A stretch of 24,724 nucleotides of DNA, taken from a virus. This document shows, piece by piece, positions 1-24,724 of the stretch. The notes beneath the pieces were generated by a model. That model was given only the letters and a program-made list of their open reading frames with translations. It was not told the origin of the DNA and ran no database searches. A program made the translations under genes and the position numbers. Location: positions 1 through 24,724 of IMG/VR virus record IMGVR_UViG_3300027782_000346. The stretch is one strand, 5' to 3'. Positions within the stretch are counted from its first letter, which is position 1, and every line of letters starts with the position of its first letter.

Positions 1-366
1 CACGCGCAGTGATTCCATGTCACTCTCTGAATGCCGTCGTGATGCTTTGGTTTCCATGCTGTTCTCCTCTAAAATACGACGTGCCCACGCACGCCCTTCG
101 TCGCCACCCCAACCATTCCACGCTTGCCAACCTTTGCCCTGCTCATCCCACGTCGAGCCCTCCTTGTCAATCTCGTGACGGTCAAAATATGCAACCATGC
201 GTCGCACCGTCACAAGACTCACCGGTTCACGCTTCGCCAGTTGATTCGCACGCGCCAAGCCGACCGGTGTCATTCCACGTTGCGATTGGGGCTTTGTTGC
301 ACGCACATCGAGCGCTCGTTGTGCATTATCTGCGACGGCCTGCGGTGCGATGAATGTGTCGGCCAT
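1..366 (-). CDS. Head maturation protease/scaffold-type protein (XkdF-like N-terminus), 3' end outside window
   Basis: The gene starts at ATG 366, overlapping the previous stop as TGATG, and stays open for 122 codons to the left edge, so its C-terminal part is missing. Residues about 28-102 carry a pattern I recognise from phage prohead-protease and XkdF-type proteins: a 'GLARANQLAKREPVS' segment, then 'TVRRMVAYFDRHE', then 'KGWQAWNGWGGDEGRAWARRI'-like Trp/Gly-rich sequence. In those proteins this region precedes a serine-protease or scaffold domain acting inside the immature capsid. The catalytic part is not visible here. The position after terminase, portal and a minor head gene is where a protease/scaffold followed by the major capsid is expected. 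The function is inferred from the motif and gene order; the protease activity itself cannot be shown. Confidence 0.6.
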   Translation of the reverse strand, partial: MADTFIAPQAVADNAQRALDVRATKPQSQRGMTPVGLARANQLAKREPVSLVTVRRMVAYFDRHEIDKEGSTWDEQGKGWQAWNGWGGDEGRAWARRILEENSMETKASRRHSESDMESLRV

Positions 367-827
367 CAGAGCGCCTCCATTGCTTTGGATACGATGTAGT
401 CAAGGTCACCCGAGGCGCTTACTTGGTCGGCTGCGTTGACCGCCGTGTTCCAACGGCCTTGGTGTATGTCCGCTTGTTGGTCACCGACAACATACGGAGC
501 GTACGACGCGGCCGAAGTCAGCAGCGCTTCATCACCGTTCAGCGTGATGCTATACGACCGGTTAAGCGTCTCGGAACCGCGAAGACTTGACCCCGTGCCA
601 CGCTTGTACGGTACCGTGATTTCACCACGGCTATACGCGGCCATCACGAAGCGTCGTTGTTTGACGCTCACGAACTTCATGGCGCCGCGTGCTGGTGGAG
701 GTGGCTTGTCTTCGTTGAGTCGCGCTTGTACCTGCGTTGCGTACGCCAATGTGACGGTGCGTATCATCTCGCCAATCTGCGCCTCGCCAATGCGCCCCGC
801 TATCTCTACAGTGATTTTACTCGCCAT
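366..827 (-). CDS. Putative minor head / neck protein
   Basis: This encodes 153 residues. I chose ATG 827 because it overlaps the portal stop codon as TGATG; a longer reading from 905 would lie inside the portal gene. The C-terminal half has the pattern 'ASYAPYVVGDQQADIHQGRW', which I associate with small phage structural proteins of the minor head/neck group found near portal genes. The N-terminus looks amphipathic and there is no signal peptide or membrane segment. It is coupled to both neighbours by 1-base overlaps, so it is probably made in fixed proportion to the portal. It could act in head completion or as an HK97 gp10-like connector. I cannot decide between these from sequence alone. 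Confidence 0.5.
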   Translation of the reverse strand: MASKITVEIAGRIGEAQIGEMIRTVTLAYATQVQARLNEDKPPPPARGAMKFVSVKQRRFVMAAYSRGEITVPYKRGTGSSLRGSETLNRSYSITLNGDEALLTSAASYAPYVVGDQQADIHQGRWNTAVNAADQVSASGDLDYIVSKAMEAL

Positions 828-2869
828 CAGCGCACCAACCGCAGAGACGTATCGCATCGACAATTGACGTGAGCCGGTGGCCCGTCGGCTATTTCGCTGG
901 GCCATTCGTCTTCAGTAAGTCCGTTTAACTTGACGTTGTAGACTTGGCCCGTGCAAATAGGACACACTAACTCGTCCGCGTCGGTGTTCCATACTCTTTG
1001 CATCTGAATACCACGCTGACCGAGGTAGTCTTTGTAGTTCGTCGTTGCCTGCGATGCGGCCCGCGTCGTTTCGGTGATGGCGATCATCTTTGCACGCATC
1101 GGGTCGCTTAGTGGCAACACCGCAGCCTGCAAGTCTTGTATCGTCATCCCCGGTGTCGTGCGGAACGTCTCGATGATTGGCTTGATTCGGTCGGCCGTCG
1201 TCTGGTCAATCTTATCCGTGGTCTTCGGCACGTAGTCGCCAAGCCAATCCTGAATATATCGCTGCTGACTGTCGGTCTCGACTGGGATACTAAATTGCGT
1301 ACCGAGTCTGTCCAATCGCTTGCCCATAGTCGTGCCGAGTTCCGTATCGAGGACGGGCTTGATGACTTCGCGCAGAGACGTTTCTGGCGTGTCGCTGTTG
1401 TAGATATCCTTTGCCCACTGTTCACCCTTTGCGCGCATCTCTTTGATAATGCGGTTATAGATGCGCAGTTCATCCGGTGTCATGTCGTCAACCGGTGCTT
1501 TGATGGCCGTAATAATCTCTGAAAGATCTTTCACGGTCATTCCCTTGTAGCATCTTCCCATGACTGCGATGACCTCTTCAGCGGATATCAGCGCAGAATC
1601 AAACGAGGTTCTTGGGTCTCGTCCGCTCTTAATCCTACGCTCGACTTTTTTTGAGAGTAGCGCCCACTCTGCGGTCTTTGCTTCTGCGTCTGCTGGTATC
1701 TCGACTACTTCCGAAGTAGTCAGCGCCGGCTCTTCGCTCTGCGTTGGTTCGCTTGGTGCGTCCGGTGTTGGTGCCGGTGCTTCGTCTGATGGCCAGTACT
1801 CGTCAAGGTTGTCGATGCCGAGTAGCATCGCCGCCGACCGCGCAGGGATTCCACCTTGCACGTACTGAAGGAATGAACCGGCCCGCGCTGCCTCGTCCGC
1901 TTGGAATACGTCCATCATTTCAGGATTGAACTTGAATTCGTACTTCAGCGGGTTGAGTAGTTGACTATTGATAACCGCTTCGTACATGTTGAGTCGTGGC
2001 ACGATGGTTTCACGCCAAAAGCTTTGCCGGTCGGAGTCCGCTGTTGCAAAGTTTGCCGCCGATGCTTCGAGCATGGTACGCGGTACGCCAAGCGTCGCCG
2101 CTACGGCCGTGATAGTACGCTCGGATAACTCCGGCATTTGCATCGTATCAATATTCGGGGTTAACTGCGTAACCTTCAGATCAGGACTACGCAAAAACAG
2201 GTATTTAAACGCGTTGAGAATACCACCGCCGGCTTTAGCGTTTATGTCCGCACTAAAGCGCTCGACCTCTGCGGTATCGGTGTATTCCGGAAGGTTCATC
2301 ACCGTGACCGGCTGCGCGCCACCTTGGAAGAACGCCGTGGCGAATGCGGTCAGGTAATGCGATAACTGCGCATTCTGCAAAGCGACCGCCGCCGGTGCTA
2401 AGCCCGGGCCAACGTCCTCGATGAACGACGGCTCGCGGAAGTATACTATTTCATCCATCGTCCACGGGCCGTAGAGCCGACCGTTCAACGTCTGCGACCA
2501 CGTCATCCCGCGGTATGGTTCGTAGATGTCCGCTTTGCTTTGGTCAAAGAACCACGTCGTGTTTGCTGCGTTTAAAGATATGAAGCCGGTCAGCGTGCGC
2601 CCTTTGACGACACGGAGCCAATACGCTGCGCCGAAGATGAGTAGATTACGCTCGGTGTCTTTGATAAGCTGGGGTAAGTTCATTTGCCAAGGCCACTCCA
2701 CCGGCTCTCCATTGCGCGTTAGTTGGAACGGCACCGATGATAGCGCATCGGCTCGAAGATTGACCGCACGATACAACATCGGCACCATGCGGTACGCATC
2801 CGACGCCGAATACAACTTCCCGCTTCGGTTCATCGTGTCGAGCCACCCGTTTGGATACTGAATAGGCAT
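827..2869 (-). CDS. Portal protein fused to C-terminal MuF (minor head) domain
   Basis: This encodes 680 residues from ATG 2869, which overlaps the terminase stop as TAATG and has GGAG nine bases upstream. A start at 2884 would lack a good site. Residues about 1-370 look like a phage portal subunit, the dodecameric ring through which DNA enters the head. A Pro/Glu-rich linker follows ('APAPTPDAPSEPTQSEEP'). The last ~140 residues resemble the Mu protein F family, with the hallmark 'RVWNTDADELVCPICTG' and then 'GPPAHVNCRCD', giving the Cys-x2-Cys and His-x-Asn-Cys-x-Cys ligand set. In many phages portal and MuF are separate adjacent genes; here they share one reading frame with no stop or start between them. 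The portal assignment rests on position and general pattern; the MuF assignment rests on a clear motif. Confidence 0.85.
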   Translation of the reverse strand: MPIQYPNGWLDTMNRSGKLYSASDAYRMVPMLYRAVNLRADALSSVPFQLTRNGEPVEWPWQMNLPQLIKDTERNLLIFGAAYWLRVVKGRTLTGFISLNAANTTWFFDQSKADIYEPYRGMTWSQTLNGRLYGPWTMDEIVYFREPSFIEDVGPGLAPAAVALQNAQLSHYLTAFATAFFQGGAQPVTVMNLPEYTDTAEVERFSADINAKAGGGILNAFKYLFLRSPDLKVTQLTPNIDTMQMPELSERTITAVAATLGVPRTMLEASAANFATADSDRQSFWRETIVPRLNMYEAVINSQLLNPLKYEFKFNPEMMDVFQADEAARAGSFLQYVQGGIPARSAAMLLGIDNLDEYWPSDEAPAPTPDAPSEPTQSEEPALTTSEVVEIPADAEAKTAEWALLSKKVERRIKSGRDPRTSFDSALISAEEVIAVMGRCYKGMTVKDLSEIITAIKAPVDDMTPDELRIYNRIIKEMRAKGEQWAKDIYNSDTPETSLREVIKPVLDTELGTTMGKRLDRLGTQFSIPVETDSQQRYIQDWLGDYVPKTTDKIDQTTADRIKPIIETFRTTPGMTIQDLQAAVLPLSDPMRAKMIAITETTRAASQATTNYKDYLGQRGIQMQRVWNTDADELVCPICTGQVYNVKLNGLTEDEWPSEIADGPPAHVNCRCDTSLRLVR

Positions 2870-4077
2870 TAAGCAAAACTCCATTCTATCTTTGGCGTGC
2901 TTAGCATACCGACCGCGCCGCTCACTGCGTCAACATAGTCGTCATGCGGTGCGCTTGGAAATGCGACGACTTCATCTATAAAATCACGAGCCCACGCACC
3001 GGCAACGATGCGCACTGCGCCCGCTTCCGCTCGTCCGGCCCATGGCATCGCCCGTTGTACTTTGTCGCCCTTCACATCGATTCCGCGGAACGGTATCGTC
3101 GCCAACTCCGGAACTCTGCGCAGTTCTTGAACCGCCGCCAAGCCGTTCATGGCTTTTTCAATGCCGTGCGTCGTGTTCTCTTCGCTGCGCATCGTCGATA
3201 TTATCACGCGTCGCACGTCTGGCCATTCTGCGCGCATGTGAATGCCGTCGGCTATGTAGAGTACCCCTTCGTGCAAACAACACCGCACGGAGGCAGTATA
3301 GTCCGCTGATTGCTTTGTACTCGTTGCCAAGTCCCAATAGCGAAACCACTTGGCGCCGTGTGGTCGAATGTCGCCGACCCGTAGCCACTCACGACGAAAC
3401 AAAGCGCCGATTGGGTCGGTGAATTCGCCGTCCACTTCTTGGCGATACATCTCAGACGTCATTGACTGTTTCAACGTCGACACGAAGGTGTCATCGAGAA
3501 AGGTGTTGTCGGTCGTTTTACTTCGGATTGTGGCGTAGTCGCGATGGTCGCCAGTAAACAACTCATAGACCCAATCTTTCCCGCGTGGCGTCGTCGACAT
3601 CCAAGCTCGACCCGGTGCTTCGCGCAACGTCGCAATACTCAGTGGCCATATGTCTGCGTCCATCATAGCCACCTCGTCAAGCCAAAGCCACCCCGCATTT
3701 GCACCACGCAGTCGGTCAGGGTTATCAGCACTGCGAAATATGATGCGTCGGTCGCCGATAAGCCGTAGTTCCATCTCTGACTTGTTCCACGCGGTGACGA
3801 TGCCGGCCTTTGCGGTCAACTTGAGAATGGTCTCCATTGCGCCAAGCCGAAGCATGGGATACGTTGGAGCCACGACCAGTCCCGTGGTACCCTTCGGTTG
3901 GCGCAGTGCTTCCACCGCGCCGGCTCGGGTCTTACCAGAGCCACGACCGCCAACGAATAGCCGGAACCGTGCGTTACTCGCCCAAAACGCGCGCTGGGGT
4001 GACGTTTGCGAGCTGTGGCGTATCGTCGGTGCTAAGGTCGATGGTGTAGTCGGTTGGAGCGTTGGTGTTAACGACAT
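2869..4077 (-). CDS. terL: Terminase large subunit (ATPase and nuclease)
   Basis: This is a 402-residue packaging motor. The ATPase half shows Walker A 'GGRGSGKT' at residues 43-50, Walker B 'WLWLDE' ending in D134/E135, and a coupling motif 'STTPRG' near residue 162. The C-terminal half has the RNase H-like nuclease pattern, with 'RYWDLATSTKQSADYTA' and a terminal 'HDDYVDAVSGA'. It cuts concatemeric DNA and drives it through the portal encoded next door. The ATG at 4077 is the only start before Walker A, so the first 34 codons overlap the end of the small terminase gene, which is a long overlap for this genome. The length is at the short end for the family. Identification is secure; the cutting mode (cos or headful) cannot be read from the protein. 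Confidence 0.93.
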   Translation of the reverse strand: MSLTPTLQPTTPSTLAPTIRHSSQTSPQRAFWASNARFRLFVGGRGSGKTRAGAVEALRQPKGTTGLVVAPTYPMLRLGAMETILKLTAKAGIVTAWNKSEMELRLIGDRRIIFRSADNPDRLRGANAGWLWLDEVAMMDADIWPLSIATLREAPGRAWMSTTPRGKDWVYELFTGDHRDYATIRSKTTDNTFLDDTFVSTLKQSMTSEMYRQEVDGEFTDPIGALFRREWLRVGDIRPHGAKWFRYWDLATSTKQSADYTASVRCCLHEGVLYIADGIHMRAEWPDVRRVIISTMRSEENTTHGIEKAMNGLAAVQELRRVPELATIPFRGIDVKGDKVQRAMPWAGRAEAGAVRIVAGAWARDFIDEVVAFPSAPHDDYVDAVSGAVGMLSTPKIEWSFA

Positions 4078-4390
4078 GATGATTGTCTCGGTACTTCCAA
4101 GGACGAAGCCCCTTCAATAGGAATATCAGAAGAACATCGCTACCGGCTTTCGCGCGATCTCGCGCAATGCTCTCGAGTTCGTCCGCGCCGTCTTCCTGTG
4201 CGTCGTCGATGGCCTGTCGAAACTCATCATCGACGTCGCGCAGCTTGTACACTGCGCGTCTCGATACGCCTGCGATGGTCAGCGCTTGGCTAATGTTGCC
4301 GGTCTTTGAATACGCACGTAAGAACGGAACGCACCAAAGCGGACGACCGGGTAGATTGTATTCGCCTTCTTTGCGCTTGGCGATGGTCAC
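3974..4390 (-). CDS. terS: Terminase small subunit
   Basis: This encodes 138 residues from GTG 4390. A CGGAG site lies eight bases upstream and the GTGA overlaps the stop of the preceding holin-like gene, so I prefer this to the longer reading from 4483. Residues about 17-40 form a helix-turn-helix ('NISQALTIAGVSRRAVYKLR'), followed by an acidic helix and 'SDVLLIFLLKGLRPWKYRD', both typical of HTH-type small terminases. It should recognise phage DNA and hand it to the large subunit. The C-terminal ~34 codons overlap the large terminase start in another frame. Gene order (lysis, TerS, TerL, portal) supports the call. Confidence 0.85.
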   Translation of the reverse strand: MTIAKRKEGEYNLPGRPLWCVPFLRAYSKTGNISQALTIAGVSRRAVYKLRDVDDEFRQAIDDAQEDGADELESIARDRAKAGSDVLLIFLLKGLRPWKYRDNHHVVNTNAPTDYTIDLSTDDTPQLANVTPARVLGE

Positions 4391-4563
4391 CCGATTTTCT
4401 CCGAAGAGATGAACCGAAGCGCTACGTTGAGAATAGCCAACGCATACGCCAGCTGCGGAACCAAGTCTTTCATCTCGGGCCACTGTGTGACCGTGCCGAT
4501 TATCATCGTTGCCAAAGTCAACACGTTAATCCATACGGTCTTCGATTGATACCATGGTTTCAT
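4387..4563 (-). CDS. Small holin-like membrane protein
   Basis: This encodes 58 residues. It begins at ATG 4563 with AGGAG seven bases upstream and ends at a TGA overlapping the GTG of the small terminase. The sequence begins 'MKPWYQSKTVWINVL', has a hydrophobic segment at about 11-27 and a second at about 37-52, and ends with a short polar tail. The opening resembles small phage membrane proteins that begin with a KSKT-W-N pattern and sit next to lysis or packaging genes. Placement directly after an amidase and an XhlA-like protein suggests it forms or regulates the membrane lesion that releases the endolysin. The role is inferred from topology and neighbours. Confidence 0.65.
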   Translation of the reverse strand: MKPWYQSKTVWINVLTLATMIIGTVTQWPEMKDLVPQLAYALAILNVALRFISSEKIG

Positions 4564-4564
4564 A

Positions 4565-4777
4565 CTAGGCTCCTAGTTCTTGACGAATCCAAATCAGAAA
4601 CACTGCCCACACGCAGGCAATAATCAGCGCACCGACGTACGCTTGCTTTTCAAGTGTCGCGATGCGCTTTTCGAATTCTTTGAAGTTCGCGTCGCCGTTT
4701 TCGAGACGTGCCAACACCGCGTCGAGCTTCGTCTCTACCCGGGCCAACTTTGTCTCTAATGATTCTGTCATTGTCAT
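4565..4777 (-). CDS. XhlA-like holin accessory protein
   Basis: This encodes 70 residues, starting at ATG 4777 (ATGA overlap with the amidase stop) or possibly ATG 4771, which has AGGG six bases upstream. Residues about 5-45 form a heptad-rich coiled coil ('LETKLARVETKLDAVLARLE', then 'FEKRIATLEK'). Residues 47-64 form one transmembrane helix ('AYVGALIIACVWAVFLIWI'). A coiled coil followed by a single C-terminal membrane anchor is the XhlA/haemolysin pattern seen in phage lysis cassettes, where the protein works with the holin and amidase. It lies between the amidase and the 58-residue holin-like protein, which agrees with this. Family membership is judged by architecture only. Confidence 0.65.
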   Translation of the reverse strand: MTMTESLETKLARVETKLDAVLARLENGDANFKEFEKRIATLEKQAYVGALIIACVWAVFLIWIRQELGA

Positions 4778-5319
4778 CCCTGATACGCTCGAAATTCTGT
4801 GCGGATGGTGTCCATGTTGATCGCGGTGCCCGGACACGTCTTCTTTGCCGCTGGGTATTCGCGGTGACCCTTTAGTGTGTCTTTTGATACCGTGATGCTG
4901 CGCCACTTCATGAGTTCCAACGTCGTGGCTCTGACCATCGTGTGCAGGTCATCGGGCCAAGCGTGCACGTCGTAGTCGCCAACGACCTCGATGCCATACA
5001 TCGTGTTATTCCCGCGGATGTCTGAGCAATGAACGCCGGGAAGGTTGAGCGGGCACATTTGCCAAATACCGTCGTTCTCTGACTTTGGCGAACCAACCGC
5101 GATAAACAGATGAGGACCCCCGCGCCATCCCATCGCTTCGTACCGTGAAGACATTGCATCCATGGTACGCTTGCCGTTCCATTGGCTCGGTGTTGGTCGC
5201 CATGTGTGATGCAAGACTACTCCCTTTGCCCACGGTGCGACGCTTGGCGCATACTTGGCCAGATGCGCACGGAACTCGTCGACCGTGCGCCACTGAAGCA
5301 ATGCGTATGCGTATGTCAT
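4774..5319 (-). CDS. Endolysin, N-acetylmuramoyl-L-alanine amidase
   Basis: This encodes 181 residues from ATG 5319, which overlaps the previous stop as ATGA. It shows the amidase_2/PGRP pattern: 'VLHHTW' (H37, H38) near the N-terminus, 'YGIEVVGDYD' (109-117) in the core, and 'GHREYPAAKKTCPG' with H152 and C162. H37, H152 and C162 are the likely zinc ligands. The enzyme would cleave the amide bond between N-acetylmuramate and L-alanine in host peptidoglycan at the end of infection. There is no signal peptide and no separate cell-wall-binding domain, so export should depend on the holin-type proteins encoded immediately downstream. The short single-domain length is normal for this class. Confidence 0.88.
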   Translation of the reverse strand: MTYAYALLQWRTVDEFRAHLAKYAPSVAPWAKGVVLHHTWRPTPSQWNGKRTMDAMSSRYEAMGWRGGPHLFIAVGSPKSENDGIWQMCPLNLPGVHCSDIRGNNTMYGIEVVGDYDVHAWPDDLHTMVRATTLELMKWRSITVSKDTLKGHREYPAAKKTCPGTAINMDTIRTEFRAYQG

Positions 5320-5645
5320 GACCGCGTGCCCGCCCATCGTGAAATCTTGTTCATGAACGCAGATTTGTTCATGCGGTTGACGATGAAATACAACTCATTA
5401 CCGATAACCGTGATGTTGCCGTGTGCGTCTTCGTAGCTTTGAATGAGCGACCACTGCGCTTCGAGGTTGCGACGATACCACAGATGGATGGCGAACTTCT
5501 TCGAGATGATGCCGTAGGCAGACATCGACGTGGCGAACCATTGCCCCGCTTTGTCGACCTGTACGAAGGTCTGCGTGGCCGTGTAGGTGCCGCCGGGTAG
5601 ATTCAGTTCGACCGGATTGGGAATCGGTGGTTGTGCGTTGGTCAT
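5316..5645 (-). CDS. Hypothetical protein between methyltransferase and endolysin
   Basis: I do not recognise this 109-residue protein. It starts at ATG 5645 with a strong GAGGAGG site seven bases upstream, inside the end of the methyltransferase gene, and ends overlapping the endolysin start by ATGA. The sequence begins 'MTNAQPPIPNPVELNLPGG' and is rich in beta-prone and aromatic residues ('GTYTATQTFVQV', 'FAIHLWYRRNLEAQWSLIQ'). No signal peptide or membrane helix is evident. Co-transcription with the lysis genes could mean a late function, but nothing in the sequence shows one. Confidence 0.6.
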   Translation of the reverse strand: MTNAQPPIPNPVELNLPGGTYTATQTFVQVDKAGQWFATSMSAYGIISKKFAIHLWYRRNLEAQWSLIQSYEDAHGNITVIGNELYFIVNRMNKSAFMNKISRWAGTRS

Positions 5646-6727
5646 GCTTCGTCCTCCTCTGCGTTCATTATCGCATTGCCGTCAAGTTGACACGACCACC
5701 ACGCCAGACGCCGCCGTGCGATGTCGACGTATTCCGGAGTAATGTCAATGCCGATAAACTGTATCCCCTCAACCATCGCCGCGCACCCCGTCGAACCCGA
5801 GCCCATGAACGGGTCGAGCACGACGGCCCCACGCGGTGCGACGAGGCGTATCATGTAGCGCATCAAGGCAACAGGCTTGACGGTCGGGTGATGGTTTGCG
5901 CGTTGTGATGTCGATGTTGCGCCGCCCATATGGTTTTTTGGATTATTCATATCACGACCGACGTGATTATGTTTGTATGCTGGTTGCAATTCCACCCCGT
6001 CGAGCCCCGCTTCGCGCTCCGAACGCGACGCCTTCGCCGTGTAGAAAAATCGAGACGCGCCGCCGGAGTCGCCATAGTTATCCGGTGCGTTTGCTTCTAT
6101 TGACGTAAACTCTGCGTTTGTGTGCATCCACCCCTGGCGAGTCCGTGCTAACTTTTTAGGCTGGCCGCTACCCTTTGTTACCCCGCTCTGCGCATCCAGC
6201 GCCGCCGCTGCCTCCTCGTCGAGGATGACGTTGGCGGGCCAGCGACCGGACGTTTGATGCCAATCTGTTCCCACCCTACATCCATCGATGTTGAGCCCAC
6301 CGGTCCCCCATTGCGCCACGTTGTCGGCCACCGTGCCCCGTAGCGGCTTGCGCGCCAATATCGCCGGCTCGTACGCAGGTTTGAGCGCAGTGCCCCAGCC
6401 TTGCCAATCCTCGTGCAAGTTGTGCGACTTCGGGAACCCGCTGCCATACAGCCACATCAGACAGTCGCGCACCTCAAAGCCGGCATCCTCGATAGCCACC
6501 GCCAAGCGATGATACGTTCGAGTACCACCAAACGCAATGAGGTGGCCGCCCGGTTTCAACACGCGCAACGCCTCAACCCAAAAGTCAACACCGGGTACGC
6601 CATGATCCCAGCCATTGCCCATGAACGACAGCCCGTACGGAGGGTCGCACACGATGGCGTCGACGGACTCCGCCGGGAGCGTCGCCATCACGTCGCGACA
6701 GTCGCCGGTATGCAGTGTGTAGGTCAT
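5642..6727 (-). CDS. DNA methyltransferase (N4-cytosine/N6-adenine, beta-class order)
   Basis: This encodes 361 residues. The catalytic motif DPPYG is at 28-32, just after the start, while the S-adenosylmethionine-binding motif 'DPFMGSGSTGCAAM' is near residue 313. Catalytic-before-AdoMet order is the beta-class arrangement. A variable middle (about 110-290), probably the target recognition region, separates them, and 'HHPTVKPVALMRYMIRL' before motif I is typical of these enzymes. No restriction endonuclease gene lies nearby, so it looks like an orphan phage methylase that could protect phage DNA from host restriction or mark it for packaging. Start and stop overlap the neighbours by ATGA. 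Specificity and the methylated base cannot be read from the sequence. Confidence 0.88.
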   Translation of the reverse strand: MTYTLHTGDCRDVMATLPAESVDAIVCDPPYGLSFMGNGWDHGVPGVDFWVEALRVLKPGGHLIAFGGTRTYHRLAVAIEDAGFEVRDCLMWLYGSGFPKSHNLHEDWQGWGTALKPAYEPAILARKPLRGTVADNVAQWGTGGLNIDGCRVGTDWHQTSGRWPANVILDEEAAAALDAQSGVTKGSGQPKKLARTRQGWMHTNAEFTSIEANAPDNYGDSGGASRFFYTAKASRSEREAGLDGVELQPAYKHNHVGRDMNNPKNHMGGATSTSQRANHHPTVKPVALMRYMIRLVAPRGAVVLDPFMGSGSTGCAAMVEGIQFIGIDITPEYVDIARRRLAWWSCQLDGNAIMNAEEDEA

Positions 6728-7269
6728 TGTGTCACCCGTGGCAACGTTACCCCGCTTTGGCCTTGGTACTTGCCCCGCTTGTCAGCGTAGGTCACCGCCG
6801 GTCGGTCGCCACGAAAAAACATCACCTGCGCGATGCCCTGATTTGCGTGCACGGTGATGTGATGCGAGGTTGCGTTGTGTAACTCGATGGTTAACTCACC
6901 GCGCCAACCCGGCTCCATCGGTGTGCAATTGACGATGAGCCCGCACCGCGCGTACGTTGACTTCCCGACGACGATACCAACGACGTCTTCGGGAATGGCG
7001 AAGGTTTCGACCGAGCGACAAAGTACGAATTGCCCCGGCCCGATCCGCGTGTAGTCTTGGGTTTCGCGATGCAATACTGACTGTTCAATCAGCAGCGGGT
7101 CGACGTGTGAGTACGGAGCGTACCGCACCCACTCGCCAGCGACGCGCATGTCGTATCCAAAGGATGTTACGCCGTAGCTAATGACGTTGGGCCGTGCGAC
7201 ACCTTCGGCAAACGGCGTAATCATTCCTTCGTGCGCCAAGAGCGATATTTCGCGGTCATTGAGTATCAT
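6724..7269 (-). CDS. dcd: dCTP deaminase / dUTPase family enzyme
   Basis: This encodes 181 residues from ATG 7269, chosen over 7284 because GGAAGG lies seven bases upstream. The core 'GKSTYARCGLIVN' followed by 'EPGWRGELTIELHN' is the signature of the trimeric dCTP deaminase/dUTPase family; its Ser, Arg and Glu correspond to the residues that bind nucleotide and deaminate cytosine. The C-terminal 'KYQGQSGVTLPR' resembles the flexible lid that closes over the substrate. The reaction dCTP to dUTP feeds thymidylate synthesis during phage replication. Mono- and bifunctional (dCTP to dUMP) members cannot be separated by eye. It is translationally coupled to the methyltransferase downstream. Confidence 0.87.
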   Translation of the reverse strand: MILNDREISLLAHEGMITPFAEGVARPNVISYGVTSFGYDMRVAGEWVRYAPYSHVDPLLIEQSVLHRETQDYTRIGPGQFVLCRSVETFAIPEDVVGIVVGKSTYARCGLIVNCTPMEPGWRGELTIELHNATSHHITVHANQGIAQVMFFRGDRPAVTYADKRGKYQGQSGVTLPRVTQ

Positions 7270-7420
7270 CGTTGTGCCTTCCACGCATGAACATCAACCT
7301 GTACGCATTGCGCACGTTTTCTTCTGCCCGTCGTTCGACCTCCGGGTCTAGCGGAGTCCATCCGTAATAAACCCAATAGTTATATTTCTGACTAAGACTC
7401 TGAAGTAATCTACGTATCAT
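7256..7420 (-). CDS. Small hypothetical protein, 54 residues
   Basis: This short frame starts at ATG 7420, overlapping the previous stop as ATGA, and ends at TGA 7256, so its last 14 bases overlap the dCTP deaminase gene. The protein begins 'MIRRLLQSLSQKYNYWVYYG' and continues with a charged helix ('DPEVERRAEENVRNAYRL'). Without it there would be an unexplained gap of about 150 bases in a tightly packed operon. I recognise no family. Support comes from the overlaps at both ends and the plausible composition; homologues would be needed to be sure. Confidence 0.55.
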   Translation of the reverse strand: MIRRLLQSLSQKYNYWVYYGWTPLDPEVERRAEENVRNAYRLMFMRGRHNDDTQ

Positions 7421-7593
7421 CGTCGTTTCTCTGCTTCTTCTTTTAGTAGCTGGCGCTGAAGCGCTTCGATCTTGACGGTAATTTCACTGCGCCATATACG
7501 CAGGTCGTCGCGGTTGGGATGTTGCTTCAGCTCTGCGTCAATCTCTAAACGCTTCCATCGCCAGAACTCCAAGATTTGCAACGTGCTACTCAT
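7417..7593 (-). CDS. Small charged helical protein, 58 residues
   Basis: The start is ATG 7593, overlapping the lysin stop by ATGA; the frame two codons longer would begin inside the previous gene. The protein is mostly predicted helix with alternating charge ('WRWKRLEIDAELKQHP', then 'EITVKIEALQRQLLKEEAEKRR') and probably forms a coiled coil. No membrane segment or catalytic motif is visible. It lies between a transglycosylase-like lysin and nucleotide/DNA-modification genes. I do not recognise a family, and no role can be assigned. Confidence 0.55.
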   Translation of the reverse strand: MSSTLQILEFWRWKRLEIDAELKQHPNRDDLRIWRSEITVKIEALQRQLLKEEAEKRR

Positions 7594-7958
7594 TGCCACA
7601 CCGCCCGTCCGTCGTCATCGATGCGCATCCATTGCGACCAGCACGGCTGCGATGCCTTCCAATGCTTCCATCCTTTGCCGTCGTTCCATAGTCTGCGGAA
7701 CGCTGCGTATTGCGTGACTGGCTCGTCGGTGTCTGCGTGGGTCCGACTTTCGAGCCACATGTAGGTGGAGTCGTTGAACTGAAACAATCCGCCGTCCTTC
7801 GTTGCGCTTCGTGCGTGCATTGTGAAGGTTCCGTAGTTGTGACCGTCGCCGCTCTCACACGCCACGATAGCCGCGGCTTCGCGTGTCACTGCGAACGGCT
7901 CCGTGTGACAGACGCCGGTGTTGCAAAGTAAATACCAAAAAAGAATTACGCTGTCCAT
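7590..7958 (-). CDS. Lytic transglycosylase-like (lysozyme-fold) protein
   Basis: This encodes 122 residues from ATG 7958, with AAAGG seven bases upstream. The first ~18 residues are hydrophobic ('MDSVILFWYLLCNTGVC') and may be a signal or anchor segment. The remainder resembles the transglycosylase/Rpf fold: an early catalytic Glu in 'IVACESGDGHNYGT' (E35), then 'GGLFQFNDSTYMWL', and a Trp-rich end 'GKGWKHWKASQPCW'. Such domains cleave the beta-1,4 glycan backbone of peptidoglycan. It is separate from the amidase gene (4774-5319), so this phage appears to encode two wall-active enzymes. A hydrophobic N-terminus would allow export without a holin, either for lysis or for wall opening. The fold is judged by motif pattern only. 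Confidence 0.7.
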   Translation of the reverse strand: MDSVILFWYLLCNTGVCHTEPFAVTREAAAIVACESGDGHNYGTFTMHARSATKDGGLFQFNDSTYMWLESRTHADTDEPVTQYAAFRRLWNDGKGWKHWKASQPCWSQWMRIDDDGRAVWQ

Positions 7959-7970
7959 AGTTTTGCCTTT

Positions 7971-8048
7971 CTAAAACCAAGACCAACCAAGTGCGAAGTA
8001 CGCGATCATTGCGATGAACGCAACATAGACCGCGCAAATGATGACCAA
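7971..8048 (-). CDS. Possible very small membrane peptide (start uncertain)
   Basis: After the stop of the 32-residue gene (TAG 8051-8053) a TTG follows two bases later and opens a 25-residue frame that is almost wholly hydrophobic ('LVIICAVYVAFIAMIAYFAL', then GWSWF) and ends at TAG 7971. The same frame is open further upstream to a GTG inside the preceding gene, so the true start is uncertain. The composition is that of a single transmembrane helix, and the frame ends immediately before the Shine-Dalgarno site of the transglycosylase-like gene. It could be a spanin- or holin-type peptide, or a chance frame. Weak call. Confidence 0.3.
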   Translation of the reverse strand: MVIICAVYVAFIAMIAYFALGWSWF

Positions 8049-8050
8049 TG

Positions 8051-8149
8051 CTACGACTTTGATTGTCGTTCTCGAATTACCATGCCGATGGTTATCGCCA
8101 GCGCTGCGCCGACAAAGCCAAGTACACACCCTGCGATAAACTCAATCAT
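8051..8149 (-). CDS. Small single-pass membrane protein, 32 residues
   Basis: This starts at ATG 8149 with AGAGG nine bases upstream and overlaps the previous gene by 8 bases. The sequence 'MIEFIAGCVLGFVGAALAIT' continues as IGMVIRERQSKS: one transmembrane helix with a basic cytoplasmic tail, consistent with an N-out/C-in orientation. It lies just before the lysin at 7590-7958, so a part in wall access or lysis is possible. The protein is too small for family assignment. Support is the start context, the overlap and the clear topology. Confidence 0.5.
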   Translation of the reverse strand: MIEFIAGCVLGFVGAALAITIGMVIRERQSKS

Positions 8150-8357
8150 TACTTTGTACCTCTTCGCTCAATGCTAACAACTCTTCGACTATGTCGTCAA
8201 TGATCAGCGCCAACGTCGGATTGCGCATGTTTCCCCGCGTCACTACTTCGTCGTCCTCGTCGTCGGCCCGCTCCCGTACCATCATCCACCGTCCGCTTGG
8301 CCCGACCTCGACGCGGTACCAATAGCGCCCAATCAATTTCCGCCAAATCATACGCAT
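8142..8357 (-). CDS. Hypothetical acidic protein overlapping the nuclease gene
   Basis: This encodes 71 residues from ATG 8357, which has a strong GGAGG nine bases upstream. The protein begins 'MRMIWRKLIGRYWYRVEV', passes through an acidic stretch ('ERADDEDDEVV') and ends with a helix ('LALIIDDIVEELLALSEE'). About 160 bases of its 216 lie inside the 3' end of the nuclease gene in another frame. This frame has a balanced composition, while the overlapped nuclease tail reads as a low-complexity Arg/Gly/Asp-rich string, so this frame is probably the older or more constrained of the two. A frameshift joining the genes is also conceivable. No function is recognised. Confidence 0.55.
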   Translation of the reverse strand: MRMIWRKLIGRYWYRVEVGPSGRWMMVRERADDEDDEVVTRGNMRNPTLALIIDDIVEELLALSEEVQSND

Positions 8358-8649
8358 TGCGCAGTACCTCCATGACGTCCATCGCTTCGTCGACGGTACG
8401 AATGATGAGTGTGGGGTACTCGCTCCATTGTGCAAAGAATTCTTTTTGTTTCGGACTCAGCGCACCTTTTAGCGTCTTGACCTCGACTAAGAATAGCACA
8501 CCGCGAAAACCTACGACCAAGTCTGGGACACCGCCGCCGGCATTGCTGAGGTCACCGACGAGCGCGCCGGCGTACTGAAGTGTTGCCACGATGGCCCGGT
8601 GGTTCTCGTCAAGCTTTTGACGGAACCGCGGTATGTATCCTTTGCTCAT
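8197..8649 (-). CDS. VRR-NUC-like (PD-D/ExK) nuclease
   Basis: This encodes 150 residues from ATG 8649, ATGA-coupled to the preceding zinc-ribbon gene. Residues about 30-75 show the compact phage VRR-NUC pattern: 'SNAGGGVPDLVVGFRG', then 'LFLVEVKTLKGALSPKQKEFFAQW'. The Asp of PDL, Glu and Lys of VEVK, and Gln of KQKE match the PD-(D/E)xK metal-dependent active site with its following QxxF/W helix. Phage stand-alone VRR-NUC proteins are thought to act as Holliday-junction or structure-specific nucleases during recombination and packaging. The domain is complete by about residue 100; the remaining ~50 residues overlap another gene and are Arg-rich low complexity. Confidence 0.75.
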   Translation of the reverse strand: MSKGYIPRFRQKLDENHRAIVATLQYAGALVGDLSNAGGGVPDLVVGFRGVLFLVEVKTLKGALSPKQKEFFAQWSEYPTLIIRTVDEAMDVMEVLRNAYDLAEIDWALLVPRRGRAKRTVDDGTGAGRRRGRRSSDAGKHAQSDVGADH

Positions 8650-9113
8650 CGCTCGACCTTTTCGCCAGTGAACGCCATCATCAACTGAATCAGATCGCGG
8701 TCAGCACTGCGAACTTTCCATCGTCGCCACTTCGTCGCCAGCGCTGCGAACTCTCCACCCTTGGTGATGCTCCCATCGAGGCGCACGTTGAACCGCTCGA
8801 TAGCCTCCCGTCGCTTCAGCGCAGAGCCAGGGCCGTACGCAGACGATGCGCTTTCCATCATGGCTACAAAGCGCTCCTGTGTTTCTATCTGGGATGCGCG
8901 CAGTGCGTCACGCCATGCGGTTTCTAAGTCGTCCACCTCGGTGGCCACGATGATGAGTGAGCCGTGCACATCCTTGCGACACAGTGCGCAGAGCTGCGGG
9001 TATGGCGTCGGTGTATCCATCGCCCGTGCGCAGCAAAGACACATCAGAGGCGCCGTCTTTTTTTCGCTTGGACTATGCGTTGGTTTGTTTGTATCGTTGA
9101 ACAGTGGCGTCAT
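8646..9113 (-). CDS. Zinc-ribbon hypothetical protein
   Basis: This encodes 155 residues from ATG 9113; the first 41 bases overlap the primase-helicase end, with GAAGGG about ten bases upstream. Residues about 25-45 contain two Cys pairs, 'CLCC' and 'CALC', about 14 residues apart, a likely zinc ribbon. The rest is charged and probably helical ('LETAWRDALRASQIETQERF', then 'LKRREAIERFNVRL'). It sits between a replicative primase-helicase and a VRR-NUC nuclease in a coupled operon, so a role in DNA replication or recombination is plausible. I do not recognise a named family. A downstream ATG at 9044 would remove the first Cys pair, so the longer start is preferred. Confidence 0.6.
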   Translation of the reverse strand: MTPLFNDTNKPTHSPSEKKTAPLMCLCCARAMDTPTPYPQLCALCRKDVHGSLIIVATEVDDLETAWRDALRASQIETQERFVAMMESASSAYGPGSALKRREAIERFNVRLDGSITKGGEFAALATKWRRWKVRSADRDLIQLMMAFTGEKVER

Positions 9114-11247
9114 AACTCAACATCCCTTCTTCGGTCATTGCGTCTAATTGACGTTGGCATACTTCGATAGCTATTTGTGTCCTCGTCGCAATAGCTTTAG
9201 CGGTCAAAGATATTCCGCCAAGCGCTCCCAAGATTCGTTGTGAAAATACCGCGTTTATACTAATACGTTCACTCTGTTCACTCTTGACCGGTTTGATTGA
9301 TTCTATAGCCTCAAACCTATCGTTCACTCTTGATTCACTCTCGTTCACTCTTGGTAACTCTTGGTAACTCTTTACCTCACTTTCGTTCACTCTCTCTAAA
9401 GAGTTACCAGAGTTACCATAGTTACTAGAAGTACTAGAGTGAACAGAGTGAATGATATTAGTAATAGGAAGAGTGCTATAACGACCGTACGAAACACGTT
9501 GAACCAGCTTATCTTCGAGTAGTCTGCGTAGGTGTTTCTTGATAACCGATTCTTCGCGGCCAAGCTCCGTAGCGATTTCTTTTGGCGACCAAGTGTAGGT
9601 TTGGTTTTTCTCCATCACGTCGTACACTGCCCGTCGCTCCGAGCCAGTCGCCGCCAACACTTTGGACTTCGGGTCAACCACGTGGCTTCCAAGCATGTCA
9701 TCCCATGCAAGCTCAACACGATCCACGCCGGCAATGTTTCGGTCAGTCATGCGAAGGATTGACACATATTCGCTTGCGGGGTCTCGTGTCAATAACCACA
9801 TCGCATCGACGGCCCCGCTGATGCCTGTAGAGCCGCTGATTTTGTCGAACGGGTTATCGTCTTTGGTTATCTTGGTTTTGTTTGTGTGATGCACAACAAT
9901 GATTGTTATATTCCGCCGTTGTGCAATGCGTTGAATCTGTTTGAGTGCGTCGTAGTCCGAAGAGTACACTGGCGTACGTGGGTCGACCGGCTCTCGCCAC
10001 TGCGCCAACACGTCGATGATAACCACGCGGATATCAGGGTTGTTGTCGAGACGGTTTTCTAAGTCTTGACCGGCGAGGACTCCGCGGTTTGGCCAATCCT
10101 GATTAAAACCGAAATACAAGTTTTTTGGCCAGTCCCCGAAGTTCATCGAAGACAATCGACGGTGCACGCTGTTCTTACTCATCTCAAGGTCGAGATACAA
10201 CACGCTGCACTTTGTTTTTACTTCGAATGTTTTGAATACTTCGGTGCCGGTGGCGACAGCGACGGCGAGGTGCAAAGCCAAGAAGCTTTTGCGACTCTTC
10301 GGAGCGCCGGCGAGGATGTAGCACCCCGTGGTCATGATGTCGTCAACAATGTACTCGACCGGTGCGACGTCTTCTTTTTGCATGTCCGCAGCACTGTAGA
10401 TAGTTGGTAATGCATGAACGAACTCGATGTCGTAAACATCCTCAAGGTTGTGCAAGTCTTCCGCCGACCAAAGTCGCATAAAGTCCGCAAGATCGCCCTT
10501 GTCGGATAATCCAAGATTGACCACGCGCACCTTGTAGCCAACACTGCGCAACTGCGTACGCAGAGCCGCGGCCGCCGTCTTCCCCTTCGAGTCACAATCC
10601 ATAGCAATGACAATCTCGCCGGTGTACGCTTTGCGGACGTCTTCGAGGAGTGCTTCGGGCATCGCCTTCTCGCCGCCACCGGTGACGCTGAATGCAGCGA
10701 CGCCGTGCGACTGGGCCGCGACGGTCGATGCTTCGCCGTTGCACAGTACCAGCGGGAAGCCGCCTTTGTTGGCAATGTCGACTGCTTCGGGGAACTTGTA
10801 CAGACATTGCTTATAGCCGGGCAAACTTTTAAATACCGGCGTTTTACCATCGATGTATCGATATCGAACACCGTTGACCGAATCGATGACAAAGCATGGT
10901 CTGCGCTGATGCTCGCCAACGGCCCACCCAGCCAATCTAAGGGCTTCCAAGGTCAACCCGTGACTCTCTGCATACCCTTCGTGCGTGGTGGCCGTCTTGG
11001 TGTCAATACTTGGCGCAATCTTTGGAAGCGTGACGCCAAGGTGTTTGGCCAATTGATACAGTGACCCGCCTTTGTTGGCGACGTGGTCGAACCACTTGCC
11101 ATGCTCGGGACCGTCGATGGTCAGACTGAACGCGTCACTGTCCGAGCCGGTGCGGTACGGTGAACCGCTTCGATACTTCCCCTCCCCGACATCGCGGAGG
11201 TTGTGCGCACTGCGTAGTGCGGATATAACTTCGTCGGCAGTGCTCAT
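9073..11247 (-). CDS. Bifunctional primase-helicase (Toprim plus RepA/RecA-like ATPase)
   Basis: This 724-residue protein is the main replication enzyme in the window. Residues 1-80 resemble a degenerate primase zinc-finger region that has lost its cysteines ('KWFDHVANKGGSLYQLAKHLG'). The Toprim domain lies at about 165-260, with 'LCNGEAS' (E172) and 'AMDCDSKGK' (D217, D219), the metal-binding residues of DnaG-type primases. The ATPase has Walker A 'AGAPKSRKS' (313-321) and Walker B 'VVIID' (408-412), in the RepA/RecA-like helicase style. A winged helix follows at about 535-590, then a Ser/Asn/Glu-rich linker (about 598-660) and a second helical domain. The DNA for that linker contains a cluster of 9-bp repeats. 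The start overlaps the stop of the upstream RHH gene by ATGA. Confidence 0.87.
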   Translation of the reverse strand: MSTADEVISALRSAHNLRDVGEGKYRSGSPYRTGSDSDAFSLTIDGPEHGKWFDHVANKGGSLYQLAKHLGVTLPKIAPSIDTKTATTHEGYAESHGLTLEALRLAGWAVGEHQRRPCFVIDSVNGVRYRYIDGKTPVFKSLPGYKQCLYKFPEAVDIANKGGFPLVLCNGEASTVAAQSHGVAAFSVTGGGEKAMPEALLEDVRKAYTGEIVIAMDCDSKGKTAAAALRTQLRSVGYKVRVVNLGLSDKGDLADFMRLWSAEDLHNLEDVYDIEFVHALPTIYSAADMQKEDVAPVEYIVDDIMTTGCYILAGAPKSRKSFLALHLAVAVATGTEVFKTFEVKTKCSVLYLDLEMSKNSVHRRLSSMNFGDWPKNLYFGFNQDWPNRGVLAGQDLENRLDNNPDIRVVIIDVLAQWREPVDPRTPVYSSDYDALKQIQRIAQRRNITIIVVHHTNKTKITKDDNPFDKISGSTGISGAVDAMWLLTRDPASEYVSILRMTDRNIAGVDRVELAWDDMLGSHVVDPKSKVLAATGSERRAVYDVMEKNQTYTWSPKEIATELGREESVIKKHLRRLLEDKLVQRVSYGRYSTLPITNIIHSVHSSTSSNYGNSGNSLERVNESEVKSYQELPRVNESESRVNDRFEAIESIKPVKSEQSERISINAVFSQRILGALGGISLTAKAIATRTQIAIEVCQRQLDAMTEEGMLSYDATVQRYKQTNA
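9267..9453. repeat. Iteron-like cluster of 9-bp direct and inverted repeats
   Basis: Within the primase-helicase gene, GTTCACTCT occurs at 9267, 9276, 9322, 9343 and 9385 (with ATTCACTCT at 9333). Its inverse AGAGTGAAC/T occurs at 9436 and 9445. A second word, GGTAACTCT, occurs at 9353 and 9363, with its inverse AGAGTTACC at 9400 and 9409. Spacings of 9, 10 and about 21 bases place several copies on one helix face, and left and right halves are mirror images around about 9395. The protein encoded here is a low-complexity linker, so coding does not obviously require the pattern. It resembles the iterons of an origin located inside an initiator gene, as in lambda gene O. Confidence 0.7.
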
Positions 11248-11432
11248 TGTTGCGCTTCTTCCCGGCTCTTCGTTGTCTTCGTTGCTTTGGCGAGTATCTG
11301 GGTAATCAGTGCGTTTCGTGTGATGCCCTTCAAATCAGCGTTGCGGTTCAACTCCTTGACCGTGTCGGCATACACATAGACCGTGAACTTCTCCATCGGT
11401 CGAGCGGACTGGTCTTTGCGTAATCTCGGCAT
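11244..11432 (-). CDS. Ribbon-helix-helix DNA-binding protein (first copy)
   Basis: This encodes 62 residues from ATG 11432, which has a perfect AAAGGAGG site six bases upstream; longer frames would run through the terminator. Residues about 13-50 match the CopG/Arc ribbon-helix-helix layout: a beta strand 'EKFTVYVYADT', a helix 'VKELNRNADLKG' and a second helix 'TRNALITQILAKA'. Such dimeric proteins bind operators, often repressing their own operon. It is the first gene after a terminator and a possible promoter and is ATGA-coupled to the primase-helicase, so it may control or assist replication, perhaps by binding the repeats in that gene (inference). Confidence 0.72.
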   Translation of the reverse strand: MPRLRKDQSARPMEKFTVYVYADTVKELNRNADLKGITRNALITQILAKATKTTKSREEAQQ

Positions 11433-11459
11433 ATATTCCTCCTTTAGTGAATGAATCCT

Positions 11460-11468
11460 AGTATAACA
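11460..11468 (-). promoter_or_regulatory. Possible extended -10 promoter for the RHH/primase-helicase genes
   Basis: The minus strand reads TGTTATACT here, an extended -10 element (TGn plus TATACT, 5/6 to TATAAT). There is no clear -35. It lies between a strong terminator at 11478-11508 and the AAAGGAGG site of the RHH gene, so a new transcript is needed at this point. The expected start is near 11453. Confidence 0.45.
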
Positions 11469-11477
11469 CAAGCCAAC

Positions 11478-11508
11478 AAAAATCCCCCAGCGTAACACGC
11501 TGAGAGAT
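11478..11508 (-). terminator. Rho-independent terminator
   Basis: On the minus strand a 12-bp stem (ATCTCTCAGCGT with ACGCTGGGGGAT, including two G-U pairs) closes a three-base GTT loop and is followed by a T run (complement of AAAA at 11478-11481). It lies just after the gene ending at 11521, and should end the 13500-11521 transcript before the next promoter. Confidence 0.75.
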
Positions 11509-11520
11509 CTCTGCGAGGTC

Positions 11521-11751
11521 TTAGGGTAGATACAGGCTGTTGATTTGATGGCCAAGCAGGTCGGTCGCGGTGCGCACCTCGCCAACGGCTGCGCTGATTT
11601 CCCACGGTTCACGGGTAGGTTGTTCCATAGCTTCCAAGATGAGCAAACCGCGGACTTGGTCAACGCATGATTCGAGGTGGCGCAGTTGCTTGGCGATGAT
11701 AGCGCGTCGTTGTTTGCGCGTCTTCAGTACTTCGGCTTCGTTGTATGTCAT
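11521..11751 (-). CDS. Hypothetical helical protein, 76 residues
   Basis: The start is ATG 11751, with AAAGG seven bases upstream and an ATGA overlap with the preceding small gene; a frame from 11835 would overlap that gene fully. The protein begins 'MTYNEAEVLKTRKQRRAI' and appears entirely helical ('IAKQLRHLESCVDQVRGLLI', then 'AAVGEVRTATDLLGHQIN'). It has one Cys and no recognisable motif. Its end lies just before a strong terminator, so it is the last gene of its transcript. No family is recognised. Confidence 0.55.
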   Translation of the reverse strand: MTYNEAEVLKTRKQRRAIIAKQLRHLESCVDQVRGLLILEAMEQPTREPWEISAAVGEVRTATDLLGHQINSLYLP

Positions 11752-11927
11752 TGGTTTGCCTTTTGAAATAACAAGACCATGTCGTCGTGTGCTATTTTCA
11801 CTGCGTGTATTATCTTTTCTAATTTTGGTCGCCAAATGAAAATAAACTGTGCGTGTGCTCGAGTGATTGGGTGTATGTTTGCAATTGCTTTTGCAAGCCG
11901 TTTTGCCTTATATTGTTTATATGTCAT
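11748..11927 (-). CDS. Small hypothetical protein, 59 residues
   Basis: This frame starts at ATG 11927, overlapping the second RHH gene's stop by ATGA, and ends at TGA 11748, overlapping the next start by ATGA. The protein begins 'MTYKQYKAKRLAKAIANIHP' and continues with a basic and hydrophobic mix ('FIFIWRPKLEKIIHAVKIA'). Clean 4-base overlaps at both ends in this compact genome support it as real. The base composition is more A+T rich than that of its neighbours, which hints at separate acquisition. No function is recognised. Confidence 0.55.
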   Translation of the reverse strand: MTYKQYKAKRLAKAIANIHPITRAHAQFIFIWRPKLEKIIHAVKIAHDDMVLLFQKANQ

Positions 11928-12100
11928 TGCTTCGCCTCATTAACCACGACCCGCAAAAGGTCGTTTATAAGCTTATTCCGTGATGTTCCGCGTGTCTTGG
12001 CGATAATATGCAATGCTTCAGCAATGTCTCGTGGTAAACGCACTGCAAAGGTCGTGGCAATAACTCCGCTGGGCTTCGGGCCAGGTCGTAGCTTGGTCAT
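11924..12100 (-). CDS. Ribbon-helix-helix DNA-binding protein (second copy)
   Basis: This encodes 58 residues from ATG 12100, with TGGAG five bases upstream. The opening 'MTKLRPGPKPSGVIATTFAV' is basic, and the remainder is a CopG-type ribbon-helix-helix: strand 'ATTFAVRLP', helix 'DIAEALHIIAKTRG', helix 'SRNKLINDLLRVVV'. It should bind DNA as a dimer and may regulate transcription. Its ribosome binding site abuts the T run of a terminator-like hairpin (12110-12143), leaving no room for its own promoter, so expression should depend on read-through from the SSB-like gene. It is a second, distinct RHH protein beside the one at 11244-11432. Confidence 0.72.
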   Translation of the reverse strand: MTKLRPGPKPSGVIATTFAVRLPRDIAEALHIIAKTRGTSRNKLINDLLRVVVNEAKQ

Positions 12101-12109
12101 GGTATCTCC

Positions 12110-12143
12110 AAAAAAGAAGCGACGCAGGTTATCCCCGCGTCGC
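12110..12143 (-). terminator. Terminator-like hairpin directly before a ribosome binding site
   Basis: On the minus strand GCGACGC pairs with GCGTCGC (7 bp, arms at 12137-12143 and 12119-12125) around an 11-base loop, followed by CTTC and six Ts (12115-12110). It meets the usual terminator pattern, yet the T run runs straight into the TGGAG site of the RHH gene starting at 12100, so it more likely acts as a partial terminator or attenuator. Confidence 0.7.
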
Positions 12144-12156
12144 CGTGTCGTGTGTC

Positions 12157-12960
12157 TTAGAACGGCCGTGTGTCTTCGTCGTACTCGGTGGCAGCGTTGC
12201 GTGATGGCTCGGTTGGTGCCTGAGCCGGCGCTTCGTCGTTGCTGCGCAGTTCCTTCGACCATTCGCGGTACTCGGTGAACGCGGCTTCGGCTTTGCTCAT
12301 CATCTCTTTGCCAACGTACAGCGATGCGCACAGGTCGCGGTCTACCTTGGCAACATCGAAGCCAATCTGCGGAAGGACGACGGCGGAACCGTAGCCCGTG
12401 TCAGTGGTGACCACGCGGCCCTTCTTATCCTTCGGCTGCACAATCGGAGTCCAAAACATAAACGAAGGGATGTCACGCTTGGCGGTCTTCTTAGCTTCAT
12501 TGGCGACTTCGCGCATGGCTGCAAAGATGCTCTCGGACTTCATAGCGGTTACACCGCGACCGACCAAGCCCTTCACCGGCCATACCACAACATCGTCGTA
12601 TCCTTCGATGAAGCAAAGAATCTCGGTGTAGAGACGCATGTTTGCATTGGCTTTCCAATGTGGGTGCCACGTCTTGGTGCGGATGCCGTTGTTGGTCTCT
12701 TCGCTGTACGCTTGTGTGCGACTGCGAATCACCACGATGCGCAGCGCATCGGCTGTGAACCCGTTTTCGTCGTCGAAGAGGTCCGCATGTTCCCATGGTG
12801 GTAACAACGACGGGAGGTTCGTTGCCCGTGCGTAGAACTTGCCAACGACGCCGTTGGTCTTGGTCGTGCTAAGCCAGCTAATCCGCGGGATACCGTCGCC
12901 CATCTCTTCGCGCTCGTGAGCGTAGTTCAGTTCTTGCAGGTCGCGCTCAAAGTCACTCAT
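12157..12960 (-). CDS. Putative single-stranded-DNA-binding protein
   Basis: This encodes 267 residues from ATG 12960, with AGGAG eight bases upstream. I do not recognise the body with certainty: it mixes strands and loops ('GIPRISWLSTTKTNGVVGKF', 'ALRIVVIRSRTQAYSEET', 'RLYTEILCFIEGYDDVVVWP'). After residue ~235 comes a Pro/Ala/Glu-rich linker and the terminal peptide 'EYDEDTRPF'. An acidic tail ending in Pro-Phe on a disordered linker is characteristic of bacterial and phage SSB proteins, where it docks replication partners. Position upstream of the primase-helicase supports a replication role. It is followed by a terminator-like hairpin and preceded by a 10-bp hairpin in its leader, so its expression may be set separately from its neighbours. 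Confidence 0.45.
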   Translation of the reverse strand: MSDFERDLQELNYAHEREEMGDGIPRISWLSTTKTNGVVGKFYARATNLPSLLPPWEHADLFDDENGFTADALRIVVIRSRTQAYSEETNNGIRTKTWHPHWKANANMRLYTEILCFIEGYDDVVVWPVKGLVGRGVTAMKSESIFAAMREVANEAKKTAKRDIPSFMFWTPIVQPKDKKGRVVTTDTGYGSAVVLPQIGFDVAKVDRDLCASLYVGKEMMSKAEAAFTEYREWSKELRSNDEAPAQAPTEPSRNAATEYDEDTRPF

Positions 12961-12983
12961 GGAAGTTCTCCTCATGTCGTAGT

Positions 12984-13006
12984 GGAGCGGTCAAGGTGAC
13001 CGCTCC
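12984..13006 (-). other. Strong hairpin in the leader of the SSB-like gene
   Basis: A perfect 10-bp stem, GGAGCGGTCA with TGACCGCTCC, closes a 3-base loop. No T run follows on the minus strand, so it is not a standard terminator. It lies 24 bases before the SSB-like start codon and could protect the mRNA 5' end, affect translation or serve as a protein-binding site. Confidence 0.55.
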
Positions 13007-13019
13007 GTGCATTGCGTCG

Positions 13020-13253
13020 TTATGCGTTAGGGTTGACTTCGTCCCACGTTGGGATGGCGTCAAGAGGTCTGAGGTTGGCCATCATGCCTTCGAGGTCTAT
13101 CCGACGCTCCATCTCTTCGAAGTAGACATCGTACGCCAGCGTGTCGCGTGTGCTGCGTGCCACGGATGCGGCAAAGTCGATATACGAGTCACTGCGGAGG
13201 TGGACGGTGCGCCTCATCTCGGTGGCCTGCTCTGGGGTAATGTGCTTTAGCAT
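13020..13253 (-). CDS. Hypothetical protein, 77 residues
   Basis: The start is ATG 13253, with AAAGG eight bases upstream in the recurrent leader AGAAAGGCA; the longer frame from 13286 lacks a site. The protein begins 'MLKHITPEQATEMRRTVHL' and is largely helical and acidic ('YDVYFEEMERRIDLEGMMAN'), ending with 'PTWDEVNPNA'. It is the second gene after the promoter at 13540-13568. No motif or family is recognised. Confidence 0.55.
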   Translation of the reverse strand: MLKHITPEQATEMRRTVHLRSDSYIDFAASVARSTRDTLAYDVYFEEMERRIDLEGMMANLRPLDAIPTWDEVNPNA

Positions 13254-13314
13254 TGGGGTTGCCTTTCTATATCCAGCGCTGGTCATCTGTGCCGGCGCTT
13301 GGTACCGTGGTTGA

Positions 13315-13500
13315 CTACTTATTCAGACCGCGTGCAATGTACTCTGCGGTGTAGATGGCGAGCATCCCAGCGGTCAGGTCGTTGTACGCTTGGCTTGCCC
13401 GGATGCTCCAAAGCATGAAGCCCTGACGGACATTGTCGTTGCTCATGGCGGCTGCGTTGATGGTCTCGAGTGCCAGCGTGGTGTTGTTTGTGTTGGTCAT
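13315..13500 (-). CDS. Hypothetical protein, 61 residues, first gene behind promoter
   Basis: This starts at ATG 13500 with GAAAGG about eight bases upstream and lies about 35 bases after the transcription start predicted from the promoter at 13540-13568. The protein begins 'MTNTNNTTLALETINAAAMS' and has a helical, mildly hydrophobic second half ('GFMLWSIRASQAYNDL', then 'AGMLAIYTAEYIARGL'). Being first behind a near-consensus promoter, it should be highly expressed early. Small first-gene products of phage early operons often modify host functions, but nothing in the sequence shows this here. Confidence 0.55.
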   Translation of the reverse strand: MTNTNNTTLALETINAAAMSNDNVRQGFMLWSIRASQAYNDLTAGMLAIYTAEYIARGLNK

Positions 13501-13539
13501 GGTCGTTGCCTTTCGTGTGTTGCTTCCTAACTAATGCTA

Positions 13540-13568
13540 ATTATATATCATGCTATTGTATCTGTCAA
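13540..13568 (-). promoter_or_regulatory. Consensus sigma70 promoter
   Basis: On the minus strand TTGACA (13568-13563) and TATAAT (13545-13540) are separated by exactly 17 bases, matching the consensus at all twelve positions. It faces the gene starting at 13500. The spacer is nearly identical to that of the promoter at 16941-16969. Confidence 0.88.
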
Positions 13569-13591
13569 GCGAATTTGGCACTAATTTTGCA

Positions 13592-13607
13592 CGAGTTTTA
13601 AAACTCG
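13592..13607. repeat. 16-bp perfect palindrome over the Dam stop codon
   Basis: CGAGTTTT is followed directly by its inverse AAAACTCG, spanning the TAA stop of the Dam-type gene and lying 24 bases upstream of the -35 box of the 13540-13568 promoter. It could be an operator or the core of a weak terminator; no T run follows. Confidence 0.4.
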
Positions 13608-14143
13608 CATATTTTGCCCAAATCTGCGAACGCACTGCGAAACCTGTCGGGCTCATTGCCAACGTAGAGCGCCACTTGACCGCGTGTGTTTCTGTCGACG
13701 GTCATGCCTTGCGGTTGCTTAAATTGGATGCGTCGCGCAAAGATGCACATCGCTGCGGTGATGCTCATCGCTTCATGAAACCACGTGGCGTCGGTTGCGT
13801 TGTTGACGAGGATAACGCCATGTGACCAGCTGACACCGTGTTCGATGACCACACGATGCACGCATTGCCCAATGACGAGACGTGCATAGGGTGGATTAGC
13901 AAAGAGCGTGCGCACCTTTGGCCATGAACGATGTAGTGCGTTGTTCTCTCGTGTGTAATACGTCGCGGCTTGCACGGTCGTCTGGGCTTCGTCGCAACTA
14001 AACGGGTCGAGGTCGATGGTGCCCAAAGCGGTGCGCACACGGTCAACGATAGGTGCTGGCGTGTACCACTCGCCGTTGTCGCTGCGTGCCGTGTAGTACT
14101 CTTCGGTGAACGGTAGCCGTGGCTCTTCTTTACTGCGTTTCAT
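13598..14143 (-). CDS. Phage Dam-type DNA N6-adenine methyltransferase
   Basis: This encodes 181 residues from ATG 14143, with AAAGG nine bases upstream. The N-terminus has the hallmark order of the phage Dam-like family: 'EWYTPAPIVDRVRTALG', 'IDLDPFSCDEAQ', 'AATYYTRENNAL', then 'LFANPPYA' (the catalytic NPPY). Later 'GVILVNNATDATWFHE' and 'QFKQPQG' are also typical. The enzyme transfers a methyl group from AdoMet to adenine in DNA, probably to evade host restriction. No endonuclease partner is encoded nearby. The gene overlaps the preceding tandem-HTH gene by 14 bases and ends in a palindrome. It is the second methyltransferase of the window and belongs to a different family from the one at 5642-6727. 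Confidence 0.85.
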   Translation of the reverse strand: MKRSKEEPRLPFTEEYYTARSDNGEWYTPAPIVDRVRTALGTIDLDPFSCDEAQTTVQAATYYTRENNALHRSWPKVRTLFANPPYARLVIGQCVHRVVIEHGVSWSHGVILVNNATDATWFHEAMSITAAMCIFARRIQFKQPQGMTVDRNTRGQVALYVGNEPDRFRSAFADLGKICEF

Positions 14144-14882
14144 TCGACCGCACCTTTCTGTATGCAAGCTTATGACGCCAAGTGTATGTTCGTGCGGATG
14201 TATAGTTCACATTCAGGTCGTCCGCAATTTCATGCATCGTCCTCGATGCGAACCATTCCGGGTCGGTCGGCCACGTGATGCGGTATTCGTCGTACTTGGA
14301 ATTGATGCCGTGCTTATGCAAGTAACCGTATACGGTATTTTGTGGGATGTTGAGTGCTATCATGATTTCTGTCGCTGTCCGCTCTTCGTACCATCGCACG
14401 TCACGCGGCCATTTGTGTTTTCTGCGAATGCGCACTTTGTAACCGTTCTGATTTATGTGTCTTCGCATGACTTTCCAACTAACTTGCAACTCGTCCGCAG
14501 CTTGTTGGCTTGTCCGCATCGCGTACCATTCTGGCGACGTCGGGAAGTCCGCAGTAACCCGTGGTCGTCCTCTGCCCTTAGTGACGATACCGTGTTCAAT
14601 GCAATACTCTTTGACTTCGCGCCAAGGCTTCAATAACTCTATACCGATTTGCTTAATTGACCGCAAAGAATACCACGAAAGATCTGTGGGATAGTCTGAT
14701 AACTCTTCGAACTGTAGCACCATGATGGCACCGTGGTGCTTCATACCGCGCACTTCTTCGAAGTGGAAGCCGACATCATCGACAGGGATGTTAAGCGCCC
14801 GCGCAATGTACCAGCTGGGGTTGTCGCTCTGTAGGGTCGCTATCACGTCATCGGTATAGCGGAGGTCGTCTTTGCAAATCAT
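14130..14882 (-). CDS. Tandem helix-turn-helix repeat protein (A)
   Basis: This 250-residue protein is built of repeats. Four units begin with a Pro-containing segment and a conserved Trp-Tyr/Phe: W70 ('DLSWYSLRS'), W119 ('SPEWYAMRT'), W164 ('DVRWYEERT') and W210 ('DPEWFASRT'), spaced 49, 45 and 46 residues apart. Each continues as an HTH-like pattern ('ATEIMIALNIPQNTVYGYLHKHG' and equivalents) followed by a basic tail. A fifth, divergent unit may lie at 18-48 ('NPSWYIARALNIPVDDVGFHF'). Such an array should contact a long DNA site, one recognition helix per unit. It is ATGA-coupled upstream and overlaps the Dam-type gene downstream. I know no named family with exactly this layout. Related units occur singly in HTH endonuclease-associated and phage regulatory proteins, so that is an alternative origin. 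Confidence 0.7.
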   Translation of the reverse strand: MICKDDLRYTDDVIATLQSDNPSWYIARALNIPVDDVGFHFEEVRGMKHHGAIMVLQFEELSDYPTDLSWYSLRSIKQIGIELLKPWREVKEYCIEHGIVTKGRGRPRVTADFPTSPEWYAMRTSQQAADELQVSWKVMRRHINQNGYKVRIRRKHKWPRDVRWYEERTATEIMIALNIPQNTVYGYLHKHGINSKYDEYRITWPTDPEWFASRTMHEIADDLNVNYTSARTYTWRHKLAYRKVRSNETQ

Positions 14883-15316
14883 AGTAGTTTTAACTGTCCT
14901 TCCTTGACGCCATGGCGCTCGACGTTGTCTGCGTAGGTGCCGTCGAAGTCGCCATCTTTTAACCGTCGCGCGATGTCGGTCGCTGCTCCTCGGTGCGTGT
15001 GAGCCGCCAAGGTGTCCGCTGCTGAATTACAGTAATTAATGGATAACTTGTACCCGTTAAGTTTGACACTACCGCTGTCGGTGCTGCTTAACTTTGGGAA
15101 AATGTACACATTCATCCAGTAGTACGAGCCGTTGCGCTCATCGACGTAGTATTCGCCAACGACGCCATTCTTTCCGCGCATCTCTCTGCCTTGCGAAGCA
15201 ACGACTATTACCAATTCATCAGTGTCGAACTCTGTGCGTTGACAGTAGAGAAACCGACCCCATAGTGGTACTATCTCTTCGTTCTCTTGGTGTCTGGTGA
15301 AAAACTTGCGTGTCAT
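14879..15316 (-). CDS. Hypothetical protein between the two tandem-HTH genes
   Basis: This encodes 145 residues from ATG 15316 (ATGA overlap with the preceding stop), ending in ATGA overlap with the next gene. The N-terminal two thirds looks beta-rich ('LWGRFLYCQRTEFDTDELVI', 'GVVGEYYVDERNGSYYWMN', 'GSVKLNGYKLSINYC'). The last third is helical and charged ('GAATDIARRLKDGDFDGTY'). I recognise no family. Its placement between two genes with repeated HTH units in a coupled block suggests the three act together, but no sequence feature proves it. Confidence 0.55.
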   Translation of the reverse strand: MTRKFFTRHQENEEIVPLWGRFLYCQRTEFDTDELVIVVASQGREMRGKNGVVGEYYVDERNGSYYWMNVYIFPKLSSTDSGSVKLNGYKLSINYCNSAADTLAAHTHRGAATDIARRLKDGDFDGTYADNVERHGVKEGQLKLL

Positions 15317-15921
15317 ATCAATCCTTCCCGATGTAAGAACCGCCAATACTTCGCCGTGCTCCACTTAATCCCGAGCGCTTCGCCAGCTTCTTTATCATTC
15401 GATGTCGAGTCCAAGATAGCCCGCTGCTCGTCGGTAATGACGACGCGCACCTTTGGCGCACGAATGTTCATTGTGGTTCGTAGCATCCAAATGGTACGAC
15501 CGCTGACGTCCAAAGCTTTGGCCACGCGTTCATTGCTAAATGAAGACCGAAGCAACACCATGACCGACTCGGTAAGTTTTACCGGGTCTTTGATACGCTT
15601 GCCCACGTGACGTCGACGCATAACTTCGATAGTCGAGTACGCAATACCAAAGCGCTTCGCCAGTTGTTGGTTCGTTGCTTTGCCTTCGAATGCACGCAAC
15701 ATCTCGCCCGTAACATGATGATTCCGGATGGTGCGGTGTGAGTCTGGGACCAAGGTGCGACGCAGTTTGTAAACGGTCGCGTAACTGTAGCCGTATTCAT
15801 CGGCAACGCTTCGTGCGGATCGCGACGCATCCCACAAAGCCGCCTCGAAGGCGGCTCCGTGTTTCTCGATGTATCGCTGTGCGGTTTCCATGGTGAACGT
15901 GTATTTCTGTGGCGCTCTCAT
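15313..15921 (-). CDS. Tandem helix-turn-helix repeat protein (B)
   Basis: This 202-residue protein starts at ATG 15921 (ATGA overlap). Four HTH-like units follow each other: about 33-56 ('ARSVADEYGYSYATVYKLRR'), 82-104 ('NQQLAKRFGIAYSTIEVMRR'), 128-150 ('NERVAKALDVSGRTIWMLRT') and 174-197 ('DKEAGEALGIKWSTAKYWRF'). The equivalent Gly/Asp turn positions (44, 92, 138, 184) are 46-48 residues apart. The units resemble the recognition segments of small phage HTH proteins, but four in a row in one chain is unusual. The linkers are basic ('RRHVGKRIKDP'). It probably binds a long DNA target as a regulator or nucleoid-type protein. Unlike protein A, its units lack the Trp-Tyr signature. Confidence 0.7.
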   Translation of the reverse strand: MRAPQKYTFTMETAQRYIEKHGAAFEAALWDASRSARSVADEYGYSYATVYKLRRTLVPDSHRTIRNHHVTGEMLRAFEGKATNQQLAKRFGIAYSTIEVMRRRHVGKRIKDPVKLTESVMVLLRSSFSNERVAKALDVSGRTIWMLRTTMNIRAPKVRVVITDEQRAILDSTSNDKEAGEALGIKWSTAKYWRFLHREGLI

Positions 15922-16157
15922 AAGTGTATCGCCCTTGCAATAAACACCGCATGGATTTGCGCCCGCACGTCGTCAAAGGTCTTACCTTCGTAGACTTTGA
16001 CCTTGCGGTCTTTTCGTCCGCCGGTCATCTCCAGTGTGCCAATCCATACGCCATCCATACCCATGGCCACGCGTGCGCTATAGCGCCTCTGTGCGGTCTT
16101 GTAACGCACGCGCCAAGCCATCCCGGTACAATGCCACTCTATCAACGGTACGCTCAT
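15918..16157 (-). CDS. Hypothetical protein, 79 residues
   Basis: This starts at ATG 16157 and ends at 15918, with ATGA overlaps at both ends. The protein looks like a small beta-rich fold with a C-terminal helix: 'WHCTGMAWRVRYKTAQRRYS', 'GVWIGTLEMTGG', 'VKVYEGKTFDDVRAQIHAVF'. The strand-strand-strand-helix layout is reminiscent of small DNA-binding domains such as the AP2/integrase N-terminal fold, but I would not assign it on that basis. It belongs to the early operon behind the promoter at 16941-16969. Confidence 0.5.
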   Translation of the reverse strand: MSVPLIEWHCTGMAWRVRYKTAQRRYSARVAMGMDGVWIGTLEMTGGRKDRKVKVYEGKTFDDVRAQIHAVFIARAIHL

Positions 16158-16345
16158 CGTGTGGGCTCCTCGTGTTCTTTGTTCCGCTGCTGAATGACTG
16201 AGCGCAGCTTGGCTTCGCGAAGAAATAGTACTAAGTGCCGTTGTTCTTCGCGCTTGGTTAGGTAGGTCAAAAGCTTGCGTCGTAGTGTCTCGATTTCTTC
16301 GCTAATCTGTTTCAAGTCGGTGTCAATAGTTGGTAGCGGTGTCAC
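16154..16345 (-). CDS. Small coiled-coil protein, GTG start
   Basis: This encodes 63 residues. I chose GTG 16345 because a perfect AGGAGG lies six bases upstream; the longer frame begins at a TTG inside that site. It overlaps the preceding gene by 23 bases and the next by ATGA. The protein is almost all helix with leucine-rich heptads ('LKQISEEIETLRRKLLTYLT') and a charged end, so it probably oligomerises. It has no catalytic motif or membrane segment. No family is recognised. Confidence 0.55.
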   Translation of the reverse strand: MTPLPTIDTDLKQISEEIETLRRKLLTYLTKREEQRHLVLFLREAKLRSVIQQRNKEHEEPTR

Positions 16346-16625
16346 TGCGTGCCTCCTCAATAATGCTCAACATGTAGTGCGCATCGCAGACGCGATTGAT
16401 GTAGTTCTCATCGCGTTCAATCAGGAACTCACACCCACACGACGCCGTTACATAGACCGCTCCCACGTCGCGTCGCTGCGTAATGAACTTGTACATGTCG
16501 TAATCGCGATACAAAACATTCTGCAGTACGGTCATCGATGCGTTGCGCTCGGTGCCGGTGAACTTCAGTGTGTAGCCACCGAGGCCCATCACTTGGAGCC
16601 ATTCGAAGAATCTGTTACGCATCAT
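16323..16625 (-). CDS. Small putative metal-binding protein, 100 residues
   Basis: The start is ATG 16625 (ATGA overlap) or the next codon ATG 16622, which has better spacing from AAAGG. The C-terminal part has 'YVTASCGCEFLIERDE' followed by 'VCDAHYM', giving a Cys-x-Cys ... Cys-x2-His set that could bind zinc. Preceding strands and 'LQNVLYRDYDMYKFIT' suggest a small mixed fold. It is the second gene of the early operon. I do not recognise a named family. Confidence 0.55.
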   Translation of the reverse strand: MMRNRFFEWLQVMGLGGYTLKFTGTERNASMTVLQNVLYRDYDMYKFITQRRDVGAVYVTASCGCEFLIERDENYINRVCDAHYMLSIIEEARSDTATNY

Positions 16626-16903
16626 TGCGCCTTTCTAAATCGTCGCGCTTCGCGTGTCGTTGAATGCCAATGTCCGCCAGCTGGGTTGATGATGGTGCCG
16701 TGGTCGCTGCGTAGTACTGCGTAGGTGCGCGTACCGTACTCGATGTCGGCATAGTCGAGCATCCCGACGACGCGCTTGGCGAACTCTCGGTCGATGGCTA
16801 CGAACATTTCGCAGGCTTGCAAGGTGCGGTCATTGTCGGCCCGATGGATGGCGAGGGTTATTCGCTCATGTATCGGTCTTCGCAGGTCGGTCAGTACGGA
16901 CAT
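16622..16903 (-). CDS. Hypothetical protein, first gene of the early operon
   Basis: This encodes 93 residues from ATG 16903, which has AAAGG eight bases upstream. The longer frame from 16939 would begin at the -10 box, upstream of the transcription start, so it is excluded. The protein begins 'MSVLTDLRRPIHERITLAI' and ends with a basic stretch ('HSTTREARRFRKAQ'); its middle is 'DREFAKRVVGMLDYADIEYG'. No motif is recognised. As first gene behind a strong promoter it should be expressed early and abundantly. Confidence 0.55.
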   Translation of the reverse strand: MSVLTDLRRPIHERITLAIHRADNDRTLQACEMFVAIDREFAKRVVGMLDYADIEYGTRTYAVLRSDHGTIINPAGGHWHSTTREARRFRKAQ

Positions 16904-16940
16904 GATGTGTGCCTTTCTGTATCTTCTATCATCCGTCATT

Positions 16941-16969
16941 ATTTTATATCATGCTATTGAATCAGTCAA
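16941..16969 (-). promoter_or_regulatory. Sigma70-type early promoter
   Basis: On the minus strand TTGACT (16969-16964) and TAAAAT (16946-16941) are 17 bases apart, 10/12 to consensus. It faces the gene starting at 16903, with a leader of about 30 bases. Across 28 bases it matches the 13540-13568 promoter except at two positions. Confidence 0.83.
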
Positions 16970-17105
16970 GCGTCAACACGAAACACGTCACGTGGTACAA
17001 TGTTTACGGATGCGGAAGTCACTAAATACCACGTTCGTGTTCGCCTTGCTCGGTGACGACCGACGGTTGATTGCAGACGTAGCGCGCAAATGCTGTAGGA
17101 ACTGT

Positions 17106-17150
17106 AAAAAGCAAACACGAAGCCCACACGCCAGTCCGCGTGTGGGCTTC
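17106..17150 (-). terminator. Probable terminator of the tail operon
   Basis: GAAGCCCACACG pairs perfectly with CGTGTGGGCTTC (arms 17119-17130 and 17139-17150, short loop). On the minus strand the stem is followed by GTGTTTGC and then five Ts, a T-rich but interrupted tail. On the plus strand no T run follows. It is probably the end of the tail transcript. Confidence 0.55.
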
Positions 17151-17167
17151 ATGTAAAACCGTATGAT

Positions 17168-17192
17168 ATATGTTTGTGAACATATTTCACAA
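17168..17192. promoter_or_regulatory. Two overlapping palindromes, candidate operator
   Basis: ATATGTT-TGTG-AACATAT (17168-17185) and TTGTGAA-CATAT-TTCACAA (17174-17192) share twelve bases and each have perfect 7-bp arms. Interlocked palindromes between two hairpins suggest binding sites for a dimeric regulator or alternative RNA folds. No binding protein is known. Confidence 0.5.
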
Positions 17193-17205
17193 CTGAATAA
17201 GTATA

Positions 17206-17239
17206 CACCAACGCCACCCCATATGGGATGGCGTTGGTG
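17206..17239. other. Long hairpin downstream of the tail genes
   Basis: CACCAACGCCA pairs with TGGCGTTGGTG around a central CCCATATGGG palindrome, giving 14 of 15 paired positions. Neither strand shows a T run after it. It may slow polymerase, protect the tail mRNA 3' end or be a protein-binding site. Confidence 0.55.
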
Positions 17240-17332
17240 CAGATGACCGTCACGGGAAAGGCACCGCTTCGGATAATTGATTATAGCACCGCGATGCAGT
17301 TCTGCCAAGAATAAGACACCGCGGTATTCGTA

Positions 17333-17638
17333 TTATACCGGCTTTGTTGGCCACGTGGTAACGTTCCATTGCACGGCTTCGGTGATATCGCGCAGTTGCT
17401 GGCGATATACTCGCCACGCGTCCACGGTGACCGCATCGAGTCCGACATCGGGAAGCTGCGTATAGTCACAATCGACCAGCTTGGTATTGCGCACGCTGCG
17501 CAGTGCGTACATTGCTTCGGCTTCGGTGAACGGTCGTTCTTCAACGTCGGCACCTTCGGGAGGAACTGCGTACGCTTCGCCGTAGTCATCGAAGTATGCA
17601 AACGTGATGGTCTTCGGATCGTAGATGCGATAAATCAT
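17333..17638 (-). CDS. Tail-fibre-associated chaperone-like protein (Phage_tail_APC type)
   Basis: This encodes 101 residues from ATG 17638 (ATGA overlap with the fibre gene stop). The C-terminus reads 'VDAWRVYRQQLRDITEAVQW' followed by 'TTWPTKPV', which matches the Trp-x2-Tyr-Arg-x2-Leu-Arg-Asp ... Trp-Pro-x-x-Pro pattern of small proteins annotated as phage tail assembly chaperones and encoded after tail-fibre genes. The N-terminal part ('YFDDYGEAYAVPPEGADV') is short and acidic. It is the last gene of the tail transcript, before a hairpin. It probably assists folding or assembly of the fibres encoded just upstream. Confidence 0.65.
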   Translation of the reverse strand: MIYRIYDPKTITFAYFDDYGEAYAVPPEGADVEERPFTEAEAMYALRSVRNTKLVDCDYTQLPDVGLDAVTVDAWRVYRQQLRDITEAVQWNVTTWPTKPV

Positions 17639-18114
17639 AGCAACACCAGATTGATAATTGGAGATTCGCCAGCGTCGTCTTCGGTGTTCACTTGGAGCGT
17701 ATGCGTGCCCGATGCGGTTTGAAGTCTGAGTTGAATTGCGTCATCAACTTTGAAAAAGCGTGTTGCGGTCAATCGGAACTTTGTATCCTTGCCGTCGCCA
17801 CTTCCCATCGTTGCAACTTCGACACCGTTGACGAGGATGTCGCCAACAACAGCGTCTTTAATGTCCATCTTCCCGTTGAAAGTCAATGAGTAGTAGCCAG
17901 ATACCGGCACGGTTATCGTGGAGCCCGACCAAGCGACTGCGCATCCCGCATCGATAAGGCTTTGCCACGTGACGGTAACGCCTGCCGTCGTTATGCTTAG
18001 CGTCGATGTGCGTGTGAGCGTAATGTATACCATGTTGTCGCCGCGTTCCAACTGAACGAGTCGACCGTTCACCATGGCTGCCGTGTTAGGGGTTGGCGAG
18101 CTCAATTTTGACAT
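17635..18114 (-). CDS. Small C1q-like tail fibre / adhesin
   Basis: This encodes 159 residues from ATG 18114. The first 29 bases overlap the Gp37-like gene, and AGAGG lies immediately before the ATG, so a TTG three codons later is a possible alternative. From residue ~45 it reads as a jelly-roll: 'STITVPVSGYYSLTFNGKMD', 'GDILVNGVEVATMGSG', 'FFKVDDAIQLRLQTASG'. The 'V-x-x-SGYY-x-L' strand and later 'V-x-x-x-D-x-I' strand are typical of C1q/TNF-like trimeric domains in phage fibres. It probably contacts the host surface. A second protein with the same fold is encoded at 19227-20126. Confidence 0.6.
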   Translation of the reverse strand: MSKLSSPTPNTAAMVNGRLVQLERGDNMVYITLTRTSTLSITTAGVTVTWQSLIDAGCAVAWSGSTITVPVSGYYSLTFNGKMDIKDAVVGDILVNGVEVATMGSGDGKDTKFRLTATRFFKVDDAIQLRLQTASGTHTLQVNTEDDAGESPIINLVLL

Positions 18115-19225
18115 CCTCTCTACCGGTTGAATCTGCGCTTAATTGTACGCCGAAAATCTTCCGCGTAAAGCTGTTCACCGAGTCTGGCGTTACGGTGACC
18201 AAGTCACCGAGAAAGTAATCGCGACCGTATTGGAGTGCAGATGATTGCAATACTTCGATAGTGTAGAGCTTTTGTTTACGTTGCTCTTGGCGCCATCGAC
18301 GCTTGGCCAGTGCGGTCAGATGTGCGACGGTTTCGGAGTCGCCGCCCTTAATAAGTACTTCGCGCAGTTCGTAGCCGGTCGGTGCTGGCGAAGGGAACGA
18401 CCCGCGCAGCATCGCTTTATCTTTGCCCTTACCCGTGGCGATGACGAAGGTCGGTGATGTCATCGCATCGGTCGAGTATTCAAAGTTCCCGATGGTGCCG
18501 TTAGCTTGACTCATGCGGACGACGCTTGTACGGTTGGCTCCAAGCGTGTTGGCATAGAAAAGCGTGTATTGCAACGTCGCAATATCAAAGCGGACCTCAA
18601 AGTCAATCGAAGCCACGTCCGCTATCTTTTGCATAGTTATCAGTACGTTCTCACCCGAGCATGCCAGCGCAAAACCGGTGCCCAGTCCGAGGTCGGCAAC
18701 GTCGACCGCTCCGGTCAATCGTCCGTCCGTCCATCGGGACAACGTCGTACTATATCGACGGCTTAGGTCAGCGGTCAAGTATGGTGGCGCTCCGTTGGCA
18801 TTAGAGCCGATGTTGTAGTTCCATAATTGCGTAATGATTGACGACGCGGTTGTGTAGAGTGACGGCATAAAACATGAGACACCGCGAAGGTTCGGATACC
18901 ATGCGACGATACGGTCTTGTAAGACACGCGTCGCATCGACAACGACTATCTCCATCATCGGATTGACTCCGTACATGCGACGCATCAAACGCACGGCTCC
19001 GATGATTTCTTCGTATGCATTCATTCCGCCCGCTGCGTCGCTGCGTATCATGCGCACAATGTATTCGATTTCAATCTGCGCAGCCAACGTCGTGCGCAGA
19101 TCGAGACGAAGGACGAGTACGCTTGGTGAGTTGACTTGATGACTCACCGAGTAATTCAGCGGGTCAATCATACCGACTGGCGTACCGTCCGATTCGTACA
19201 GTGTGAACGTTGCTTGTGTCGGCAT
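18086..19225 (-). CDS. Baseplate/tail-tip protein (ReqiPepy6 Gp37-like)
   Basis: This encodes 379 residues from ATG 19225, one base after the preceding stop codon. The pattern 'YSVSHQVNSPSVLVLRLDLR' at the N-terminus, 'ATRVLQDRIVAWY' with the following 'SSIITQLWNYNIG', and the C-terminal 'LAKRRWRQEQRKQKLYTIEV' then 'YGRDYFLGDLVTV' matches siphovirus tail proteins named after Gp37 of ReqiPepy6. These proteins occupy the tail tip/baseplate hub next to the distal tail protein. Nothing suggests a lytic domain. The position between two fibre genes and downstream of the Dit-like gene agrees with a tail-tip role. Confidence 0.75.
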   Translation of the reverse strand: MPTQATFTLYESDGTPVGMIDPLNYSVSHQVNSPSVLVLRLDLRTTLAAQIEIEYIVRMIRSDAAGGMNAYEEIIGAVRLMRRMYGVNPMMEIVVVDATRVLQDRIVAWYPNLRGVSCFMPSLYTTASSIITQLWNYNIGSNANGAPPYLTADLSRRYSTTLSRWTDGRLTGAVDVADLGLGTGFALACSGENVLITMQKIADVASIDFEVRFDIATLQYTLFYANTLGANRTSVVRMSQANGTIGNFEYSTDAMTSPTFVIATGKGKDKAMLRGSFPSPAPTGYELREVLIKGGDSETVAHLTALAKRRWRQEQRKQKLYTIEVLQSSALQYGRDYFLGDLVTVTPDSVNSFTRKIFGVQLSADSTGREDVKIELANP

Positions 19226-19226
19226 G

Positions 19227-20126
19227 CTATGCTCGAGTCACGGTTAAGAATGCATTCGACACGGTTTGTCCTGCCGTTGTAATAGTGTTAGAGCTCATAT
19301 TGACCGTGTCATTCGCTACTAATGTATACATCCACGTTGCAGTTAAGAATGCCGAAGCGGCAACAGGAGTAATCGTTGCGCTTTGTACTTGCGTTCCATT
19401 GACATTAAGACGTACATTTCTTTGACCAGTCGTTCCGGTGCCATATGTTCCGGAATATGCAATCAAATACATTCCCGCACGCTTTACCGTTACAACGCCG
19501 GTCGTCGTGTTAACGCTGAAAATTGCATCGTTTGTTACCGTAGAAGCGCTGAATGTGGCGACGTCATATTGCGTCGTTACATTAGTTAGAGTAGCCGAAC
19601 CACCGCTCATTGTGGCGTACGATTGATACGGTAACTGCGTGGTCGTTCCGTACATCGTATAGTCAGGGGTAATGCCCGACGCAGTGATTGCTGCGCCGCT
19701 GACCTGTACGGTACCCAATTGCAAGTATGTACGACCGACGAGCTGGGCCGCGGTGCAAACCGCGACACGCACTGCGTAGGTCGTCACCGTTGTACCGCTG
19801 ACACTCCTCGAGACGGTTAAAGCGCCTGCGGTGTCATTGACAAAGACAACGACGTTGTAGGTAGCGTTGGCTAGCGTCGTAATGACGATGGACGCGGACG
19901 TTGTGTTCTCGTAGAAGTAACCACCGACGATTGCTGCGCCGGCCGCGATGGTTAGCGTGTTGGTTCCGTTGCCGGTCATTGCCATGAGTGAGCCGGTCTG
20001 CAGTACGCCGTTGTTTAACGTCTTGGTTTCCATCGCGATCATCCGCGATGTTTCGTAGCCGCTACCATTGCCATCGCCGAATGCTACTCCGACGCCCGTC
20101 GCCATTCCAATCGATTGTTCTGCCAT
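19227..20126 (-). CDS. Tail fibre / receptor-binding protein with C1q-like domain
   Basis: This encodes 299 residues from ATG 20126, with AGGAG nine bases upstream. Residues about 1-150 are Gly/Thr/Ala-rich beta structure ('GTNTLTIAAGAAIVGGYFYE', 'GALTVSRSVSGTTVTTYAVR'), probably the shaft and attachment part. Residues about 185-299 form a C1q/TNF-like jelly-roll: 'TGVVTVKRAGMYLIAYSG', 'GQRNVRLNVNGTQV', 'DTVNMSSN', 'NAFLTVTRA'. Such domains trimerise and often bind host surface sugars or proteins. It lies between the distal tail and Gp37-like genes. Receptor binding is inferred from fold and place. Confidence 0.75.
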   Translation of the reverse strand: MAEQSIGMATGVGVAFGDGNGSGYETSRMIAMETKTLNNGVLQTGSLMAMTGNGTNTLTIAAGAAIVGGYFYENTTSASIVITTLANATYNVVVFVNDTAGALTVSRSVSGTTVTTYAVRVAVCTAAQLVGRTYLQLGTVQVSGAAITASGITPDYTMYGTTTQLPYQSYATMSGGSATLTNVTTQYDVATFSASTVTNDAIFSVNTTTGVVTVKRAGMYLIAYSGTYGTGTTGQRNVRLNVNGTQVQSATITPVAASAFLTATWMYTLVANDTVNMSSNTITTAGQTVSNAFLTVTRA

Positions 20127-20130
20127 GTGT

Positions 20131-21030
20131 TTATACTCCTATGTAGCGGATATAGTAATACATATTGACGATTGAGTCGTTCGTCGTTGCCGTTGCACTG
20201 ACTGAAAATGTCTGTAACCCAGAAGGAAATACGGGATCGGGATATAGACCAAAGTTGACAATATCGCTAGTAATGCTTAACGATGCAAACTGATTCACAC
20301 CATTTTGGTCGGTGATTGTTTTGCGTCCAAAGCGAAGGTCAACCGTCCAAGTATTCAAAGCTGGTATTGTATTGGTAAATGCAATTGTTCTACCGGCTCC
20401 GTCTGATATTACCAGATTGGTCAGCGGGCCAATACATTGCAAAATTGGATATGAAACGACGTTACCATAGTATGCAAAAGTCAAAACATTATTGACTGAA
20501 TACGCGCCATATGGAACTGGGTATGGTTTTGGATACGGCGTAGGTGTTCCAAATTGCGTATTTGTAATTTGAAATATTTGTTGCGCCGTCCCGTACCATG
20601 TTGGGTCATCGGCTCGAAGCTGAATAACCGCACGCAAATTAAAGTCGTTTGGCGTTGAGTCCATCGTTGCGCCTGCGATTTTGACGTCTATGCTTTGGTC
20701 TTGTGCAGCGGGAAAATTGTTTATGTATTGCCGAAGCGTCGCTGTGTCATTGCCAGGAGCAAATAACGTGCTTAATTGAACTCGGGCATCAGCATAAACT
20801 TCATATGAATCGCACACCACGACAATCGGTAGATTGATGATTCGAGGATTAATTCGATAGTCGATGTCAGTGTCGCCATTTTGAAACGGTCCGCGTTGCG
20901 TTATACGCGTAATTGGTGGTATTCCCCAACCGATAGCACCGGTCAGGTACATAGTCAATCCGCCGGGCCCGCCGTTATCAACATTGAACGTATACGTGTT
21001 GGTACCGCGTGTAAATGTAATTGCGTTCAT
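20131..21030 (-). CDS. Distal tail (Dit-like) protein
   Basis: This encodes 299 residues from ATG 21030, immediately after the tape-measure stop. The sequence fits siphovirus distal tail proteins: N-terminal 'GTNTYTFNVDNGGPGG', then 'QRGPFQNGDTDIDYRINPRI' followed by 'NLPIVVVCDSYEVYADARVQ', and 'QLRADDPTWYG' in the middle, which marks the switch from the ring-forming N-domain to the C-terminal beta domain. Dit hexamers close the tail tube and carry the baseplate. The region is more A+T rich than its neighbours. Gene order (tape measure, Dit, tip proteins) is canonical. Confidence 0.75.
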   Translation of the reverse strand: MNAITFTRGTNTYTFNVDNGGPGGLTMYLTGAIGWGIPPITRITQRGPFQNGDTDIDYRINPRIINLPIVVVCDSYEVYADARVQLSTLFAPGNDTATLRQYINNFPAAQDQSIDVKIAGATMDSTPNDFNLRAVIQLRADDPTWYGTAQQIFQITNTQFGTPTPYPKPYPVPYGAYSVNNVLTFAYYGNVVSYPILQCIGPLTNLVISDGAGRTIAFTNTIPALNTWTVDLRFGRKTITDQNGVNQFASLSITSDIVNFGLYPDPVFPSGLQTFSVSATATTNDSIVNMYYYIRYIGV

Positions 21031-21031
21031 G

Positions 21032-22831
21032 CTATTCTGCCCCCAATGTCATCATCCAAGCCCGTGCGTCGTTAATCAGCGACGACTCGGATTGGTTGTT
21101 GCTATACGAAGCGTGCATGTTGAGATTGTAGACGACTCCGTTGGTATTCGCACTGGCGCCACCCAAGCGCAGAGAACGACCAGTTCCACCGCCGCCGTCG
21201 CCGCCTTCCCCGCCGTCGCCACCACTGCCCGAACCTTGACCACTAAAGAAAGACGTAACTGCCGACCACGCGTCGCGAGCGGCCGCCAAGAGCGCGTCCT
21301 TTATCCATGACGCACCGCTTTTGATACCGTCGGCGATGCCCTGAATCATGTTTGTTCCAAGCTTTAATACTTCCGGCTTGACCTCATCGAAGAAGGTCGT
21401 CAGGTTGGTTTTGAGCTTGGTAAAAAAGCCCCAAAGATCTTTCAGCGCAGTATCGACGGTTGTCTTCATGGTCACAAAAGCGCCGGCAAAGTCGCCCTTT
21501 GTCAGTTGAGACAATGCGGTCAAAATACCGGTGACCGTCGCCATGCCAATGCTTATTAGTGAATAGAACGTGTCTAGAACGGTCTTGATGTACGGCCATG
21601 CAATGGTAAACGCGTCGCTGAGATATTGCCACGCCACTGCGGACGCATTGAACGCCAGTACGAGTACGTCGCGTATCAATGTTGCCATTGCGCCGAGCAT
21701 CGTGGTCAGCGTTGCAATGTAGCCCTGTATCGTTGGCGATGCAAGGTACTCCATGATTGCTCCACCGGCTTGTGTCATTGCCGGAACAAAGACCGAGACG
21801 AAATTCATCACCGCATCGGTCAGCGGTTGTAGAAATAACATGACCGTCGCGAGCCCTGCGCTCATCTGCGCCAACACACCGGGAACTCCTGCGATTGCTC
21901 CGCGAATCGTATCGAAGACTCCCGACGTGGTCCCGGTTTCATTCATCGAAGTAATAAAGCCGGATAAAGCTTCTACTGCAGACTTAACCGCAGGTACGAC
22001 GGTGTCACTCATAAACGTTCCAAACTGCATAAGAATGGGCATCAGCGCTTCGCCAAGCGTCTGCTGAATGTCTGCGAACTTTTCCTTCAGGACGATTTGT
22101 TGACCTGCGTAGGTGCCGACCGCGGCCGCTGCCGAGCCACCGAACTGTGTGTTCAGTTCTTTCATCATCAGCGTTTGCGCACCGGCTACGTCGCCCGTCT
22201 CGACCATTGCTTTGATGGTCGCTTCTTGTTCCGCAGTGAATTGCACACCGCTCCGACCAAGTGCCGCAATACCTTTGATTGGGTCGTTCAGTGCTTTACC
22301 GACTTGCATTGCTGCGGAGTCAAGGTCAATGCCAAGTGCTTGACTCATGTCGATGATGGATTGCGTCGCGCTGCCGAAGTTTTCGCCTTTAATGTTGGTA
22401 AAGGTGGCAAGTACGTTTTGAGCGCCAAGTATTGCATCGTCACTAAACAACGACGCTCCGTTGGTTGCGCTCATCGCCTGCGCCATGCTCGACATCTCGG
22501 ATGCGGTCAAACCCGCAGCGCTTCCCGTCGACTTAATCACCGCTTCTGTTTGCGCCATCACCGAGTTCCACGCGGAAGCCTCTTCGATAGCACCACCGAC
22601 GAAGTCAGTGACCGCGCTAATCGCCTTGCCTCCCAATTGCAATGCAAAGCCGCCCAGCGCTTGCCCGACACCCTGCAATACGCCAGTCATCACCGAGCCC
22701 ATACCAGTAAACGAAGAGCCCGCACGACCGGCACTTTTGCCAACATCGTCGAGCCCGTCGTTGACGGCTTGGGTTGTCTTACTGACCTCATCATCAGACT
22801 TAAAACGAATCAGTACCGTCTCTTCGGCCAT
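21032..22831 (-). CDS. Tape measure protein
   Basis: This encodes 599 residues from ATG 22831 (TAATG overlap with the GT frame). The N-terminal ~300 residues are Ala/Gly/Ser/Thr-rich helix with the recognisable core 'SLFSDDAILGAQNVLATFTN', 'IDMSQALGIDLDSAAMQVGK' and 'DPIKGIAALGRSGVQFTAEQ', typical of phage tail tape measure proteins. Hydrophobic helices follow at about 310-430, and a Gly-rich stretch lies near residues 530-556. No peptidase or lysozyme domain is visible. The protein sets tail length; at the usual ~0.15 nm per residue the tail would be about 90 nm (estimate). The preceding G/GT chaperone pair should coat it during assembly. Confidence 0.9.
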   Translation of the reverse strand: MAEETVLIRFKSDDEVSKTTQAVNDGLDDVGKSAGRAGSSFTGMGSVMTGVLQGVGQALGGFALQLGGKAISAVTDFVGGAIEEASAWNSVMAQTEAVIKSTGSAAGLTASEMSSMAQAMSATNGASLFSDDAILGAQNVLATFTNIKGENFGSATQSIIDMSQALGIDLDSAAMQVGKALNDPIKGIAALGRSGVQFTAEQEATIKAMVETGDVAGAQTLMMKELNTQFGGSAAAAVGTYAGQQIVLKEKFADIQQTLGEALMPILMQFGTFMSDTVVPAVKSAVEALSGFITSMNETGTTSGVFDTIRGAIAGVPGVLAQMSAGLATVMLFLQPLTDAVMNFVSVFVPAMTQAGGAIMEYLASPTIQGYIATLTTMLGAMATLIRDVLVLAFNASAVAWQYLSDAFTIAWPYIKTVLDTFYSLISIGMATVTGILTALSQLTKGDFAGAFVTMKTTVDTALKDLWGFFTKLKTNLTTFFDEVKPEVLKLGTNMIQGIADGIKSGASWIKDALLAAARDAWSAVTSFFSGQGSGSGGDGGEGGDGGGGTGRSLRLGGASANTNGVVYNLNMHASYSNNQSESSLINDARAWMMTLGAE

Positions 22832-23228
22832 TATGTTTTACTCCGTCGCTGTTGTATCGACCGCTCCACGCCTAGCATCATGAGGTCTTCTTGTATCGTA
22901 ACCCACGACACCGCTTCTAACTCAGCGGGAGTGCAGTGATACACATCGCGACACATGACTAACCGTATGTATTGCATCGGCGCCACATCGCCCGTCCATA
23001 GGTGAGCTTGTAGCGCCGTCTTTAGTTTCCCATTGGTGGATTGAGCCCGGCGAGGATTGTACGGACGATGACCGGGAAGTGCTTCGCTGGTACGTCTTCG
23101 AATTCGCCGTTCTCGACTTCGACACACTTGCGAAGAATTGAGACCATAACCGCGATGTCTTCTTTTGCGGTTTGAAGCTTGATAAGATCGCCAATGGTTA
23201 ACTTGTTGTCGTCAATGGTGTATTGCAT
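22831..23228 (-). CDS. Tail assembly chaperone GT (made by -1 frameshift)
   Basis: This is the long product of two overlapping frames. Ribosomes start at ATG 23228, slip back one base at GGGAAAC (23031-23025) and continue in the -1 frame to TAA at 22831, giving a calculated 132 residues (68 of G, then 64 of the T part beginning 'LKTALQAHLW'). The T part is helical and ends in a basic tail ('GVERSIQQRRSKT'). It also contains 'YIRLVMCRDVYHCTPAELEA', a pattern I know from second chaperone frames before tape-measure genes. G and GT bind the tape measure and recruit tail-tube subunits; they are absent from the virion. The T frame has no good start of its own, which supports frameshifting. Confidence 0.82.
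23022..23228 (-). CDS. Tail assembly chaperone G (zero-frame product)
   Basis: This encodes 68 residues from ATG 23228, with AGGAG about ten bases upstream; a frame from 23300 would run through a terminator-like hairpin. The protein starts 'MQYTIDDNKLTIGDLIKLQT' and ends '...NPPMGN' at TAA 23022. The layout (short strand start, then helices, located between tail tube and tape measure) is standard for siphovirus chaperone G. The slippery heptamer GGGAAAC is the last seven bases before its stop codon. G is expected in large excess over GT, since only a minority of ribosomes slip. Confidence 0.82.
   Translation of the reverse strand: MQYTIDDNKLTIGDLIKLQTAKEDIAVMVSILRKCVEVENGEFEDVPAKHFPVIVRTILAGLNPPMGN
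23025..23031 (-). promoter_or_regulatory. Programmed -1 ribosomal frameshift site GGGAAAC
   Basis: The minus strand reads ATG GGA AAC TAA in the G frame, so the heptamer G-GGA-AAC has the X-XXY-YYZ form, with both tRNAs able to re-pair on GGG and AAA. The stop codon immediately follows, which favours pausing. After slippage the frame stays open to 22831. Confidence 0.85.
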
Positions 23229-23245
23229 GTTGGGGATGCTCCTAT

Positions 23246-23289
23246 AAAAAATGGTGTGGGGCTTAGGTTGGCACACGGTCACGCCCCAC
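23246..23289 (-). terminator. Terminator-like hairpin before the chaperone ribosome binding site
   Basis: On the minus strand GTGGGGC pairs with GCCCCAC (arms 23283-23289 and 23256-23262) across a 20-base loop, followed by ACCA and six Ts (23251-23246). The AGGAG of the chaperone gene follows within about five bases. It probably ends most transcripts after the tail tube gene and lets a fraction pass. Confidence 0.72.
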
Positions 23290-23306
23290 CATGACCGCAC
23301 GCCCTA

Positions 23307-23762
23307 CTATACGACGTCGGTGTAAGTGATACCGGGACACCGTACCGTGAATGAGGTCATGATTGCGTCTGCGCTTGTTGAGTCGATTGCTGGGTAGTCA
23401 ATCGACGTGATGTAGCCGGTTGCGTTGGTCTCGATGGTGTTGTTCCCCGATCCCGTACCCTTTGGCAACCACTTGATTTGTACTGTGCTCTTCGCTGCGA
23501 ACGCTGCGCTTACCAACATGAACGGCTCAGTCGTCAACACTTCGGTGTAGAGAATGTTGACGGTCACATCGACCGGTTCCACCTTGCCAAGAAGAATGAA
23601 CGCCGCACTACCGTCGAGCGTGTAGTTGTCACTGTTTGCAATGGTTGCAGTTGCCGCGTCGACGCTCTGCGTTGCTCCGCTGATATCAACGTAGCTGCCT
23701 GCTGCGATTTTGATAGATACCGTTGATACGACTCCGTTGATTGCTGCGGTTGTTTGTGCCAT
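23307..23762 (-). CDS. Major tail tube protein
   Basis: This encodes 151 residues from ATG 23762, with AGGAG eight bases upstream. It is a compact beta-rich protein: 'GVVSTVSIKIAAGSYVDISG' at the start, 'ALDGS'-like 'DNYTLDGSAAFILLGKVEPV' in the middle, then 'VNILYTEVLTTEPFMLV' and 'VQIKWLPKG'. The strand pattern and size fit siphovirus tail tube proteins, which stack as hexamers, and the position just before the G/GT chaperones and tape measure is canonical. A terminator-like hairpin directly after it fits the need for many more copies than of the downstream proteins. Confidence 0.78.
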   Translation of the reverse strand: MAQTTAAINGVVSTVSIKIAAGSYVDISGATQSVDAATATIANSDNYTLDGSAAFILLGKVEPVDVTVNILYTEVLTTEPFMLVSAAFAAKSTVQIKWLPKGTGSGNNTIETNATGYITSIDYPAIDSTSADAIMTSFTVRCPGITYTDVV

Positions 23763-23773
23763 GGTGTGTTCTC

Positions 23774-24220
23774 CTATTGGACAATTTCAGATATTACCAG
23801 CGTTACCACGACCGTGTCGTAGCTTCGCCCCGAGGCTTGTGGCCATTCCAAGATTTGCGCACGACACCGCACGTCGATGAGTTGCCACGCCGGTGCCACC
23901 AAGGTGCGCACCGAATCGTGATACGCGGCCATGTACGATTCCATCGTAGCGGCAACGTCTTTGAGTCCGATGCCCATTCCCGCAGGTCGTAGCAATGCAA
24001 CGTCAGTGATAGTCCATTCGGTCATCATGACGTGGCCGCTTCCGCCAAGCGTCGTGGTCTTTGTGCGTGCGGATTGCATACCGACCGCAGAGACAATCCG
24101 CGCCGGCACGTCCGCGATCTCAATCGCGTTCTTTAACGTGGTTCCGGAGTAGACTGTTGTCACACCGGTGACGCTCATCGCTGCGATTGCGTCGACGATT
24201 GCGACCAGCTGTGAACTCAT
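23774..24220 (-). CDS. Tail terminator / tail completion-like protein
   Basis: This encodes 148 residues from ATG 24220 (ATGA overlap with the connector stop). The N-terminus 'MSSQLVAIVDAIAAMSVTGV' is a helix followed by strands, then 'EWTITDVALLRPAGMGIGLK' and a helix 'ATMESYMAAYHDSV'. The C-terminus 'RSYDTVVVTLVISEIV' is a strand pair typical of tail-terminator or minor tail proteins that cap the tube. The location between the head-tail connector and the tail tube agrees. The exact family cannot be decided by eye. Confidence 0.55.
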   Translation of the reverse strand: MSSQLVAIVDAIAAMSVTGVTTVYSGTTLKNAIEIADVPARIVSAVGMQSARTKTTTLGGSGHVMMTEWTITDVALLRPAGMGIGLKDVAATMESYMAAYHDSVRTLVAPAWQLIDVRCRAQILEWPQASGRSYDTVVVTLVISEIVQ

Positions 24221-24724
24221 ATTGACCGCCTCACATACGGCCGCAGTAGCGTGATAACGTCCTTGGGTATCTGCGGTGATGCCAATACCATACCATCAGC
24301 GCTCAGGATGGCTCTGTCGCTGTCTGGTGTGCCTTCGCGCTGGCGATACAAGTACGAAGCTATCCGGAGAGTAGCCGCGACGATGTCCGCAGGTGCTGTC
24401 GTTGTGTATGCGAATCGTCCGACGACGCTGATGGCGTTCTCCGGTGACACTAAGTAGTTCCATTCCAAGTTAATACCGCGCTTGATTTTGATACCGTACG
24501 CAGGCTTGACGTTAGATGGTAACAGTACAACATTTGTCAGTGTGACCGAGTTGCCGTCGCCGTTGGTAATACTTGTCAGACTGAATAAGTCTGCACTTAG
24601 ATAGAGCGTGTCGTAGTCCATCAAATCGCCGCCGTCGTTAAACAGTAGCGGAGTGTAGGTGCGCGTCGTATCTGCCGCCGCTTCGAACGTGCGATGTGTA
24701 AACGAGTCCACTAATGACTGCGCA
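24217..24724 (-). CDS. Head-tail connector (gp6-like), 5' end outside window
   Basis: The frame is open up to the right edge, giving 168 visible residues; a GTG at 24711 is only an internal codon because codons for Ala-Gln-Ser-Leu continue upstream of it. The first visible stretch, 'AQSLVDSFTHRTFEAAADTT', matches the 'IDxYTGRxF' pattern of gp6-type head-tail connector proteins. Later 'ERYx'-like helices are replaced by 'IVAATLRIASYLYRQREGT', also typical. These proteins form a ring under the portal. The missing upstream part probably includes the start and the preceding capsid gene. Confidence 0.7.
   Translation of the reverse strand, partial: AQSLVDSFTHRTFEAAADTTRTYTPLLFNDGGDLMDYDTLYLSADLFSLTSITNGDGNSVTLTNVVLLPSNVKPAYGIKIKRGINLEWNYLVSPENAISVVGRFAYTTTAPADIVAATLRIASYLYRQREGTPDSDRAILSADGMVLASPQIPKDVITLLRPYVRRSI

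Follow-up and report, generated by a model that had tools for sequence, protein, structure and literature searches.

An array of short repeats at 9267-9453 of the window, as we call the whole 24.7-kb record from a viral-contig collection analysed here, is probably an iteron-type replication origin embedded in the gene that encodes its own initiator, where it would be bound by the winged-helix domain wHTH1 of the encoded protein, which would load its own helicase and primase. This reading is drawn from sequence comparison, in which the array itself, selection at the DNA level, conserved unit slots, linkage to AAA_25-wHTH1 genes and a joint change of motif and wHTH1 can all be seen. The preliminary description had proposed a candidate origin in the primase-helicase gene, and the comparison lends it support through conservation at the DNA level, a motif/wHTH1 swap and arrays in homologous plasmids and phages.

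The repeat array and the gene that holds it

The array consists of twelve AGAGTKAMC units, ten of them exact and two with a one-base change, within the linker of the helicase gene (Table 1). All 10 occurrences of AGAGTKAMC in the 24.7 kb of the window fall at 9267-9444, while dinucleotide shuffles of the window contain 0.32 on average and 2 at most. Six of the units are exact copies of GTTCACTCT or its inverse (rows AGAGTGAAC of Table 1), two are one-base variants of it (rows AGAGTGAAT) and four are exact copies of GGTAACTCT or its inverse (rows AGAGTTACC). In this sense, the seven or more copies of GTTCACTCT announced in the preliminary description are reached, with eight, when the one-base variants are included, while the exact ones are only six; its four copies of GGTAACTCT were recovered by exact count, and the direct repeats on the left and inverted ones on the right were seen as claimed, with one orientation per side. 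The highest count of any exact 9-mer in 187 nt is 6, compared with no more than 4 in shuffles of the whole window (n=30) and no more than 3 in local shuffles (n=500). A 17-nt perfect inverted repeat closes the array, with one arm at each end. It is the sole site in the window with at least five identical 7-mers per 250 nt, and each of five contigs of 24-27 kb has no repeat cluster of such strength other than the array. The repeat cluster is real and beyond chance.

Table 1. Coordinates of the array units and of the initiator gene with its domains in the window.
Feature	Positions	Strand	Basis
Iteron AGAGTGAAC	9267..9275	-	motif count
Iteron AGAGTGAAC, 9-bp tandem with 9267	9276..9284	-	motif count
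Iteron AGAGTGAAC	9322..9330	-	motif count
Iteron AGAGTGAAT	9333..9341	-	one-base variant
Iteron AGAGTGAAC	9343..9351	-	motif count
Iteron AGAGTTACC	9353..9361	-	motif count
Iteron AGAGTTACC	9363..9371	-	motif count
Iteron AGAGTGAAC	9385..9393	-	motif count
Iteron AGAGTTACC, opposed orientation	9400..9408	+	motif count
Iteron AGAGTTACC, opposed orientation	9409..9417	+	motif count
Iteron AGAGTGAAC, opposed orientation	9436..9444	+	motif count
Iteron AGAGTGAAT, opposed orientation	9445..9453	+	one-base variant
Primase-helicase-initiator gene, 724 aa, Toprim + AAA_25 + wHTH1 + repeat-bearing linker + wHTH2	9073..11247	-	translation, Pfam, AlphaFold
Toprim (primase) domain, residues 179-255	10483..10713	-	Pfam Toprim_2 E 2.5e-5
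AAA_25 / RepA-like helicase core, residues 290-458	9874..10380	-	Pfam AAA_25 E 2.3e-25; Foldseek
wHTH1, residues 534-592, proposed iteron reader	9472..9648	-	HTH_20 match; predicted winged helix; co-change with motif
Disordered array-bearing linker, residues 597-663	9259..9459	-	pLDDT about 22-29
wHTH2, C-terminal winged helix, residues 658-722	9082..9276	-	AlphaFold model; fast-evolving

The encoded protein belongs to AAA_25 with 89.8 bits against a curated Pfam cut-off of 27, and its Toprim_2 match (25 bits, cut-off 22.1) is placed N-terminal to the RecA-type helicase, which is the architecture of Toprim primase-helicases such as T7 gp4 or P4 alpha. In agreement, T7 gp4 primase-helicase was the nearest structure to the whole model in Foldseek, and DnaB and KaiC were among the matches too. 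The C-terminal part retrieved generic winged helices alone in Foldseek, none reaching E 0.001. A sequence search of the PDB gave a single weak match, RSF1010 RepA (1g8y, E 0.03), and the PDB search with a profile gave none. The low-complexity linker between two helical domains that had been described earlier was borne out as a predicted disordered segment, Ser-rich as well, flanked by two winged-helix folds. The second of these folds, wHTH2, shows no clear tie to the iteron motif and is the least conserved domain in the window family (0.23 vs 0.52 for wHTH1).

The window also contains portal, terminase, tape-measure and minor-tail genes, and all of its genes recognised by family searches are on the minus strand. 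GATC is strongly depleted in it (24 sites vs about 94 expected), as it is in four related contigs, and a Dam-like methyltransferase gene of the phage is found at 13598-14167. The relative G004 (L078, L079), a contig of 26,493 nt, has a 123-nt direct terminal repeat, which makes it a probable complete genome, about 26.4 kb long; related contigs measure 27.2-27.3 kb.

Conservation of the array and change of its motif

The window family comprises 14 distinct contigs including the window, of which L005 stops before the linker, and the 13 linker-bearing genes come from the window, 11 other IMG/VR contigs and one MAG contig. All 13 carry the array. Twelve were laid out in full, and the 13th, L058, a near copy of L057, was counted separately and does not enter the layout, codon, base-6 and flank-pairing analyses. 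One member, L060 (RPRK01000359.1), lies in a Burkholderiales MAG, on a contig of 3.3 kb. A Burkholderiales host was considered on that ground and rejected: the contig is short and none of 398 other genomes of Burkholderiales matches the family, so that L060 probably belongs to a phage and was binned together with the MAG.

The 12 arrays have 8-14 units over 187-208 nt. On the coding strand, an ACTCT-oriented block comes first in 9-nt steps, followed by AGAGT-oriented units in steps of about 10, 10, 10, 11 and 46 nt when all slots are filled, with a 9-nt pair last. This spacing is near-fixed in 11 of the 12 genes, L006 being partly rearranged, and across the family the units occupy frames 0, 1 and 2 and both orientations. 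Among ten representatives (L003, L055 and L058 omitted), the same codon is used at shared amino acids in 1224/1410 cases in the linker (0.87) and in 7400/15492 elsewhere (0.48), even though the linker is less conserved in amino acids (identity 0.51) than the remainder (0.59). As judged from these alignments, the linker repeats are under selection as DNA, since they are kept in three frames and both orientations with such an excess of codon identity. The preliminary description had asked whether repeats or amino acids are conserved among relatives, and the answer favoured its proposal, as the units persist and the amino acids vary. The motif is nearly missing from the remainder of the family contigs. 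Short repeats that cluster more than chance allows and are conserved as DNA, as expected of an iteron origin, are therefore present.

Base 6 of the unit is variable, being G, A or T in 152/152 units of the 12 family genomes and C in none, and it tends to be the same within a genome (homogeneity 0.58 vs 0.34 when slots are shuffled, with 0/5000 shuffles as high). In frame 2, G or A at this base produces a stop codon, and the slot there is of the T type or lost. A C at base 6 would give GAGTC, a GANTC methylation site; avoidance of GANTC was considered as the cause of the missing C and discarded, genome-wide GANTC counts being mildly low and uneven.

Outside the family, pATHE01, an 8.3-kb plasmid of Caldicellulosiruptor bescii, has the same motif and layout inside an AAA family ATPase (AAA_25) gene, with six tandem ATTCACTCT units, then mostly opposed units and a 9-nt pair at the end. 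The identity of the plasmid protein, 30%, is limited to helicase and wHTH1, and the protein has a Prim-Pol primase and a C-terminus that does not align to the window protein. A second cluster in this plasmid, six GCGAAAA copies at 2960-3110 (L089), lies between annotated genes at 1629 and 3117, and this cluster near 2960 could also be the pATHE01 origin. Two scans of viral contigs based on the motif alone yielded 76 loci, 11 of them with opposed units, and an ORF matching the helicase-wHTH1 profile was found at 11/11 of these vs 2/65 of the others. Nine of the 11 were contigs already in hand, and therefore the blind gain is 2/2: L092, a fragment, and L093, which is 32% identical over 612 residues. 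In L031, L035, L008, L012 and L013, AGAGTKAMC recurs in one orientation about every 36-37 nt, without association with an AAA_25 gene.

At distant AAA_25 loci, a repeat cluster equalled in 4/100 shuffles or fewer was found 3' of the AAA domain, that is inside the gene, at its stop codon or just past it, in 11/20, and on the longer 5' side in 3/19; the 11 include pATHE01, with the same motif, and two of the loci, L065 and L086, are closely related. Apart from pATHE01, these distant genes have arrays of different motifs. The blocks are opposed at or just past the stop codon in L062, L066, L083, L084 and L088, and the array is inside the AAA_25 gene in the cyanobacterial plasmids L085 and L087. 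No 3' array was found in 9 of the 20 distant loci examined, and L011 and L022 have an AAA_25 ORF with no array recognised at its end. In L069, a Manatee Spring phage with no 3' array, CGCGGAA occurs in both orientations at 3054-3160, upstream of a repA-like gene. The gene end of L081 is uncertain due to a frame break in the match, and L090 and L091, scanned without shuffles, are excluded from every count. Arrays are thus linked to a replication-initiator gene in unrelated replicons, as iteron origins are.

A search with the L093 protein returned 11 loci with 7 distinct gene sequences, and all 7 were compared. Only L125, from the same contig as L093, has a GAGTRAC array; in the other six GAGTRAC is replaced by 8-12 units of GGCAGAGT, in a layout much like that of L125, with a 9-nt tandem block, opposed units, one flipped unit and a terminal 9-nt pair, which in the GGCAGAGT arrays lies about 50-59 nt past the flipped unit. 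Between L125 and the six other genes, identity is 0.91-0.98 in AAA_25 and 0.83-0.86 in Toprim/N, and it falls to 0.56-0.58 in wHTH1 and to 0.42-0.47 in its predicted recognition stretch. Within the GGCAGAGT group, wHTH1 identity is 0.93 and 0.97 in the two pairs tested, at equal background divergence. The contrast is weaker in the C-terminal domain, with 0.57-0.67 between groups and 0.70-0.73 within. Since wHTH1 diverges with the motif and the C-terminal domain distinguishes the groups less well, wHTH1 is the likely iteron reader, and it is more likely to be the binder than a separate SSB or RHH protein. We consider this array-wide motif change together with wHTH1 divergence, AAA_25 being near constant, as the best evidence suggesting an origin, and it comes from one clade comparison. 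An exchange of wHTH1 and array as a cassette would explain the pattern equally well, with the same conclusion on the reader.

Proposed mechanism and other explanations

In the mechanism that we propose, wHTH1 of the Toprim/AAA_25 protein would bind the 9-bp units, the two opposed sub-arrays would gather several protein copies, and the long flexible linker would let adjacent units be occupied. The fused RepA-like helicase may then be put on DNA that has melted locally, possibly as two rings in a head-to-head arrangement, with the opposed blocks setting two helicase assemblies facing one another, and the fused Toprim domain would prime synthesis by the host polymerase. We infer binding, melting, helicase loading, priming and initiation at the array. 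The window proteins scanned, a subset of the ORFs, include no recognisable DNA polymerase. The GC-skew analysis suggested in the preliminary description did not favour the locus, as cumulative skew, computed for the window, four related contigs and pATHE01, does not turn at the array in any of them. The array is within the eight AT-richest 200-nt segments in only 3/5 contigs, an inconsistent pattern for a melting element.

A large stem-loop, either an extruded cruciform or a hairpin of ssDNA or mRNA, in which the sequence of the units would matter mainly for pairing, is an unlikely explanation, albeit the least unlikely of the alternatives to the iteron origin. Folding energies reach -82 to -85 kcal/mol with z of -7 to -9 in 3/3 members, although any inverted array gives such z. 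The unit variants are mirrored in antiparallel order, with z of about 3 in 4/7 registers among 12 genomes and of 2.0-2.7 in 5/7 registers among six dereplicated ones, both analyses being post hoc; the parallel-order control stays under its mean, and by eye, not computed, a Tsukamurella array has the same unit variants in mirrored order. A stem-loop origin also has a precedent, as described for pRN1 (PMC4234260). However, the flanks outside the units have no cognate pairing preference, with 13885/20000 shuffles as good, and the outer pair is partly broken in 5/12 genomes (L003, L004, L052, L055 and L060) by a base 6 mismatch of m1-pY or m0-pZ. Complementary flanks, striking in single folds, were for this reason rejected as a structure signal, cognate pairs being no better than swapped ones. 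Rfam returned only sub-threshold microRNA-like matches and one viral 3'UTR match, as for any long hairpin. Moreover, a hairpin requires neither a motif shared across slots nor a wHTH1 that changes with it, and the joint switch of motif and wHTH1 argues for sequence-specific reading. A stem-loop role may add to iteron binding and would less likely replace it.

It is improbable that the array serves as an operator, bound by the protein or a phage regulator in order to control transcription of the replication operon while replication starts elsewhere. The wHTH domains do look like transcription regulators and many initiators autoregulate too, but the array is at the 3' end of the gene, away from the promoter, its motif is nearly missing elsewhere in the genomes, and it tracks AAA_25-wHTH1 genes through phages and a plasmid with differing primase domains and C-termini. 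We give somewhat less credit to a centromere-like partition site or a packaging site that by chance falls in the gene and is bound by an RHH, ParB-like or terminase protein: the motif changes along with wHTH1 of the helicase protein, and the scan of window proteins (a subset of ORFs) revealed no ParA/ParB family, even if RHH proteins do recognise short repeats, both direct and inverted, and pATHE01 encodes one of the CopG family. Slippage in an unconstrained, low-complexity protein linker, finally, seems highly improbable. Tandem 9-nt repeats can originate in this way and the linker is disordered and Ser-rich; nevertheless, spacing near-fixed in 11/12 genes through three frames and both orientations and the codon identity of 0.87 vs 0.48 contradict it, and several relatives have arrays past the stop codon.

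The iteron origin thus preferred would provide a candidate replication start for small environmental phages and for the thermophile plasmid pATHE01, for which we found no prior origin, and it names wHTH1 as the domain that probably reads it. We consider it rather probable that phages and plasmids share a widespread class with a 'self-read' origin, in which iterons of 9-10 bp, arranged as two opposed blocks, occupy the 3' end of the gene for an AAA_25 helicase-initiator and are read by the winged helix of that same protein, the ORF would have overrun the origin to form a linker in several lineages, and motif and reader would change together. An opposed array at the 3' end of an AAA_25 gene may then serve as a simple guide to the origins of many phages and plasmids that lack annotation. 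The natural specificity swap between L125 and L126-type genes makes the co-change of initiator and origin directly testable and, if motif and reading domain do change together, specificity, incompatibility and recombination breakpoints would be predictable from sequence.

Comparison with known systems

Intragenic iteron origins are a known kind. In ori-lambda, iterons in the middle of gene O are bound by the encoded protein (PMC3985674, PMC7466680), and the window has likewise iterons within the gene of the initiator here proposed to bind them. As far as those accounts describe it, lambda O is an initiator only, working with P and the host helicase, and its iterons are 19 bp, whereas in the window initiator, helicase and primase are in one unrelated protein and units are 9 bp in two opposed blocks; the window protein is not of the lambda O type, having no O- or P-family match in Pfam or PHROGs. 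The RepA_N plasmid pSK41 is reported to carry Rep boxes in the central part of rep, where they encode a dispensable linker (PMC5703833). Repeats inside an initiator gene that encode a linker are common to both, but, as far as that account goes, no helicase or Toprim domain is described for pSK41, unlike the window protein, which falls outside RepA_N as it has no such Pfam match. The replisome organisers TP901-1 ORF13 and Tuc2009 Rep bind repeats inside their own genes (PMC8965321), a likeness by description alone, and the text in question does not present them as helicases or primases.

Other systems resemble the window in their protein. PICI/SaPI replicons are described with an initiator-helicase whose C-terminal domain binds iterons, in two sets, at an origin in the 3' end of rep (PMC6092414, PMC7581432). 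By that description their origin follows the gene, whereas the window array is intragenic and the array at the stop codon is seen in distant AAA_25 relatives. For the crenarchaeal plasmid pRN1, a stem-loop origin of about 100 nt is reported just 3' of a Prim-Pol/helicase/wHTH gene, and P4 alpha protein is named alongside it (PMC4234260). The pRN1 protein, ORF904, and that of the window are alike, to the extent described, in joining primase, helicase and wHTH, with an inverted repeat, the essential origin in pRN1, at the 3' end of the gene. Unlike the window, pRN1 is characterized by an archaeo-eukaryotic primase, an SF3 helicase and an iteron-free stem-loop past the stop codon. P4 alpha is a single chain that comprises a Toprim primase, a helicase and a winged helix for origin binding, and it uses iterons, as we propose for the window, although P4 iterons lie outside the gene, unlike the window array. 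In RSF1010, the RepA-type hexameric helicase, the primase and the iteron-binding protein are separate (RepA/RepB'/RepC) and oriV iterons are intergenic; these three proteins correspond to one in the window.

Our search of the open-access literature turned up intragenic origins of other systems, and no report of this array or of a pATHE01/pBAL origin. Within the literature searched, what appears to be new is the initiator class, with primase, helicase and reader in one chain, the opposed 9-bp layout common to phages and plasmids, and the natural swap of motif and reader.

Follow-up and report, generated by a model that had tools for sequence, protein, structure and literature searches.

Two neighbouring genes of a small uncultured tailed phage encode proteins, A and B, which we interpret, with moderate confidence, as phage DNA-binding regulators built of tandem, exchangeable HTH units, in which A is the core protein, B is an accessory, paralogue-like one, and a site common to the promoters P1 (at the start of the A operon) and P2 (at the start of the replication operon) would be the best candidate target. 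The window, that is, the whole stretch of 24,724 bases analysed here, is an entire IMG/VR virus record whose ends are classed as linear, so that it may be a fragment. Its genes, all of which lie on the minus strand together with the promoters described below, include those for a tape-measure protein, the small and large terminases, a primase-helicase and two DNA methyltransferases (PHROG, Pfam). Scans of viral contigs yielded 31 loci encoding A and 16 encoding B (relatives are numbered L001 onwards), and the lineage carrying A consists of small siphoviruses. No match at E 0.01 was obtained by tblastn when A, B and two divergent relatives were compared with 50,697 phage genomes. A scan of genome contigs yielded no relative and hence no host; the variability of the unit alignment made it unsuitable for a collection scan.

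Protein A (250 aa, 14130-14882) consists of five tandem three-helix HTH units according to its predicted structure. The initial annotation had recognized four units led by Trp-Tyr/Phe (W70, W119, W164 and W210), whose coordinates, reading frame and residues proved to be correct, and to them can now be added a divergent fifth unit at the N-terminus, around W24. The W[YF] pairs at residues 24, 70, 119, 164 and 210 are spaced by 46, 49, 45 and 46 residues, and the self-alignment of the protein scored 145 vs a maximum of 42 among shuffled sequences, with the best offsets at 91, 49, 94 and 46. In the AlphaFold2 model, made from 21 aligned sequences (mean pLDDT 80.6), fifteen helices form five groups of three, at residues 11-44, 68-96, 117-146, 162-190 and 208-236. 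The last four groups belong to unit 2 (residues 64-100, 14583-14693, W70; unit HMM E 2e-14), unit 3 (residues 113-149, 14436-14546, W119; E 9e-19), unit 4 (residues 158-194, 14301-14411, W164; E 3e-17) and unit 5 (residues 204-240, 14163-14273, W210; E 3e-20). Unit 1 (residues 11-44, 14751-14852), with model helices at 11-17, 23-30 and 34-44, is the most conserved and also atypical, carrying a net charge of -3. It is probably not a DNA reader because its third helix is acidic (VDDVGFHFEEV), and it may instead serve protein contact. The charge of A as a whole is near neutral (37 K+R vs 33 D+E), and generic HTH profiles, such as Sigma70_r4 (20/21) and GerE (18/21), match nearly all of the A members.

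Protein B (202 aa, 15313-15921, pI 10.3) comprises four tandem B-type HTH units and is matched by Pfam HTH_23 (E 3.4e-11). The B-unit HMM and the structural model place unit 1 at residues 24-65 (15727-15852), unit 2 at residues 70-112 (15586-15714), unit 3 at residues 116-159 (15445-15576) and unit 4 at residues 162-200 (15322-15438). The turn residues that had been assigned at 44, 92, 138 and 184 are indeed G44, G92, D138 and G184, each of which falls immediately past helix 2 of its unit in the model, and the self-alignment score of 72 exceeds the shuffle maximum of 35, with the best offsets at 46, 48 and 92. AlphaFold2, supplied with 11 aligned sequences, returned four three-helix groups and one N-terminal helix (pLDDT 82.1), and a BFVD entry, A0A6J5NGN6, is 46% identical to B along its length. 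Comparison with the closest relative shows both frames to be under purifying selection (dN/dS 0.15 and 0.05 for A and B, respectively), and they are therefore real genes.

Structure prediction of each protein alone, proposed in the initial annotation as a check on the HTH reading, gave the HTH fold in every unit, so that in the models A holds five and B four HTH units in one chain. The pTM values of the two models are low (0.31 and 0.44, respectively), as expected for beads on flexible linkers, and therefore the relative placement of the units is not predicted. A fold search of the PDB recovered weak matches to single HTH domains (Z up to 4.5 and 5.2 for A and B, respectively), many of them from DNA-binding HTH proteins, including homeodomains, Mos1, resolvase, LuxR-type proteins and sigma region 4, none of which was strong; for the predicted models, these matches support the HTH fold but no particular family. 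The sigma-70 factors were set aside, as Pfam found nothing of a sigma factor in the window protein beyond region-4-like HTH matches, and the core-binding region 2 domain is absent. The weak, partial matches to small terminases were likewise rejected, and the window has a separate TerS gene at 3974-4483 (phrog_4044 2.1e-17).

The earlier statement that HTH proteins carry one or two motifs was too sweeping. Cbp1 of Sulfolobales possesses three HTH domains, which arose by domain duplication, align in order on one DNA site and bind CRISPR repeats (PMC10883916), while in phage homing endonucleases with NUMODs, small DNA-binding modules are strung into an elongated chain covering as much as 30 bp (PMC3943268), and these modules are combined in varied patterns (PMC3943268, PMC1564403). 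Cbp1 (NCBIfam NF040595) resembles A and B in its tandem HTH domains and gives partial profile matches to both; it differs in having three units and in being archaeal, and the scores of 21.0 bits for A and 23.3 bits for B, compared with the curated cut-off of 140, led us to reject A and B as members of that family. The strongest PDB sequence match, 8VD6 ('CAP REPEAT'), has five tandem HTH-like repeats and is matched by the A and B profiles, but its units are 33 aa long, and it was discarded as a natural relative, being named in a protein-design paper (PMC12339374). Tandem HTH proteins are thus already known, T5 D5, archaeal Cbp1 and the NUMODs of homing endonucleases among them, and A and B are an unusually modular variant. 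Literature searches for phage proteins with tandem or multiple HTH did not turn up a description of this family; what is new is a family of phage tandem-HTH proteins whose units are exchangeable, together with a concrete operator hypothesis.

The likeness to chains of NUMOD modules raises the question of whether A and B are the targeting arms of homing endonucleases, left as relics after loss of the nuclease. PHROG families of HNH endonucleases match the HTH parts (phrog_8446 in 19/21 A members), and the matches in the viral structure library (BFVD) comprise phage endonucleases besides a T5-type D5 protein and unnamed proteins. However, a Pfam scan admitting E values up to 1 detected no HNH, GIY-YIG or LAGLIDADG domain in either protein, which excludes them as homing endonucleases proper, and strong purifying selection and conserved synteny are unlike those of relics, making such an origin highly improbable.

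Among the relatives, the units of A behave as modules. Nearly all A relatives begin with the same block of about 54 residues, MICRDDLRYTDDVIATLQS...YHxEEVxGMxHNG; the perfect YTDDVIA in these relatives partly reflects how the scan pattern selected them, but conservation extends to the remainder of the N-terminal block. Behind this block, most A proteins carry four Trp-led units, those of L025, L027 and L028 three and that of L031 two, so the proposed search for homologues with different unit numbers has succeeded; the Trp-Tyr pair has been lost from the A units of L028. In L012, protein A matches that of L007 as far as about codon 130 and that of L006 beyond it, and judging from this alignment the recombination point coincides with the start of unit 3, a unit boundary. 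Hybrid proteins occur with two B-type units and one C-terminal A-type unit (L028), with about three B-type units and one C-terminal A-type unit (L083), and with a single B-type unit ahead of three A-type units (L085), and L106 encodes two adjacent hybrids, each of B-type units plus one A-type unit. The A-unit and B-unit profiles align with an hhalign probability of 94% across 30 columns, and the A and B designs therefore probably branched from within a single unit family. The suggestion of modularity, against which units not varying as modules would have spoken, is thereby borne out by unit numbers of 2-4, by swaps between proteins and by a break at a unit boundary. Protein A is split in L029/L065 (IMGVR_UViG_3300008111_000316), where the N-terminal 35 codons lie in one frame and the four Trp-led units in a separate frame just downstream, owing to a frameshift or an early stop. 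L020 (IMGVR_UViG_3300020044_007529) is a recombinant phage, with tail genes 90-94% identical to those of the window and an A only 36% identical; no B was seen beside its A, and a 190-aa gene occupies the Dam position.

A is core to the lineage and B is accessory. A-type units are found in every contig that carries the conserved hairpin marker and at least about 4.2 kb after it, a whole clade (L014, L017, L019, L021-L024, L029 and L034) lacks B, and full B-type proteins were seen only in contigs of the A lineage. B thus depends on the context of A more than A depends on B, and the idea of an obligate cooperation between the two cannot be upheld, as the whole B-less clade has A. The synteny is conserved, running from the tail genes through a long intergenic region and small genes to B, (C), A, (Dam or another gene) and the replication genes. 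B, a 145-residue protein (C) and A had been described as one coupled block, and A, B and C are indeed coupled via start/stop overlaps, but gene C (14879-15316) is not a fixed part of it. It is absent in L001, the closest relative, where the B stop overlaps the A start directly and the ATGA junction is re-formed; it precedes B in L018, and elsewhere it lies between B and A or is missing. Gene C is a movable, optional cassette. Between A and P2 there is a second optional cassette, a gene for a Dam-type adenine methyltransferase (13598-14134; Pfam Dam 3.9e-18).

DNA binding by A and B is plausible from the predicted fold, the charge of B and the pattern of helix 3 in the A units. When 17 full-length A proteins were compared, the slot-specific information at the five helix-3 positions that should point towards DNA exceeded that of random five-position sets (p=0.0024); this information is highest at the DNA-facing positions of helix 3, followed by helix 2 and the turn, and least at buried positions. 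Such a pattern would fit units that contact different bases; it is supportive only, because exposed positions vary more in general, and does not prove a per-unit code. Positive selection in the recognition helices of A was sought and not found (dN/dS 0.11 in helix 3 and 0.16 elsewhere), and helix 3 of the A units is under purifying, not diversifying, selection.

T5 D5 offers another way in which such a protein might act: its HTH units would bind dsDNA mostly without specificity and coat the phage genome, and replication and late transcription would depend on it, with no discrete operator. D5 is a phage protein of similar size (255 aa), has several HTH-like units, is encoded among replication genes and is annotated as DNA-binding and as required for replication and late transcription; a 2026 preprint describes an HTH in it and names the protein as a trigger of a retron (PMC13405049). 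Its family, PHROG 323 ('transcriptional regulator, D5-like'), matches 20/21 A members at E<=0.01 (best 2e-15), the A of the window only partially (0.0024), and the structure matches of A in BFVD include a T5-like D5 protein (E 2.1e-5). In contrast to A, the repeats of D5 are not regular, and its internal repeat score is not significant, being reached by 21 of 200 shuffles. Since the direct match of the A profile to D5 is weak (9.2 bits) and covers generic HTH stretches, D5 is, on present sequence comparisons, a functional parallel to A rather than a shown homologue. The near-neutral charge and the position-specific recognition helices of A fit specific reading better, and we therefore regard D5-like coating of DNA as unlikely.

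If A reads DNA specifically, a candidate site lies at the two promoters that flank it. P1 (16969-16941) is a sigma70-like promoter upstream of the operon running from orf16622 to B-C-A-Dam, and its spacer contains the shared site CAATAGCATGATATA; P2 (13568-13540), a perfect TTGACA-17-TATAAT promoter with the same spacer, follows A and Dam and precedes the replication genes. The two have the sequence CGCTTGACwGATwCAATAGCATGATATAwAAT in common, which occurs in exactly two copies in the window even when up to three mismatches are allowed, and their best gapless score is 23 (+1/-2 scoring) vs a maximum of 14 among 1488 random genome pairs. In most relatives checked, a paired, lineage-specific spacer motif is likewise present in exactly two copies, and the pairing of spacers within phages is supported by a permutation test (p=1e-4). 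The P1 and P2 spacers of L004 are identical, and in this phage and many relatives P2 directly adjoins the A stop in place of Dam, its -35 box overlapping the A stop codon in many of them. The B-less clade has a different motif, ATTGATATGCTATA, exactly twice, at P1 and P2, which is retained even where the -35 box of P1 has decayed to TTGCAT; L028 has CGCTATACAGTATAG-like sites at both promoters, and the main clade has a third motif, ATATACGnTAATATACG-like with three mismatches at most, which is again confined to P1 and P2. Similarity between the two spacers is weak, or a single spacer was found, in L005, L083 and some phages of the main clade. The spacer is better conserved than the -35 hexamer, is paired within genomes and differs from lineage to lineage, and in these respects it looks like an operator.

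A is a candidate reader of P1 and P2 because its gene alone is invariably flanked by the two sites, and we propose this role tentatively. The Trp-led units of A would then most likely lie side by side in the major groove along one extended site, and A would be an autoregulated switch of early genes. A somewhat more doubtful alternative is that another phage protein or a host factor reads the site, with A and B acting on host DNA or in another process. The paired spacers could come from promoter duplication or reflect a host factor, and the covariation of operator class with A sequence and recognition residues is confounded by shared ancestry; L014 and L017, for instance, share the same motif though their A unit 2 is only 43% identical. 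Two products of the replication operon are possible alternative regulators, namely orf11924 (11924-12100), which weakly resembles a CopG-type ribbon-helix-helix protein (RHH_1, E 0.0014, below the Pfam cut-off), and a small protein without a family match (11244-11429). The constant position of A next to both sites, and of P2 against the A stop codon in many relatives, speaks against another reader. It is quite improbable that A and B are instead replication initiators binding origin repeats. Their operon precedes the replication genes, and the 3' part of the primase-helicase gene of the window phage contains short tandem DNA repeats (9320-9449; period 10/20 and 9), which could be origin iterons, but A and B are encoded in the operon before P2, far from these repeats.

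The intergenic region also contains two conserved noncoding elements. The first (17204-17325, minus strand), after the tail genes, is a conserved structured RNA (fold z-score -6.7) that has a 10-bp stem with compensatory changes and a conserved apex; 98.7% of cells are paired, the covariation score exceeds all 500 shuffles, and the stem is followed by a strong terminator hairpin. Rfam gave no match for this element and no known RNA, and a 24-nt pattern derived from it marks 46 contigs. The second (approximately 17040-17113, minus strand), AGCATTTGCGCGC...CCGAGCA, is located between a second terminator and P1 and is 92% identical across 75 bp in the distant relative L028.

Modular DNA readers with naturally interchangeable units are rare, zinc fingers and TALEs being examples. 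A modular reader of HTH units in small phages, if true, would be a new source of readable, possibly programmable parts. We think it distinctly unlikely, for the present, that every Trp-led HTH unit recognizes a few base pairs of its own and that the phages redirect their early-gene switch through the gain, loss and exchange of units, with the P1/P2 operator changing in step. If it were true, the code of the A units would be natural, evolvable, legible from sequence and reprogrammable. The lineage itself supplies natural variants: its A proteins have between 2 and 4 Trp-led units, hybrid proteins occur, and operators of at least three classes sit at fixed positions. Whether each unit reads its own bases is therefore directly testable.
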